DNA from: Synechococcus sp. RS9909
GTDB lineage: Bacteria; Cyanobacteriota; Cyanobacteriia; PCC-6307; Cyanobiaceae
Direction: 5' to 3'
Length of the DNA: 64,000 nt
Assembly: GCF_014279595.1 (NCBI RefSeq)
Contig: NZ_CP047943.1
Span: 2,478,422-2,542,421 of the forward strand
Under the pieces are notes generated by a model. It saw only the letters and a program-made list of their open reading frames with translations. It was not told the origin of the DNA and made no database searches. Positions within the stretch are counted from its first letter, which is position 1. Each line of letters opens with the position of its first letter. A program made the position numbers and the translations under genes. Shown here in pieces: positions 1-64,000 of the stretch.

Positions 1-454
1 GCCCAACTCGGGCGTGCTCGAGATGCGATCGCTCTGCCGCCGACTCATGGCAGAACAGGGCAGGGATCTGGGGCTGGTGGTGATTGATTACCTGCAGCTG
101 ATGGAGGGTTCCACCCCCGACAACCGGGTGCAGGAGCTCTCGCGGATCACCCGGGGGCTGAAGGGGATGGCCCGGGAACTGAACGTGCCGGTGATCGCCC
201 TCTCCCAGCTCAGCCGGGGCGTGGAGTCGCGCACCAACAAACGGCCGATGCTCAGCGACCTGCGCGAATCAGGCTCGATCGAACAGGACGCCGACCTGGT
301 GTTGATGATCTACCGCGATGAGTACTACAACCCGGAAACCCCCGACCGGGGCATCACCGAAGTGATCGTGACCAAGCACCGCAACGGCCCAGTCGGCACG
401 GTGAAACTGCTGTTCGAGCCCCAGTTCACCCGCTTCCGCAACCTGGCGGCGTAG
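1..454 (+). CDS. dnaB: Replicative DNA helicase DnaB, C-terminal part (5' truncated by window edge)
   Basis: The reading frame is open from base 2 to the TAG at 452-454, so about 150 C-terminal residues of a protein normally some 450-470 residues long are visible. It carries the RecA-like motor end of DnaB: the Walker B strand (VVIDYLQLM), the motif with SQLSRGVE, and the [14 protein letters not shown] segment with the arginine-finger region. DnaB is the ring helicase that unwinds DNA at the replication fork. The 5' part lies outside the window. No intein is seen in the visible part. Confidence 0.95.
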
Positions 455-544
455 CAAGCCGAGGCTCACACGCATAACGTTTCGCTGCCGCGTATCAGCG
501 AGCGAGGACTGACGCAGAGCACCCGAGCCGACCAGTCGTATTAC

Positions 545-550
545 TATGAT
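545..550 (+). promoter_or_regulatory. Possible -10 box ahead of the toxin-antitoxin pair
   Basis: TATGAT lies 33 bases before the antitoxin ATG at 583 and is a close match to a sigma-70 -10 hexamer. No convincing -35 element is seen 16-18 bases upstream, so this is a weak prediction. Confidence 0.25.
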
Positions 551-582
551 GGAAATCCGTAACACGCTCACCTTTTCGAGCC

Positions 583-843
583 ATGGCGCTCACGGTCCGG
601 CTTGATCCCGAAACTCAGCACTGCCTGGATGAGTTAGTGGCCGGCACGGGCCAGGACAAAAGTGCACTGGTGCGCGAACTGATCCGCCAACGCTGGCAGC
701 AGCTCCAGAGCGCTCCCTCGATCACCGAACGGATCGGCGGCCACCCCAGCCACTTCCTCAACACCCTGCCCAAGGGCGGAGCCGAGCGGCCGATGCGGCG
801 CCAGTTACTGATGGAACGCCTCGCCAGGAAACAGCGGCCATGA
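583..843 (+). CDS. Ribbon-helix-helix antitoxin-like protein (VapB/CopG type)
   Basis: This 86-residue protein begins with a short beta strand (ALTVRLD) and two helices ending near WQQLQ, the pattern of a ribbon-helix-helix DNA-binding antitoxin. The rest is a basic, flexible C-terminal tail, where such antitoxins usually wrap their toxin. Its stop overlaps the start of the PIN-domain gene (ATGA, 840-843), a typical toxin-antitoxin arrangement with the antitoxin first. It probably represses its own operon and neutralises the PIN nuclease. The pairing is inferred from order and fold, not from a named family match. Confidence 0.7.
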   Translation: MALTVRLDPETQHCLDELVAGTGQDKSALVRELIRQRWQQLQSAPSITERIGGHPSHFLNTLPKGGAERPMRRQLLMERLARKQRP

Positions 844-1268
844 GGCGAATCCTGGTGGATTCCGGGGTGCTGTTGAGCTATTACCAGGAGCGCGAGCCCC
901 TGCATCAGGCGGTGGTGGCGTTCTTCGACCAGACCTGCGCTCAGCTGATCACCTCGCCGATCTGCGTGGCCGAAGTGCTCTGGCTACTGGGCGACCCCGG
1001 CGATACCAGGGTTCTGGCCGCCCAGAACCACTTGCTGCGTGCTGTGAGCCGCGGCGGCATCGAATCGAGCCCGCTGCTGCCTGAGGACTATGCCCGGGTG
1101 GCGGACCTCAACGAGCGCTACGCCGACCTGCCCGGTGATTTTGCTGATCTCACGTTGATCTGCCTGTCCGAGCGGTTGGACATCGCTGAGATCCTCACGC
1201 TCGCCAGCGACTTCGAGATCTATCGGCGCTTCCGCCGCGAACCCTTCCAGCCCGTCGCGCTCAACTGA
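840..1268 (+). CDS. PIN-domain ribonuclease, VapC-like toxin
   Basis: This 142-residue protein has the PIN-domain layout: D7 in the first strand (ILVDSG), E45 in VAEVLWLL, D100 and D103 in GDFADLTLI, and D124 in LASDFEIYR. These acidic residues would bind Mg2+ or Mn2+ for RNA cleavage. VapC toxins cut tRNA or rRNA; the target here is unknown. It is translationally coupled to the ribbon-helix-helix gene and ends 26 bases before mnmG. The pair sits between dnaB and mnmG, two housekeeping genes that I recall as neighbours in related genomes, so it may be an insertion. Confidence 0.75.
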
Positions 1269-1294
1269 ACCCCACGAACATTGAGAATGACCCA

Positions 1295-3274
1295 ATGCCG
1301 TTGTCAACGCCGCCAACTGAAGTCTTCGACCTGATCGTCGTGGGGGGTGGCCATGCCGGCTGCGAAGCCGCGATCACCGCCGCTCGGCTGGGCTTGAACA
1401 CGGCCCTGTTCAGTCTCAACCTCGACCGCATCGCCTGGCAGCCCTGCAATCCGGCCGTGGGCGGCCCGGCCAAGAGCCAGCTGGTGCACGAAGTGGATGC
1501 CCTCGGTGGCGTCATCGGTCGTTTGGCCGATGCAACGGCGATTCAGAAACGCATCCTCAATGCCAGTCGCGGCCCGGCCGTCTGGGCCCTACGCGCCCAG
1601 ACCGACAAGCGCCAGTATTCCCGTCAGATGCTGCGACTGCTGCAGCACACCCCCAATCTGGCCCTGCGCGAAGCGATGGTGACGGGCCTGGAGATCGAAG
1701 GCGATCCCACAGGTGGCGGCGACGACTGGGATCCGCGGCAAGGAGCGGCCGCACGCATCACCGGCGTGCGCACCTATTTCGGCAGCGTTTACGGCGCCAG
1801 GGCCGTGGTGCTCACCGCCGGCACCTTCCTAGGGGGCCGCATCTGGGTGGGCCATCAATCGATGGCGGCTGGCCGCGCCGGTGAGCAGGCCGCCGAAGGT
1901 CTCACCGAAGCGCTCCAGCAACTCGGCTTCCACACCGACCGCCTCAAGACCGGCACCCCCGCCCGCGTCGACCGGCGCAGCATCGCTCTCGATCAACTTG
2001 AAGAGCAACCCAGCGACGCTGCTGATCGCTTCTTTTCCTTTGACCCGGCGGCCTGGGTGAGCGGTGAACAGATGAGTTGCCACATCACCCGCACCACAGC
2101 CGCCACCCACCAGCTGATCCAAGACAACCTTCACCTCACCGCCATCTACGGCGGCGTGATCGACAGCAAAGGCCCGCGCTACTGCCCCTCGATCGAAGAC
2201 AAGATCGTGCGCTTCGCCGACAAGGACAGCCACCAGATCTTCCTCGAACCGGAAGGGCGTGACACCCCGGAGATCTATGTGCAGGGCTTCTCCACCGGCC
2301 TGCCCGAGCCGATCCAACTGCAGTTGCTGCGCAGCCTGCCCGGCCTGGAACAGTGCGTGATGCTGCGGGCTGCCTATTCGGTGGATTACGACTACCTGCC
2401 GGCCACCCAGCTGTTGCCCTCGCTGGAAACCAAGCGGGTGGAGGGCCTCTTCAGCGCCGGCCAGCTCAATGGCACCACAGGCTATGAAGAAGCCGCGGCC
2501 CAGGGCCTGGTGGCCGGTCTCAACGCCGCCCGCCGCATTCGCGGCCAGGAGCCGGTGCACTTCCCCAGGGAAGGCAGCTACATCGGCACGATGATCGATG
2601 ACCTGGTGAGCCAAGATCTGCGCGAGCCCTACCGGGTGCTCACCAGCCGCAGTGAGTACCGGCTGGTGCTGCGCGGCGATAACGCCGACCGCCGCCTCAC
2701 CCCTCTGGGCCGGGAGCTGGGGTTGATCGACGACCGCCGTTGGCACCTGTTCCAGGAGAAACTGGCGGCGCTGGAAGGCGAAACACAACGCCTGGAACGG
2801 CAACGCCTCAAGGTGAGCGATCCGGTGGCGTCTGCGGTGGAAGCGGAAACTGGCGCACCGATCAAAGGATCGATCACACTGGCCGACCTGCTGCGGCGAC
2901 CAGGAGTGCACAGCGCCGACCTGGTGCGCCACGGCCTGGCCGATGCCGACCTGCCCCTGCCGGTGCGCGAAGGCGCCGAGATCGACATCAAATACAGCGG
3001 CTATCTGCAACGGCAGCAACAGCAGATCGATCAGGTGAAGCGCCAGGGACAACGCCGCCTGCCGGCGGATCTGGATTACACCAACATCGGCACCCTCTCG
3101 CGGGAGGCACGGGAAAAACTCGCGGCCGTGCGTCCGGTCAGCCTTGGCCAGGCCAGCCAGATCCCAGGCGTCAGCCAGGCGGATCTCACCGCTCTCCTGG
3201 TGTGGCTGGAACTGCAGCAACGTCGTCGCCAGCCCGGCGCGGCAGACCTCGCCTCCACGCCAGCCTCTCGATAG
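1295..3274 (+). CDS. mnmG: tRNA uridine-5-carboxymethylaminomethyl modification enzyme MnmG (GidA)
   Basis: This 659-residue protein matches the size of the MnmG family. It begins with the FAD-binding Rossmann signature [10 protein letters not shown] near residues 17-26. It also has the family motifs [27 protein letters not shown] and [10 protein letters not shown], plus the C-terminal helical domain ([18 protein letters not shown]) that binds tRNA. With MnmE it installs the cmnm5 group on U34 of certain tRNAs, using FAD and methylene-THF. The ATG at 1295 fits the conserved N-terminus. Confidence 0.97.
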
Positions 3275-3298
3275 CGTTGCAGCAGACAACGGTCTGCA

Positions 3299-4057
3299 GT
3301 GCCACCACGCCTTTCCACCTCCAGGGCCTACTGGAACCTGCGTGCCGAGCAGGTGATGGATCGGGTGTTCAGCGATGGCGAGCGAACACTCGAGGCAGTG
3401 CAGGTGCGGGTGGATCCTGCGCCCCTCAACGTTGAACCCACAGAACGCACGCCCCCTGAATCCAGAGCAACGGGCTGGTGGCACCGACGGCTGCTACTGC
3501 TGCTGTTTGCCGTCCCCACGGTCGCGAGTGTGGCCATCAGCCTCTGGCTGGCCCGGAACTGGCACACCACACAGGCAGCCCTGAATCGTGAACGAGATCT
3601 GCAGCTGATCGAACGGGTGCGCAACCTGCCGCCCACCACCGCGGAGCCCCAACCTGCCAGCGCGACCGCCGGCGACCCCATCCAGCTCCCCGCCAGCCTG
3701 GAGCCGGTGATGATTCCGCTGCCGGCCAGTCCCCTTCCCAGCGACCAAGCCCCGGCGGCAGAAAGCCCGGTGACAGCCAGCCCGTCAGTCGCCACCGCTC
3801 CGCGCACTGACACCGCTCCGCGTACTGACACTGCCCCGCAACCGGCTGCTGCGCCGGAACCGCTGCTGGTGGGGGTGGTGCATGCGGGTGGTGGCAAGGG
3901 CTCGGCGATTTTCCGGCTCGACCAGCTCTCCCTCTCCGCCACCCCCGGCGAGCTGATCGGCAACAGCGGCTGGCGCCTCCACTCCGTGCAGGCCAGTGGT
4001 GCCGTGATTGAACGCCAGGGCCAGCAGCGCAACCTCACGGTGGGAGGCGCCTTCTGA
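3299..4057 (+). CDS. Single-pass membrane protein with proline/alanine-rich linker, unknown function
   Basis: This 252-residue protein has a basic cytoplasmic N-terminus and one strong membrane helix near residues 63-82 (LLLLLFAVPTVASVAISLWLA). A low-complexity Pro/Ala/Thr linker follows, then a compact C-terminal region (about 185-252). The linker includes a duplicated APRTDT unit encoded by two 18-base repeats at 3797-3832. The layout suggests an anchored protein with an extracytoplasmic domain. The GTG at 3299 is used here; ATG at 3356 is an alternative that would drop 19 residues. No family is recognised. Confidence 0.65.
   Translation: MPPRLSTSRAYWNLRAEQVMDRVFSDGERTLEAVQVRVDPAPLNVEPTERTPPESRATGWWHRRLLLLLFAVPTVASVAISLWLARNWHTTQAALNRERDLQLIERVRNLPPTTAEPQPASATAGDPIQLPASLEPVMIPLPASPLPSDQAPAAESPVTASPSVATAPRTDTAPRTDTAPQPAAAPEPLLVGVVHAGGGKGSAIFRLDQLSLSATPGELIGNSGWRLHSVQASGAVIERQGQQRNLTVGGAF
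3797..3832 (+). repeat. Two tandem 18-base repeats inside the linker of the membrane protein
   Basis: Two copies of an 18-base unit (3797-3814, 3815-3832) differ by two bases and encode APRTDT twice in the low-complexity linker. They keep the reading frame. Confidence 0.8.
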
Positions 4058-4116
4058 GCAACGCCTCAGCCCTGCTGCCCTCACCGGAACCGCTCTGGGA
4101 TGCTGCCACCGCGGCG

Positions 4117-4650
4117 GTGATCGGCGGCGACGGCCCCTGGGATCTCCCCGGTCCCTGGCGCCTGCTGTTGCTGGGAGACGGCAGCCCCACCCGCCATCTG
4201 CGCCTGCTCACAGGTCATCCGGTGGCCGTGCGCCTGATCGCCATGGAGGCCGACGTCACCATGGCAGGGGCGCCACGGGAAGTGCGGGAGCTGCGTCACC
4301 CCCTCCTGCGGCGCCAGGTGTGGCTCGCCTGCGGCGGTCAGACCCTGGCCTGGGCCGAGAGCTGGTGGAATCAGGCCGAGGCCGACCAGCACCTGCAGGA
4401 CCGCGACCTGCCGATCTGGTTGAGCCTCACCCAGGGGCGTTCGGAACTGTTCCGCGAGGTGGATGGGCTCGCCTTGGTGCAAAGCCCCTGGCTGGAGACG
4501 GGCTTCGCTGCAGGCGGTCCGTTCTGGAGCCGCCACTACCGCTTCTTTCGCCAGGGCCGGGAGCTGACGGTGATCCGCGAGGTGTTCAGCCCTGCTCTGG
4601 AACAGTGGCTGGGCCCAGCACCGCGGGATGCACTTCACCTGACGTCATGA
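4117..4650 (+). CDS. Chorismate-lyase-like protein (DUF98/UbiC-type)
   Basis: The 177-residue ORF resembles cyanobacterial chorismate-lyase-like proteins. These release 4-hydroxybenzoate from chorismate, the head group for plastoquinone. Supporting features are LLLLGDGSPTRHLRLLTG at the N-terminus, the REVRELRHPLLRRQVWLACGG core and a C-terminal VIREVFSP segment. The GTG at 4117 is the first conventional start. The frame stays open and reads plausibly (LLPSPEPLWDAAT) back to a CTG at 4054 that overlaps the preceding stop. The true protein may therefore start there and be about 198 residues long. Confidence 0.65.
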   Translation: MIGGDGPWDLPGPWRLLLLGDGSPTRHLRLLTGHPVAVRLIAMEADVTMAGAPREVRELRHPLLRRQVWLACGGQTLAWAESWWNQAEADQHLQDRDLPIWLSLTQGRSELFREVDGLALVQSPWLETGFAAGGPFWSRHYRFFRQGRELTVIREVFSPALEQWLGPAPRDALHLTS

Positions 4651-4740
4651 AGGAATGGATCGGATTGTCCCGTTTTCCTCTTGACAACTTGCGGTGAAAT
4701 GTGCTGGGCCCATCATGGTGGCAACCGCCCACCCGATCCG

Positions 4741-5169
4741 ATGGCACACCGCACCTGGCTGAGCCTCTCCGAACTGGGGCAGCTCTTCGGCATTTCCGCC
4801 CGTCACTGTGAACGGGCCCTCGATCAGGCGGGCTGGCTCGACCGCCACGGCCGGCCCACCCCGGCCGCCATCGAAGCCGGCGCCGCCTCGCTTCAGGGCC
4901 CCCAGTGTCACCCCCGTGGATGTCGCTGGAACGGAGAGGTCTGCCGTGACCTGCTGATAACCCGGGGGTACAGGCCTGTCAGTCGTGATCAACACGTGAA
5001 GCAGTGGGTGGCTCTCCTGGAGGCGATGACCGAAGGCTCAGCCGCCATCAATGCCACCGCCGATCAGATGGCGGAAGATCTTCCCGCTGAGCTGGTCGAC
5101 GACGTCAATGCCCAGCTCAATCAGCGCGGCTGCCCCTATCAGGCCAGGCGCAGGGCTTCCGCCTGCTGA
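4741..5169 (+). CDS. Conserved hypothetical protein with helix-turn-helix-like N-terminus
   Basis: The protein is 142 residues from the ATG at 4741. Residues 5-35 (WLSLSELGQLFGISARHCERALDQAGWL) look like a small winged-helix or HTH. The centre carries three Cys (QCHPRGCRWNGEVC) that could bind a metal, and the C-terminus is acidic and helical. An in-frame ATG at 4681 would add 20 poorly conserved-looking residues and is less likely. The 3' end overlaps the convergent DUF1269 gene by 31 bases. The function is unknown; a nucleic-acid-binding role is only a guess. Confidence 0.65.
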   Translation: MAHRTWLSLSELGQLFGISARHCERALDQAGWLDRHGRPTPAAIEAGAASLQGPQCHPRGCRWNGEVCRDLLITRGYRPVSRDQHVKQWVALLEAMTEGSAAINATADQMAEDLPAELVDDVNAQLNQRGCPYQARRRASAC

Positions 5170-5660
5170 CGGGCCTTCTCCAACTGCTCCCGCAGGCTCT
5201 CCTCATCGGCATGGCTCAGGCTCGTCTGAATCAGACGGGCGTGGGGAGCATGGCGACGCAGCTTCTCGATCACCCGATCGGCCGTTGCCTCACGCACCAA
5301 AAGGGCCAGCGCCGCCGTTCCCTTCGGCAGGGTCTCACCGAGATCGCGCAGGAACTGATCATTGATGCCCATGTCGCTGAGGGCTCCCGAAGCGGCACCA
5401 GCACCGGCTCCCACCGCCAGACCGAGCAGGGGATTGGCGAAGAGCAGACCCACCAACATGCCCCAGAAGCTGCCGCCCACCGCACCGGCAGCCGCCAGGT
5501 TGATCGCCTGCCGCAGGTGGACGTGACCATCCTCGGCATGCTCGAGCACCACCGCATCCTCCAGCGCAATCAGATGCTCCTGCTGAATGCCCACCAGCTC
5601 ACGGCGGACGTCTTCAGCCTCCTCCACCTTGGGGAAGCCCACCACCACAAGATTGCTCAT
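5139..5660 (-). CDS. DUF1269-type membrane protein
   Basis: This 173-residue protein starts with a ferredoxin-like fold segment (NLVVVGFPKVEEAEDVRREL). A Gly/Ala-rich hydrophobic hairpin follows at about residues 53-90 (AAAGAVGGSFWGMLVGLLF, LAVGAGAGAASGALSD), then a second soluble half with a helical, charged C-terminus. This is the typical layout of DUF1269 proteins, which are probably inner-membrane associated and of unknown role. The coding end overlaps the convergent gene upstream by 31 bases. Confidence 0.8.
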   Translation of the reverse strand: MSNLVVVGFPKVEEAEDVRRELVGIQQEHLIALEDAVVLEHAEDGHVHLRQAINLAAAGAVGGSFWGMLVGLLFANPLLGLAVGAGAGAASGALSDMGINDQFLRDLGETLPKGTAALALLVREATADRVIEKLRRHAPHARLIQTSLSHADEESLREQLEKARQQAEALRLA

Positions 5661-5707
5661 CGGGCCATCGCAGGTGTCCGAAGACTAAGCACACCAACAC
5701 ACAGTGC

Positions 5708-6253
5708 TCAGTCGCGGCGGCGACTCGACCGGGGCAGGGAACGACGACTGGAGGGCGCCGGCTCCACTGGCGCCCGTCGGGGTTGGGAACGCTCCACGGG
5801 TCGCTGCCAACGGTCCACCCGAAAGTCGCTCTCCTCGGGCCAGGCGTCATCTGGCCAAGTTTCATCCCGGGTCACAGCTGGCTGAAGCGACTGCGGCGTG
5901 GGGGGAATCCGGGCCGGTTGCCGCCTGGAGATCGCCTCCAGCGGACGTTTGGCCCTGGACGGCTGCTTGGCCCTGGACGGCTGTTTGGCCCTGGATGGCG
6001 AAGCCATCGATCGTTGCGGTGACATTGACGTCGGCAGAGGTGCATCGGACTGCCAGACGTCACGGCCGTCATCCTCTTCATCGAGCAACCAATCGATCTT
6101 GTCGCCCACCCAGCGACCCACTGCGTCGAGGCGGGCCGACGTTCCCCTGCCGGAGCGGCGACCGGGGCGTGTGCCAGCGACACCATCCACGAACTGCCGT
6201 CCGGTTTCAATCCACTGATCGAGGCGCTGGGCCTGTTGCCGTCTTGCATCCAT
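5708..6253 (-). CDS. Basic low-complexity protein, unknown function
   Basis: The protein is 181 residues long. The N-terminal 60 residues are helical and more ordered (LDQWIETGRQFVDGVAGTRPG, VGRWVGDKIDWLLDEEDD). The remainder is Arg/Pro/Ser-rich and probably disordered, including a threefold repeat of SRAKQP. It starts 10 bases after the small membrane ORF and follows the sprT-like gene, so the three form one minus-strand operon. No family is recognised. The disorder and charge would suit nucleic-acid or surface binding, but nothing decides this. Confidence 0.7.
   Translation of the reverse strand: MDARRQQAQRLDQWIETGRQFVDGVAGTRPGRRSGRGTSARLDAVGRWVGDKIDWLLDEEDDGRDVWQSDAPLPTSMSPQRSMASPSRAKQPSRAKQPSRAKRPLEAISRRQPARIPPTPQSLQPAVTRDETWPDDAWPEESDFRVDRWQRPVERSQPRRAPVEPAPSSRRSLPRSSRRRD
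5948..6001 (-). repeat. Three tandem 18-base repeats encoding SRAKQP units
   Basis: Three adjacent, nearly identical 18-base units (5948-5965, 5966-5983, 5984-6001) lie inside the basic low-complexity protein. The period is a multiple of three, so copy number can change without breaking the frame. Confidence 0.85.
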
Positions 6254-6262
6254 GCCCTGACG

Positions 6263-6367
6263 TTACCGACGCCGGCGGCGCAACCAACACTCCCGTCGCC
6301 AACCCACCAGGGCGATGCTGATCCCTGCGCACTGCAGCACCAGAAGAAACAGATCCATCTCAGCCAT
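6263..6367 (-). CDS. Small single-span membrane protein (34 residues)
   Basis: The ATG at 6367 opens a 34-residue frame, MAEMDLFLLVLQCAGISIA followed by LVGWRREC and a run of five arginines. It has one membrane helix and a strongly basic cytoplasmic tail. Its start overlaps the stop of the sprT-like gene by 8 bases, and its stop lies 10 bases before the next gene. That is the spacing expected of a translated operon member. The function is unknown. Confidence 0.5.
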   Translation of the reverse strand: MAEMDLFLLVLQCAGISIALVGWRRECWLRRRRR

Positions 6368-6959
6368 GCCGGCACTCGGCGGCCTGGTCAGATGCTGGAT
6401 CCCCACCCCCATAGGGCTCGAAGCGCAACAGACAACTGGAGTGCCAACGGCCGCCATGGTGACGCTCGCAACAGCGGCGACAGGCCGCCTGGCGCAGACG
6501 CCGCCGATAGGGCAGCTGATGACCGCAGCGGGGACAGACCGCAAGCCAGCGGGGCGGCGTGACCGGCACGGGAAATCGATGGCGGATGCTCACCACGAAG
6601 CGATCCTGTGCAGCGTTGATCGCGGCCATCCGCGCCCGGAACTGGGGTCCGTGGCTCTCGCGTCGGCCCAAGACCAGATCCACCCAGGCATGAATCATCT
6701 CGTGGCAGAGCGTGCTTTCCGTCGCCGCCCTCGGCAAAGGCTCCAACAAGGGCCGAGACAGGACGATCTCGCGACCGATGGGGGGTGCCACCGCAGGGCC
6801 GCGGCGATACAAGCCGGCGGTCCGGGTCATGCGTCCATCACTCCAGCGCACCGCCAACAGAGGGTGCGGCCCCCGCACCAGGCTGCCGTCGAAGTGCTCA
6901 CGGTTCAGACGGTGAAACAGGGGGAGCAGGGGCTCCAGAGACACAAGACAGGGCGGCAC
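6360..6959 (-). CDS. SprT-like zinc metalloprotease-domain protein
   Basis: This 199-residue protein carries the zincin motif HEMIH at residues 86-90, with a further His at 103, matching the SprT-like fold (HExxH plus a distal His). A C-terminal zinc ribbon is formed by C142, C145, C160 and C163. SprT-family proteins are cytoplasmic metallopeptidases related to SPRTN, which clears DNA-protein crosslinks in eukaryotes; bacterial members are poorly studied. It is the first gene of a three-gene minus-strand run. Confidence 0.85.
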   Translation of the reverse strand: MPPCLVSLEPLLPLFHRLNREHFDGSLVRGPHPLLAVRWSDGRMTRTAGLYRRGPAVAPPIGREIVLSRPLLEPLPRAATESTLCHEMIHAWVDLVLGRRESHGPQFRARMAAINAAQDRFVVSIRHRFPVPVTPPRWLAVCPRCGHQLPYRRRLRQAACRRCCERHHGGRWHSSCLLRFEPYGGGDPASDQAAECRHG

Positions 6960-7012
6960 CGGTGGTCAGCAGTCAGTCAGACTCACTGCGCATCGTCAAC
7001 TGCGTGCCGCGG

Positions 7013-9527
<2,515 letters not shown>

Positions 9528-9559
9528 CACAGAAACTCAAGCCCACCGGCCCTCTGCAC

Positions 9560-9835
9560 CTAGCGATAACCGGGCCGATTCACTGGACCACCGGCATTCG
9601 GCCCCACCCCTGGGCCGGCAGCCGGACGCAATCCCGCTCCCGGCGCTCCGTAGCCCACACCCGGGGAAGGATTGACCACCGGTCCGCCCGGACGGGCATC
9701 GACACCCACTGGCTCGACCTCCACACAGCCTGGGGGATAGCCGGGGCCGGTGCACACCACCGCAGCCTTGAGAGGACTCGCGGCCAGCACACTCAGCCCA
9801 GCCAGCGCACCGGCGAAAGAACCACATCGACCCAT
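9560..9835 (-). CDS. Small secreted Gly/Pro-rich protein
   Basis: This 91-residue product has a short N-terminus (MGRCGS), a hydrophobic core (FAGALAGLSVLAAS) and a likely cleavage region after LKA, so it looks exported. The mature part has two Cys (VVCTGPGYPPGCVEV) followed by a Gly/Pro/Val-rich tail. I recall similar small secreted proteins in picocyanobacteria, but no function is known. The low complexity leaves some doubt that the whole frame is translated. Confidence 0.55.
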   Translation of the reverse strand: MGRCGSFAGALAGLSVLAASPLKAAVVCTGPGYPPGCVEVEPVGVDARPGGPVVNPSPGVGYGAPGAGLRPAAGPGVGPNAGGPVNRPGYR

Positions 9836-9907
9836 CCAGACCTCGACATCTCAGAGATCTCCATCCTGACCGCGGCAGGGGCGACGCACCATCCATAACC
9901 TGACGGA

Positions 9908-10081
9908 ATGGAACAACCTGCCATCCACCGCTGGATCAAAACCGAGTGCGGCCGGGCGAAGTACGCGGAGCTGGCAGCCAGGCCGGGCCCCTTGGCACGG
10001 CTACGTCTGGGCTGGTTTGTGCTGATCGCGGCGCTGCGCGACTGGGCTCTAAGCAATCACCCCGGCCGCTCTGCCTCCTGA
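9908..10081 (+). CDS. Small hypothetical protein (57 residues)
   Basis: The ATG at 9908 opens a 57-residue frame with an ordered look: IHRWIKTECGRAKYAELA, a basic middle (LARLRLGW) and a hydrophobic helix (FVLIAALRDWALSN). It overlaps the convergent DedA-type gene by 25 bases. The composition resembles short picocyanobacterial hypothetical proteins, but the support is only the frame and its helical pattern. Confidence 0.4.
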   Translation: MEQPAIHRWIKTECGRAKYAELAARPGPLARLRLGWFVLIAALRDWALSNHPGRSAS

Positions 10082-10773
10082 AGCGCCTTGCGGGCCGCCC
10101 GGCCCACCAGCCACACCACCGCCACCGTGGCGAGAATCCCGGTGATGCGCAGCGCCCAGGTGGCGGGATCGGCCTCGCCGCTGAGCACCTCGCCGAAACG
10201 GGCCACGTCGCCGGCGAGCGCTCCTAACCCGCAGAACAGGATCGTGCCCGGCAGGATGCCAATCAGACCGATCGTGTAATCGCGCAGGCTCACCTCACTG
10301 AGGCCATAGGCCAGGTTGAGCAGCGAAAAGGGGAAGGCCGGTGAGAGGCGGGTGAGCAGCACCAGCTTCAGGCCCTCACGGCTCACCGCCCGTTCCACCG
10401 CCTGCAGCTTCGGCAGTCCGGCGAGGCGGCGCTGCGCCCATGCCCGCAGCCAGGTGCGCCCCAGCAGAAAGGCCGCCTGCGCGCCGAGGCAGGCGCCCAC
10501 AAACACGATCAGGGTCCCCCACCAGGGGCCATACAGGGCACCCGCGAGCATCGATGCCCACACCCCTGGCAACAACAGCGTCACCCAAAGGGCATAGAGG
10601 GGCACGAACGCAACAGCACCGACGGGAGACTGCAAGGCGGGCAGCAGCGCCTGCAAGATCTCGGCCAGGGACACGGCTTGCAAACTCACTGGCTTTCCAA
10701 GCGGGGGAAACAACCCACGCTGCCAGGCCCAGAGCAAACAGTTGCCAGCACCGTGGTTGACCGATAGGGTCAC
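10057..10773 (-). CDS. TVP38/TMEM64 (DedA-like) family membrane protein
   Basis: This 238-residue integral membrane protein shows the SNARE-associated (VTT/DedA) domain: hydrophobic helices flanking GALYGPWWGTLIVFVGACLGAQAAFLLGR, then LTRLSPAFPFSLLNLAYGL and IGILPGTILFCGLGALAGD. The R-S-P-F and G-x-L-P-G signatures are those of TVP38/TMEM64 proteins. Relatives have been linked to lipid scrambling or undecaprenyl-phosphate flipping; the substrate here is unknown. The first 20 residues are less ordered, so the true start may be slightly downstream. Confidence 0.85.
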   Translation of the reverse strand: MTLSVNHGAGNCLLWAWQRGLFPPLGKPVSLQAVSLAEILQALLPALQSPVGAVAFVPLYALWVTLLLPGVWASMLAGALYGPWWGTLIVFVGACLGAQAAFLLGRTWLRAWAQRRLAGLPKLQAVERAVSREGLKLVLLTRLSPAFPFSLLNLAYGLSEVSLRDYTIGLIGILPGTILFCGLGALAGDVARFGEVLSGEADPATWALRITGILATVAVVWLVGRAARKALQEAERPG

Positions 10774-10827
10774 CGCCTCAGTCGCAACCGTCTCATCACC
10801 GATTTACAGACTACCGCGATCCACAAC

Positions 10828-11898
10828 GTGGAGTTTCTGCAGACCACCTCAGGCCTGCTGACCGGCACTGCGCTGCTCGGCGGCCTGTGGTTGATGCTGC
10901 AGCTGCTCGGACGCCATGGCCGCAACCTCGGCAACAAACTCGCCCTGGCCCTACGCCGTCCAGTGCTGATCGGTCTGGGCCTCACCCTCTACGCCACCTG
11001 GCTGACCCAGCTGATCAATCGCGAAGTCGCTCTGGTGAGCCAGCAGATGCTCAACCGCTTCTCACTCACATTGCTGATCGGCACGATCAGCTGGGCCAGC
11101 CTGAACGTGGGCCATGCCTTCATCCGCTCGGGGCAGATGCGCCGCTGGCTAGCGATGAAGGACCCCAAGGATCAGGCCATGCTGATCAATTTAATGGGGA
11201 GGATGTACACCATTCTCGCGCTGCTGTTCACCGCAGCGGCCCTGATGGTGAACTTCGGCATCCCTTCGGCTGCAATCGCCACCATGCTCGGCGGCGCTGG
11301 CATCGGCATCACCTTCGCCACCCAGCAGGTGAGTCAGAATTTCCTTTCCGGCTTCATGCTGTTCTTCAATCGTCCGTTCAAGGAGGGCGACTGGATCTGC
11401 GCCGATTCCTTTCAGGGAACGGTTGAAAAAATCGGCTGGTATTACACCAGGGTGCAAACATTTGACCGCAGGCCGCTCTTCATCCCGAACTCGGTATTCG
11501 CGACAAGCCCGATCGAGAATCCGGGCCAGATGTACAACCGCAGAATTCTGGCCAATATCAGCCTGCGCTACGAAGACCTCGGCCGCATCGCCGGCATCAC
11601 CACCGATGTGCGCCAGCTGCTTGAACAGCATCCCGACATCGATCAGAAGCAGACCATCTTGGTGAACTTCAACGAATGGGATGCCTCCTCGATCAACATG
11701 ATGGTGTATTGCTTCACCAAAACAACGGTGTGGCGAGAGTGGCTCGACATTCAACAATCCATCTTCCTGGAGATCGCTGCCATCGTGCAACGCACCGGTG
11801 CTGACTTTGCTTTCAACTGCACCACGCTGTACCCAGCGCCGGAATCCGACGGAGCCGCACTGTCCAACCTGATCGCTCGCCGAAATCAGGCGGCCTGA
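10828..11898 (+). CDS. MscS-family mechanosensitive ion channel
   Basis: This 356-residue protein has N-terminal membrane helices, then the MscS pore helix TM3 (SAAIATMLGGAGIGITFATQQ). The conserved beta domain follows (FMLFFNRPFKEGDWICA, GTVEKIGWYYTRVQTFDRRPLFIPNS), then an alpha-beta C-terminal domain (RRILANISLRYEDL). Such channels open on membrane tension and release osmolytes during hypo-osmotic shock. It is a compact MscS without the long periplasmic extension. A second MscS relative lies at 16897. Confidence 0.92.
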   Translation: MEFLQTTSGLLTGTALLGGLWLMLQLLGRHGRNLGNKLALALRRPVLIGLGLTLYATWLTQLINREVALVSQQMLNRFSLTLLIGTISWASLNVGHAFIRSGQMRRWLAMKDPKDQAMLINLMGRMYTILALLFTAAALMVNFGIPSAAIATMLGGAGIGITFATQQVSQNFLSGFMLFFNRPFKEGDWICADSFQGTVEKIGWYYTRVQTFDRRPLFIPNSVFATSPIENPGQMYNRRILANISLRYEDLGRIAGITTDVRQLLEQHPDIDQKQTILVNFNEWDASSINMMVYCFTKTTVWREWLDIQQSIFLEIAAIVQRTGADFAFNCTTLYPAPESDGAALSNLIARRNQAA

Positions 11899-12110
11899 GC
11901 TCGTCGCGAACGCTGGCCAGGGCGTAGGCGTCTGGATGCGGTACGACGGGCGGCAACGGGCCAGAGCCTCCTCGGCTTCAAGGTTCTTGGCATTGAGGCG
12001 GGATGAGCCGGCCATCTCCAGGGAGAGCGAGCTCGAATCATCACCCAGAAACTGCCGACCAGCTCGCAACCTGCAATCGCCTTAAGCTGAACCCAGAACG
12101 CGTCGGGGAG
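11899..12110. other. Intergenic stretch without a recognisable gene
   Basis: About 210 bases lie between the MscS gene and the Uma2 gene. The Uma2 frame stays open through the last 108 bases (possible GTG/ATG start at 12003), but the predicted residues there are disordered and not family-like. I see no tRNA, hairpin terminator or repeat. Confidence 0.5.
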
Positions 12111-12764
12111 ATGACACTCGCCCCACCACCATCCACTGCCGCAGCTCCTGCGGCACCCCTGCCACCTCTGCTGCTCCCTCCCGCTCTGCGCCTCAGCCCC
12201 GAGCAGTTCGCCCTGGTGTGCGACGCCAACCCCGAAGCGGTGCTGGAACTGGCGGCGGATGGCCAGCTGATCGCAATGACTCCCACCGGCGGCGACACCA
12301 GTGCGCGCAACAGCCTCCTGATCACCCGGTTGCAGATCTGGGCCCTGGCTCAAGGGGGCTGGAGGGTGTTCGACAGCTCCGGTGGCTTCCGCCTGAGCGA
12401 TGGCTCGGTGCTCAGCCCGGATGCGTCCGCCGTGCGGCTGGAGCGCTGGCAGGCCCTCACGCCAGAGCAGCGGCGCGGCTTCCCGCCGCTCTGCCCCGAT
12501 CTGGTGATCGAACTGGCCAGCCCCAGCGACCAGGGGCCTCGTGGCGCGTCGAGACTTCGCCGCAAGATGGGCAACTACCTCACCAATGGTGCCCGACTGG
12601 GCTGGTTGCTGTTTCCCGAGCAGCAGGCCGTGGAGATCTGGCGGGCTCCTGCCGACCCCGCAGCAGCAGCGACACCCGAGCGGTTAGCACCGGCAACCCT
12701 TCTGGAGGAGGGCGAACTGCTGCCCGGGCTGCGGTTGGACCTTTCGGAGTTGTGGGCGGTGTGA
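12111..12764 (+). CDS. Uma2 family (DUF820) restriction-endonuclease-fold protein
   Basis: The protein is 217 residues from the ATG at 12111. It has the Uma2 core: LSPEQFALVCDANPEAVLELAADGQL, MTPTGGDTSARN, a PD-(D/E)XK-type active site at LSPDASAV with CPDLVIELASPSD, and the later LRRKMGNYLTNGARLGWLLFPE helix-strand unit. The family is very common in cyanobacteria, often as solitary genes, and its biological role is unsettled. A defence or transposition role has been proposed because of the nuclease fold. No partner gene is evident here. Confidence 0.88.
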   Translation: MTLAPPPSTAAAPAAPLPPLLLPPALRLSPEQFALVCDANPEAVLELAADGQLIAMTPTGGDTSARNSLLITRLQIWALAQGGWRVFDSSGGFRLSDGSVLSPDASAVRLERWQALTPEQRRGFPPLCPDLVIELASPSDQGPRGASRLRRKMGNYLTNGARLGWLLFPEQQAVEIWRAPADPAAAATPERLAPATLLEEGELLPGLRLDLSELWAV

Positions 12765-12815
12765 GCCGAGGCCAGACGACGAAGCGCGCCAGCAGCTGCA
12801 CCGCCGCAGCTGGCC

Positions 12816-15569
12816 TCAGCCCAGATCCAGCAATCGCTTGCGCGCCAGCTCGGCCTGAGCTTCAGCTTCGGCCAGATTGGCTTTGCATTCCGCCACCACC
12901 TCTGCCGGTGCCTTATCGGTGAAGTTGGGATTAGCCAGGCGGCCGCTCAGTCCCTTGATCTCCTTCTCGGCCTTGGCGATGTCCTTCTCAAGGCGGCCGC
13001 GCAGGGCGTCGAGGTCGACGAGGCCCTCGATCGGCAACATCACCTGCAGTTCGCCGCTCACACCCGCCAGCGCCTTGGTCACCGGGGCCGCATCGGCCTG
13101 CCGCGGTGTCATCACATCAACGCTCTCAGCGCGCGTGAGCGCGGTGATATCGGCCGTGGCCTCTCCCAGCACCACCGCCAGATCGCCACGCCCCGTGATG
13201 AAGCGAACCGGAACGGATTGCGATGGCTTCAGCCCCGCCACGGCCCGAAGGTTGCGCACCACCCGAATCGCCGCGATCAGCTCGGAGAACGCAGCTTCCA
13301 GCCCGTCATCCAATGCCGCTGCATCCAGCGCCGGCCAGGGCTGCAAGGCCAGGAAAGTGGTCTCCCCAGCCCCCGTGACGCTGTGCCAGAGCTCCTCGGT
13401 GAGATGGGGCATCAAGGGGTGCAGCATCAGGTGCATCTGACTGATCACCTTGACGAGCACCTGTCGGGCAGTGCGCTGATCGGCCAACGCCTCAGGAGAA
13501 GGCGCCTCACCTGGATTGAGCCGACGCTTGCTCAACTCCAGATACCAATCGCAGACATCATTCCAGGCGAATTCATACAACCCCTTGGCCGCTTCACCGA
13601 GGCCATAGCTGCTGTAACGCTCGGCTGTTTCACGGTTCACCCGGGCCAGACGCGACAGGATCCAGCGATCCGCCAGCTGCAAAGCCGCAGGCTCAGGCTC
13701 GCCAAGGCTGGCGGGGGTCTCGCCACCGAGATTCATCAGCGCAAACCGGGTGGCATTCCAGAGCTTGTTGGCGAAATTGCGCGCCGCCTCCACCGTGGCG
13801 GAGGTGTCGGTCTTGCGGTCGTAATCGAGGCGGATGTCCTGGCCGGCGCCGGCCACCTCCCGCACGAGAGCAAAGCGAAGAGCATCCGTGCCGTAGCGCT
13901 CGATCAGCAGCAGCGGATCAATGCCATTACCCGCCGATTTACTCATCTTGCGGTTCTGCTCATCCCGCACCAGGCCGTGGATGTAGACGTCCTTGAAGGG
14001 CATCTCACCGGTGAAGGCGCCCGCCATCATCGTCATCCTGGCCACCCAGAAAAAAATGATGTCGAAGCCGGTCACCAGGGTGCTGGTGGGATACCAGCGC
14101 TGCAGATCAGCGCTGCCTGTCTCCGGCCAGCCCAGGGTGGAAAACGGCCACAGCCCACTGGAAAACCAGGTGTCGAGCACGTCTTCGTCCTGCTCGATCT
14201 GCGCGGCAGGGCCGAACTCCGCCTTCGCTTTCTCCAGGGCCTCGGCGTCGTTGCGCGCCACCACGTAAGGCGTGGTGTCGGTGTAGTTGCCACCGGTCTC
14301 GCTGATCACAAACCAAGCGGGGATGCGATGGCCCCACCAAAGCTGGCGACTGATGCACCAATCACGGATGTCGGTGAGCCAGTCGCGATACACCTTTTCC
14401 CAACGCTCGGGGATGAAACGGGGGGCCTGTTGCGCCAACGCCTCCCGGCAGCGGGCAGCCAGAGGCTCGGTCTTCACGAACCACTGGGTGGAGAGCAGAG
14501 GCTCCACCGGCACCTTGCCCCGATCGGAGTAGGGAACGCTGTGCCGGTGGTCTTCCACCTTCACGAGCAATCCCTCAGCGTCCAGCGCCGCCACCACCGC
14601 CTTGCGCGCCTCAAAACGATCGAGTCCCTCGAAACGTCCGGCATGGGCATTCATGCTGCCGTTCTTCCGCATCACCGTGATCTGGGGCAGGCCATGGCGC
14701 TGACCGATCGCAAAGTCATTGGGGTCGTGAGCGGGCGTCACCTTGACGCAACCGGTTCCGAACCCCTTCTCCACATGCTCATCAGCGATCACGGGGATCT
14801 CCCGCCCCACCAGCGGCAGGGTCAGGGTCTGACCGACCAGATGGGCATAACGCTCGTCGGTGGGGTTCACGGCCACCGCCACATCACCGAGCATCGTTTC
14901 CGGCCGCGTGGTGGCCACCTCCAGATGGCCCTCACCGCTGCTGAGGGGGTAACGGAAATGCCAGAGGTGGCCGTCCACCTCCTTCATCTCCACCTCCAGA
15001 TCACTCACGGCTGAGCCGGAGGCGGGGCACCAGTTCACCAGATATTCGCCGCGATAAATCAATCCCTGTTCGTGCAGACGCACAAACGCTTCCTTCACGG
15101 CCTCGCTCAGCCCCTCATCAAGGGTGAAGCGCTGGCGCTGCCAATCCACCGAGTAGCCGAGACGACGCAGCTGATCGACGATGCGGCCACCGCTTTCGGC
15201 CTTCCACTGCCAGGCTCTCTCCAGGAACGCTTCCCGGCCGAGGTCGTGGCGCGTCTTGCCCTCCTCCTTGAGCTGCTTCTCCAGGAGCGTCTGCACCGCG
15301 ATTGAGGCGTGATCGGTGCCGGGCAGGCACAACACATTGCGGCCCTGGAGGCGCTGGAAGCGCACGATCGTGTCGATCAGGGCGGTGTTGAAGGCATGGC
15401 CCATGTGCAGGCTGCCGGTCACGTTCGGCGGCGGAATCACCACCGAGAAGGGATCACCCGGCGCGGCCGGATCCGGGTGAAACGCCCCGTGGCTCTCCCA
15501 GGCCTGCTGCCACCGGGCTTCCGTGCCCACCGGGTCATAGGTCTTGGCCAGCTCGGACACGGGAGACAT
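12816..15569 (-). CDS. valS: Valyl-tRNA synthetase
   Basis: The protein is 917 residues from the ATG at 15569. It is a class I synthetase with the HIGH-type motif [16 protein letters not shown] and the KMSKS motif ([14 protein letters not shown]). It has the inserted editing domain between them, the anticodon-binding helical domain, and a C-terminal coiled coil ([18 protein letters not shown], then [19 protein letters not shown]) typical of bacterial ValRS. It charges tRNA-Val; a tRNA-Val(UAC) gene also lies in this window. The frame is open for 48 further codons upstream, but they are not family-like, and [13 protein letters not shown] is the natural start. Confidence 0.97.
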
Positions 15570-15637
15570 CCATACAGCCGCGTCATGCTCGCAAAGTGCG
15601 GACAACCGGCGAGAATTCGCCTGATTCACGCACCGCC

Positions 15638-16900
15638 GTGTTCCGCAAGCGCCATCTGCTCCAATGTCGCCGCGTCCAGGGCCCGGCCGCCATTGCCGCC
15701 CTGGCCCTGGCACTCTCCGGCTGCGGCCGACTGGGCGCCTCGTTACCGGTCAACCTGTATGTGGCGGTCGGCCTTGAAGACACAAACGTCATCAGCGAAA
15801 GCAACCACCGCTTCTTCCGGGAGCGCGTCGCCATCGCAGTCAAGGAATTCCGACGGCTCAACCCCTCCATCCATGTGCAGCTGGCGCTCTACCCAGAAAG
15901 CAGCCTGGTGGAACGAATCGAGAGACGTAACGCCGCAGATCTTGGTCCAGATGTGATCTTGAGCGATGCCTACATGGCCAAGACCCTCTACAAAGCCAAG
16001 CTGACGACATCCATTCCCTTTGACAAAGAGCTAGAGGCAAATATCTTTTCAAGCATGCTGCAACGGGTGACCGGCGCCGATCGACAGATCGTCGCCCAAC
16101 CGTTTGTTCTCTATCTCCAGCTGGCCTGCTTCAATCGGCGCGCATTGCCCCAGCCCCCGCGCACAACCCAGGACCTGCTACGCATCAGCGCCGGCGGCAA
16201 AAACTTTGGACTGTCGTATGACTCTGCCCAGATCTTCTGGACAGCAGGCAGCCAGGGGGCCCTACCGGCACTGAATCGGATCGAGCAGAATCAGCCGATC
16301 ACCCCGCAGGACCGGGACTCGATCACCGCCTGGCTGGCCTGGCTGCAGCAGGCCGCCGCACAGCAGCGGATTCAGTTCTTCGCCAATGAGATGGAACTCA
16401 AGCTCGGTCTGCAGAAACGGGAGCTCGACTGGATCACCTGCAGCAGCGCCGATGTGGAGGAACTGAAGGCCAAGCTCGGTGACGATCTCGGGGTCAGCGC
16501 TCTGCCCCATGGCCCCTGGCACGCAGCCAGCCCCCCCAACCGCCTGCGCGTGCTGAGCCTGGGCGAAAACTCCAGCCCACGCCAGCGGAACGCCGCCATC
16601 ACACTGATGGATTACCTGCTGCAGCCGCAGGTACAGCGCAATCTCACGCTGCGCTCTCTGTCGTTTCTTCCCGCGAACAGACACGTCAGGGTGCCGATCA
16701 AAAGCTCTTCGATCCTGCAAGCGATGGTGACCTCGCGCAAACAATCAGCCGCAGCATCTGAGTTTCTCAATCACTTCAACCTCAACAAAAAGCTCCGCTC
16801 CGGCATGACCACAATCCTCACCCCACTGATCTTCGGCATCAACACACCGGAAGAATCCAGCGACAACTTGATCCTGTTTCTGGCGAACGCACGGCAATGA
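15638..16900 (+). CDS. Lipoprotein extracellular solute-binding protein (family 1-like), orphan
   Basis: The protein is about 420 residues from the GTG at 15638; a frame-open ATG at 15596 is the alternative. The N-terminus is basic and leads into [14 protein letters not shown], a lipoprotein signal with the lipid-receiving Cys. The rest has the two-lobe family 1 solute-binding layout: [38 protein letters not shown] and a C-terminal [15 protein letters not shown] region. No ABC permease or ATPase is adjacent. Instead it is joined by an ATGA overlap to an MscS channel gene, so it may sense rather than transport a ligand; this is inference. Confidence 0.8.
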
Positions 16901-18171
16901 TGGAATTATTCGCGGAAGCACTTGGCTGGCTGGGCTACCTGGAACGCTCCCAGGTGGCTGCTCAGGTGGGCTTGATCGTGCTGATTGCCGCTGGCGCTCA
17001 CCTTCTTCAGCAACCGCTTTTGCGCCGAAGGGTGCCGCGACTGTTGCGCGCCCTGATCGGACCAACCGTGGCAGCGGTGATGATCCTGATCCTGCAGCAA
17101 CACAATCACGCCAGCGGCCTGATGCGGTTCCTCACCGCAGCTTGGCTGGGCTGGGTGCTGCTGCTGTTTCTCGAACGCGGTCTGCTGCGATTGCTGCCGC
17201 CCCAACGCGTGCACGAACTGCTCAGCCGTCTGCTGCGCCCGCTCTACCTGCTCGCCATCCTGCTGCTACTGATCAATCGCCTCGACAGCCTGCAGGATCT
17301 GGCTGTGATCAGCGTGGGCCAGTTCTTCGGCACCCCCCTCACCCTCGGCAAATTATTCAGCTCCCTGTTGGTGAGCTACCTGCTGCTGATCGGCAGCGGC
17401 CCGCCAGCGGCAATGGTCGCCTGGATGCTGCAGAAGCTGATCGGCTACAGCGACGGCAGCCGCAAGGCCCTGGAGCTGATCATCCGCTATGCCGTGGTCG
17501 GCGTCGGCATCACCGCCGTCGGGTTTCAGATCGGGCTCAACACCACCGCCCTGGTGGCGATCGCTGGCGGCCTGTCCGTGGGCCTGGGCTTCGGGATCAA
17601 GGAAGTATTCTCCAATTTCATCAGCGGGATCTGGCTGCTGTTCGAAGGATCGGTGCGTCCCGGCGAAGTGCTGATGCTGGATGGAGATCCCTGTGAGGTG
17701 CGCCGACTCGGCCTGCGGGCCACCTTGCTCTGGCGAGATCGCGACAACGCCGAACTGCTGATTCCCAATCAGATGTTTTTCACCGCTCAGGCCACCACCT
17801 ACACCGCCAGCGACCGGATGCGTCGCAGTGAAATTCGCATCGGCGCCGCCTATCGCCACGACCCCCGCAGCGTGATCCAACTGCTGGAGGACACCGCACG
17901 CAGCGTGCCCCGGGTGCTCGACCATCCTGCTCCACGGGCGCTGCAGGTGGCTTACGGCGATTCAGCGATCACCTATTCCCTGCGCTACTGGATCGCCAAT
18001 CCGATGGACAACATCGGCATCATCAGCGAAGTGAACCAAGCGATCTGGGTTGCGTTCCGGCGCGAGAGCATCGAGATTCCCTTCCCGCAACAGGTCAATA
18101 CCATCCTGGCGCCGCCTCAACCGAAAGACCGGCCAGACGCTCCAGAAACGACTGCCGCGACCCCGCATTGA
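16897..18171 (+). CDS. MscS-family mechanosensitive channel, coupled to a solute-binding protein
   Basis: This 424-residue protein has about five N-terminal membrane helices, then the MscS pore helix (TALVAIAGGLSVGLGFGIKEVFSNFISG). The beta domain (EGSVRPGEVLMLDGDPCEVRRLGLRATLLW and LLIPNQMFF) and the C-terminal domain follow. The gene starts within the stop of the solute-binding lipoprotein gene (ATGA at 16897-16900). Its 3' end overlaps the convergent oxygenase gene by 77 bases, which is long for this window. Compared with the channel at 10828 it has extra N-terminal helices, as in MscK/YnaI-type channels. Confidence 0.9.
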   Translation: MMELFAEALGWLGYLERSQVAAQVGLIVLIAAGAHLLQQPLLRRRVPRLLRALIGPTVAAVMILILQQHNHASGLMRFLTAAWLGWVLLLFLERGLLRLLPPQRVHELLSRLLRPLYLLAILLLLINRLDSLQDLAVISVGQFFGTPLTLGKLFSSLLVSYLLLIGSGPPAAMVAWMLQKLIGYSDGSRKALELIIRYAVVGVGITAVGFQIGLNTTALVAIAGGLSVGLGFGIKEVFSNFISGIWLLFEGSVRPGEVLMLDGDPCEVRRLGLRATLLWRDRDNAELLIPNQMFFTAQATTYTASDRMRRSEIRIGAAYRHDPRSVIQLLEDTARSVPRVLDHPAPRALQVAYGDSAITYSLRYWIANPMDNIGIISEVNQAIWVAFRRESIEIPFPQQVNTILAPPQPKDRPDAPETTAATPH

Positions 18172-18748
18172 TCCAACCGGTGGCAATCGTTTTGCTGTGG
18201 GTGTGATTCACGCGCCCGCGGTGAATGTGCGAAGGGCCGGCGGGAAAAATCACCAGTTTCCCCCGTTCCGCATCTTCATGGTGCTGCTGCCAGTGGAATT
18301 CCGTGCCCGCCTCAGGCACGCTGTTGCAGTAAAGAATCCAGGCGAGCACCCGGTGCACCGGCTCGGTGGCCTCATCACCAATCGTCCAGTCGCAGTGCCA
18401 CTGCCGGAATCCCTCGCCAGGCGCATACCGCTGCAGGTTGAAAATCGGCAGCACAAACAACTCCTGATCGGGGCAAACCTGGCGGAACAACGGTCGCTCC
18501 TGCAGATAGCGATCCAGGGCGGCGCTGACGCCACGAACGATCACCTCAGCCAAAGCGAAGGCTTCAGGATCGCTGCGATCGATCGCCACCAGGCTGATAT
18601 CGGTGCTCACCTTGGCGGGTTCGGCGGCATCCGCCGGCCCAAACGCCACACCAGGACGCTGCAGATCAGGGCGACGGTCAAAAAACGCCATCACGCCATC
18701 GGCGACGGCGCCGTAACCGGCATTGCTGTAACGGGCGATCAGGTCCAT
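18095..18748 (-). CDS. 2-oxoglutarate/Fe(II)-dependent oxygenase (prolyl-4-hydroxylase-like)
   Basis: The protein is 217 residues from the ATG at 18748. The double-stranded beta-helix iron site is visible as WHCDWTIGDEA (the HxD pair). A distal His lies in HIHRGRVNHTHSKTIATGW, where the K/T-rich end fits the 2-oxoglutarate site. RVLAWILYCN and LVIFPAGPSHIHRGR match the 2OG-Fe(II) family pattern seen in prolyl hydroxylases. The substrate is unknown. The start overlaps the end of the upstream gene by 10 bases, so the two are co-transcribed. Confidence 0.82.
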   Translation of the reverse strand: MDLIARYSNAGYGAVADGVMAFFDRRPDLQRPGVAFGPADAAEPAKVSTDISLVAIDRSDPEAFALAEVIVRGVSAALDRYLQERPLFRQVCPDQELFVLPIFNLQRYAPGEGFRQWHCDWTIGDEATEPVHRVLAWILYCNSVPEAGTEFHWQQHHEDAERGKLVIFPAGPSHIHRGRVNHTHSKTIATGWINAGSRQSFLERLAGLSVEAAPGWY

Positions 18749-19218
18749 GGGATCGCCACCACCGCATCCAGCTGCTGCCAACGCTCCCGATCCGACGTGA
18801 CCCGATCCAGCAGTCCGATCCGCTCCAGAGCCACCACCAAACGTTCCTCAGCCAGAACCGAGGAATCCTGAGGTGCCAACGACAACATCAGCACCTGCTG
18901 CTCGGCTGGATCCGCCAGCACCTGCAGCTCCAGATCGGTGAGGTCACGTTCGAAGAACACCCGCCGCAACCGACCGGTGAGCCGCGGCCCCAGGGCCGAC
19001 GCAAAGCCTTCCAGGGCATCCCGCTCTCCCGACAAACCACAGTTCAGGGCCAACCAGATCAGCAACTTGGCCCAGCTGTCTGCGGTCCAGAGAGGCTCAA
19101 AGCTGTCCCGATTCCGGCGGATCAGCTCCAAAAGGGCGAAATCCACCAATGTGGCTTGCAGCTGGGCCTCTGAGGGCTGGGACTCGCCGGGCTGCTGTTG
19201 GCTGGAGCGCTGCGTCAT
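18739..19218 (-). CDS. Conserved hypothetical protein, mostly helical
   Basis: The protein is 159 residues. The ATG at 19218 is chosen over the one at 19227 because the purine-rich GGAGGGGAGG lies directly against the earlier ATG but at good spacing from the later one. The sequence is soluble and helical (ATLVDFALLELIRRNRDSF, SWAKLLIWLALNCGLSGERDALE, LQVLADPAEQQVLMLSL), without catalytic motifs or membrane helices. It precedes and overlaps the 2OG oxygenase gene, suggesting a shared role. I recognise no named domain. Confidence 0.7.
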   Translation of the reverse strand: MTQRSSQQQPGESQPSEAQLQATLVDFALLELIRRNRDSFEPLWTADSWAKLLIWLALNCGLSGERDALEGFASALGPRLTGRLRRVFFERDLTDLELQVLADPAEQQVLMLSLAPQDSSVLAEERLVVALERIGLLDRVTSDRERWQQLDAVVAIPWT

Positions 19219-19273
19219 GCCTGCCATCCTCCCCTCCAGAGGTCAGACTGTCGTGGAGATGACCGTCAAGGCC

Positions 19274-19531
19274 ATGACCCTGGATCTCAACGATCCCGAA
19301 CTCGAGTTCTCCGACCTCGTTTACGCCTACCAAAGCTGGGTGATGGCGGTGATCAATGACGAAAAGCTGGACAGCGACGACCAGCTGCTCACTGAAGAGA
19401 TCACCGAGGATGCGCTCAATGCGATGCGCTTCCTTCCCGGTGAAGTGACCAGCGCGATCGAAACCAGCCTCGCCCGCGTCTACGACGTGGATGCCGATGA
19501 GCTGGCCAACCTGCTGTTCCCGGAAGACTGA
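19274..19531 (+). CDS. Short acidic conserved protein, unknown function
   Basis: This acidic protein has 85 residues (MTLDLNDPELEFSDLVYAYQ, then VINDEKLDSDDQLLTEEITEDALNAM and DVDADELANLLFPED). The family-like sequence starts at the ATG at 19274, preceded by AAGG at a suitable distance; an ATG at 19259 would add five residues. It ends 8 bases before the SDR gene and may be co-transcribed with it. The size and charge resemble small picocyanobacterial proteins of unknown function. Confidence 0.7.
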   Translation: MTLDLNDPELEFSDLVYAYQSWVMAVINDEKLDSDDQLLTEEITEDALNAMRFLPGEVTSAIETSLARVYDVDADELANLLFPED

Positions 19532-19539
19532 ATCTCCGC

Positions 19540-20469
19540 ATGGGCTGGTCCGCAGCCGACATCCCCGATCAACGGGGTCGTCTCGCCTTGGTGACCGGAG
19601 CCAACAGCGGCCTCGGCCTGGAAACCACCCGGGCCCTGCTCGCCCACGGCGCCACCGTGCTGATGGCCTGCCGCAACCGGGAACGGGGGGAAACGGCACG
19701 CCGGAGCCTGAGCGATCAGAGCGCCTCAAAGGGGGGCAGCATCGAGCTGCTGGATCTCGATTTGGCCGATCTGGAGAGCGTGGATCGCTGCGCACAAACG
19801 GTTCGCCAACGCTTTGGCCGCCTTGATCTGCTGATCAACAACGCCGGAGTGATGGCTCCACCACGGCAGTGCAGCCGGCAGGGTTACGAGCTGCAGTTCG
19901 CCACCAACCATCTCAGCCACATGGCGCTCACCAGAGCGCTGCTGCCGCTGATGGAGGGGCAGCCGGATGCACGGGTGGTCACCGTCACCTCAGGAGCCCA
20001 GTATTTCGGCCGGATCGCCTGGGAGGATCCCAACGGCGAGCAGCGTTACGACCGCTGGCAGGCCTACGGCCAGAGCAAACTGGCCAACGTGATGTTCGCG
20101 CTTGAACTCGACCGGAAACTCCGTGATCGAGGCAGCAGCATCCGCTCCCTGGCGGCCCATCCCGGCTTGGCGCGCACCAACCTGCAACCAGCGTCGGTTT
20201 CGGCGAATGGCTCCCGGCTGGAAGCCCTGGCCTATCGCCTCATGGATCCCTTGTTCCAGAGTGCGGCCATGGGAGCCCTCCCCCAGCTTCATGCCGCCAC
20301 TGCTGCATCAGCCCAAAGCGGGGAGCACTACGGCCCAAACCGCCTGGGGGGTTTGCGGGGCTACCCCAAACGTCAACGTGTGGCTCCCGCCGCCGAAGAC
20401 CCCCAGCAACGGGAGCGGTTGTGGGACCTCAGCCTCAAGCTGATCGAAGCCGGCCCGGCACTTCGCTAG
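19540..20469 (+). CDS. Short-chain dehydrogenase/reductase
   Basis: This 309-residue classical SDR has the NAD(P)-binding TGANSGLG motif near residues 19-26, an Arg-containing segment after the second strand (ACRNRERGE) that favours NADPH, NNAG in the fourth strand, and the YGQSK catalytic Tyr/Lys pair. It belongs to the group often annotated as protochlorophyllide-reductase-like or retinol-dehydrogenase-like. The local sequence does not identify the substrate. It is unlikely to be the main light-dependent POR, because the POR-specific Cys-rich segments are not seen. Confidence 0.85.
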   Translation: MGWSAADIPDQRGRLALVTGANSGLGLETTRALLAHGATVLMACRNRERGETARRSLSDQSASKGGSIELLDLDLADLESVDRCAQTVRQRFGRLDLLINNAGVMAPPRQCSRQGYELQFATNHLSHMALTRALLPLMEGQPDARVVTVTSGAQYFGRIAWEDPNGEQRYDRWQAYGQSKLANVMFALELDRKLRDRGSSIRSLAAHPGLARTNLQPASVSANGSRLEALAYRLMDPLFQSAAMGALPQLHAATAASAQSGEHYGPNRLGGLRGYPKRQRVAPAAEDPQQRERLWDLSLKLIEAGPALR

Positions 20470-20493
20470 ACCACCTCCGGAGCGACACCACCG

Positions 20494-20901
20494 ATGGCCA
20501 TCCATCCCACCTCAGCCAATGCGCGACAACAGCGGCTGCTGGACGAACTCGAGCGCTGCGGCGATGAGATGAGCGGCCAACAGCTGCATCGCGTGCTGCA
20601 GGACGGCAACCAACCGATGGGACTGGCCACGGTGTATCGCCACCTGCGCCTGCTGCAGCAACAGGGACTGGTGCGCTGTCGCCACCTGCCCAATGGCGAA
20701 GCGATGTATGCACCACTCGGCCGGGATCGCCATCACCTCACCTGCGTGAGCTGCGGCCAGACCCGGGTCTTACCGCAATGCCCGATTCACGACCTGACGG
20801 TGCCGGAGGAGCAGCGACAGGATTTCGCACTGCTCTTCCACACCCTCGAGTTCTTCGGACTCTGTTCGCACTGCCAGAGTCAGCAGGAAGTCACTGGATG
20901 A
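20494..20901 (+). CDS. Fur-family metal-responsive transcription regulator
   Basis: This 135-residue protein has the Fur winged helix (RQQRLLDELERCGDEMSGQQLHRVL, then TVYRHLRLLQQQGLVR). A metal-binding dimerisation domain follows with two CxxC pairs (CVSCGQ and CSHCQ) and several His (RDRHHLTC). The paired CxxC structural zinc site is usual for Zur, Fur and PerR. It would repress genes when its metal is bound; I cannot assign the metal from sequence, though a Zur-like role is plausible. It begins 24 bases after the SDR gene. Confidence 0.88.
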   Translation: MAIHPTSANARQQRLLDELERCGDEMSGQQLHRVLQDGNQPMGLATVYRHLRLLQQQGLVRCRHLPNGEAMYAPLGRDRHHLTCVSCGQTRVLPQCPIHDLTVPEEQRQDFALLFHTLEFFGLCSHCQSQQEVTG

Positions 20902-20907
20902 AGGGCA

Positions 20908-20979
20908 TGGGCGATGCCGGGATCGAACCAGCGACAATCTGCTTGTAAGGCAGGTGCTCTACCGCTGAGCTAATCGCCC
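20908..20979 (-). tRNA. tRNA-Val, anticodon UAC
   Basis: On the minus strand a 72-base cloverleaf begins GGGCGATTAGCTCAGCGGTA. A perfect 7-bp acceptor stem (GGGCGAT with ATCGCCC) closes it, with A as the discriminator. The anticodon loop reads CTTACAA, giving UAC at positions 34-36 (Val). The T arm contains GGTTCGATCCC. No CCA is encoded. It lies between the Fur-type gene and the DUF2227 gene, and the reported strand is opposite to both. Confidence 0.95.
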
Positions 20980-21035
20980 CTGCTGCCGATTGTGCCTGAG
21001 GGCGGCACGCTGGGTCCAACGCTGTCCTCCTCCTG

Positions 21036-21563
21036 ATGACCTCCGGCCGGGACCATGACCGTGCCACGACGATCGCCAGCCTGCCCCTGGCACTCCTGCT
21101 GATGCCGATTTTCGGAGGCGGAGCGGCAGCTCTGGGAGGCCTGACGTTTCTGATCGGTGGCCTCTGGCTCTCACCCGACCTCGACACCCACTCCCGCGCC
21201 TTCCAGCGCTGGGGACCGCTACGGCCGCTGTGGTGGCCCTACCAACGGCTGTTGCGCCATCGCTCCCTGATCTCCCATTCCCCGGTGCTCGGTAGCGCCG
21301 GTCGGCTGCTGTATCTGGCCGGCCTGATCGCCGGGCTGGCCTGGCTGCTCCAGCCCTGGGGTACCCCCAGCCCCGGGGAGCTGAGATCGGCACTGGCCAG
21401 GCTGTGGCAAGACCAGCGCGCCATGAGCCTGGCCATGCTGTGTGGGCTGGAAGCCAGCGCCTGGCTGCATTTGATCCAGGACGGCGACCCGGTGCCACGC
21501 CTGCCTCGGTTGCTGCGCCGCCAACGCCGCAGGCCCCGCCGCCGCACGAGGCAACGACGCTGA
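21036..21563 (+). CDS. DUF2227-type membrane protein, putative metal-binding
   Basis: This 175-residue membrane protein has the conserved pieces of the DUF2227 family: a hydrophobic N-terminal hairpin, LWLSPDLDTHSRAFQRWGPLR with an aspartate/His cluster, and HRSLISHSPVLGS. A C-terminal helix contains HLIQDGDPV. The H/D-rich motifs resemble those of membrane-bound metal-dependent hydrolases (YdjM-like), hence the metal-binding suggestion. The basic tail (RRQRRRPRRRTRQ) is probably cytoplasmic. The reaction is unknown. Confidence 0.78.
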   Translation: MTSGRDHDRATTIASLPLALLLMPIFGGGAAALGGLTFLIGGLWLSPDLDTHSRAFQRWGPLRPLWWPYQRLLRHRSLISHSPVLGSAGRLLYLAGLIAGLAWLLQPWGTPSPGELRSALARLWQDQRAMSLAMLCGLEASAWLHLIQDGDPVPRLPRLLRRQRRRPRRRTRQRR

Positions 21564-21601
21564 GCAGTGCGAGGGTGGCTCCATCGCCTGAATGCCAGCC
21601 C

Positions 21602-22444
21602 ATGGCCGCCGATTCCGCCACCAGCGCTGCCCTGCACGAGCTGATCGCCGTGGTGGCCCAGCTGCGCAACCCAGAAGGGGGTTGCCCTTGGGATCTGGAG
21701 CAAACCCATGCCTCCCTGGTGCCCTACGTGCTGGAAGAGGCCCACGAGGTGGCCGATGCGATCCGTCACGGCGATGACACCCACCTCAAAGAAGAGCTCG
21801 GTGATCTGCTGCTGCAGGTGGTGCTCCATGCCCAGATCGCCCAGGAGGAGGGCCGATTCGATCTGGCACAGATCGCCTCAGGCATCAGCGAGAAGCTGAT
21901 TCGCCGCCACCCCCATGTGTTCGGCGATGCCGAAGCAGCAAACAGCGCCACCGTGAAGGCCAACTGGGAGGCGATCAAAGCGGCGGAACGGAGCGCCGAC
22001 CCTGCCGGCGAACCCTCCGCGAGCCCCCTCAGCGATCGTCTCGCGGGCAAGGTGCGCGGCCAGCCCGCCATCGCCGGTGCCATGACCATCTCCAAAAAGG
22101 CCGCCGCGGCCGGCTTCGAGTGGGAGGCCATGGCCGGTGTGTGGGAGAAGGTGCACGAGGAGCTCGATGAGCTCAAGGAGGCGGTGGCGAGCGGCGACAA
22201 CAACCACGCCCAGGAGGAACTCGGCGATGTGCTGTTCACCCTGGTGAACGTGGCCCGCTGGTGCGGCATCGACCCGGAAGCCGGCCTGGCCGGCACCAAC
22301 CGCCGCTTCCTCGATCGCTTCTCCCGCGTGGAGGCCGCCCTCGGCGGCGACCTGCAGGGCCGCAGCATCCAGGAGCTGGAAGGTCTGTGGCAGCAGGCGA
22401 AGGCCGAGATCCGGGCCGAAGAAGCCTCTCTAGCAGCCGACTGA
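21602..22444 (+). CDS. mazG: Nucleoside triphosphate pyrophosphohydrolase MazG
   Basis: The protein is 280 residues with two MazG domains, as in E. coli MazG. The first contains CPWDLEQTHASLVPYVLEEAHEV and LKEELGDLLLQVVLHAQ, the second EKVHEELDELKEAVASGD and AQEELGDVLFTLVNVARW. The EExxE-x-ExxD helices bind Mg2+ and hydrolyse NTPs or dNTPs to NMPs, which is linked to nucleotide-pool cleaning and ppGpp levels. The start at 21602 gives the family-like N-terminus; upstream in-frame sequence is Pro/Ala-rich. It overlaps the convergent hydrolase gene by 15 bases. Confidence 0.93.
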   Translation: MAADSATSAALHELIAVVAQLRNPEGGCPWDLEQTHASLVPYVLEEAHEVADAIRHGDDTHLKEELGDLLLQVVLHAQIAQEEGRFDLAQIASGISEKLIRRHPHVFGDAEAANSATVKANWEAIKAAERSADPAGEPSASPLSDRLAGKVRGQPAIAGAMTISKKAAAAGFEWEAMAGVWEKVHEELDELKEAVASGDNNHAQEELGDVLFTLVNVARWCGIDPEAGLAGTNRRFLDRFSRVEAALGGDLQGRSIQELEGLWQQAKAEIRAEEASLAAD

Positions 22445-23185
22445 TCCGCCAAGTTCCTGATCAAGAAAACCGATCACTTCAGCCCAAGCCTGGTCAGCCA
22501 ACTGAGGATCCCAACGGTCACCGTCATCGCGCAGAAATGTGTGATTGGCTTCGTAAAGAAGTGTCCGATGAGAGAGATCGGGCAAGGCCTCGAGAGTCGA
22601 AAGAATCCCAGCCCGCGCGTCCGCCGGTACATGGGGATCCAGACTGCCGAAAATGGTGAGCAAGGCACCTTTGATCTCCCCTGCCCTCTGGATGCTGTCG
22701 GCAGGAGTCGAGCCCAACGTCCCGTCCTGCAAACCAGTGGGATAAACGCAGGCGCTCGCTCGCACATCGGTCCTGAAGGCAGCCCGGAAGGCCAGGTGAC
22801 CACCGATGCAAAAGCCGAGAGAGCCAAGCCGTCGAGCATCCACCCATGGTTGAGCGCCAAGCCAGGCCAGTGTGGCCGCGGTATCGGCGTCGTAGGCAGC
22901 AATCGGTGTGTTGCGAGCGTTGTGATTTCCCCGCAGCCGGCCGAGCGCATCGGGCTCGATCATCGTTCCGATCGGTTCGCGACGATGGAAGATCTCTGGT
23001 GCTGCCACCACATAGCCATAACCGGCCAATCGATCCGCCAGGCGGGTCATGGGGGCGCCGAGCTGATAGATATCGGAGAAAAACACAATCCCTGGCCAGC
23101 AACCCGACGTCACCGGCTGTGCCACATAGAGCCGCATCAGGCTGCCATCCACCGTGAGGCCGACCGAATCACGAGAAATGCGCAT
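22430..23185 (-). CDS. Dienelactone hydrolase family protein
   Basis: This alpha/beta hydrolase has about 251 residues with the dienelactone-hydrolase triad. The nucleophile elbow is GFCIGGHLA, using Cys rather than Ser, which is typical for this family. An Asp (FGSLDPHVPAD) and a His (EANHTFLRDD) follow. The N-terminal strand region LMRLYVAQPV and FFSDIYQLGAPM with RLAGYGYVVAAPEIFHR agree. It would open lactones or esters in the cytoplasm; the natural substrate is unknown. The ATG at 23185 is preferred to a GTG four codons upstream. Confidence 0.88.
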   Translation of the reverse strand: MRISRDSVGLTVDGSLMRLYVAQPVTSGCWPGIVFFSDIYQLGAPMTRLADRLAGYGYVVAAPEIFHRREPIGTMIEPDALGRLRGNHNARNTPIAAYDADTAATLAWLGAQPWVDARRLGSLGFCIGGHLAFRAAFRTDVRASACVYPTGLQDGTLGSTPADSIQRAGEIKGALLTIFGSLDPHVPADARAGILSTLEALPDLSHRTLLYEANHTFLRDDGDRWDPQLADQAWAEVIGFLDQELGGSVGC

Positions 23186-23256
23186 GGGAGAAACCACCCG
23201 ATCGAATGACCGTAGGAAGACCGAACGGAACTGTCAGCAACCGTGGAAAACCTCTG

Positions 23257-23730
23257 TCAATCCTCAAACGAAGGCCTGCCCTGCCGACGCCGTTTGAGCT
23301 GGCTGCGCTGTGCCTTGGCCTCAAGGCGCCGTTGCACCGCCGCCCGTCCGGGACGGGTGGGACGACGCTGGGGAGGGGGTGGCCTGAGCCCTTCGCGCAG
23401 CAGAGCCGCAAGACGCCCCAGGGCCAATTGACGGTTCTGCCATTGTGAGCGTTCCTCAGCCGCTACCACGCGCAGACAATCGCCCTCGAGGCGAGTTTTG
23501 AGGCGATCCTGAAGCCTGGCGCGACGGAACGGCCCCAACACACGGGACTGCTTCAGGTCAAACACCAGCTCCACACGAGAATCCGTGGTATTCACCCCCT
23601 GACCACCGGGACCGGAAGCACGAGAGAAGCGCCACTGCAGCTCCGCCGCCGGGATCACCAAACGCTCGTTGACGATGCAGTTCAAGGGATCAGAACTGAG
23701 CTGGACAAAGACGAAAGCATGACAACCCAA
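23257..23730 (-). CDS. arfB: Alternative ribosome-rescue factor / peptidyl-tRNA hydrolase ArfB (YaeJ-like)
   Basis: The protein is 157 residues from the ATG at 23730. Its GGQ loop (SGPGGQGVNTTDSRVEL) is that of class-I release factors. The basic C-terminal tail (RRLEAKAQRSQLKRRRQGRPSF) would enter the empty mRNA channel of stalled ribosomes. ArfB frees the peptide from ribosomes stuck at mRNA ends. Family members usually start close to the segment NERLVIPAAELQWRFSRA, so the first 16-18 residues may be surplus and a TTG just upstream of that segment is possible. It is divergent from, and overlaps by 12 bases, the next gene. Confidence 0.88.
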   Translation of the reverse strand: MGCHAFVFVQLSSDPLNCIVNERLVIPAAELQWRFSRASGPGGQGVNTTDSRVELVFDLKQSRVLGPFRRARLQDRLKTRLEGDCLRVVAAEERSQWQNRQLALGRLAALLREGLRPPPPQRRPTRPGRAAVQRRLEAKAQRSQLKRRRQGRPSFED

Positions 23731-24183
23731 CCACCGGCGGGTGCACTTAATCTAGAGAAGAGCCTGGCGGTGCGTTCAATGGCCTTTCAACTCAAGGAAT
23801 TCTTTGCGCCCTGGCTCAACAGCACAACCGAGAAAAGATCGTTTTTTCTGGCTCACCCAAGGGAAGCCATGGAAGAAATCGTTGGCGTTCCAAGCGACAT
23901 CGAAATCACGATTACCCAAAACAATCAGGAGATTTGGTTTCGCGCTTCTATCCCTAAACTGACGAACAACACAGCAGGATCGCTGGGGCATATGCGTCAA
24001 AACAACCAGCGCATTCTCAAGTGCCCTGTCTTAAAAGTCTCGGGAAGTGAATTCATCCAGAAGTACGAAAGCATTCTGATGGAGCACGGGATTCGCGTGC
24101 CAGATGATGTCATCGTTTCAATAGACAACGATGTCCAGGGCATGATTCATTTTGATGTGCGTCTTGACACCCTCTACTCCTGA
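23719..24183 (+). CDS. Protein with two NHLP-like (nitrile-hydratase leader-peptide-like) motifs, function unknown
   Basis: The product is 154 residues from ATG 23719, or 134 from ATG 23779, which would avoid overlap with arfB. Residues 42-79 (FFLAHPREAMEE, VPSDIEITITQNN, EIWFRASIP) follow the NHLP pattern: a DPxxA-like helix, a V-P-x-x-x-x-V strand, then a hydrophobic strand. Residues 116-149 (YESILMEHGIRVPDD, VSIDNDVQGMIHFDVRL) repeat it more loosely. NHLP domains lead RiPP precursors in picocyanobacteria, but here there is no double-Gly site and no Cys/Ser/Thr-rich core. The gene is clearly AT-richer than its neighbours, suggesting transfer. The function is unknown. Confidence 0.6.
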   Translation: MTTQPPAGALNLEKSLAVRSMAFQLKEFFAPWLNSTTEKRSFFLAHPREAMEEIVGVPSDIEITITQNNQEIWFRASIPKLTNNTAGSLGHMRQNNQRILKCPVLKVSGSEFIQKYESILMEHGIRVPDDVIVSIDNDVQGMIHFDVRLDTLYS

Positions 24184-24253
24184 AGGCCGATCTCTGACCT
24201 GACAGGAGACCTCCTGACGGTTTTAGCTGGACGTAGACCCTGCCACCCCCTGC

Positions 24254-25117
24254 ATGACCCACAATGCCGCCCCCACCCCCGGCTGGGTCGACGAGCACCA
24301 CCTCGGCGTTCGCTACGGACTGGAAGGCCGGGTGCTGGTGGAGGAACAGAGCCCCTTCCAGCGGATCACCGTGATCGACAGCCTGCGCTACGGCAAGGGT
24401 CTGCTGCTCGACGGCTGCTGGATGACGGCCGAGCGCCAGGAACGGCACTATCACGAATCTCTGGTTCACCCCGCCCTCTGCAGCGCCGCCCAGATCGAAC
24501 GGGTGCTGGTGATCGGCGGCGGCGATGGCGGCACCGCCCGCGAGTGCCTGCGCCACCCGGGCGTTCAGCACCTCGACATGGTGGAAATCGATGGACGGGT
24601 GGTGAAACTGAGTCAGCAACACCTGCCCTCCATCGGTGGCGGTTGCTGGCAGGACCGCCGTTTTCACCTCACCGTGGGCGACGGCATCGCCTGGGCCGCC
24701 AACGCTCCAACCGCCAGCTACGACGTGGTGCTCGTGGATGGCTCTGATCCCGCCGGTCCGGCCGAGGGCCTGTTCAACCGCGCCTTTTTCGAGCAGTGCC
24801 GGCGCATCCTCAAACCCGGTGGCGTGTTCGCCACCCAGAGCGAGTCACCGGAGGCCTTCCGCCAGGTGCACATCGACACGGTGACGGTGATCCGCGAGGT
24901 GTTCGGCCACGCCGATCCGATGTACGGCTGGGTGCCGATGTATCCGAGCGGCTGGTGGAGCTGGACCTTTGCCGCCACCGACAGTCGCCGCTACCTGAAT
25001 CCGGATCCCTGCCGCGCCGCCGCCGTGGCCGAGGGCTGCGAGATCTGGAGCCCCCGCTGGCAACGCGGCGCGTTTGATGCGATTCCCGCCGCGATCGAGC
25101 GGGCACTGAACGCCTGA
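24254..25117 (+). CDS. speE: Spermidine synthase (polyamine aminopropyltransferase)
   Basis: This 287-residue protein has the spermidine synthase fold: an N-terminal beta domain ([15 protein letters not shown] preceded by GLEGRV), the decarboxylated-SAM site ([26 protein letters not shown]), and the acidic aminopropyl-acceptor region [19 protein letters not shown]. It transfers aminopropyl groups from decarboxylated SAM to putrescine or a related polyamine. It ends 4 bases before the agmatinase-family gene, so the pair forms a polyamine operon. Confidence 0.95.
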
Positions 25118-25121
25118 GGCC

Positions 25122-25982
25122 ATGACCTACCGCCCACGCTTCGACACCGACGGCGCCATCTTCATGGGCTCCAGGCGCGACCCCGGCGGCTGCCGCGTCG
25201 GCCTGTTCGGTGTGCCCTACGACGGCACCACCTCCTTCCGCCCCGGCACCCGCTTCGGGCCGGCCGCCATTCGGGAGGTGAGTTCGGGCCTGGAAACCTA
25301 TTGCCCCCAGCTGGACTTAGACCTGGAGGCGATGGCCTTCGCCGATCTGGGTGCTGTCGACATTCCCTTTGGCGATCCGGAGCCGGTGGTGGAGGCGGTC
25401 AAGCAGGCCACCGACGCCGTGCTCTCCCTGGGGCTCAAACCGCTGATGCTCGGCGGTGAGCACTCGATCAGTTCCGGCGCCGTGGCGGCGGTGGCGGATA
25501 AGCATCCCGATCTGGCGCTGGTGCAGCTCGATGCCCACGCCGACCTGCGCCACGACTGGCTGGGTGCCCACCACAGCCATGCCTGCGCCATGCGCCGCTG
25601 CCTCGAGGTGCTGCCCAGTCAGCAGCTGCTGCAGCTTGCCATCCGCAGTGGCACCCGTGAGGAGTTCCTGGAGCTCCGTCAAACCGGACGCCTGATCGCC
25701 CGCGAGCGGATGCTCGAGGCCCTGCAACCGCTGCGGGGGATTCCCCTCTACCTCACCGTCGATCTCGACTGGTTTGATCCAGCGGTGATGGCCGGCACCG
25801 GAACCCCTGAACCCGGCGGCTTCCTCTGGAGCGACTTCGCCGAGCTGGTGGCGGAACTGAGTCACCACAACCTGGTGGCAGCCGATGTGGTGGAACTGGC
25901 ACCCCAGCTGGATCCCTCGGGCGTGAGCAGCGTGTTGGCGAGCAAGGTGGTGCGGAGCCTGCTCATGCTGCTGCATCAGTAG
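25122..25982 (+). CDS. speB: Agmatinase / ureohydrolase family
   Basis: This 286-residue protein is an arginase-agmatinase-type enzyme. The binuclear Mn2+ ligands are visible: GGEHSIS (His), DAHADLR (three of the Asp/His ligands) and DLDWFDPAVM (two Asp). The TRFGPAAIRE and VPYDGTTS signatures are those of agmatinases. It would hydrolyse agmatine to putrescine and urea, feeding the adjacent speE, and the urea could enter the urease pathway encoded later in the window. A guanidino-acid substrate other than agmatine cannot be excluded. Confidence 0.9.
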   Translation: MTYRPRFDTDGAIFMGSRRDPGGCRVGLFGVPYDGTTSFRPGTRFGPAAIREVSSGLETYCPQLDLDLEAMAFADLGAVDIPFGDPEPVVEAVKQATDAVLSLGLKPLMLGGEHSISSGAVAAVADKHPDLALVQLDAHADLRHDWLGAHHSHACAMRRCLEVLPSQQLLQLAIRSGTREEFLELRQTGRLIARERMLEALQPLRGIPLYLTVDLDWFDPAVMAGTGTPEPGGFLWSDFAELVAELSHHNLVAADVVELAPQLDPSGVSSVLASKVVRSLLMLLHQ

Positions 25983-26389
25983 TAGTGGCAGGCATCGAGC
26001 CGCTGCTCCCGCAGGCGGGTGTGCTGCCGCCCGAGCAGGCTGATCACCATGGTGGGGTGGCGGTGGATCAGCTCCAGAAAGGTGTTGCGAGGAAGACGCA
26101 CCACTGAAACGGGAGTCAGCGCCCTGGCCTCGCGGCTGTGATGCAGCCGCTGGCGACCCAGATCCTCGAAAAAGAACACCTCGCCTCGGCTGTAACGCAG
26201 CCGCCCATCGAGCGGGGCGGACAGCTCCACCAGGCCCTGGTCGAGGGCATACACCGCCTTGACCCTCTCGCCACGACGGAAGAGCACACCGCCGGTGGGA
26301 AAGGTGAGCCGATCGGCGTGATCGTGTTCGGCGATCAACTCCACCGGCGATGGCAGGGTGCTGGTGGCGATCAACGCGTCAGGGTTCAT
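25976..26389 (-). CDS. Cyclic-nucleotide-binding-fold protein without DNA-binding domain
   Basis: The protein is 137 residues from the ATG at 26389. It shows the CRP-like jelly roll: LTFPTGGVLFRRGERVKAVYALDQGLVELSAP, then YSRGEVFFFEDLGRQRLHHSREARALTPVSVVRLPRNTFLELI. The usual phosphate-binding cassette (GE-x5-R-A/S) is only partly recognisable, so ligand binding is uncertain. There is no C-terminal helix-turn-helix, so it is not a complete CRP/FNR regulator. It overlaps the convergent speB by 7 bases. The frame stays open 18 codons upstream (to 26443). Confidence 0.75.
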   Translation of the reverse strand: MNPDALIATSTLPSPVELIAEHDHADRLTFPTGGVLFRRGERVKAVYALDQGLVELSAPLDGRLRYSRGEVFFFEDLGRQRLHHSREARALTPVSVVRLPRNTFLELIHRHPTMVISLLGRQHTRLREQRLDACHYY

Positions 26390-26491
26390 GGACGAACCCC
26401 CATCCTCACGAACGCGCCGACTGGGCGGGGTCGCATGGAGCACAGAGCCCCACGGTGCATCGATTTTTTTGCTTTTCTTCAGGATTCCGGC

Positions 26492-26860
26492 TCATCCCTC
26501 CACTCCTGCTGCCACCGGCACGGGGCGCTGATCGAGTTCCAACTGCACATCAGCCCGAACACCTGGTGGCTCCAACGCCTGCAACCGGGGCAATTCGGGA
26601 GGCCTGGCCGTCCAGTGATGACACCAGGCCACGCGTGCCAGTTCCGCATGCACCGGTAACCGCCGCAAGCGACACCAGCCCCCCTCCGCCGCCGCAGCCA
26701 ACCCACTCGCGGCGCAATGGAGACAGCTGTGGCAGCAGACGTCAGCCAAGCGGAAGACTCGGGAGCACCCAGGGTAAGGACGGTCAAAAAAGCGAACCAG
26801 TCGAAGCCACAAATCTGCGCCTTTACTTCCACTTTCAGACGCCAGCGGGCGGCAATCCAT
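26492..26860 (-). CDS. Cysteine-rich conserved hypothetical protein
   Basis: The protein is 122 residues from the ATG at 26860; the frame is open further upstream but there mirrors gcvT. Five closely spaced Cys (CCHSCLHC region and WCRLRRL) plus WCHHWTARPPELP suggest a small metal-binding or redox domain. I recall a similar pattern (WC.LR.LPVHPEL, then WCHHWTARPP) in picocyanobacterial hypothetical proteins, which is why this frame was chosen over the other minus-strand frame across the same bases. The function is unknown. The start could lie later, near the segment VRFFDRPYPG. Confidence 0.55.
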   Translation of the reverse strand: MDCRPLASESGSKGADLWLRLVRFFDRPYPGCSRVFRLADVCCHSCLHCAASGLAAAAEGGWCRLRRLPVHAELARVAWCHHWTARPPELPRLQALEPPGVRADVQLELDQRPVPVAAGVEG

Positions 26861-26890
26861 AGGATCGCCGCACACCGCATCAACGGCTGA

Positions 26891-27991
26891 ATGGACCTGA
26901 AGCGCACGCCCCTGCACGACCTCTGTCTGGCGGCCGGGGCTCGCATGGTTCCCTTCGCGGGCTGGGAGATGCCCCTGCAATTCTCCGGTCTGCTGGCGGA
27001 GCACCGGGCTGTCCGCGAGGCGGCGGGCCTGTTCGACATCTCCCATATGGGCGTGGTGCGCCTGGACGGGACCAACCCCAAGGATGCGCTCCAAGGGCTG
27101 GTGCCAAGCGACCTGCACCGGATCGGGCCTGGCCAGGCCTGCTACACCGTGCTGCTCAACGCCAACGGCGGCATTCTCGACGATCTGATCGTGTACGACC
27201 TCGAGGATGGCGCCCTTCTCCTGGTGATCAATGCGGCCTGCGCAGCCCGTGACACCGCCTGGTTGCGCGACCACCTGGAACCGGCCGGGATCCACCTCAG
27301 CGATGTCAAAGGGGATGGCCTCCTGCTCGCCCTGCAGGGACCGGAGGCCAGGCAACATCTCGAAGCATTGTCCGGTAACGATCTGCAGGAACTGCCACGC
27401 TTCGGCCACCGCTGGCTACAGATCAGCGGCCTGACACCCGAGCCCACCCGGGTGCTGGCAGCACGCACGGGTTACACGGGTGAAGACGGTTTTGAACTGC
27501 TGCTGCCGCGCGAAGCGGGTCGGGCCCTCTGGTCACAGCTCCTGGAGCGGGGGGTGCGCCCCTGCGGGCTGGGTGCACGCGACAGCCTGCGCCTGGAAGC
27601 GGCGATGCATCTCTATGGTCAAGACATGGATCAGAACACCAGCCCCCTGCAAGCGGGGCTCGGCTGGCTGGTGCACCTGGAGAACCCGGTGCCGTTCATC
27701 GGCCGCGATGCCTTGGAGCGAGAGGTCGAGCAGGGCAGCGAGCGACGTCTGGTGGGCCTGCGCCTGGAGGGACGGGCGATTCCGCGCCATGGCTATCCGA
27801 TCCTGCACGACGGCCAACCCGTGGGCACCATCACCAGCGGCGGCTGGTCACCAACGCTGGAAGCGGGCATCGGCCTCGGCTACGTGAGCCGCTCTCTGGC
27901 CCGCGCAGGCACCGATCTGGCGGTGGAGATCCGAGGCCAACAGCAGCCCGCCACGGTGGTGAAGCGACCCTTCTACAGGCGCCCGGGCTGA
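26891..27991 (+). CDS. gcvT: Glycine cleavage system T protein (aminomethyltransferase)
   Basis: At 366 residues it has the normal GcvT length. Family features are LHDLCLAAGARMVPFAGWEMPLQF at the start, SHMGVVRLDG, GGILDDLIVY (the conserved Asp for THF catalysis), TGYTGEDGFEL and GARDSLRLEA. It transfers the aminomethyl carbon of glycine from H-protein lipoate to THF, as part of photorespiratory glycine breakdown. The other gcv genes are not nearby. I see no glycine-riboswitch fold in the short 30-base leader downstream of the opposite gene. Confidence 0.96.
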   Translation: MDLKRTPLHDLCLAAGARMVPFAGWEMPLQFSGLLAEHRAVREAAGLFDISHMGVVRLDGTNPKDALQGLVPSDLHRIGPGQACYTVLLNANGGILDDLIVYDLEDGALLLVINAACAARDTAWLRDHLEPAGIHLSDVKGDGLLLALQGPEARQHLEALSGNDLQELPRFGHRWLQISGLTPEPTRVLAARTGYTGEDGFELLLPREAGRALWSQLLERGVRPCGLGARDSLRLEAAMHLYGQDMDQNTSPLQAGLGWLVHLENPVPFIGRDALEREVEQGSERRLVGLRLEGRAIPRHGYPILHDGQPVGTITSGGWSPTLEAGIGLGYVSRSLARAGTDLAVEIRGQQQPATVVKRPFYRRPG

Positions 27992-28051
27992 GCCAGGACC
28001 CGGTGGGGGCCCTATGGGAAACTCGCTTGTCTCCCACCACCAACAGATCCC

Positions 28052-29872
28052 ATGCGCAGCAACGGATGCGGCGACCTGCGCAAGCAGCAGATCGACGACC
28101 AGGTGCAGCTCTGCGGCTGGGTGGACCGTCGCCGTGATCACGGTGGTGTGATTTTCATCGACCTGCGCGACCGCAGCGGCACCGTTCAGGTGACGGTGGA
28201 CCCCGATCTGGGTGCGGAAGCCTTTGCCGTGGCGGAACATCTGCGCAGCGAATCCGTGCTGCAGGTGGCCGGCACGGTGCGCGCCAGACCGGAAGAGTCG
28301 CGGAATGAACGCCTCACCACCGGTGATGTGGAAGTGCTGGCCAGCAGCATCACCGTGCTCAATGGCGTGAAAGGCACCCTGCCCTTCCCGGTGTCGATTC
28401 ACGACGAGGAAAACACCCGCGAGGAACTGCGCCTGCGCCATCGCTATCTCGATCTGCGCCGCAAGCGCATGAACGACAACCTGCGCCTGCGCGCCCACAC
28501 GATCCAGACCGCGCGGCGCTTCCTCGAAGACGAGGGGTTCATCGAAGTGGAGACCCCGGTGTTGACGCGCTCCACCCCGGAAGGCGCTCGCGACTACATC
28601 CTGCCGAGCCGGGTGTGTGGCGGTGAGTGGTTCGCCCTGCCCCAATCGCCCCAGCTGTTCAAGCAACTGCTGATGGTGGGTGGCATCGAGCGGTACTACC
28701 AGGTGGCCCGCTGCTTCCGGGACGAAGACCTGCGTGCCGATCGGCAGCCGGAATTCACCCAGCTGGATATGGAGATGAGCTTCATGGATCAGGACGAGAT
28801 CCTTGATCTGAACGAGCGCCTGATCAGCAGCATCTGGAAGGCCGTGAAGGGCGTGGAGCTGCCCCGTCCCTTTCCGCGGATGACGTGGCACGACGCCATG
28901 GAGCGCTACGGCACCGACCGGCCCGACACCCGCTACGGCATGGAGCTCACCAATGTGAGCGACATCGTGGCCAGCATGGGCTTCAAAGTATTCAGCGGTG
29001 CCGTCAAGGCCGGCGGTTCGGTGAAATGCATCGCCGTGCCCGGCGGCAACGACGCCGTGAGCAATGTGCGCATCAAACCCGGTGGCGATGTATTCAGTGA
29101 GGCCCAGCAGGCGGGCGCCGGCGGCCTCGCCTTCATCCGGGTGCGCGAAGGCGGCGACATCGACACGATCGGCGCCATCAAAGACAACCTCTCTGAAGAA
29201 CAAAAGCAGGAGCTGCTCAGCCGCACCGGCGCCGAGGCCGGCACCCTGCTGCTGTTCGGCGCCGGCGACACCGCCACGGTGAACAAGGCCCTGGATCGGG
29301 TGCGCCAGGTCCTGGCCAGAGAGCTGGGCCTGGTGCCAGCGGATCGCAACAACGATCAGTGGAATTTCCTCTGGGTCGTGGATTTCCCCATGTTCGAGTT
29401 CAACGCCGATGAGAACCGCCTCGAAGCGCTGCATCACCCCTTCTGCGCGCCCAACGGCAACGATCTGGGCAGCGATCCGGCCGCCTGGGCCGAGACCCTG
29501 CCCGGCGCCCGCGCCCAGGCCTACGACCTGGTGCTCAACGGCCTCGAACTGGGCGGCGGCTCCTTGCGCATCCATGATTCAGCCCTGCAGCGCCAGGTGC
29601 TGAAGACCATCGGCCTGCCGGAAGCCGAAGCAAAGGAGCAGTTCGGCTTCCTGATCGAGGCCCTCGACATGGGGGCGCCACCGCACGGCGGCCTGGCCTT
29701 CGGCCTCGATCGGATGGTGATGTTGCTCGCTGGCGAAGAATCCATCCGCGACACCATCGCCTTCCCGAAAACGCAGCAGGCACGGTGCCTGATGACCGCC
29801 GCACCCGCCGGCGTCTCCGACCGTCAGCTTGAAGAGCTGCACGTAGCCAGCACCTGGGTGGATCCCGAATAG
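28052..29872 (+). CDS. aspS: Aspartyl-tRNA synthetase (bacterial type)
   Basis: This 606-residue class II synthetase has an N-terminal OB-fold anticodon-binding domain ([26 protein letters not shown]). The catalytic core contains motif 2 ([25 protein letters not shown]) and the bacterial GAD insertion (about 300-420). Motif 3 ([16 protein letters not shown]) lies near the end. It charges tRNA-Asp, and may also mischarge tRNA-Asn if the organism uses the GatCAB route, which the sequence here cannot settle. The start is the ATG at 28052, 60 bases after gcvT. Confidence 0.97.
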
Positions 29873-29938
29873 ATTCCGCTCATTCCAGCCACCGGCAGCG
29901 ATCCGGCGAAACCCTGAAGGCATTCAGGCGACTGGCTG

Positions 29939-31069
29939 TTGACCACAAGCGAACGATCGACCGGCGTCAGCCGGAGTCGCGCCGGTGCCGGCAACGACCT
30001 GTTGCGCCTGTATCTCCAGGACATCGGCCGGGTGAACCTGCTCAGCAATGAGGAGGAGGTGCTGCTGGCCCGGCAGGTGCAACGCCGGGAGCAGCTCCTG
30101 CGACAGGAGCGGGAGCTGGCTGAAGCGCATCCGGTTCTGCGCCGTTTGCTGGAGCTGGAGGAACTGCAGCAGCGGGAAGCCAATCACCACTGCCACTGGC
30201 CGACCCGCCAGGAATGGGCCCGGGCGGCAGGGATGAGCGTGGCCGAACTCCAGACGATCCTGAACGAGGGCTACGGCACCTGGAGCCGCCTGATCGAGCT
30301 GGAGCCATGCACGTTGAAAGCCCAGCTGCGCGATGGACGCCGCGCGCGCGACCGGATGATCGCTGCCAACCTGCGCCTGGTGGTGACGGTGGCGAAGAAG
30401 TATCAGCAGCGGGGTCTGGAACTCCTGGATCTGGTGCAGGAGGGCACGCTGGGCCTGGAGCGCGCGGTGGAGAAATTTGATCCCACCCGCGGTTTCCGCT
30501 TCAGCACCTACGCCTACTGGTGGATTCGCCAGGGCATCACCCGGGCGATTGCCACCCAGAGCCGCACGATCCGCCTGCCGGTGCATGTGACGGAGAAGCT
30601 CAACAGGATCAAACGGGTGCAGCAGGAAATCGCCAGTCAGGAGGGCCGGATCGCCACCCTCACCGACCTGGCCCAGAAGCTGGGGCTCAGCGAGGAGACC
30701 GTGCGCCTCACCCTGATGCGTGTGCCCCGCTCCGTGTCTCTGGAGCTGCGGGTGGGCAAGGAACAGGACACCCAGCTCGGTGATCTGCTGGAAGACGGCA
30801 AGGCGACCCCGGAGCAGGAACTGACCCGCGATGCCCTGCATCACGATCTAGAGCACCTGCTCGATGAACTCACCGATCGGGAAGCGGCGGTGATCCGGCT
30901 GCGCTTCGGGCTGGACAACGACACCCCCTGCACCCTGGCGCAAATCGGTGAAACGATGGCCCTCTCGCGCGAGCGGGTGCGACAGATCGAGACCCGGGCC
31001 CTGCTCAAACTGCGCCAGCCCCAGCGGCGCTGCAAGGTGCGCGATTACATCCAGGGTCTGGATTCCTGA
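29939..31069 (+). CDS. Sigma-70 family RNA polymerase sigma factor (cyanobacterial group 2-like)
   Basis: This 376-residue factor begins at a TTG (29939). It has region 1.2 ([29 protein letters not shown]) and regions 2.1-2.4 ([53 protein letters not shown]). Region 3 and regions 4.1-4.2 ([42 protein letters not shown]) follow. The promoter-reading regions are close to the primary factor, so it should see -10/-35 type promoters. The absence of the long acidic region 1.1 points to a group 2 alternative factor rather than the primary sigma. Such factors usually handle stress or stationary phase. Confidence 0.93.
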
Positions 31070-31119
31070 GCGGAAGCGGCCCAGCGGCGCTAACAAGTGT
31101 TCAGACCGTCGCACCTGAC

Positions 31120-31602
31120 ATGGCCAGCGCTCCCTCGATCGACATCGGCATTGCCACCAGCCAGCGTGAAGAGATTGCCGCCGGGCTCAGCCGCCTGCTG
31201 GCCGACACCTATGTGTTGTATGGCAAAACCCACGGCTTTCACTGGAACGTGACCGGGCCGATGTTCAACACGCTCCACCTGATGTTCATGGAGCAATACA
31301 CCGAGCTCTGGAACGCCCTCGACGTGATCGCCGAACGGATCCGCGCCCTCGGCGTGGTCGCTCCCCATGGCGGCAGCACCCTGGCCGGGCTGGCCTCAAT
31401 CCAGGAAGCGGATCAGCAGCCGGCAGCGCTCGCCATGGTGCGCGAACTGGTGGCAGGCCATGAAGCGGTGGCCCGCACGGCCCGCAGTGTGTTTCCCCTG
31501 GCCGATGCCGCCAGCGATGAACCCACGGCCGATCTGCTCACGCAGCGGCTGCAGATTCACGAGAAAACGGCCTGGATGCTGCGCAGCCTTCTGGAAGCGT
31601 GA
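31120..31602 (+). CDS. Dps-family ferritin-like DNA-protection protein
   Basis: This 160-residue four-helix protein matches Dps. The ferroxidase residues lie in [20 protein letters not shown] (His) and the [16 protein letters not shown] helix (Asp/Glu); the C-terminal helix ends [13 protein letters not shown]. The FHWNVTG signature is diagnostic. Dps forms a 12-mer that oxidises and stores iron using H2O2 and can bind DNA. It lies 50 bases after the sigma-factor gene. Related genomes often carry several Dps-like proteins; this looks like the FHWNVTG-type Dps, not bacterioferritin. Confidence 0.92.
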
Positions 31603-31628
31603 TCCCCAGAGGGCGCTCGGTACATTGA

Positions 31629-33853
<2,225 letters not shown>

Positions 33854-33950
33854 AAGATCTGGTCATCGACGCAGCACGCCTGGCCTCAAACGCGCGGTGA
33901 CTCGCGTCTTCCTTCGCATAAAATGATCCCGTTGACGCCGTCTATTTATT

Positions 33951-35435
33951 TTGGGCATTTTCGGACTCTCCCTTCCTGACTTGGAAATCTCGGGTGATTT
34001 CGACACTTACCGGCCCGAACAACCCATCCCTGCTGATCTCTACGGCTTGCTGCCGCAACTGCAGTGGTACGGGGGCTCAGCCTGCTTCCCCACCGCCGTC
34101 ACCAATGCCCTGGCAGGCATGGCCGCCTGGCACGAAACGCCCGAACTGCTGGTGAGCGGAACCGATCGACACAACGGCCTGCTGAACACACGGCTCGCAC
34201 TCGGCGACGCTCTGGAGACAACACCAGGAGGCACGAATTCAGACAATTACCTCTCAGGAATCCATCACTATTTCTCAGACCGGGGAGTGGCAAACGACTT
34301 TTCGGCTTCCTGGAATCCTAATTCAGGCACGCAACTCAATGTTTTCTCAGAGTTGGTGGCCGCCTTTGCTAAAGGGCCGGTAGTTTTCCATGACGATTAC
34401 ACGAGTGGAGGCGGTCACGCCCTCACAGGCATTGGCCTTGAGCTGAATGACAGCAACAACAACATGCGGATCGACCGCGGCGAAGCCTATGCGGTGATCA
34501 TCGACCCCCTCAATCCAACCAAGACTTATTCACCCGACGCAATCAATCGCGCCGGCTTAACTGAAGCCGAGGCTATCGATCTCTGGAACACCACCATTCA
34601 GGCCAGACCCAATGCTGAGCCCTTCTTGCAGAGAGTGGAAATTTACCAGGATTTTGATCGCACCGAAAACCCAGGCATTCTGACTTTCAACTACGACCAA
34701 ACAGCGATCCTCCCCTCGGCAACGATAGACATTGCCAACGGCCAGCCGCAGTTCAACACAGACGAGATCTGGTCGACAAAGGAGTTTTCAGGCGGCAAGG
34801 AAGGAAGTCTCTACGGCTTTGTTGGTCTGCAACGCAGCGAACTGCCCGACAACCTCAACAACTCGATTCAACCCACCGATCGCGAGACGGTGGTATTCAA
34901 CTTCACAAACTTCATCACGAACAATCAGGTTGCCGTTGATCTCTTCAGCTATTTCAATGAATCATCTGAGTTCTCCAACGACCTGAGCTTCTACCAAGTG
35001 GCCGACACGCAAGGGTCCGTTTTTGATCCAATCAGCGGCGCACGGCTGTCTCCTGGCGACGCTGGCTACCGTGAGGCTGCACTGGTGCTGGCGCAAATCT
35101 TTGAGGCTGCGCCGAAGCTGGCGCAAACCTTTGAGGTCAGAGACAGCAGCAACGACGACCTCAGCGGTCGCATCTCTCAGGACGCCGCCCAGATGGGCAG
35201 CTTTTCCTTCGCCATCGAAGCCCTCGATGACACGGCCCTGATCGCTCCACTCGTGACGACCTCAGCCGGTGACACCTGGACACCATTTGCTGAAGCCAAT
35301 CGCGATGGTCTCAACCATTTCCAGTGGGCAGGTGGTCTCTCCTTTCAAGTCGAGGATCAATTCGGTCTTGGCGATGGCGACTTCAATGATCTTCAGGCGG
35401 TGTTCACCCCTTTGGAGATCAACGGCATCGCCTGA
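33951..35435 (+). CDS. Papain-fold/C39-like putative cysteine-peptidase protein with C-terminal DUF4114 domain
   Basis: This 494-residue protein starts at a TTG (33951), because an in-frame stop lies just upstream. Residues 36-60 (QLQWYGGSACFPTAVTNALAGMAAW) look like the Gln-Cys face of a papain-fold peptidase: Q38, C45. The later GGGHALTGIG (H156) and VIIDPLNP (D185) would complete a Cys-His-Asp triad. A Ca2+-binding-like Asp/Asn loop occurs at 167-178. The C-terminus (GLSFQVED, FGLGDGDFNDLQAVF) matches DUF4114, seen in secreted, Ca-binding cyanobacterial proteins. No signal peptide is present, so type I secretion is possible. It is AT-richer than its neighbours, possibly acquired. Confidence 0.65.
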   Translation: MGIFGLSLPDLEISGDFDTYRPEQPIPADLYGLLPQLQWYGGSACFPTAVTNALAGMAAWHETPELLVSGTDRHNGLLNTRLALGDALETTPGGTNSDNYLSGIHHYFSDRGVANDFSASWNPNSGTQLNVFSELVAAFAKGPVVFHDDYTSGGGHALTGIGLELNDSNNNMRIDRGEAYAVIIDPLNPTKTYSPDAINRAGLTEAEAIDLWNTTIQARPNAEPFLQRVEIYQDFDRTENPGILTFNYDQTAILPSATIDIANGQPQFNTDEIWSTKEFSGGKEGSLYGFVGLQRSELPDNLNNSIQPTDRETVVFNFTNFITNNQVAVDLFSYFNESSEFSNDLSFYQVADTQGSVFDPISGARLSPGDAGYREAALVLAQIFEAAPKLAQTFEVRDSSNDDLSGRISQDAAQMGSFSFAIEALDDTALIAPLVTTSAGDTWTPFAEANRDGLNHFQWAGGLSFQVEDQFGLGDGDFNDLQAVFTPLEINGIA

Positions 35436-35455
35436 ACGACCTCAGCTGACCCCGA

Positions 35456-36013
35456 TCACAGCTGCACCGCTGGCTGCTGGAGGGTCTCGGCCTTCCAGAG
35501 GCGCCAGCGCAGGGCGAGGTTGGCGGGCAGATCCACCACGATCGGCCAGGAGGCGTTGTAAGGCACCAGATCGGGCTGCTTGCCGAGGGAGAGAAAGGAA
35601 GGCTCGGGCTTCTGATCCGGCGGGCAGGCCTTACGGGTGCTGACGACCATCACAGGGCCTTTCACTTCAAACAGGGCCCGTCCCGACGCCTGCGGCAGGC
35701 GGCGCATCGTCAGACCAGGCCCCGACAGACGCTGCAGGTTGCAATCCAGCATCACCTCCCGGCCCACGATCAGCTGGATGCGCCAATCGATCGGGTTGGC
35801 AGAAATCCTCGGATCCGAGCTCTTCGGCAGCAGGCCGGAGGGCTGGATCACCCACCGCTTCAGACCGGGGGCCGGCGCAGGATACCCACTCAGATCGAGG
35901 CGGGGGATCGCCTTTGCAGGTGGTGCCATGGCTGCCGCAGCGGCAGCCAGCAGGGCCAGACCCTGCAAACCCACACGCTTTGCGCTTGATGCGTGGAAGC
36001 AACGTCTGGCCAT
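35456..36013 (-). CDS. Ecotin-like periplasmic serine-protease inhibitor
   Basis: The protein is 185 residues from the ATG at 36013. A signal peptide ([17 protein letters not shown], with likely cleavage near AKA) exports it. The mature part matches ecotin: [27 protein letters not shown], then STRKACPP in the reactive loop, and [26 protein letters not shown]91 and C130 match the ecotin disulfide. By alignment the reactive-site P1 residue is R127, where E. coli ecotin has Met, suggesting inhibition of trypsin-like proteases. It lies 27 bases upstream of the divergent queC. Confidence 0.88.
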
Positions 36014-36040
36014 GACCCCTGCGGCAACAGAATGCCAAGC

Positions 36041-36721
36041 ATGACCGATTCCATCGCGATTGCCCTCCTCTCGGGCGGGCTTGATTCCGCCACCGCCGCC
36101 GCCCTGGCCATCGAAGCCGGGCAAAGGGTGATCGGCCTCTCCTTCGACTACGGCCAGCGCCATCGCCGGGAGCTGGAGGCCGCCCGCCATCTGGCCAACA
36201 GCCTCGGCCTGGAGGAACACCACACGCTCGCCGTCAACCTGGCCAGCTGGGGTGGCTCCTCACTGACCGACCGCCGCCAGGAGCTGCCCATAGAGGGGGT
36301 GCAGCAGGGTGTGATTCCCTCCACCTATGTGCCTGGGCGAAACACCGTGTTCATCGCCATCGGCCTCAGCCTGGCCGAAACCCGTGGGGCTGATCAGCTT
36401 GTGCTGGGCGTGAATGCCGTGGATTACTCCGGTTACCCCGACTGCCGACCCGACTATCTGGCCGCTTTTCAAACCCTGGCCAATCTGAGCAGTCGCGCTG
36501 GGCTGGAAGGTCGGGGTCCACGACTCTGGGCACCGCTGGTGGAATGGAGCAAACAGCGGATCGTGGAGGAGGCGCTGAGGTTGGGGGTGCCCATTGAGCA
36601 GACCTGGAGTTGCTATAGCGGCGGCGCCGTGGCCTGCGGAGTGTGCGACAGCTGCCGGATCCGTGATGAGGCCCTGAGGGCCGCCGGACGTCCCGATCTC
36701 TGCAGCCCTGGCACACCATGA
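36041..36721 (+). CDS. queC: 7-cyano-7-deazaguanine synthase QueC
   Basis: This 226-residue protein has the PP-loop ATP-pyrophosphatase motif ([16 protein letters not shown]). It also has [14 protein letters not shown], the PGRNTVF segment and a C-terminal zinc site of Cys residues ([21 protein letters not shown]). It converts 7-carboxy-7-deazaguanine, the QueE product, to preQ0 with ammonia and ATP. The ATG at 36041 gives the family-like start; the frame is open 16 codons further. It ends in an ATGA overlap with pabB. Confidence 0.95.
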
Positions 36722-38049
36722 GCAGCGGCATGGCCAGCTGCCCCGGGTTGATCCGCAAGGCCTGTCCGTGGCTGGAGCCGGATCTGCTCGCCCAGGCCCT
36801 GGCCCGCGACCACGGCGAGGAAGGGCTGATCTGGCTCGATGGCGATGGCAGCGCGCTGGGACGCTGGCTCACCCTGGCGGTACAACCGCTGGAGCAGCAT
36901 TGTTGCCGCGGCCTTCCGGGCGATCCAGACGCCCGGAACCCGTTTGAGAGCCTGCGCAGGCTGCCCCCGGGCCACTGGACCGGCTGGCTCAGCTACGACG
37001 CGGCCGCCTGGCTCGAACCGGGCCAACCCTGGCGACCCGATGCGATGGCCAGCCTCTGGATCGCCCGGCACGACCCGGTGCTGCGCTTCGATCTGCAGCA
37101 ACAGGAGCTGTGGCTGGAGGGCCTCGATCCCGTTCGTCATGGCGCCATGGCGCACTGGCTGGAGAGCCTGCCTCGCTCCGCTGCATCAGCCCAGGCCCCC
37201 GTCCCCGCCCACAGCCCCTGGCAACACCACAGCGATCGCCGTGGCTTCATGGCCGGGGTGCAACACATCCGCGAACTGATCAGCGCCGGCGATCTGTTTC
37301 AGGCCAATCTCACCACCTGCAGCAGCACGCAACTGCTGGAGCCGATCAGCAACCTGGCCCTGTTCACACGCCTGCGCCAGCGCTGCCCCGCCCCCTTTGC
37401 TGGCCTGGTGGTGGGGGCGGGCGACGCCGCCGGTGAGGCGATTCTGTCGACATCACCCGAGCGGTTCCTCTGCGTGGGGCCCGACGGTTGGGTGGAGACC
37501 CGCCCGATCAAAGGCACCCGGCCCAGGCATCCCGATCCGGAACGGGATGCGGATCTGGCGGCGGAGCTGATCTGCAGCAGCAAGGACCGGGCCGAGAACG
37601 TGATGATCGTGGACCTGCTGCGCAACGACCTCGGCCGGGTGTGCCGACCGGGGTCGGTGCAGGTGCCGCAACTGGTGGGGCTGGAGAGCTACGCGCGCGT
37701 GCATCACCTCACCTCCGTGGTCACCGGTCAACTCCAGGACGGCGCCGACTGGGTGGATCTGCTGGAAGCCTGCTGGCCGGGCGGCTCGATCAGTGGCGCC
37801 CCGAAACTGCGCGCCTGCCAGCGCCTCGGCGAACTGGAGCCGGTGGGGCGCGGTCCTTACTGCGGTTCGCTGCTGCGCCTCGATTGGGATGGTCGCCTCG
37901 ACAGCAACATCCTCATCCGCACCGTGTTGCGCCGCCGCGACCAGCTCCGGGTGCATGCCGGATGCGGCATCGTTGCCGATTCCGATCCAGCCACAGAAGC
38001 CGACGAACTGGATTGGAAGCTGCTGCCCCTGCTGGAGGCCCTGGCATGA
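36718..38049 (+). CDS. pabB: Aminodeoxychorismate synthase component I (PabB)
   Basis: This 443-residue chorismate-binding enzyme has [21 protein letters not shown] and [14 protein letters not shown] in its C-terminal half. The sequence [11 protein letters not shown] places Lys265 in PIKGT; this Lys marks PabB, whereas TrpE has Ala. It converts chorismate plus ammonia from PabA to 4-amino-4-deoxychorismate, for folate. Translation is coupled on both sides: its ATG overlaps the queC stop and its stop overlaps the pabC start. PabA is not visible here. Confidence 0.92.
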
Positions 38050-38876
38050 TCAGCTGGTGCAACGGCGCCTGGGGCAGCGACCAGGAGCTGATGCTGCCCC
38101 TCAGCGACCGGGGCCTGCAGCTGGCGGACGGCCTGTTTGAAACGGTGCTCGTGCAGGGCGGCCGCCCCAGGCTTCTGGACGCGCACCTGCAGCGCTGGCA
38201 CACCAGTGCCGCCCAGCTCGGCATGGCGGCACCCCCGAAGGCGGAATGGCTGAAGGGCCTGATCGCAGAAGCGATGGCCCGCAGCGGCATCGGCAGCGGC
38301 TGCGGCGCCCTGCGGCTCAACTGGAGCCGAGGGGATGGCCCGGAACGCGGCATCGACCTCCCGCAAGGCGATCCCTCAGCCGACTCCCACCGCTTCTGGT
38401 TGAGCCTGCACCCCCACACACCACACTTCAGCGCCGTGGCCGCCTGGATCAGTCGCCATGAACGCCGGAACGCCTCCAGCCGCTTGAGCCGCTGCAAAAG
38501 CTTCGCCTACGACCAGGCGATCCAGGCGCGGCGAGAAGCTCAGCAGCAGGGTGCCGATGAGGCCCTGCTGCTGAGCACCTCAGGAGAGCTCTGCTGCGGC
38601 AGCACGGCCAATCTGCTGGTGAAACGTGGGGAAGCCTGGTGGACGCCACCCCTCAGCAGCGGCTGTTTGCCGGGGGTAATGCGCGGCCGGGCACTGGCGC
38701 TGGGCCTTGCGCGCGAACAACGCCTGGACCCCCAGCCCGATCCCAACGACGCCTGGCTGCTGATCAACAGCCTGGGCTGCCGCCCCCTGCGCAGCGTGGA
38801 TGGCCAGCCCCTGAACGCCCAGGTGGATGCGCGCGCCCTCTGGACCAGGCTTCTCGATCAGGGCGATCAGGGATGA
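38046..38876 (+). CDS. pabC: Class IV aminotransferase, 4-amino-4-deoxychorismate lyase (PabC-like)
   Basis: This 276-residue PLP enzyme starts [33 protein letters not shown]. The PLP Lys lies in RCKSFAYDQAIQ, and the later EALLLSTSGELCCGSTANL is the family phosphate-binding segment. It follows pabB with an ATGA overlap, so the pair makes p-aminobenzoate for folate. D-amino-acid or branched-chain aminotransferases share the fold, but the neighbour favours ADC lyase. Confidence 0.9.
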   Translation: MISWCNGAWGSDQELMLPLSDRGLQLADGLFETVLVQGGRPRLLDAHLQRWHTSAAQLGMAAPPKAEWLKGLIAEAMARSGIGSGCGALRLNWSRGDGPERGIDLPQGDPSADSHRFWLSLHPHTPHFSAVAAWISRHERRNASSRLSRCKSFAYDQAIQARREAQQQGADEALLLSTSGELCCGSTANLLVKRGEAWWTPPLSSGCLPGVMRGRALALGLAREQRLDPQPDPNDAWLLINSLGCRPLRSVDGQPLNAQVDARALWTRLLDQGDQG

Positions 38877-38931
38877 CCCTGTGGCGCGATCCGCCAGTTC
38901 TGTCAATCCTGGGAGGACACCAACGACAGCC

Positions 38932-40494
38932 ATGGAACTGAAGCGGGATCTGGGGGTCAGCACCCTCATCCTGGCGGTGGTGACCAGCACGATCGGATCG
39001 GGCTGGCTCTTCGCGCCGTATTTCTCCGCCCGCAGCGCCGGGCCAGCCAGTTTGGTGGCCTGGGTCGCCGGTGGCGCCATGGCCTTCGTGCTGGCCCTGG
39101 TGTTCGCCGAACTCGGCGCCCTGGTCAACAGCTCCGGTGCCCTGGCCCAGATCCCCATGCTCAGCCATGGCCGCCTTTCCGGCTTCATCGGCGGCTGGAG
39201 CGCCTGGATCTCCTATGTGTCCCTCCCCACGATCGAAGTGCTCGCCCTGCTCCAGTACCTGGCCAGCAGCCTGCCCTGGCTCACCCGCGACCAGGGAACC
39301 CTGCAGGTGCTCAGCGGCGCCGGTCAACTGGTGGCTGTGGTTCTGCTGGTGCTGTTCACCTGGATCAACCTGGCCGGCGTCAGCCGACTCGCCCACTGGA
39401 TCGACAGCCTCACGATCTGGAAACTGATCGTGCCGGTGCTGGTGTCGGTGACCCTGATGCTGCTCTCGGGCCACTGGGGCAATCTGGGCGTGAAAGTGAC
39501 GATGGGGCAAGGTGCCCTGGTGGATGCGATCGGCAGCGGCGGCATTCTCTTCAGCCTGCTGGGCTTCCGTACGGCGATGGATCTGGCCGGCGAAGCGCGC
39601 CGCCCCCAGCGCGATGTGCCCCTGGCGATGGGGGTTGGCCTCGGCCTGTGCCTGGTGATCTACCTGATCCTGCAACTGGCCTTCCTCGTGAGCGTGCCCC
39701 AGGCCGATCTCCAGAGCGGCTGGACCGCACTGACCCTCACGGCCCATGGCGGCCCGATGGTGGCCCTCGCCCTCGGACTGGGCCTGGGCTGGGTGGCCAC
39801 CCTGCTGCTGATCGATGCGGTGATCTCACCGGGAGCCACGGCCCTCACCTATGTGGGGGTGTCGGCGCGGGTGAGCTGGATGATGGGGGAGTGCGGCCTG
39901 TTGCCGAAAGGACTTGGACGGCTCAACAGCCGCGGCGTTCCCCACTGGGCTCTGATCAGCAGCCTGGTGGTGGGCTCCGCCCTGCTCTGGATCGGGCCGA
40001 GCTGGCAGACCGTGGTGAGCTTTCTCACCTCCACCCTGGTGATCGCCCTGGCCATGGGTCCCGTCAGCCTGCTGGCCCTGCGCCGGCAGCTACCGGCGGA
40101 ACAGCGACCGTTCCGGATTCCCCAGGCCACCCTGCTGTGCAGCATCGCCTTTGTGATGGCGACCTGGGCCACCAGCTGGTGCGGTCGCCAGGCGCTCGAA
40201 GGCGCGGTGACCGTGATCCTGATCCCCACCCTGATCTATGCGGTGAACCGCTGGCGCCAGCACCAACCGATCGACCTGCGCTCCGGCCTGTGGTGGGCCC
40301 TCTATCTGGGGGTGCTGCTACTCGACATGGAGCTCTTCAGCAATGGGCAGCCGCTGGAACTCCCGGCACTGATGCACATGCTCGTGCTGGCAGGCCTGGC
40401 GCTGCTGATCCTGCCCCTGGCGGTGAACAGCGCTCTGCCCGAGATCTCGCGCCATGCCCTCACCAACCTGGGACAAGCCGAGCACGCACCCTGA
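38932..40494 (+). CDS. APC-superfamily amino-acid permease
   Basis: This 520-residue integral membrane protein has about 12 helices. It begins with the unwound TM1 signature (STLILAVVTSTIGSGWLFAP), then AGGAMAFVLALVFAELGALVNSSG. Internal repeats follow, with GGILFSLLGFRTAMDLAGEARRPQRDVPLAMGVGL in the TM6 region. It would import an amino acid or amine by proton or sodium coupling; the substrate is unknown. The ATG at 38932 is used, with GGGAGGA about 20 bases ahead; upstream in-frame codons are not hydrophobic. Confidence 0.88.
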   Translation: MELKRDLGVSTLILAVVTSTIGSGWLFAPYFSARSAGPASLVAWVAGGAMAFVLALVFAELGALVNSSGALAQIPMLSHGRLSGFIGGWSAWISYVSLPTIEVLALLQYLASSLPWLTRDQGTLQVLSGAGQLVAVVLLVLFTWINLAGVSRLAHWIDSLTIWKLIVPVLVSVTLMLLSGHWGNLGVKVTMGQGALVDAIGSGGILFSLLGFRTAMDLAGEARRPQRDVPLAMGVGLGLCLVIYLILQLAFLVSVPQADLQSGWTALTLTAHGGPMVALALGLGLGWVATLLLIDAVISPGATALTYVGVSARVSWMMGECGLLPKGLGRLNSRGVPHWALISSLVVGSALLWIGPSWQTVVSFLTSTLVIALAMGPVSLLALRRQLPAEQRPFRIPQATLLCSIAFVMATWATSWCGRQALEGAVTVILIPTLIYAVNRWRQHQPIDLRSGLWWALYLGVLLLDMELFSNGQPLELPALMHMLVLAGLALLILPLAVNSALPEISRHALTNLGQAEHAP

Positions 40495-40506
40495 TCCTCA
40501 AGACTG

Positions 40507-41250
40507 ATGATCCGCCGCCGCAACGGTTTGCGACTGGATCGACGCACCTTTCTGCTCGGGGCCGGCCTCAGCGGCATCGGCCTGTTGGGGCCAGGGCGCC
40601 CCGCCTCGGCCCAGGCGGCCGCGCCGGCCTCACCGCGCAGCTGCCGGCCCGCCGACCCACTCCAGGCCCTGCGCGACGGCAACGCCCGCTTCGCCGCCGC
40701 CTGGCAGCAGGCAGACCAGGCCCGCAGCGCCGACGCCCGCGCCCAGCGGATGGCCGCACTCTGGAGTGGGCACTGTTTCGTACCGGCCAGCGTGCTGACA
40801 CAGGGCCAGGCCCCCTGGGCCACCGTGCTCACCTGCGCCGACTCACGCGTGGCCCCGGAATGGATCTTTGATGCCGCCCCCGCCGACCTGTTTGTGATCC
40901 GCAGTGCTGGCAACACCGCCTTCGCTGCTGCGATCGCCTCGGTGGAATTCAGCGTGCTGGAGCTGGCCACACCCCTGGTGATGGTGATGGGCCACAGCGG
41001 CTGTGGTGCCGTCACGGCAGCACGCTCAGGCGATGCCGCCACCCCGCTGCTCAAGGAGCTGCTCACGCCGATCGGCGCCGCGATCCGCCCCGATCAGGAT
41101 CTGGAAGCGGCGATCCAAGCCAATGCCCGCGAGGCGGCCAAGCAGCTCACTGCCCGCAGCACGGTGATTGAGGCTGCCGTCAACAACGGCAACCTCAGGA
41201 TCGTGGTGGGCTACTTCGACATCGGCAGCGGCACGGTGACGCTGGTCTGA
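40507..41250 (+). CDS. Beta-class carbonic anhydrase with Tat signal
   Basis: This 247-residue protein carries a twin-arginine signal (LDRRTFLLGAGLSGIGLL) ending near PASAQA, so it should be exported folded. The mature domain has the beta-CA zinc ligands: C110 with D112-R114 in CADSRV, then H163 and C166 in HSGCGAV. It would interconvert CO2 and bicarbonate outside the cytoplasm. This differs from carboxysomal CA, which carries no Tat signal. It starts 12 bases after the permease gene, and the two may be co-transcribed. Confidence 0.92.
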   Translation: MIRRRNGLRLDRRTFLLGAGLSGIGLLGPGRPASAQAAAPASPRSCRPADPLQALRDGNARFAAAWQQADQARSADARAQRMAALWSGHCFVPASVLTQGQAPWATVLTCADSRVAPEWIFDAAPADLFVIRSAGNTAFAAAIASVEFSVLELATPLVMVMGHSGCGAVTAARSGDAATPLLKELLTPIGAAIRPDQDLEAAIQANAREAAKQLTARSTVIEAAVNNGNLRIVVGYFDIGSGTVTLV

Positions 41251-41270
41251 CGCGCAGACGCGTCTGACGT

Positions 41271-41978
41271 TCACACGCAGAGGAAGCGATCCACCACCGC
41301 CTGGCTGAGTTCAGCGGTGGGGCCACTGGCGACGATGCCACCCCGTTGCATGGCGTAGTAGCGGTCGGCCTGGCGCACGAAATGCAGATGCTGCTCCACC
41401 AGGAGCACGCCGATGCCTGTTTCGGCGATGATGCGCCGCACGGCGGCCTCGATGTCTTGCACGATGTTGGGCTGAATCCCCTCGGTGGGTTCATCGAGCA
41501 ACAGCAATTTGGGGCGACCGAGCAGGGCACGGGCGATGGCCAGCTGCTGCTGCTGTCCCCCGGAGAGATCCCCACCCTTGCGCGGCAGAAACTCCCGCAG
41601 AATCGGGAACAGCTCATACACCAGGGGATCGATCCGGCGGTTGCGCGCCAGGCCACCCGGCAGGGCTTCCATGCCGAGCATCAGGTTCTCCTCCACCGTG
41701 AGCTGGGGAATAATCTCCCGCCCCTGGGGCACGTAACCAATCCCGGCCCGAGCCCGTTGGTGGGGCGACAGGCGCTGCAGGGAGCGATCTTCCAACAACA
41801 GATCACCGCTGCGGGGTTTCAGCAACCCGATCAACGACTTCAGCAAGGTGGTCTTGCCAACGCCGTTGCGTCCAATCAGGCACACCATCTCTCCGGCCCG
41901 CACCGACAGGTCTACATCCCGGAGGATATGGCTCTCGCCGTAATAGGTGTTCAGGCCCTGAATCTCCAGCAGTGTCAT
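41271..41978 (-). CDS. urtE: Urea ABC transporter ATP-binding protein UrtE
   Basis: This 235-residue ABC ATPase has Walker A (LIGRNGVGKTTLLKS), the signature (LSGGQQQQLAIARAL) and Walker B (LLLLDEPTEG), with the H-loop His in LVEQHLHF. It resembles LivF-type subunits and is the last gene of the urtABCDE order. Together with UrtD it powers UrtBC. The ATG overlaps the urtD stop by four bases. Confidence 0.93.
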   Translation of the reverse strand: MTLLEIQGLNTYYGESHILRDVDLSVRAGEMVCLIGRNGVGKTTLLKSLIGLLKPRSGDLLLEDRSLQRLSPHQRARAGIGYVPQGREIIPQLTVEENLMLGMEALPGGLARNRRIDPLVYELFPILREFLPRKGGDLSGGQQQQLAIARALLGRPKLLLLDEPTEGIQPNIVQDIEAAVRRIIAETGIGVLLVEQHLHFVRQADRYYAMQRGGIVASGPTAELSQAVVDRFLCV

Positions 41979-42736
41979 GCGTGCTCCTCATCAGCGCTAC
42001 CCAGATACACCTCGATCACCTTGGGATCGCTCTGAATCACATCCATCGAGCCTTCACAGAGCACATGGCCCTGATGCAGCACCGTGACCGGGCTATCAAG
42101 CCGACGGATGAATTCCATGTCGTGTTCAATCACCAGAACGGTGTGATCACCCGCCAGTGACCTGAGCAGATCGGCGGTAAGTTCCGTCTCCTCATCGGTG
42201 AGACCCGCCACCGGCTCATCGACCAACAGCAGATCGGGATCCTGTCCCACGAGCATGGCGATCTCCAGCCACTGCTTCTGACCATGCGACAAGGAGCCAG
42301 CAGCCTGCTGGGCCCGGCTCTGCAGATTCACGATCGCCATCAACTGGTTGATTGTCTCGTCCTGCGTCGTCGACAACCCAGACATCAGCAAAGGCCAGGG
42401 ACGCTTCGGACGGCTCACCGCCAAAGCGAGATTCTCATGCACCGTGAGCTGTTCAAACACCCGGGGGCTCTGAAATTTGCGACCGATGCCCAAACGGGCA
42501 ATGCGGTGTTCGGGCAGTCCCCGCAGGCTGCGCCCCTTGAACAGCACCTCGCCACGGGTTGGCTGCACCTTGCCCGTCATCACATCCAGGAAGGTGGTTT
42601 TCCCGGCCCCATTCGGGCCGATCACGGCGCGCAGCTCACCGGGCTTGAGGCAGAGGTTGAGATCATTGAGAGCGAGAAAACCATCAAAACTGACGCTGAT
42701 CGCCCGCAACTCGATTAGGTGGGTCGAGGCCGTCAC
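41975..42736 (-). CDS. urtD: Urea ABC transporter ATP-binding protein UrtD
   Basis: This 253-residue ABC ATPase has Walker A (VIGPNGAGKTTFLD), the Q-loop region, the signature (LSHGQKQWLEIAML) and Walker B (DLLLVDEPVAGL), with IEHDMEFI at the H-loop. The sequence is LivG-like and closest to UrtD of the urea transporter. It overlaps urtC by four bases upstream and urtE by four bases downstream, so the three are tightly coupled. Confidence 0.93.
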   Translation of the reverse strand: MTASTHLIELRAISVSFDGFLALNDLNLCLKPGELRAVIGPNGAGKTTFLDVMTGKVQPTRGEVLFKGRSLRGLPEHRIARLGIGRKFQSPRVFEQLTVHENLALAVSRPKRPWPLLMSGLSTTQDETINQLMAIVNLQSRAQQAAGSLSHGQKQWLEIAMLVGQDPDLLLVDEPVAGLTDEETELTADLLRSLAGDHTVLVIEHDMEFIRRLDSPVTVLHQGHVLCEGSMDVIQSDPKVIEVYLGSADEEHA

Positions 42737-43854
42737 GGCTGCACCTCCTCATCACCATCCAGCTCCAAGCGCGGATAGGTGGCCAATCGTCTCGGCACAC
42801 CGAGCCGGAGCAGGAGATTGCGCGGACCATCGCTGCGCCACCACCCCAGCAGCCCCTGCGGTAACACGGTCACCACCAGGATGAACAGACCACCCTGAAT
42901 GAACATCCAGGATTCAGGAATCGCTTCACTCACCAGGCTCTTGGCGTAGTTGATCAACACAGCCCCCAACACGGCCCCGAGCAGGGTGCCCCGTCCACCC
43001 ACGGCGACCCAGATCACCATCTCGATCGAAAAGGGCACCGTCATGTATTGGGGCGACACAATGCCCGATTGCACCGTGTAGAGAGCACCCGACACACCGG
43101 CGAGCGCGCCGGCCAAGGCAAACACGATCGTTTTGAACTGGGTCGGGTTGTAGCCCGTGAACCTCAGACGCGATTCGTCGTCGCGAATCGCAATCAGCAC
43201 ATCACCGAAGCGACCACGCACCAACCAGCGCACAAACAACCAGCTCACGATCACCAGAGCAGCCGTGAGCCAGAAAAAGCCCCGCTGCATCCCCTCGGAG
43301 CCCACCATCTGACCGAACAGCATGGTGACATCGGTCTTGAGACCGTTGGTGCCATTGATCAGCTTCTGCTGGCCATTGAAGAAATTGAAGAACACCAGCA
43401 GGGCCGCCTGGGTGAGGATCGAGAAATACACCCCCTTGATCCGGTTGCGGAACACGAGATAGCCGAGGCCCGCCGCCACCAGCGCAGGAATCAGGGCGAT
43501 GGCGATGAGCGTGAACAAGGGCGATCGAAAAGGCTCCCAGAACAGGGGCAGCTGATCAACGCCATAGAGACTGAAAAACTCCGGCAACCCATGGGCCGCG
43601 TCCGATGCACTGCCGAGCTGCAGAAACATGGCCGCGGCATATCCGCCGAGGGCGAAGAAGATCCCCTGGCCCAGACTGAGCAGACCAGTGAAACCCCAGA
43701 TCAGGTCAATCCCGAGGGCCACGATCGCCAGGGCCAGATAGCGGCCGAGGAGGTTGAGCCGAAACACGGGCAACACCGATGGCGCCAGCAGCACCGCCAC
43801 GATCACGACGGCCCAAAGGAGCCATGACCAGGGAAAACGACGACGGGTCATCAT
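42733..43854 (-). CDS. urtC: Urea ABC transporter permease UrtC
   Basis: This 373-residue LivM-type permease has many hydrophobic helices and the branched-chain/urea permease pattern. Diagnostic are GLLSLGQGIFFALGGYAAAMFLQ and the cytoplasmic coupling loop RDDESRLRFTGYNPTQFK that docks the ATPases. It sits directly after urtB, with no base between them, and before urtD. Confidence 0.94.
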   Translation of the reverse strand: MMTRRRFPWSWLLWAVVIVAVLLAPSVLPVFRLNLLGRYLALAIVALGIDLIWGFTGLLSLGQGIFFALGGYAAAMFLQLGSASDAAHGLPEFFSLYGVDQLPLFWEPFRSPLFTLIAIALIPALVAAGLGYLVFRNRIKGVYFSILTQAALLVFFNFFNGQQKLINGTNGLKTDVTMLFGQMVGSEGMQRGFFWLTAALVIVSWLFVRWLVRGRFGDVLIAIRDDESRLRFTGYNPTQFKTIVFALAGALAGVSGALYTVQSGIVSPQYMTVPFSIEMVIWVAVGGRGTLLGAVLGAVLINYAKSLVSEAIPESWMFIQGGLFILVVTVLPQGLLGWWRSDGPRNLLLRLGVPRRLATYPRLELDGDEEVQP

Positions 43855-45015
43855 TCAGGCCTCCACCATCCGGCCCTTCTGAGGGAAAAGGCCGGCGGGT
43901 CGGAACTGCAGGAACACCACAATCAGGGCAAACACCAGCACCCGCGCCATGCTCGTGGTGGCAAAGAACTGCACCGTGGATTCCAGTGGCGTCGGCATGC
44001 CGGGCCAGAGCGTGAGCAGACGGCCAGCGCCGATCAGATCGGTGAGCACACCGATGGCCAGGGAAGCGATCACGGTGCCGAGCAGGTTGCCGACACCACC
44101 GAGCACCACCACCATGAAGCAGGCCACGATGTAAGACGAGCCCACGTTCGGTCCGACCGAACCCAGCATCGACACCGCCACACCGGCAATGCCTGCCAGA
44201 CCGGAACCGATGCCGAAGGTGAGCACATCGACGGTGTCGGTGGAAATTCCCAGGCAATCACTCATGGAGCGGTTCTGCGTGACGGCCCGCATGCGCAGAC
44301 CCCAGACGCTGCGATTGAGAAACCAGGCGATCGCCACCAGGGCCAGAACGGTGATCACGATGATCACCAGACGGGGCACCGGAAAGGTGACATCCATCCA
44401 CTCGATCCCGCCACGCATCCAGGCCGGTGCCGTGACATCCACGTTGCGCGCATCCGGGCGACCGAGTTTGCGGATGGCTGCGGCCAATCCACCGGCCGAC
44501 ACCACACCAACCAGGGCGCCAAGGGCCCAACTGCCCAGACGAAGCCAACGCGAGGACATTTGCAGCTGCAGCCGCTCCGGCAGCAGTGCCGGCAGCAGAA
44601 AACCGATCAGCAGGGCCAGCACCAGTCCGGCGCCGTAGGCGAGGGGCACACTGCGAACAAACTGCTGCAGAATCAGGCTCACCCCCCAAGTGGCGAGCAA
44701 GGTCTCCAAAGGGTTGCCGTAAAGACGGCGGATGATTGTGCGCTCCAGCAAAATGCCCACAACGCCGCTCACCACAAAGGCGATCGGCAGAGCAACAATC
44801 AAATACATGTCGTAGACGGGTAGCAGCGCTGGCTGCTTGAAAATCAGCTGCACCACATAGGTGGTGTAAGCGCCGAGCATGATCAGCTCACCATGGGCGA
44901 GATTGATCACACCCATCAGACCGAACACAATGGCCAGGCCCAGGGCTGCAATCAACAGCACAGAACCAATCGCCAGACCATTGAAGAGGCTTTCAAGAAG
45001 AAGCTCCACTGGCAA
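43855..45015 (-). CDS. urtB: Urea ABC transporter permease UrtB
   Basis: This 386-residue LivH-type permease has VFGLMGVINLAHGELIMLGAY near the start, a permease core of about eight helices, and the GIGSGLAGIAGV and GGVGNLLGTVIASLAIGV repeats. The coupling-loop sequence (RMRAVTQNRSMSDCLGI) matches UrtB. The long insertion near residues 160-210 is typical of UrtB rather than LivH. A stem-loop separates it from urtA. Confidence 0.94.
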   Translation of the reverse strand: MPVELLLESLFNGLAIGSVLLIAALGLAIVFGLMGVINLAHGELIMLGAYTTYVVQLIFKQPALLPVYDMYLIVALPIAFVVSGVVGILLERTIIRRLYGNPLETLLATWGVSLILQQFVRSVPLAYGAGLVLALLIGFLLPALLPERLQLQMSSRWLRLGSWALGALVGVVSAGGLAAAIRKLGRPDARNVDVTAPAWMRGGIEWMDVTFPVPRLVIIVITVLALVAIAWFLNRSVWGLRMRAVTQNRSMSDCLGISTDTVDVLTFGIGSGLAGIAGVAVSMLGSVGPNVGSSYIVACFMVVVLGGVGNLLGTVIASLAIGVLTDLIGAGRLLTLWPGMPTPLESTVQFFATTSMARVLVFALIVVFLQFRPAGLFPQKGRMVEA

Positions 45016-45036
45016 ATGTCAGAGAGTGAAAAAGAA

Positions 45037-45060
45037 GCGGGAGTGCTGAGCCACTCCCGC
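45037..45060 (-). terminator. Stem-loop between urtA and urtB, possible partial terminator
   Basis: A perfect 9-bp inverted repeat with a 6-base loop (GCGGGAGTG, its partner CACTCCCGC) lies in the urtA-urtB gap. On the minus strand it is followed by TTCTTTTTC. That is terminator-like but the T run is broken, so it may attenuate transcription or protect the urtA mRNA end. Confidence 0.6.
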
Positions 45061-45077
45061 AGGGGTCAAGCCAGCGA

Positions 45078-46376
45078 TCAGAGCTTGTATTTCTCGCCCT
45101 TGCTGGGGTCGCTCCAGTCGCAGGCGAAGCCTTTGGAGGAAGGATCGAACTGGTTCCAGGCCTGGGGGTCGATCGGGTTATCCGACTGGGCCACAATCTC
45201 AAACTGACCTGCCGGAGTGATCTTGCCGATCCGGGCAATCTGCGAGATGTGGTGATTGGGACGCACTTCGATCGGCCCTTGAGGAGCATCAAACTTGACG
45301 CCGATCAGAGCTTCCCGTACCTTGTCGTCATCGAAGCTGCCCGCTTTTTCTACCGCCTTCTTCCAGAGATAGACCATGTTGTAGGCCGACTCCTGGGGAT
45401 CAGCCACCACGGCATCGGGATCATCCGTGAACTTCTTGTAGTTGGCGGCGAAGGTCTTGGATGCCGGCGTATCGATCGACATCATGTAGTTCCAGGCGCC
45501 ATAGTGGCCCTTGAGGAACTCGGGTCCAATCGTTTTGATTTCCTCCTCGGCAATGGAGTAGCTCATCACGTAATAGCCATTCTCAGGCGTGATGCCAGCA
45601 TCCTGAATCTGCTTGAAGAAGGCCACGTTCTGGTCGCCATTCAAGGTGTTAATGATCACACCACCATCGGGGAGCGCCTCTTTGATTTTGGCGATGATCG
45701 GCGCCACCTCGGTATTGCCGAGAGGCAGATAATCTTCACCCACCACCTTGCCGCCAAGCACGGCCAGCTGCGCTTTGGTGATCGTGTTCGAGGTGCGGGG
45801 GAACACGTAATCCGAGCCCACAAGGAAGAAGGGCTTGCCGGCAGCCGGCGACTTCAGATACATGAACTCGGTGGCTGGCTCCGATTGCTGATTCGGAGTC
45901 GCACCGGTGTAGAAGATGTTCTTGGAACACTCCTGACCCTCGTATTGAATCGGGTAATAGAGGAAGGCATCCTTTGACTCATACACCGGCAGCATCGCCT
46001 TGCGGCTGGCGGAGGTCCAGCCGCCGAAGACAACCGCAACCTTATCGGAATCAATCAGCTTCTTGGATTTTTCGGCAAAGGTGGGCCAATCCGAAGCCCC
46101 ATCTTCGACAATGTAGTCGATTTTGAATTTCTTGCCATCAACTTCAATGCCACCTGCGGCGTTGATTTCCTCAATCGCCATCTTCTCAGTGTCCACCAAG
46201 GTGGTTTCTGAGATGGCCATGGTGCCACTCAGAGAGTGAAGAATGCCCACCTTGACGGAATCGTCAAACTGGCCACTATCCGCCGTTTTTTCACCACCAC
46301 CACAGGCCGTGACCGACACACCGAGGGAAACAGCTGCGAGCCCGATCAGGAACCGCTTTGACAATGGTTGAGTCAT
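45078..46376 (-). CDS. urtA: Urea-binding lipoprotein UrtA
   Basis: This 432-residue type-I-like solute-binding protein has a lipoprotein signal (FLIGLAAVSLGVSVTAC, with the lipid Cys). A two-domain binding fold follows: VKVGILHSLSGTMA, TFAEKSKKLIDSDKVAVVFGGWTSASRK and GADTP-like hinge segments. UrtA-type features include the AFLYYPIQYEGQECSKNIFYTGA region. It is the urea receptor for UrtBCDE. The region upstream (46377-46496) holds its likely promoter. Confidence 0.95.
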   Translation of the reverse strand: MTQPLSKRFLIGLAAVSLGVSVTACGGGEKTADSGQFDDSVKVGILHSLSGTMAISETTLVDTEKMAIEEINAAGGIEVDGKKFKIDYIVEDGASDWPTFAEKSKKLIDSDKVAVVFGGWTSASRKAMLPVYESKDAFLYYPIQYEGQECSKNIFYTGATPNQQSEPATEFMYLKSPAAGKPFFLVGSDYVFPRTSNTITKAQLAVLGGKVVGEDYLPLGNTEVAPIIAKIKEALPDGGVIINTLNGDQNVAFFKQIQDAGITPENGYYVMSYSIAEEEIKTIGPEFLKGHYGAWNYMMSIDTPASKTFAANYKKFTDDPDAVVADPQESAYNMVYLWKKAVEKAGSFDDDKVREALIGVKFDAPQGPIEVRPNHHISQIARIGKITPAGQFEIVAQSDNPIDPQAWNQFDPSSKGFACDWSDPSKGEKYKL

Positions 46377-46437
46377 TGTGCTTCTGGAAATTCGTGAGTC
46401 GCGCGCTTGTCAAAGCGGCAAAGTCACCCTCCCAGCG

Positions 46438-46454
46438 CCTGTGCCCAGCACAGG
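46438..46454 (-). promoter_or_regulatory. 7-bp palindrome in the urtA upstream region
   Basis: CCTGTGC at 46438-46444 and its perfect complement GCACAGG at 46448-46454 are separated by three bases, about 60 bases before the urtA start. It could be an operator or a leader hairpin; no T run follows on either strand. Confidence 0.3.
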
Positions 46455-46467
46455 TATCAATGGCAAC
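46454..46467 (-). promoter_or_regulatory. Weak NtcA-like site candidate upstream of urtA
   Basis: The minus strand reads GTT, eight bases, TAC, a near match to the NtcA consensus GTA-N8-TAC. Urea genes in cyanobacteria are NtcA targets, but no clear TAN3T -10 element lies at the expected 22-base distance, so this is only a candidate. Confidence 0.25.
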
Positions 46468-46496
46468 GCTTTGAGAAGCGCCCGGCGATCATCTCC

Positions 46497-47102
46497 TCAA
46501 TTCGGTAGCTGTTGCCACACAAACGCCTCCACCTGATCCAGGCCTTCGCCGCTGTTGAGGTTGGTGAAGCACCAAGGACGCTCACCTCGCATCCGCAAAG
46601 TGTCCCGTTCCATCACCTGCAAATCCGCCCCGACCAGCGGCGCCAGATCGATCTTGTTGATCACCAGCAGATCGGAACGGGTGATTCCCGGCCCCCCCTT
46701 GCGGGGAATCTTGTCGCCGGCCGCCACATCGATCACATAGAGGCAGAAATCCACCAGCTCCGGGCTGAAACTGGCCGCCAGATTGTCGCCACCGCTTTCC
46801 ACCATCACGAGATCCAGATCGGGGAACGCCGCCTCCAGCTCCGCCACAGCCGCCCGGTTGATCGAACAGTCCTCCCGGATCGCGGTGTGGGGGCAACCAC
46901 CGGTTTCCACCCCCCGGATCCGCTCCGGCTCCAGGGCACCGACCCGGGTGAGGAACTGGGCGTCCTCCTGGGTGTAAATGTCGTTGGTGACCACCGCCAG
47001 CTGGAGGCGATCACGCAGGCGGCGGCAGAGCGCTTCCACCAGGGCCGTTTTTCCTGAGCCCACCGGCCCGGCAACACCCAACCTCAATTTGCTGCCGGCC
47101 AT
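46497..47102 (-). CDS. ureG: Urease accessory GTPase UreG
   Basis: This 201-residue protein has the G1 P-loop ([17 protein letters not shown]), the metal-site CPH motif in [13 protein letters not shown] (Cys-Pro-His), the ESGGDNLAA segment and the NKxD nucleotide motif ([12 protein letters not shown]). UreG hydrolyses GTP while loading nickel into apo-urease with UreD/F/E. It abuts ureF by one base. The other accessory genes lie next to it. Confidence 0.97.
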
Positions 47103-47809
47103 CAGCTTCGGAACAGTCGTGAATACAGCTCAGCATGCAAGAGCTGGGCCATGGAGGCACCCACCCCGGAGCTCCAGAGCTGACGCGGGTCCTGATCCTG
47201 CAATGACGCGGCCTGGGCGGCGATCAGGGGCAGCAGCCGGCGCTGCAGCAGCTGGGCCCGGCTGGGGCCCAGGGGCACCAACCGAACGGCGGCGCTGAGC
47301 TGATTGGCCACCCAGCTGTAGAGATAGCCCTCGGCCAACTCCAGCGGGCTCAACTCCCAGACCAGCCCCGCCCAGGCGAAGGCTGCCGGATAGGCAAGCG
47401 CGGGCTCCACCGTGTCGCCATAAGGCGAGGGCAACGGATGTCCGAGGTCGGCCAGCAACTGCTGCAGGGAGCGACCCATCTGCCGCTGCTGGGCCCGCAT
47501 CGCCGGCGCCTCCCGCTGGGCCAGCAACCAGCGATCGAGGTCGAGCAGGCGCTGGCGGGCTTCACCATCCCCATCGCCACGGGGCGCCCAATCGCGCCAT
47601 TGCTGCAAGGCCAGGCGCAACGGCGCCAGGGCAGCGGTGTCGATCCGCACGGCACCATGCTCGAGTTCGGCCCGCAACCAGGCTTCCAACGCCTGCTGAT
47701 CCGGCAAGGCCCCCTGTTGCTGTTGCTGTTCCAGCCCCTCGGAATAACTGAAGGCGCCCACCGGCAACGCCGGACTGACCAACTGCAGCAGGGCGAGCGA
47801 TCGGCTCAT
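47102..47809 (-). CDS. ureF: Urease accessory protein UreF
   Basis: This 235-residue helical protein is the UreF type. The N-terminal [22 protein letters not shown] is the conserved interaction segment, and [11 protein letters not shown] with the later [34 protein letters not shown] is also family-typical. UreF forms the UreDFG nickel-insertion complex. The start overlaps the ureE stop by four bases. Confidence 0.95.
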
Positions 47810-48291
47810 GACCGGGGGTGAGCATGGGAATGGCCATGGGCCGCCGCATAGGCGCCCCCCTCAGGATGAAAGGGCAGGCAACCGGTTTCCACCTGCAGAC
47901 CGCGACGCCGCAACATCTCCGCCAGCACCGAATCCTCCAACAAACGCAGCTCCCCGTCCTGCAGTTCCAGGGCGACGTGGCGGTTGCCCAGGTGATAAGC
48001 CGCCTGAAGCAGGGCCAACGGCGAGGGCGCCCGCACCACCAGCAGGGGTTCCGGTGCCGCCACCACCTTCACCTCCAGGCTGCGGCAGGCATCGCTGAGC
48101 ACCTCCCCCGGCTGCAGCGGCTCGGTGCGGGGCAGCTGAAGCAACACCGCACGGCCACAGGCGGTGCGACGCCGTCCGCGCAGGCGAGTGCGCTCCTCGG
48201 CACTGAGGGGCAGCAACAAAGCGGAGCCTGCAGCGCCGCCCTCAACGGGCTGACGAGAACAGAGCACCACCAACTCCCCTGCCCCATCCAT
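47806..48291 (-). CDS. ureE: Urease nickel metallochaperone UreE
   Basis: This 161-residue protein has the N-terminal peptide-binding domain, then the conserved metal-binding core YHLGNRHVALEL with His for nickel. It ends in a short His-rich tail ([10 protein letters not shown]) that can bind extra Ni2+. UreE hands nickel to UreG. It overlaps ureF by four bases and starts divergently from ureD. Confidence 0.93.
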   Translation of the reverse strand: MDGAGELVVLCSRQPVEGGAAGSALLLPLSAEERTRLRGRRRTACGRAVLLQLPRTEPLQPGEVLSDACRSLEVKVVAAPEPLLVVRAPSPLALLQAAYHLGNRHVALELQDGELRLLEDSVLAEMLRRRGLQVETGCLPFHPEGGAYAAAHGHSHAHPRS

Positions 48292-48349
48292 CGCTGTGCC
48301 TTTGCTGTGCGTTGGGATCCAGCCTGCCCAGGGAAGCGGAGCGGCTTTG

Positions 48350-48363
48350 GTGTGAACCGCTAC
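48350..48363 (+). promoter_or_regulatory. NtcA-like site candidate in the divergent ureE-ureD region
   Basis: The plus strand reads GTG, eight bases, TAC, matching the GTN10AC core of NtcA sites. It lies 36 bases before the chosen ureD start and about 59 bases before the ureE start. A -10 box at the right distance is not obvious, so this is a weak candidate for nitrogen control. Confidence 0.25.
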
Positions 48364-48398
48364 AGAGTGATCAGTGCGAAGCGGCGCAGGGTGAGGCG

Positions 48399-49340
48399 AT
48401 GCAAGCCTTGAAGCAGCCTCTCTCCCAACAAGCTCTCTCCCAACAGCCGACCGAACCGTGGCATGGCCGTTGCGATCTCCATCTGCTGCAGCGCCGGGGC
48501 GTCACCATCCATCAGGGCGGCTGCAGCGCACCACTCAAACTGATGCGCGCCGAACGGGGCGCCGATGGTCGCTGCCAACTGCCTCTGCTGCACACCGCCG
48601 GAGGCCTGGTGGGTGGCGATGCCCTGACCATCCACCTGGAGGCCGACAGGGGCAGCCGCGGCCTGATCACGAGCGTGGCCGCCCAGAAGGTGTATGGAAG
48701 CGTCGGGCGCAGTCGGCTGCATCCCGCCGGCGCCTGGGCCCGGCAGAGCTGCCGCTTCAAGCTGGCGCCCGGCAGCGATCTGGAATGGCTGCCCCAGGAG
48801 CTGGTGCTGTTTGACGGCGGGCTCTATGAACAAACCATGCAGGTGGAGCTCGCCCCAGGCGCCTCCTATCTGGGCGGAGAACTGGTGCGCCTGGGCCGCA
48901 CCGCCGCCGGAGAAACGCTGGGGGCGGGGTGCTGGCGCTCGAACCTGGAGATTCGTCGATCGGATGACAGCGATAGCCGCTGGGAACTGGTGGACCGGCT
49001 GGAACTGGGCGGCGATGCCCTCAAGACAGCCCATGGCATGCACCAGCAACCGGTGTTCGGATCACTGGTCTGGGCTGCACCGGAACCATCAGACGCGGAC
49101 ATGCTCGGCGCCTTGCTGACGCAGGGCCGAGAGGCCCGCAACGGCCTGACGGGAACGATGGCCTGCGATGCGCTCGATCAGGGCCTGATCGCCCGATACA
49201 TCGGCCCATCCAGCCGGGATGCCCGGCTCTGGTTCAGTCGGGTGTGGTGGCTGATCCGCCGGGCGCGGAGGCTGTCGGCGCCGCAATGGCCCCGGGTGTG
49301 GCCACTGCAGGAAGACCCGCTGCTGGGCTGGAACCGCTGA
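48399..49340 (+). CDS. ureD: Urease accessory protein UreD
   Basis: The protein is 313 residues from the ATG at 48399; the frame is open from 48312 but the extra residues do not look conserved. Characteristic segments are WHGRCDLHLLQRRGVTIHQGGCSAPLKLMR, GGLVGGDALTIHLEADRGSR, TSVAAQKVYGS and LPQELVLFDGG. UreD bridges apo-urease and UreFG. A short LSQQ duplication near the N-terminus comes from a repeated CTCTCCCAACA block at about 48418-48446. Confidence 0.93.
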   Translation: MQALKQPLSQQALSQQPTEPWHGRCDLHLLQRRGVTIHQGGCSAPLKLMRAERGADGRCQLPLLHTAGGLVGGDALTIHLEADRGSRGLITSVAAQKVYGSVGRSRLHPAGAWARQSCRFKLAPGSDLEWLPQELVLFDGGLYEQTMQVELAPGASYLGGELVRLGRTAAGETLGAGCWRSNLEIRRSDDSDSRWELVDRLELGGDALKTAHGMHQQPVFGSLVWAAPEPSDADMLGALLTQGREARNGLTGTMACDALDQGLIARYIGPSSRDARLWFSRVWWLIRRARRLSAPQWPRVWPLQEDPLLGWNR

Positions 49341-49450
49341 GCGACTGCCGAACGGAGCGCTGAAGTGTTCACCACGAACCAGAACGGTGCCGGCCCGCTG
49401 CAAAGGTTGAGGCTGGGTGTGCAGGCGTCACACCCATCACCGTGCCTGCC

Positions 49451-49753
49451 ATGCATCTCTCCCCCCAGGAGAAAGACAAACTCCTGATCGTGACCGCAGC
49501 GCTGCTGGCGGAACGCCGGCTCCAACGCGGCCTCAAGCTCAACCATCCCGAGGCCGTGGCCTGGCTCAGCTTCCTGGTGCTGGAAGGGGCCCGCGACGGC
49601 AAAAGCGTGGCCGAACTGATGCGGGAAGGCAGCACCTGGCTGGGCCGCGATCAGGTGATGGCGGGCGTGCCGGACCTGGTGCACGAGGTGCAGATCGAAG
49701 CGGTGTTTCCCGATGGCACCAAGCTCGTGACCCTGCACGACCCGATTCGCTGA
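49451..49753 (+). CDS. ureA: Urease gamma subunit UreA
   Basis: This 100-residue protein from the ATG at 49451 has the standard UreA length. It begins [23 protein letters not shown] and contains the conserved [23 protein letters not shown], then [28 protein letters not shown]. UreA is the small structural subunit at the edge of the urease active site. A GTG three codons upstream is a less likely start. It is 110 bases downstream of ureD and 12 bases before ureB. Confidence 0.97.
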
Positions 49754-49765
49754 CCCACCCCACGC

Positions 49766-50110
49766 ATGCCTGCCATGGCCCCCTTCATCCCCGGCGACCT
49801 CATTCCCGGCGAACTGCTTCCCGAACCGGGGGAGATCGAACTCAACGCCGGTCGCCCCGTCACCACGATTTCGGTGGCCAACAGCGGCGACAGGCCGGTG
49901 CAGGTGGGCTCCCACTTCCACTTCGCCGAAGCCAATGCCGCCCTGCAGTTCGACCGGGCCGCAGCCCGCGGTCAACGGCTCGACATCCCCGCCGGCACCG
50001 CCATCCGCTTCGAACCCGGCGACAGCCGCGACGTGAACCTGATTCCCTTCGCCGGTGCGCGACGCGTCATCGGCTTCAACAGCCAGATCAACGGACCCCT
50101 CGACGCCTGA
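49766..50110 (+). CDS. ureB: Urease beta subunit UreB
   Basis: This 114-residue protein has the urease beta fold: [23 protein letters not shown], then [28 protein letters not shown] and GARRVIGFN. The start could also be the ATG at 49775 (APFIPGDL). UreB packs against UreC near the active-site flap. The separate ureA, ureB and ureC genes are the usual bacterial arrangement. Confidence 0.96.
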
Positions 50111-50113
50111 CCC

Positions 50114-51819
<1,706 letters not shown>

Positions 51820-51823
<4 letters not shown>

Positions 51824-52578
51824 GCCCCACGCTGCTGGTGGTCCAACACGTGGACCACGAAGACGCCGCACTGGTGGGAGAGCTGGCGCGGCAGCTGGGC
51901 CTGACACTCGAGATCCTGAGGCCCGACCGGGGCGACCCACTGCCGGACCCCAGGGCGTGTGCCAACAGCATCGCCCTTGTGCTCGGTGGCCCGATGAGCG
52001 TGAACGATCACGACCAACCAGGCATGGACTGGTTGCAGCAGGAACTGGACTGGTTGAGGGCCTGGCACCAGCAACGCCGACCGGTGCTGGGCATCTGCCT
52101 CGGGGCGCAGCTCTTGGCTGTGGCTGCAGGGGGCAGCGTTCAACCGCTGCAGGTGGGCGCACCACCGCAGCAACTGAAGGAACTGGGGCTTGGCGCGATC
52201 CACTGGGTCGCGGATCCCAGTGATGAGGCCCTGCTCAAGGGGCAACCAAGCAGCACTCTGGTGCTGCATTGGCATGGTGATCGCATCCACCTCCCGGCCG
52301 ATGCAACCCTGCTGGGTTCTTCACTGCACTGCGCCGAACAGGTGTTTCGGATCGGAGCCCACGCCATTGGCCTGCAATGCCACCTCGAGATCGACGGCGA
52401 TGCGCTGGAACGCTGGATCGCCAACGACCACGACTACGTGGTGAGCGCCCTTGGAGCTGAAGGACCCGACCGCCTGAGCCAGGACTGGCGCAGGCTGGGC
52501 ACCACGCTTCAGAAACAAGGCCGAAACTTCTTCAATGCTGTGCTCAATCAACTGATTGAGATCAGCCAGACCCACTAA
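51820..52578 (+). CDS. Class I glutamine amidotransferase (GMP-synthase-like)
   Basis: This 252-residue protein begins at a TTG that overlaps the ureC stop. The GATase nucleophile Cys is in [10 protein letters not shown], with GGPMSVND in the oxyanion region. The catalytic His lies in LQCHLEID with a following Glu, giving a full triad. It is a stand-alone GATase1 of the GuaA/YfeJ type that could hydrolyse a gamma-glutamyl substrate rather than supply ammonia to a synthetase. The tight coupling to ureC suggests a nitrogen-metabolism role, but the substrate is unknown. Confidence 0.85.
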
Positions 52579-52769
52579 TTCCTACGCACAAAAATAAACA
52601 AAACCAAAAACTTTTCTGAAGAGGTATCAACCTGAACACCACTTCGGCATTTGCAAGAGCTTCAATATTTCTGTAGCAACAGCTACCGATCGTTCACTTC
52701 GCATCGCGCGAAGCGCAGTTCGCCTCAGGCCATGGAACGGGGACCTGAGCTTGCTTCGAGGACCATCCA
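52579..52769. other. AT-richer intergenic region with a leader hairpin
   Basis: This 190-base region follows the amidotransferase gene. Its first 60 bases are A-rich (CAAAAATAAACAAAACC), unlike the rest of the window. A 6-bp stem (CTTCGC at 52697-52702 with GCGAAG at 52708-52713) lies about 57 bases before the DUF4278 start and may be in its 5' leader. No gene is seen here. Confidence 0.5.
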
Positions 52770-52937
52770 ATGACCACCCTTCTCTATCGCGGGCATCAAT
52801 ACCAGCAAAACAACGCCACTCAGGGCAAGCCTGGGGTGCAGCTGGTTTACCGCCGCAACGTGTACCAAGCCCGCCAGATCAACAACCACAGCACTCCGGT
52901 GCAGCTCGTGTACCGCGGCGTGCGCTACACCCGCTAG
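52770..52937 (+). CDS. DUF4278-type small repeat protein
   Basis: The ATG at 52770 opens a 55-residue protein with CGAGGA at good ribosome-binding distance. It contains three copies of a short Tyr-Arg motif (LLYRGHQYQ, QLVYRRNVYQ, QLVYRGVRY), the pattern of the small DUF4278 family common in cyanobacteria. The role of that family is unknown. The ORF is below typical length cutoffs but is supported by family pattern and start signal. Confidence 0.7.
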   Translation: MTTLLYRGHQYQQNNATQGKPGVQLVYRRNVYQARQINNHSTPVQLVYRGVRYTR

Positions 52938-53017
52938 GCCAACTTCTCAATCCGTAGCAACTCGAACATTCCAGTTCCGAGGATTGAGGCGTAATAGATC
53001 CAGCTTCAGCCAAGACG

Positions 53018-53236
53018 TTGGATCTCATCACCTCTCGCCTCGACCAGGGCCTCGTGCAAGTGAGTCCCTCCAGCGTGCATGGCGTGTTCTGGCTGCAAAC
53101 CCACTTTCCGTCTCAGGAATGGGACGCCCTGCTGTCTGGGCAAGCCGCCTTTGGCATGGATTGCATCGATGACCTGATCACCGACGCACGTCAGGCCGGC
53201 CTGAATGTGGAGTGGGAAGCATCCGTCCCCAGCTGA
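53018..53236 (+). CDS. Small conserved hypothetical protein
   Basis: This 72-residue protein (VSPSSVHGVFWLQTHFPSQEWDALLSG, then MDCIDDLITDARQAGLNVEWE) is compact and has one Cys. It is followed directly by a strong terminator at 53257-53290, which supports it as a real transcribed gene. I recall similar short proteins in picocyanobacteria, but have no name or function for it. Confidence 0.65.
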   Translation: MDLITSRLDQGLVQVSPSSVHGVFWLQTHFPSQEWDALLSGQAAFGMDCIDDLITDARQAGLNVEWEASVPS

Positions 53237-53256
53237 GCACTTCTGAATTCCCCAGA

Positions 53257-53290
53257 AGCCCTGCACACGGCTGCGTTGCAGGGCTTTTTT
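53257..53290 (+). terminator. Intrinsic terminator
   Basis: AGCCCTGCA (53257-53265) pairs perfectly with TGCAGGGCT (53277-53285), with an 11-base loop, and is followed by a T run at 53285-53290. It ends the 72-residue protein gene and may also act on the convergent DUF1028 transcript, where the tail is poorer. Confidence 0.85.
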
Positions 53291-53313
53291 AATGGCTTAA
53301 CGACTCTGAATAC

Positions 53314-53988
53314 TCAAGCCACCAAGCGGTTGAGCATCGGCAATTCCGACAGCTCATCCCTCCACTCCTGGGCCCAGAGGGCCTGACTGCGCTCATACAC
53401 CTCCATCAACTGCTCCACGGCGCACTCGTGGAAATCAACGCGCAGATCCAACAGCGGAAAAGCAGCTTCACCACTCACCTGCACCGCTGCTGAGGTGCAG
53501 AAGGGAGAGCGATGGTCACCGCCCGCCGCTTCCCCGGCCTGCAGAGCCATCATCAGACGGCGGCCCAGTTTCAAGCTGGGGTCGCTGGTGAGAAAGGCCT
53601 GTTCCATCGCCGCCAACACACCCTCATCCACCAAGCAATTGCCGGCAACAGACAGATCACGCTGATGGCGATGCCCTGCCCAAGGGCCGCAATCCTGCCC
53701 CGTCCAACAGGCCGTGCGACCGTCCAGGTCGATCAGGTGAAACTGACGCCGGTCTCGGTGCTGGTCATCCGCCAGCAAGCTGGCCAGAACGCTCTCGGCA
53801 TCGGAACTCTGCTCAAGGCGCTCAAGGCCACAAATCCCCAGATACGGATTGGTGTGGGCCTGGGTGGCGACAGCACCAACTCCGGCGCGGATGTGAGGCA
53901 CGGTGGATCCAACAGCCAGATGACAGGTGGCCACAGCCACGCCGAAGCGACCGTTGCTGGGGTCCCGGGCCAGGATCGAAAAGGTCAC
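53314..53988 (-). CDS. DUF1028 family Ntn-hydrolase-like protein
   Basis: The protein is 224 residues from a GTG at 53988 that overlaps the upstream stop (GTGA). The N-terminus reads TFSILARDPSNGRFGVAVATCHLAVGSTVPHIRAGVGAVATQA, the DUF1028 signature. After Met removal this would place Thr2 as a possible N-terminal nucleophile. DUF1028 proteins have an Ntn-hydrolase-like fold and often sit in operons with amidohydrolases; their reaction is not settled. Here the gene ends the operon of carbamoyltransferase, AsnB-like and M20 hydrolase genes. Confidence 0.85.
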   Translation of the reverse strand: MTFSILARDPSNGRFGVAVATCHLAVGSTVPHIRAGVGAVATQAHTNPYLGICGLERLEQSSDAESVLASLLADDQHRDRRQFHLIDLDGRTACWTGQDCGPWAGHRHQRDLSVAGNCLVDEGVLAAMEQAFLTSDPSLKLGRRLMMALQAGEAAGGDHRSPFCTSAAVQVSGEAAFPLLDLRVDFHECAVEQLMEVYERSQALWAQEWRDELSELPMLNRLVA

Positions 53989-55274
53989 GGCAGCTGACGG
54001 TCGAGCCGCAGCAACGTTTCCAGCAGCACCGCGGTGCCCGCCCAGCACTGCTCGTCACTGGTGAACTCAGCAGCGGAATGACTCAGGCCGCCCCGGCTGG
54101 GCACAAAAATCATGCCCATCGGCCAACGTCGGCCAACCTCCTGGGCATCGTGGCTGGCGCGGCTGGGGAGATGGCTGTGGGACAGGCCGAGATCGGCTGC
54201 GGCCTCAGCGATCGTGGCCATCACCACAGCGTCAGCAGGGGTGGGATCAACGCTGAACTGGGGGTCAACCGCAATCGGGCAGCCGGTTTCAACACCGATG
54301 CGTTCCACCTGATGCATCAACTCCTCAACCAACTGATCGAGAACGGTGGGATCCACATCCCTGAGGTCAACCGTCAGGGCGACTGCGCCGGGGACAACAT
54401 TGGCTGCATTGGGCCAAACCTCCAGTCGACCCACCGTCGCCACCGGATCTCCGGGATGACGGGAAGCCATGGCCTCGATGGCAAGAACAAGACGCGAGGC
54501 CGCCACGAGGGCGTCTTGTCGCAACCCCATCGGTGTGGTGCCGGCGTGATTGGCCTGGCCTTTCACATTGATGCTGAACCGACGCTGACCAACAACGCCC
54601 TCCACAACACCGATGGCATCACCGCGTTGCTCAAGAACGCCACCCTGCTCAACATGCAACTCCAGGAAAGCGGCATAAGCATCATCGGAGCGGCGCGCCG
54701 AGGCCAGGGAGGGCCAGTGGCCGCCGATGCGCGCCAGGTTGTCCTGAATCGGCTGACCATTGCTGGTGGCATAACTCTCCGGGTCATCGGAGGCCGTGCC
54801 CGCCAAGCCCTTGCAGCCCACCATGGTCGACTCCTCGTCGGCAAAAGCGATCAACTCGATGCCGTGCTGCAGGCGCAGGCCCTGGTCTTGCAGCGCGCGG
54901 CAGGCTTCCAGACCGGCCAACACCCCCAGGGCCCCATCAAAACGTCCACCGGTGGGAACCGTGTCGAGGTGCGACCCGGTCACCAGGGCAGGGCGGTGGG
55001 GATCCAGGCCCTCGAGGCGTCCGATCAAGTTGCCAGCGGCATCAACACGCACCTGCATGCCGAGCTGCTTCATCCAGTGGGCCAGTAACTCACGGCCCTC
55101 CACATCCTCCGGCGAAAAACCGCGTCGACACACGCTGCCATCAGGCTTGGCGCCAATGCTGGCCAGCTGCTCAATCGTTGCCACCAAACGATCACGGTTT
55201 GGACGCGCCGCGATCTTGGCTGGCTCGACCCGCGATGCAGGGGTGGTCGGAGAAGCCGAAATGAGCGCTGGCAA
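53985..55274 (-). CDS. M20-family N-carbamoyl-amino-acid / allantoate amidohydrolase-like enzyme
   Basis: This 429-residue zinc hydrolase has the M20 metal ligands: His in GSHLDTVPTGG, Asp in GRFDGALGVLAGL, Glu in FADEESTMVG, His in ELHVEQGG and a late His in LSHSAAEF. The lid domain (VKGQANHAGTTPM) is also present. The ELHVEQG and GRFDG patterns are those of N-carbamoyl-L-amino-acid hydrolase or allantoate amidohydrolase, which release ammonia and CO2 from ureido groups. The neighbouring carbamoyltransferase suits an N-carbamoyl substrate. The specific substrate is not determined. Confidence 0.87.
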   Translation of the reverse strand: MPALISASPTTPASRVEPAKIAARPNRDRLVATIEQLASIGAKPDGSVCRRGFSPEDVEGRELLAHWMKQLGMQVRVDAAGNLIGRLEGLDPHRPALVTGSHLDTVPTGGRFDGALGVLAGLEACRALQDQGLRLQHGIELIAFADEESTMVGCKGLAGTASDDPESYATSNGQPIQDNLARIGGHWPSLASARRSDDAYAAFLELHVEQGGVLEQRGDAIGVVEGVVGQRRFSINVKGQANHAGTTPMGLRQDALVAASRLVLAIEAMASRHPGDPVATVGRLEVWPNAANVVPGAVALTVDLRDVDPTVLDQLVEELMHQVERIGVETGCPIAVDPQFSVDPTPADAVVMATIAEAAADLGLSHSHLPSRASHDAQEVGRRWPMGMIFVPSRGGLSHSAAEFTSDEQCWAGTAVLLETLLRLDRQLP

Positions 55275-55368
55275 TGCCGTGACCTTCAGTTCAAAGGAAC
55301 CAACACCTTCACCTGAACGGACCGATCGGCCTGTAGCTAGCGCAACGATTTAACCCTGATCAAAGAAT

Positions 55369-57393
55369 TCAAACGGGCATCAGCACGCGCCAGCCCAGGC
55401 GGTCCGCCTCCCGGCGGGCCAGGGCTGGCATGTCTTCCGCCACAAACATGCGGTGCAACATCTGCACGCCCAGCAGGTGATTGATCACCGCATCCATCTG
55501 CACACGCTCTGCATCGGTGGTGGCTGGATCCTCGTGACGGGCAAACAAGGCACGCACGCCGGCTTTGCTCAACAAACCAGCGGCATCGATCGCCTCATCA
55601 CTGAGGTAGTCGTCGGCGAGCTGCTTCATCTGCTCCCACTTCTCGGGCTCCGTGTGGGCTGGCGGTGCCATGAAGGCGAACTTCTCACGCCGGTACAGCA
55701 CCTCCGGCAACAGGCCGGCCATGGCTTCCCGCAGCACGTATTTCTCGGTTTTCCCCTTGATCCGCAGCTCAGGCGGCACCTGAACCGCAACCGCGGCCAA
55801 ATGGTGATCGAGGAAGGCGGGTCGCGCCTCCATGGAATTGGCCATGTCGACCCGGTCGCCACCCCAGGTGAGGATCTGGCCCTCCAGCATGGTCTTGATC
55901 CAGACGTACTGGGCCTTGTCCAGGGCATGGCGCCCCTCCAGTTGATCCGCATCCAGCTGCTCGGCAATCGCCTTGCCCGGGGAGTAATCCTTCAACGCTG
56001 TGGCATGGGATTCCGCCAGAAGCTCCGGCACCAAAGGCGCGCAGGCCAGCCACGGCTGCAGGCAACTGGGGGTGAAGCCAACCACCGCATCAAGATCGGG
56101 GTCATCCACCTGGTTTTCAGCCAGCATTGCCCCCTTCACCAGGGCATTGGACTCTTGCAGCAGGCTTTCCCAGCTGGCGCGCTCCTCCTGCGGCAGGTCA
56201 TCGAGACCATGGAGGAACATGTCGCGGCGAAAGGCGGGATAGCCGCCAAACAGCTCATCTGAGCCTTCGCCAGTCATCACCACCTTGTAATCCACGTCGT
56301 TGACGTGACGGCTCATCAAGAACTTGGCCACCGCCAGGGTGTTGTAGATCGTTCGCTCCGCATGCCACATGGTGCGCTCCATGTGGCCATAGAGCTCCTG
56401 GCCCGAGAGACGCATCAGATCCTGCTCAGCGCCGGTGGCTTCGGCCATCTCACGGGCAATCGGCGACTCGTCGTAACGGGCGTCGTCAAACCCGATCGTG
56501 AACGCCTTCACCGGTGCCTGGCTCACGGCTGAGGCCAAGCCGAGGATCGAACAGCTGTCGATGCCGCCTGAGAGGTAACAACCCACCGGCACGTCGGCCA
56601 CCATGCGCAGTTCAACGGCCTCCAGCAAAGCCGCACGAACGGCAGCGATGTGGTCGGCTTCGGTTCGCTTCGGGTCCCGCTCGTCCTTGCGCGGAAAGTC
56701 GACGTCCCAGTAGGTGGACTCCGACACCTCCAGATGCCCATTCACCCGTTGCACCTTCAGCACATGGCCGGGCTTCACCTGATGCACCCCGGCGAAGGCG
56801 GTGGTGCCGGGAACCATGGTCTGCATCAACTGGTGAAACAGACCCTCCGAGGTGAAACGTCGCTCCACCGCCGGATGGGCGAACAGCACCTTCAATTCGG
56901 AACCGAACACCAGACCCTCAGGCGTCATCGCCCAGTACTGCGGTTTGATGCCGAAGCGGTCCCGCACCAGGTAAAGGCAGTCTTCGGACCGATCAAACAA
57001 GGCAAAGGCGAACTCACCGCGCAACAGGGGCAAGGTCGCCTCAAGGCCCTGGCGTTGATACAGCCGCAGCAGGATCTCGGAATCGCTCTTGCTGCTGAAG
57101 CGCACTCCCTGGGCGGTGAGATCAGCCCTGATTCGCTGGAAGTCGTAGAACTCACCGTTGTGGGCCATCAGCACCTCACCGTCATCGGTGAGGAAGGGCT
57201 GCCGGGCCCGTGACTCATTCAGGTCAATGATCGAAAGGCGGGCATGGCAGAAGCCAACGCCGGCCTGATCGATCACCTCAACGCCGAAGCCATCGGGCCC
57301 GCGATGGGCCTGAATCGCCGCCATGTTGACCAGCAGCTGGCGATCCACCGTCTGCTGACGGTCGGCATTGAAAACACCCCCGATTCCACACAT
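55369..57393 (-). CDS. AsnB-type glutamine-dependent asparagine synthetase homologue
   Basis: This 674-residue protein has an N-terminal class II amidotransferase domain with Cys2 (MCGIGGVF), RGPDGFG and NGEFYDF. The synthetase PP-loop is YLSGGIDSCSILGLAS and a later GEGSDELFGGYPAFRR is present. It can make amides from carboxylates with ATP and glutamine. The length and motifs fit AsnB, but many homologues use other acids. Here it follows a divergent carbamoyltransferase by nine bases in a shared operon, so its acid substrate could be something other than aspartate. Confidence 0.88.
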   Translation of the reverse strand: MCGIGGVFNADRQQTVDRQLLVNMAAIQAHRGPDGFGVEVIDQAGVGFCHARLSIIDLNESRARQPFLTDDGEVLMAHNGEFYDFQRIRADLTAQGVRFSSKSDSEILLRLYQRQGLEATLPLLRGEFAFALFDRSEDCLYLVRDRFGIKPQYWAMTPEGLVFGSELKVLFAHPAVERRFTSEGLFHQLMQTMVPGTTAFAGVHQVKPGHVLKVQRVNGHLEVSESTYWDVDFPRKDERDPKRTEADHIAAVRAALLEAVELRMVADVPVGCYLSGGIDSCSILGLASAVSQAPVKAFTIGFDDARYDESPIAREMAEATGAEQDLMRLSGQELYGHMERTMWHAERTIYNTLAVAKFLMSRHVNDVDYKVVMTGEGSDELFGGYPAFRRDMFLHGLDDLPQEERASWESLLQESNALVKGAMLAENQVDDPDLDAVVGFTPSCLQPWLACAPLVPELLAESHATALKDYSPGKAIAEQLDADQLEGRHALDKAQYVWIKTMLEGQILTWGGDRVDMANSMEARPAFLDHHLAAVAVQVPPELRIKGKTEKYVLREAMAGLLPEVLYRREKFAFMAPPAHTEPEKWEQMKQLADDYLSDEAIDAAGLLSKAGVRALFARHEDPATTDAERVQMDAVINHLLGVQMLHRMFVAEDMPALARREADRLGWRVLMPV

Positions 57394-57402
57394 CAGTCCA
57401 CC

Positions 57403-58518
57403 TCAGATCACATCCATCACGCGTTCGGCCCGATCCACCATGCAGGTGAGCAGGGCCATCCGCAGGAACACAGCTCCCCTGGCCTGGCTGAAATACCAAT
57501 TGTGGGGCGTGTCATCCATGCAGGTGCTCAGTTCCGCTCCCCGAGCTAGCGGATGGAGCACGATCGCTTCCGGCTTGAAGGGCATGTCGCGGGTGAGACG
57601 GAACCCTCCGCCGTGCACTTCATAGGAATCGCCGACCCAGGCAATGGCATTGATGTAAACCACATCCAAGTCGGGCACTTCCGCCTGCAGATCGGTGCTG
57701 GAGCGCACCTTCATCCCACATGCTTCAAGCTCCTCCAACTGTCCTGGGTCGAACAGCGGCTGCTCCGGCTCCAACCCAGGGGCATGAATCACCACCACCT
57801 CATCCACGGCCTGCGGGAACTTGGCCAGGATCCGCAACAGTGAGCGAACCGTTCTCATCCGCGAGGGAATTCCGACGATCCCAATGCGAATCCGATCAGC
57901 GGGTGCCACTTCAGCTTCAGCAAGCTTGGGGCGCCACTTGAAGATCGTGTAGAGATCCGCCATCGCCTGGGTGGGATGCTCATCGATCCCATTCCCCGCA
58001 TTGATGATGGGAATCCGCAGGGTTGACGTCATCGCATAAACCGCACCGGGATCGCTGTCCCGCAGCACCACACAATCGCCGTAGTTGTTGAACATGTGGG
58101 CGACATCTTCGAGGGATTCGCCCTTGGCGATCCCCGTGGTGGCCCTGTCGGTGATGTTGATGGAGGAACCGCCGAGGCGGTGCCAAGCGCTGTCAAAGGA
58201 CAGCCGCGTGCGCGTGCTTGGTTCGTAAAACGCGTTGATCAGAATCTTGCCGGTGAGCGGCGTGTTGTGACGGCAATAGCGGTCTGGATTGCTCTCGAAT
58301 TTCGCCGCCAGCCGAAACACCTGCAAAAGAGTCTGTGGGCGAAACGGTTGGATCGAGACCACGTGCTGATCCACCAGATCCTTCAAAGGCTCAACGTCTT
58401 CGGCAATGGCAGCCAGCAGCTCCTGGGGTTGGTTCTGCCCATAAACATCTGGCCCCATCGGCTCAAAGCGAATCTGAACCGATGACGCGTCCACAACTGC
58501 TGATTTGGCCTGTGCCAT
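57403..58518 (-). CDS. Divergent carbamoyltransferase of the ATCase/OTCase superfamily
   Basis: This 371-residue protein keeps the carbamoyl-phosphate site: STRTR at 101-105, K132, R153, H181 and Q184 (HPTQ), and R222, with HPLARGAEL near 322. By eye alignment with E. coli PyrB, the Asp-binding R229 and Q231 fall at A291 and A293 (DVVYINAIAW), so the acceptor may not be aspartate. The 50-residue N-terminal extension is also unusual. It sits in an operon with AsnB-like, M20 hydrolase and DUF1028 genes. An annotation as pyrB would be a default, not a demonstration. Confidence 0.75.
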   Translation of the reverse strand: MAQAKSAVVDASSVQIRFEPMGPDVYGQNQPQELLAAIAEDVEPLKDLVDQHVVSIQPFRPQTLLQVFRLAAKFESNPDRYCRHNTPLTGKILINAFYEPSTRTRLSFDSAWHRLGGSSINITDRATTGIAKGESLEDVAHMFNNYGDCVVLRDSDPGAVYAMTSTLRIPIINAGNGIDEHPTQAMADLYTIFKWRPKLAEAEVAPADRIRIGIVGIPSRMRTVRSLLRILAKFPQAVDEVVVIHAPGLEPEQPLFDPGQLEELEACGMKVRSSTDLQAEVPDLDVVYINAIAWVGDSYEVHGGGFRLTRDMPFKPEAIVLHPLARGAELSTCMDDTPHNWYFSQARGAVFLRMALLTCMVDRAERVMDVI

Positions 58519-58600
58519 AGCGGGATCGGATCAACACCCTGTTTGCCAGACCGAGTGCTAAAGCCAGGAATTACATCTTTCACCCGTAACAACAACCACA

Positions 58601-58623
58601 CTGCTTCGTCCACGAAGAAGCAG
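58601..58623 (-). other. Stem-loop in the carbamoyltransferase leader
   Basis: On the minus strand CTGCTTC pairs with GAAGCAG across a 9-base loop, about 80 bases before the carbamoyltransferase ATG. A G/T-rich run (TGTGGTTGTTGTTA) follows. It may be a leader hairpin or weak terminator after the small membrane ORF; its role is not shown. Confidence 0.3.
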
Positions 58624-58679
58624 CTTCTTAAGCAAAGATCCGGAAAGGATTGTGCTGGGGTGGACGGCTAAAGGAGACA

Positions 58680-58829
58680 TCACCAAACCCGGCCATTCCT
58701 CCACTCCACCCACCAAATCACCAGCAGCACGAGCACCGACAGCACCAGGGCGAGCTGACTGGCCACCAGCAGAAACTGAAAACCCGACAGACCAACGAGG
58801 CCGGCCATCAAAGGAAGCGTTTGGATCAT
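58680..58829 (-). CDS. Small membrane protein coupled to the symporter (49 residues)
   Basis: A 49-residue frame starts at an ATG that overlaps the symporter stop (ATGA, 58826-58829), with AAGGAGG from the end of the symporter gene as a strong ribosome site. It reads MIQTLPLMAGLVGLSGFQF then LLVASQLALVLSVLVLLVIWW and a short charged tail. It is highly hydrophobic, with one or two membrane helices. Function unknown; a symporter subunit or modulator is inferred. Confidence 0.6.
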   Translation of the reverse strand: MIQTLPLMAGLVGLSGFQFLLVASQLALVLSVLVLLVIWWVEWRNGRVW

Positions 58830-60256
58830 CCCTCCTCCTTCAGCAAGGTGAAGTCAAAGCGTTCCGGCCGCATGCGACTGCCAATCAGCATCACAACCGC
58901 CGACACGGCCGCCGAAAACACAGCAGCGCAGTAGGGCGCGATCAGCACATAGGCGAGCAGGCCCACAACGCTGCCGGCGAGCATGGCCGCGATGGCAGCC
59001 GTGCGGTTGGCCGTGCGCCAGTACAAACCGCAGGCCACCGGCCAGACCGTGGAGGCCACCAGGGCACCGGTGAAGAACAGCACCGACGCCAGCGAATCCA
59101 GCCGCGGCCAGGACAGCGCCAGGGTGACGACGGCCAACCCCACCACCATCAGCCGCGCCGCCTGCTTGAGCTGTAGGTCGCTGGCCTGGGGCCGCAACAG
59201 GCGGAAGTACACATCCTCCGCCAACAGATCGGCGGTGGATGCCAGCAACGAATCCAAGGTGGAGGTGAGCGAAGCAAACACCACCACAAACACCAGGGCC
59301 GCGCCACCGGCCCCGAGCAGATCGGCTGCCATCACAGGGAACACCATGTTCACCTGCTCGAGGGGCAGCTCACGGGCCAGGGCCACGAGGCCAATGGAGC
59401 CCGTCACCATCGGCACGCTCATCCAGGCGATTCCGCCCAAAACAAAAGAGGTCATCACCACCGAGCGCCGGCTGGCGAACACCCGGGACCACCAAATGTT
59501 GTTGTGAAACACCTCGCCCATCGAAAAGAGGGCGGAATTCCAGGCGATCAACAAGCCCGCCGGCAGCAGCAGATCCAGCCGATCGGGATGCCGGGCCAGC
59601 AAGGAGGCATGCACCTCAGGCATCGGGAATTGACGGAAGGCAAGCACCGCCACCACCGCCAGCAACACCATGATCAACAGCGACTGGATGAAATCGGTGC
59701 CAATCACGGCCCGCATCCCACCGAACAGGGTGTAGACGGTGGCAACACCAATCACCACCACCATTCCCACGTGGTAATCGAAGCCTGAAAGCGCCTGCAG
59801 CAGCAGGCCAGCACCCATCGCCTGGGTCATCAGAAAGCCCAGGGTGTAGATCGCGGTGATCAGCATGAACACCCACCAGGCCAGACGCCCGTAGCGCAGG
59901 CGAATGAAGTCGCCGCTGGTGCGCCCGTTGGGCATCAACTGCTTGATCCGCGAGGCCAGGGGGGCGAACAGAATCAGGCCAAGCCCGGCCAGGGCATAGC
60001 TGAACATGCCCCAGAGGCCGGTTTTGTAGCCGAATTCAGGGGCGAGCAGGGTGGTGTTGCCGGTGACCCAGGAGGCCATCAACGTGGCCGTACTCAGGGC
60101 CAGCCCGATGTTGCGCCCCGCCAGCATGTAGTCGTCGGCATTGCCTTGACCGCGCCGGCCCCAGGCAATCCCCAGCGCCACCCAGAGCACAGAGAACAGC
60201 ACCACCAACGCCCAGGCGATCCCGGGCTGAAGGAAGGGAACCGAGTCAGCGGACAT
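58826..60256 (-). CDS. Sodium:solute symporter (SSS family)
   Basis: This 476-residue protein has about 12-13 hydrophobic helices. SSS features include MASWVTGNTTLLAPEFGYKTGLWG near TM2-3, GFLMTQAMGAGLLLQALSGFDYHVGMVV, and FASLTSTLDSLLASTADLLAEDVYFR, the conserved TM8 region with Ser/Thr for Na+. It should couple Na+ to uptake of an organic solute. It lies between two tiny membrane ORFs and upstream of the carbamoyltransferase operon. The substrate is unknown. Confidence 0.88.
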   Translation of the reverse strand: MSADSVPFLQPGIAWALVVLFSVLWVALGIAWGRRGQGNADDYMLAGRNIGLALSTATLMASWVTGNTTLLAPEFGYKTGLWGMFSYALAGLGLILFAPLASRIKQLMPNGRTSGDFIRLRYGRLAWWVFMLITAIYTLGFLMTQAMGAGLLLQALSGFDYHVGMVVVIGVATVYTLFGGMRAVIGTDFIQSLLIMVLLAVVAVLAFRQFPMPEVHASLLARHPDRLDLLLPAGLLIAWNSALFSMGEVFHNNIWWSRVFASRRSVVMTSFVLGGIAWMSVPMVTGSIGLVALARELPLEQVNMVFPVMAADLLGAGGAALVFVVVFASLTSTLDSLLASTADLLAEDVYFRLLRPQASDLQLKQAARLMVVGLAVVTLALSWPRLDSLASVLFFTGALVASTVWPVACGLYWRTANRTAAIAAMLAGSVVGLLAYVLIAPYCAAVFSAAVSAVVMLIGSRMRPERFDFTLLKEEG

Positions 60257-60371
60257 CCGTCGACCCCCTGCGATTCCAATACAGGTGTCCGCGCAGAATC
60301 ATCACCACCGTCGCCGCAGTCACAACGGCACCAAGGGCAAAGATCAGTCGCGCCCAGAGCAATTCATCCAA
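60246..60371 (-). CDS. Small membrane protein upstream of the symporter (41 residues, TTG start)
   Basis: A 41-residue frame from a TTG at 60371 reads MDELLWARLIFALGAVVTAA, then TVVMILRGHLYWNRRGSTDVR. It has one membrane helix with a basic C-terminus. Its stop overlaps the symporter start by 11 bases. Some symporters have a small upstream helper subunit, and this ORF is in that position. The TTG start has no clear ribosome site, so confidence is moderate. The frame remains open further upstream with less suitable composition. Confidence 0.5.
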   Translation of the reverse strand: MDELLWARLIFALGAVVTAATVVMILRGHLYWNRRGSTDVR

Positions 60372-60468
60372 GGCGAAGAGCGTTTGAACTCCAGAAACAG
60401 GTAAGCAAAAGAGGCGTCCCAGCTCCAGCTGTCGCCTTCGATTTCGGTGCCTTCGGATACCCAAACAT

Positions 60469-60493
60469 CAGGCGATCAGCGCCCGGTCGCCTG
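60469..60493. promoter_or_regulatory. 7-bp inverted repeat in the divergent promoter region
   Basis: CAGGCGA at 60469-60475 and TCGCCTG at 60487-60493 form a perfect inverted repeat with an 11-base spacer. It lies between the leftward symporter genes and the rightward ATP-grasp gene. The half-site spacing of about 18 bases would suit a dimeric regulator binding DNA. No T run follows, so a terminator is unlikely. Confidence 0.4.
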
Positions 60494-60572
60494 AAATTGC
60501 GGAATGTGTAGCAACCACCACCCGAAGGGGGTTGGGGCGACGCCTTGGATGACATTCACCTACGCGATTGGA

Positions 60573-62048
60573 ATGTTCACCGACTACAAACCCACGGTCG
60601 GCTTCGACGAATATTTCTGCAATGAAACAGCCAGACCGCGCGACGATCTGGCCACGCTGCTCACATCACTGGGGCAGCTGGGATTGCCCGAGCTCAACCG
60701 CAGCCATGCCTCGGCTAGCCAACTGCTGCGTCGCCTCGGCGCCACCTTTCGCCTCAACGATTCCGGCCTCAAAGGCAGCGAACGGATTCTCCCCTTCGAT
60801 CCCTTGCCCCGGCTGATCAGCCGCAGCGACTGGATCACCCTGGAGCGGGGACTGCTGCAACGCCTGGAAGCCATCGACTGCTTCCTCGCAGACATCTATG
60901 GCCCCCAGCAGATCCTCAATGATGGAGTGATCCCGCGGGAAGACGTTGAAAGTTCCTCCGGCTGGCGACCTCAGATGCAGGGCATCAGCCTGCCGCTCAA
61001 CCGCTGGTGCCACATCTCCGGGCTCGACCTGATCCGCGATGGCAGTGGCACCTGGCGTGTCCTGGAAGACAACCTGCGCTGTCCATCGGGGGTGGCCTAT
61101 TTCCTCGAGAACCGTCGGGTGATGAAACGGTTGTTCCCTGGCCTGTTCGAAGGCCGTGCCGTTCAACCGATCGACGCCTATCCATCCCATCTGCTGCGCA
61201 CCCTTCAAGACCTGGCGCCCTGGAGTGACAGCCCCCGCGTGGCAATCCTGACGCCCGGGGTGTTCAACAGCGCCTATTTCGAGCACAGCTATCTGGCCCA
61301 GCAGATGGGCATTGCACTGGTAGAAGGGCGCGACCTGGTGTGCGAAGACGGCCGCGTGTGGATGCGCAGCACCAACGGCCTCAAGCCTGTGGATGTGATT
61401 TACCGCCGGATCGACGACGATTTTCTCGATCCCACCGTGTTCCGCCAGGACTCGATGCTGGGGGTGCCGGGCCTGATCGACGTGCTGCGGCAAGGACGGG
61501 TCGCCATCGCCAACGCCCCGGGCACCGGCGTCGCCGACGACAAGCTGATCTACGCCCACGTGCCGGCGATGATCCGCTACTACCTCGATGAGGAGCCGAT
61601 CATCGAGAACGTTCCCACCTATCTCTGCGCCCGACCGGACGACCGGCGCTACGTGCTCGAACACCTCGAGCAATTGGTGGTGAAGTCGGTGGCGGAAGCC
61701 GGGGGCTACGGAATGCTGATCGGCCCCCAGGCCAGCCGATCGGAGCTGGCGGACTTCGACACGAAGATCCGTGCGAATCCCCGCAACTTCATTGCGCAGC
61801 CCACGCTGCAACTCTCCACCGTGCCATCCCTCAGTGACGGTGAGCTCTACCCCTGCCACGTTGATCTGCGCCCCTACGTGCTGCGCGGCGCAAGCAGCTG
61901 GGTGAGTCCAGGGGGGCTGACGCGCGTGGCACTCAAGCGGGGCTCCCTGGTGGTGAATTCGTCCCAGGGCGGCGGCTGCAAGGACACCTGGATCGTCGAC
62001 GACCAACGGATGGCGGCACGGCACCCCCAGGAGGCGGTGCCGTGCTGA
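60573..62048 (+). CDS. Circularly permuted type 2 ATP-grasp protein
   Basis: This protein is 491 residues from the ATG at 60573; in-frame ATGs at 60504 and 60549 would lengthen it, but MFTDYKP is the likely natural start. It has the DUF404/407 pattern: FDEYFCNET, ADIYGPQQILNDGVIPREDV, DLIRDGSGTWRVLEDNLRCPSGVAYFLENR, VDVIYRRIDDDFLDP and VVKSVAEAGGYGMLIGP. It would ligate a carboxylate to an amine or thiol with ATP. It is the first gene of a three-gene operon with alpha-E and transglutaminase-like proteins. Confidence 0.9.
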   Translation: MFTDYKPTVGFDEYFCNETARPRDDLATLLTSLGQLGLPELNRSHASASQLLRRLGATFRLNDSGLKGSERILPFDPLPRLISRSDWITLERGLLQRLEAIDCFLADIYGPQQILNDGVIPREDVESSSGWRPQMQGISLPLNRWCHISGLDLIRDGSGTWRVLEDNLRCPSGVAYFLENRRVMKRLFPGLFEGRAVQPIDAYPSHLLRTLQDLAPWSDSPRVAILTPGVFNSAYFEHSYLAQQMGIALVEGRDLVCEDGRVWMRSTNGLKPVDVIYRRIDDDFLDPTVFRQDSMLGVPGLIDVLRQGRVAIANAPGTGVADDKLIYAHVPAMIRYYLDEEPIIENVPTYLCARPDDRRYVLEHLEQLVVKSVAEAGGYGMLIGPQASRSELADFDTKIRANPRNFIAQPTLQLSTVPSLSDGELYPCHVDLRPYVLRGASSWVSPGGLTRVALKRGSLVVNSSQGGGCKDTWIVDDQRMAARHPQEAVPC

Positions 62049-63037
62049 GCCGCGTTGCCGATTCGCTCTACTGGATCAACCGCTATCTGGAACGGGCCGA
62101 AAACATCTCGCGCTTTCTGGAAGTGAGTGAGGCGATGGCGCTGGACTGTCCTCCGGGCAGCGCCGAACCCTGGCTGCCGCTGGTGGAGGTGACGGGGGAT
62201 CGCCAGCGCTTCGATACGGCCTACCCCGATGCCACACCCAAACAGGTGGTGCGCTTCCTGCTGCAGGACCGCAGCAATCCCAACAGCATCGTGAGTTGCA
62301 TTGCGGTGGCACGGGAGAACGCACGGCAGATCAGGGATGTGATCACTACGGAGATGTGGGAGCAGATCAACGATCTGCACTGGAGCCTTCAAGACGACGA
62401 AGACATCTGGCGCGAACCGGTGCAGGAACAACTGCGGATCATCCGCCGCGGCTGCCAGCTCGTGTACGGGATCACCGACACCACCCTGAGCCGCGATCTC
62501 AGCTGGCTGTTCAGTCAGCTGGGTCGTCTGATCGAACGGGCCGACAAAACCTCCCGCATCCTCGACGTCAAATACTTCCTGCTGCTGCCTTCCCCTGAAG
62601 AGGTGGGCGGCGTGCTGGACGAACTGCAGTGGATCACCCTGCTGCGCACAGCGGGGGCTTATCAGATGTATCGCCACAGCGTGCAACAAGCGATCAGCCC
62701 TGCAGCGGTGGCACGCTTTTTGCTGCTGGACCCCATCTTTCCTCGCTCGGTGCGGTACTGCCTCCAGGGCATCAGCGACACCTTGCAACAGATCCAGCAG
62801 CTCCCGAACCAAGACACGCCGGATGACCTCGACTGTTTGCGCGGTCAGCTCCTTGCCCGGTGGAGCTATGTGCGGATCGACAACCTGATCGAAGCCGGTC
62901 TGCATGAAGCCATTGATCAGCTGCAGCAAGACCTCAACCAACTCCACCACCTGATCCAGACCCGCTACTTCACCAGCGCGGACCTCCATTCCATCCCCAC
63001 CGATCCCGCATGCGCGCTCTCATCATTCACCGCCTGA
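62042..63037 (+). CDS. Alpha-E domain protein (DUF403)
   Basis: This 331-residue, mostly helical protein begins MLSRVADSLYWINRYLERAENISRFL, the alpha-E domain start, and contains VRFLLQDRSNPNSI, ARENARQIRDVITTEMWEQIN and LGRLIERADKTSRILDVKYF, which are conserved in the family. It starts at a GTG seven bases inside the ATP-grasp gene and overlaps the next gene by 28 bases. Its partners are the ATP-grasp and transglutaminase-like proteins; the molecular role is not known. Confidence 0.9.
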   Translation: MLSRVADSLYWINRYLERAENISRFLEVSEAMALDCPPGSAEPWLPLVEVTGDRQRFDTAYPDATPKQVVRFLLQDRSNPNSIVSCIAVARENARQIRDVITTEMWEQINDLHWSLQDDEDIWREPVQEQLRIIRRGCQLVYGITDTTLSRDLSWLFSQLGRLIERADKTSRILDVKYFLLLPSPEEVGGVLDELQWITLLRTAGAYQMYRHSVQQAISPAAVARFLLLDPIFPRSVRYCLQGISDTLQQIQQLPNQDTPDDLDCLRGQLLARWSYVRIDNLIEAGLHEAIDQLQQDLNQLHHLIQTRYFTSADLHSIPTDPACALSSFTA

Positions 63038-63909
63038 CGTATCGGTATGACGCCCCGGTGTTCCTCGGGGAACATCGCCTTTGTCTGAGGCCTCGGGGGC
63101 AAGGATTCCAGACCCTGCTGGAGCATCAACTCAGCGTGTTGCCGGAACCGGAGCAACGTCGGGAACTGGTGGCCGCCAGCGGCGATGAAATCCAACGGCT
63201 CCGCTTTCTCGGCAGCACCGATGAACTCGTCTTTGAGGCCCGCAGCCTGGTGGAGACCCGGCCAGCACCCCCGCTGGAGAGCTGCTTCAACGGCCTCGAA
63301 CCACCCCTGCCCTACCCGCAAGGCCAACTCAACAGCGATCTGCAGGGGGCACTGGAAGGCTGGTTGCCCAACGGCCAACACGAACCCTCGGCCATCGAGC
63401 TCACCCAGGAAGCCCTGATGGGCAGCAACCAGCAGACCCTGGCCTTTCTGAAGCAACTGATTGAACTGATTCAAGAGCGGGTGAAATACACCCAACGCCA
63501 TGTGGGACCCGCCTGGCCGGCGGGCCGAACCCTGCGGGAGCGGATCGGCTCCTGCCGTGATCTGGCCATGCTGATGGTGGCCTGTTGCCGCGTGGTGGGT
63601 CTTCCGGCCCGCTTTGTGAGCGGCTATCAACTGCAGCAACCTCCCCCGAAGGAGTACGACCTGCATGCCTGGGCGGAGGTTTACCTGCCGGGAGCGGGCT
63701 GGCGGGGCTTTGACCCCAGTGCCGGGATGGAAGTCAACGAGCGCTATGTCGTGCTGGCCACCTCCTCCAAGCCGGAACTCACCGCGGCCGTGAGCGGCAG
63801 CTTCAGCGGCCCCCCTGGAGCCAACAGTGAACTGAACTGGCAGATTCAGATCAGAGAGGACGCCTCCGCAACGGAAACCCCCTCACGCAACCTGGTTCAG
63901 GCCGCCTGA
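63010..63909 (+). CDS. Transglutaminase-like family protein with N-terminal bacterial transglutaminase-like domain
   Basis: This 299-residue protein starts MRALIIHRLTYRYDAPVFLGEHRLCLRPRG, the bacterial transglutaminase-like N-terminal domain. The core follows with the catalytic Cys in RIGSCRDLAMLMVACCRVVGLPARFVSGYQ. His and Asp lie in DLHAWAEVYLPGAGWRGFDPSAG, giving the Cys-His-Asp triad. It would act as a peptidase or transamidase. In other bacteria this trio accompanies the Anbu peptidase. It overlaps the next, opposite-strand frame by 13 bases. Confidence 0.9.
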   Translation: MRALIIHRLTYRYDAPVFLGEHRLCLRPRGQGFQTLLEHQLSVLPEPEQRRELVAASGDEIQRLRFLGSTDELVFEARSLVETRPAPPLESCFNGLEPPLPYPQGQLNSDLQGALEGWLPNGQHEPSAIELTQEALMGSNQQTLAFLKQLIELIQERVKYTQRHVGPAWPAGRTLRERIGSCRDLAMLMVACCRVVGLPARFVSGYQLQQPPPKEYDLHAWAEVYLPGAGWRGFDPSAGMEVNERYVVLATSSKPELTAAVSGSFSGPPGANSELNWQIQIREDASATETPSRNLVQAA

Positions 63910-64000
63910 AGCAACGGCTCCACCCCATGCAACTGGGGCTTCGGCGCCGAGCTGTGGGTGGCTGCCATCAAGGCCGGGATCTCGGCGCTGTTGTAGACGC
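63897..64000 (-). CDS. Partial minus-strand CDS, C-terminus only
   Basis: The minus strand is open from the window edge to a stop at 63897-63899, giving about 34 C-terminal residues (VYNSAEIPALMAATHSSAPK, then PQLHGVEPLLQAA). The composition looks like a real soluble protein tail, but no family can be named from so short a piece. Its presence means the transglutaminase gene is followed by a convergent gene. Confidence 0.5.
   Translation of the reverse strand, partial: VYNSAEIPALMAATHSSAPKPQLHGVEPLLQAA

Follow-up and report, generated by a model that had tools for sequence, protein, structure and literature searches.

Two copies of a gene set in Synechococcus sp. RS9909 look built to cap glutamine at both ends, probably yielding a salt-protecting molecule

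The gene cluster and its proposed product

In the genome of Synechococcus sp. RS9909, a set of genes that looks built to cap glutamine at both ends is present twice, with a salt-protecting molecule probably being the product. Judging from sequence, it is likely that the cluster makes CGA as an osmolyte and that the hydrolases encoded beside the capping enzymes dismantle it. CGA is a natural product in which glutamine bears exactly two additional groups, an N-carbamoyl group and a C-1 amide. As these two caps match the core of the cluster, the pairing of a carbamoyltransferase with a glutamine-dependent amidotransferase is counted as support. The copy studied here lies in the window, by which we mean the whole 64,000-nucleotide stretch analyzed (contig NZ_CP047943.1, positions 2,478,422 to 2,542,421), and is made up of the following genes, in order of transcription:

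58826..60256, minus strand: sodium:solute symporter, the first gene of the cluster (PF00474, 108.8 bits)
58680..58829, minus strand: 49-aa single-span membrane ORF, seen in the sequence, with an ATGA overlap with the symporter stop
57403..58518, minus strand: pseudo-ATCase carbamoyltransferase (OTCace_N and OTCace families)
55369..57393, minus strand: AsnB-family glutamine-dependent amidotransferase (GATase and Asn_synthase)
53985..55274, minus strand: M20 N-carbamoyl-amino-acid hydrolase (Peptidase_M20), with a listed TTG start, the true start being uncertain
53314..53988, minus strand: DUF1028 protein (PF06267, 223.7 bits), re-started at GTG 53988

The initial annotation had proposed an operon of the last four genes, and both the ORF list and family matches bear out their identities. 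The operon itself stands, but its extent was drawn too short, missing the upstream symporter and 49-aa membrane ORF as well as the second complete copy of the cluster elsewhere in the genome. A sequence scan returned 0 promoter-like sites and 9 terminator-like sites vs 6.9 expected.

In the proposed pathway, the pseudo-ATCase would move the carbamoyl group of carbamoyl phosphate to the α-amino group of L-glutamine (N-α-carbamoylation). The AsnB-like enzyme, with its changed acceptor site, would then use ATP to activate the α-carboxylate and amidate N-carbamoylglutamine, much as AsnO amidates in the case of NAGGN. The product would be a glutamine derivative without net charge, capped at both ends. 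When salinity drops or nitrogen is needed, DUF1028, using a Thr nucleophile, may take off the 1-amide and the M20 enzyme the carbamoyl group, so that glutamine, CO2, and ammonia would be regained. The Na+ symporter may recapture leaked solute, by uptake or retrieval. At a cost of four nitrogens, CGA would be an odd choice for oligotrophs, and this counts against the proposal.

Acceptor sites of the two capping enzymes

The carbamoyltransferase resembles E. coli PyrB in its transcarbamylase fold and in most of its carbamoyl-phosphate residues. These had been listed as STRTR, K132, R153, HPTQ, and R222. In the alignment to PyrB, residues S52, T53, R54, and T55 of PyrB correspond to S101 to T104, K84 to K132, R105 to R153, H134 to H181, Q137 to Q184, and R167 to R222, and none of these is lost in any of the 86 family sequences; many rows of this alignment are near-identical Prochlorococcus sequences, so that its counts, here and below, are not independent. 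The enzyme differs from PyrB at four positions and in a shorter loop after the AIA motif. As previously suggested, A291 and A293 stand where PyrB has R229 and Q231, with Arg and Gln gone throughout the 86 sequences: the first position is Ala in 80, Ser in 5, and Thr in 1, and the second is Ala in 79, Ser in 4, Val in 2, and Thr in 1. P268 is replaced by Ala in all 86, as is S80 by Gly, the one exception among the carbamoyl-phosphate residues. HMMER alignments with three solved ATCase sequences also set A-I-A on R-I-Q, and for an AlphaFold model of the protein (pLDDT 83.1) all of the 50 structural matches listed are ATCases (Z 31.4-34.7).

The protein scores 192 bits against the PyrB equivalog TIGR00670, below the cut-off of 236.95. 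The source genome holds four OTCace_N genes, namely an argF-like gene, a true pyrB with the motif RLQ, the carbamoyltransferase of the window, and its second copy. An ordinary PyrB is therefore rejected on the changed residues and the separate pyrB. The initial annotation's view that the cluster builds or degrades a ureido or amide compound and does not serve pyrimidine synthesis is upheld as far as such comparisons reach, since Ala occupies both positions and pyrB lies elsewhere. Distant paralogues in L094 to L096 have no AsnB match in the stretches examined, and in L094 and L096, the two whose ORFs were read, the STRTR motif is altered. We take R167 of E. coli PyrB to hold the α-carboxylate of the substrate, and R229 and Q231 to hold the side-chain carboxylate of aspartate. 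Keeping the first while losing the other two would predict an α-amino acid with a neutral side chain as the acceptor, carbamoylated before amidation.

The AsnB-like enzyme shows a similar pattern. The Cys2 glutaminase nucleophile is present in 77 of 77 AsnB-like sequences, while the position of E. coli AsnB Arg325, presumably an aspartate-site residue in that numbering, has lost its Arg in every one (Ala in 55, Gly in 22). Changed acceptor sites in both enzymes, alongside a retained glutaminase Cys and most of the carbamoyl-phosphate residues, are counted for CGA. The gene comes next after the carbamoyltransferase on the same strand in 77 of 80 loci, a count that does not credit locus L024, where there is only a short reversed fragment at a contig end; two of the three exceptions meet a contig end. 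We consider it very improbable that the AsnB-like gene is simply the plain asparagine synthetase of the organism, paired with an ATCase that has diverged without taking on any special role. The protein does pass TIGR01536 (430.6 vs 267.1), and the only strong Asn_synthase genes of the genome are this one and its twin. However, it falls far under the cut-off of the AsnB equivalog NF006949 (270.3 bits, cut-off 499), its R325 position is changed throughout, a true pyrB exists, and the pairing with the carbamoyltransferase is kept across Cyanobacteria and Proteobacteria. Synthesis of CGA would account for the pairing through its two caps, but one locus counts against it: in Thiorhodospira sibirica, the carbamoyltransferase is found with neither AsnB nor M20 inside its 21-kb locus.

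Breakdown, transport, and distribution

The M20 protein scores above the NF006771 cut-off and passes TIGR01879 (397.9 bits, cut-off 204); its best-scoring family is the ErtE N-carbamyl-L-glutamate amidohydrolase NF058540, at 433.4 bits below the cut-off of 520. For the DUF1028 reading frame, the GTG at 53988 is the most likely start; it overlaps the M20 stop as GTGA and gives M-T-F-S, and a start codon stands directly before TFS(I/V) in 38 of 38 DUF1028 rows, that of the window included. The DUF1028 model (pLDDT 85.7) matches 2imh with a Z of 30.3 and taspase-1 with a Z of 17.0 (195 aligned, rmsd 3.3). Matches to proteasome β subunits are at about Z 12 and place residue 1 of the model on residue 1 of the chain. 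The model and the start codons agree with an Ntn fold in which an N-terminal Thr takes the place of the nucleophile. The protein is a putative Ntn-type amidase that would remove the 1-amide. Literature searches for DUF1028, alone or with carbamoyltransferase, returned no match, nor did they find a paper combining most of the gene terms of the cluster.

In relatives, 45 of 80 loci have the symporter gene immediately upstream in the same orientation, and the only two SSF matches in the source genome are the symporters of the two cluster copies. Of the 80 loci, 44 with a symporter were analyzed, and 31 of these have a hydrophobic ORF of 39-51 aa ending in W at the corresponding position; the 49-aa protein is likely a small symporter subunit. 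A symporter cluster, CK_00001517, is reported from all marine, 11 of 17 brackish, and 2 of 67 freshwater picocyanobacteria, one of the two freshwater carriers being ATX 6A2 (PMC9361551). ATX 6A2 also carries the carbamoyltransferase cluster, and we infer that CK_00001517 is the symporter described here, on which footing its distribution is counted for CGA. The same source calls CK_00001517 possibly a glucose transporter (PMC9361551), a reading which, if the two symporters are identical, would count against CGA.

Several neighbors of the cluster belong to osmolyte metabolism. Sucrose synthase (TIGR02470, 1182 bits vs 810) adjoins it in 5 of 5 Ectothiorhodospira loci. The gene ggpS lies about 0.4 kb upstream in a Prochlorococcus-like genome (L090) and 4.2 kb upstream in L035, with a ggpS fragment in L021; it is near the cluster in only 3 of 91 sequences examined, and the ggpS of the source genome is far from both copies. 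Within the source organism's own family, ggpS is present in 44 of 54 cluster carriers vs 33 of 196 non-carriers, counts that ignore phylogeny. The association is partly shared ancestry, and 10 of the 54 carriers have no ggpS. Together, these neighbors and the ggpS co-occurrence are counted for an osmolyte, while the scarcity of ggpS near the cluster, its distance from both copies in the source genome, and the shared ancestry are counted against. Among papers on picocyanobacterial salinity and osmoregulation, the main texts of PMC9361551, PMC9606707, PMC9948718, PMC12834511, PMC7771541, and PMC2874817 contain neither 'asparagine' nor 'carbamoyl', and PMC3686209 contains neither 'asparagin' nor 'carbamoyl'; the silence of the first six is counted against CGA.

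The species reported to accumulate CGA is the halophilic purple bacterium Ectothiorhodospira marismortui (PMC1224877, PMC3857566), as which DSM 4180T is listed (PMC7824335). The CGA hypothesis preceded our genome scan, and among the scan's matches was 'Ectothiorhodospira mobilis strain DSM 4180', where M20, carbamoyltransferase, and AsnB occur together. The gene is family-wide, being found in 41 of 47 Ectothiorhodospiraceae, so this presence is to be read as one lineage rather than a strain-specific match. Among sampled Gammaproteobacteria, 23 of 369, query genome included, have the carbamoyltransferase at an identity of at least 63%. One review gives a single organism as the only one in which CGA is found (PMC3857566), whereas another speaks of purple sulfur bacteria besides this one accumulating CGA and other solutes, and mentions that CGA may serve freshwater bacteria as a solute (PMC7824335). 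When E. marismortui extracts were studied by Raman spectroscopy, no signal of CGA appeared, though CGA is described there as a minor solute absent from the spectral library (PMC3857566). In the literature searched, name variants included, no genes are assigned to CGA, and the available text of PMC7824335, PMC1224877, and PMC3857566 names none.

It is conceivable, but in our estimation unlikely, that the same chemistry acts on another amino acid, yielding a different N-carbamoyl amino acid amide, or serves another purpose such as nitrogen storage, with the hydrolases freeing the nitrogen beside urease. From the acceptor-site residues, a neutral side chain can be predicted but not glutamine in particular, urease-like genes adjoin the cluster in the window (by eye), and M20 and DUF1028 would form a full dismantling route. 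Against this, CGA has exactly these caps, the type strain of its reported producer has the genes, and neighbors and co-occurrence point to osmolytes. No urease gene was recognized by eye next to the second copy, though a family search places two HupE/UreJ genes near it. Returning to CGA, we hold it somewhat more probable than the contrary, from sequence comparison, that the two capping enzymes form a portable osmolyte module of marine and halophilic bacteria, accompanied by interchangeable breakdown amidases (DUF1028, isochorismatase-like, and asparaginase-2). If true, CGA, described in 1991, would gain a specific pathway proposal and would be an unrecognized nitrogen-rich metabolite of the sunlit ocean. 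Genes in abundant marine phototrophs would be recast as a proposed osmolyte pathway, DUF1028 would gain a proposed role as a Thr-nucleophile amidase, and a nitrogen-rich dissolved compound would be predicted for marine metabolomics.

Relation to known systems

Marine-bacterial 'pseudo-ATCases' have been described before, by Barba et al. 2013, and the bearers listed include Synechococcus sp. WH 8102 and Kangiella koreensis (PMC4016543). Their conserved block combines a Na+ symporter with a 'putative asparaginase' gene and, nearly always, HyuC, and the text available from that paper assigns the marine group no reaction (PMC4016543). The present family has STRT, HPTQ, HPLA, and AIA, AIS, or SIA as in their Table 1 (PMC4016543), with Thr or Val in a few of our rows. 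Table 1 sets HPLA/AIA under 'pseudo-ATCase 1' and the text sets Synechococcus in group 3 (PMC4016543); because the variants found here fit the marine group, the row numbers appear to have been exchanged. The pathway outlined above would give the marine pseudo-ATCases a candidate reaction.

The UGTCase Rxyl_2847 of Rubrobacter is likewise a diverged ATCase without the aspartate-binding RxQ and engaged in ureido chemistry (PMC4016543). By analogy, the carbamoyltransferase could run in reverse, phosphorolysing an imported ureido compound such as allantoate or a hydantoin product, an idea to which we give little credence. Kinship to other pseudo-ATCases, the adjoining allantoate-amidohydrolase-like M20, and a symporter by which a ureide might be taken up are in its favor. 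However, the most constant partner is the ATP-using amidotransferase (77/80), and no purine-degradation gene was recognized by eye among the listed ORFs near either copy. No carbamate kinase (arcC) scores above cut-off in the source genome (best 30.7 bits vs 358), a cut-off strict enough that only 2 of 14 control genomes pass, and this disfavors a transferase running backwards. Rxyl_2847, in contrast, was measured working toward carbamoyl phosphate and has carbamate kinase and allantoinase as its neighbors (PMC4016543). A UGTCase is rejected on the lack of a carbamate kinase above the cut-off and on the AsnB partner.

A close parallel to the proposed synthesis of CGA is that of NAGGN, although NAGGN itself is rejected as the product: the AsnB-like protein reaches 302.4 against a TIGR03104 cut-off of 570.1, which no gene of the source genome, nor any of the 14 control genomes, exceeds. 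NAGGN clusters contain a MarR repressor, an AsnB-family amidotransferase, an N-capping enzyme, and a peptidase (PMC8070244), and MarR-like genes occur in 10 of our 80 loci. In both systems, an AsnB-family enzyme amidates, or here would amidate, the terminal carboxylate of an amino-capped glutamine derivative, with a MarR repressor and a peptidase nearby in asnO-ngg. The difference lies in the N-cap, which in NAGGN is an acetyl group together with a peptide bond made by Ngg, whereas here a carbamoyl group added by an ATCase relative is proposed.

Anatomy of the cluster and a second copy

RS9909, whose nearest named relatives are Synechococcus sp. (presumably marine), has a complete 2.6-Mb genome (G000), of which the window is bases 2478422-2542421. 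The initial annotation proposed a tightly joined group of ATCase-like, AsnB-like, M20 and DUF1028 genes, and this cluster is real and conserved.

Genes of the cluster in the window, in gene order
58826-60256, minus strand: sodium:solute symporter, first in the order
58680-58829, minus strand: 49-residue membrane ORF, overlapping the symporter stop at ATGA
57403-58518, minus strand: carbamoyltransferase, third in the order
55369-57393, minus strand: AsnB-like protein, starting 9 bases after the carbamoyltransferase
53985-55274, minus strand: M20 hydrolase, between the AsnB-like gene and DUF1028
53314-53988, minus strand: DUF1028, its GTG start overlapping the M20 stop

The five main genes occur once more, complete and in unchanged order, around 1678.6-1685.7 kb (stretch L005); this second set has its own small membrane ORF, and its proteins are 70-84% identical to those of the window. 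Among the 54 carriers in 250 family genomes, RS9909 alone has two carbamoyltransferase copies at E <= 1e-60. The window copy (57403-58518) shares up to 98% identity with genomes from another genus, g3, and stretch L007 is collinear with the window region over 14.5 kb at 91%; the second copy (G000:C1:1682796-1683863) is 98.6% identical to an own-genus genome (L100, G171). From these identities, the window copy, and perhaps the region around it too, may be the result of an exchange between genera. Downstream of the second cluster, beyond an ABC-3 metal-type permease gene (PF00950), are two adjacent HupE/UreJ genes (PF04955; L005 4063-5333 and 5799-6818, G000:C1 about 1676.1-1678.8 kb). In the window, a class-I glutamine amidotransferase gene (PF00117; 51820-52578, plus strand) directly follows a ureC-like ORF and converges on the cluster.

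Active-site residues and direction of reaction

The suspicion that the carbamoyltransferase lacks aspartate-binding residues was borne out: R229 and Q231 of E. coli PyrB are replaced in 86 of 86 sequences, as is P268. K84, R167 and the carbamoyl-phosphate residues checked are kept in all 86, except S80, which is Gly in the cluster enzyme. The predicted fold has a pLDDT of 83, and all 50 structural matches listed are ATCases (Z 31-35). The search for a separate pyrB in RS9909 found a true one with RLQ (L004), as well as an argF-like gene (L001) and the two copies of the cluster enzyme, the only other OTCase/ATCase-type genes. The replaced R229, Q231 and P268, together with the true pyrB elsewhere, rule out the cluster enzyme as PyrB. 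In ATCase structures, R167 presumably contacts the α-carboxylate, and R229 and Q231 the β-carboxylate. Retention of the former and loss of the latter suggest an acceptor that would be an α-amino acid without a side-chain carboxylate, a pattern fitting glutamine and other neutral amino acids alike.

The oddness of this enzyme was known before; the available text of Barba et al. 2013 (PMC4016543) already recognises marine pseudo-ATCases and a symporter/'asparaginase'/HyuC block, and gives no reaction for the marine group. More distant paralogues (35-39% identity) occur in Gammaproteobacteria (L094 7212-8363, L095 2495-3475, L096 3857-4927), with no AsnB match beside them within the stretches examined and with altered STRTR motifs in the two read; they possibly form another pseudo-ATCase subfamily.

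All 77 AsnB-like sequences retain Cys2, the nucleophile of the glutaminase, and all 77 have N-T-L-A/G at T322-T323-I-R325 of E. coli AsnB, where R325 is taken to bind aspartate. The AsnB-like protein of the window and its twin are the only strong Asn_synthase matches in RS9909, with two further weak ones. The gene is matched in two pieces in L099 (5830-7884), L033 (11070-13080) and L009 (11126-13148), possibly through frameshift, deletion or sequencing error. Because an ATP-dependent amidotransferase is the constant partner and no carbamate kinase in RS9909 scored over cut-off, we favour synthesis over phosphorolysis as the probable direction.

Partners and association with salt

Relatives' loci comprise the best 80 of 94 from one genome scan. 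In 77 of them AsnB immediately follows the carbamoyltransferase, on the same strand; the others are L015 (contig end), L024 (46-residue reversed fragment at a contig end) and the Thiorhodospira locus L074, in which AsnB was not found. M20 occurs in 69, the symporter in 45 and DUF1028 in 32. For the 41 loci grouped here as cyanobacterial (L006-L044, L066 and L085, including L013 and L021 despite other MAG labels) these counts are 35, 14 and 32, with DUF1028 on the opposite strand in L018 and L066; for the 39 others they are 34, 31 and 0. Seven of the 11 loci without M20 end at a contig end (L015, L017, L024, L028, L029, L035, L053), and M20 is missing from four long ones (L063, L070, L074, L079). 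MarR-like genes appear in 10 of the 80. A Nitrosomonas genome (L093) has a diverged symporter-carbamoyltransferase-AsnB set (5654-10334; 41-51% identity) near Asparaginase_2 (11179-12189), which would perhaps serve a related solute.

Across the phylum sample, the carbamoyltransferase was found in 16 of 386 genomes, every one in RS9909's own family, where 54 of 250 carry it. Of the 54 carriers, 44 also have the osmolyte gene ggpS, as do 33 of the 196 genomes without the carbamoyltransferase (odds ratio 22 and P 1e-18 by Fisher's test, shared ancestry not corrected for). Eight of the ten ggpS-less carriers belong to genus g9, which resembles Prochlorococcus in its genomes of 1.5-1.7 Mb and in its matches. 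In the g9 genome G275 (L090), ggpS and the carbamoyltransferase share a strand, with about 0.4 kb between the end of ggpS and the carbamoyltransferase downstream of it; in L035 the distance is 4.2 kb, L021 has a ggpS fragment, and no other sequence among the 91 examined has a match. RS9909's ggpS is far from both clusters. In L090 (2746-3915, 6867-8354) the cluster adjoins ggpS, and further upstream is a recombinase-like ORF recognised by eye, with no Pfam or NCBIfam match; this arrangement suggests an osmolyte island on a mobile element. Within Nitrosomonas, 4 of 85 genomes match, namely N. halophila (the query source) and three with 46-48% relatives. We take many named carriers to be from marine, halophilic or soda-lake taxa, with several MAGs unplaced. 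A sodium:solute symporter cluster described in the available text of PMC9361551 as 'possibly a glucose transporter' is present in every marine strain there, in 11 of 17 brackish strains and in 2 of 67 freshwater ones, ATX 6A2 being one of the latter two. L018 is ATX 6A2 and carries the carbamoyltransferase cluster, and the reported symporter may be the one in this cluster.

The proposed product and a known analogue

CGA consists of glutamine bearing a carbamoyl group on its α-amino group and an amide at C-1. It is, in our judgement, the probable product of the cluster. This hypothesis was fixed before the genome scan for relatives, whose results include Ectothiorhodospira mobilis DSM 4180 (L081). 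The available text of PMC7824335 equates DSM 4180T with E. marismortui, the species reported to contain CGA in the portions available of PMC1224877 and PMC3857566. The gene row in L081 reads MarR, M20, isochorismatase-like, carbamoyltransferase and AsnB with sucrose synthase adjoining, and all five Ectothiorhodospira loci have sucrose synthase and MarR in these positions. The carbamoyltransferase is present at 71% identity or higher in 41 of 47 Ectothiorhodospiraceae genomes (one in two pieces), so its presence in DSM 4180 counts as one lineage. The Gammaproteobacteria sample gave 25 of 369 at E <= 1e-60, 23 of them at at least 63% identity (query genome and one partial match included).

Elsewhere, other amide hydrolases seem to take the place of DUF1028. 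An isochorismatase-family protein lies within the cluster in all five Ectothiorhodospira loci and one gammaproteobacterium (L097); that of L081 scores best against biuret amidohydrolase, far under cut-off (71.8 versus 370). In the Nitrosomonas variant L093, with a carbamoyltransferase 41% identical, an Asparaginase_2 gene is near. With the solved DUF1028 structure set aside, the model of DUF1028 has its best structural match in taspase-1, whose family we take to be Asparaginase_2, and Thr1 of the model aligns with residue 1 of proteasome β chains. DUF1028, the isochorismatase-family protein and Asparaginase_2 would be unrelated solutions for removal of the 1-amide. Among genes common to at least four loci, an extra amidase was not seen in most gammaproteobacterial loci.

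As far as the literature search reached, with most subscription journals outside it, neither the series of reactions nor the product proposed here for the cluster had been put forward earlier, and no genes linked to CGA were found; the main text of the WH8102 osmoregulation prediction (PMC2874817) has neither 'asparagine' nor 'carbamoyl'. The proposed route is open to direct test. Its closest working analogue is the biosynthesis of the glutamine-derived osmolyte NAGGN, which, in the available text of PMC8070244, likewise involves an N-capping enzyme, AsnB-family amidation, a hydrolase and a MarR repressor.
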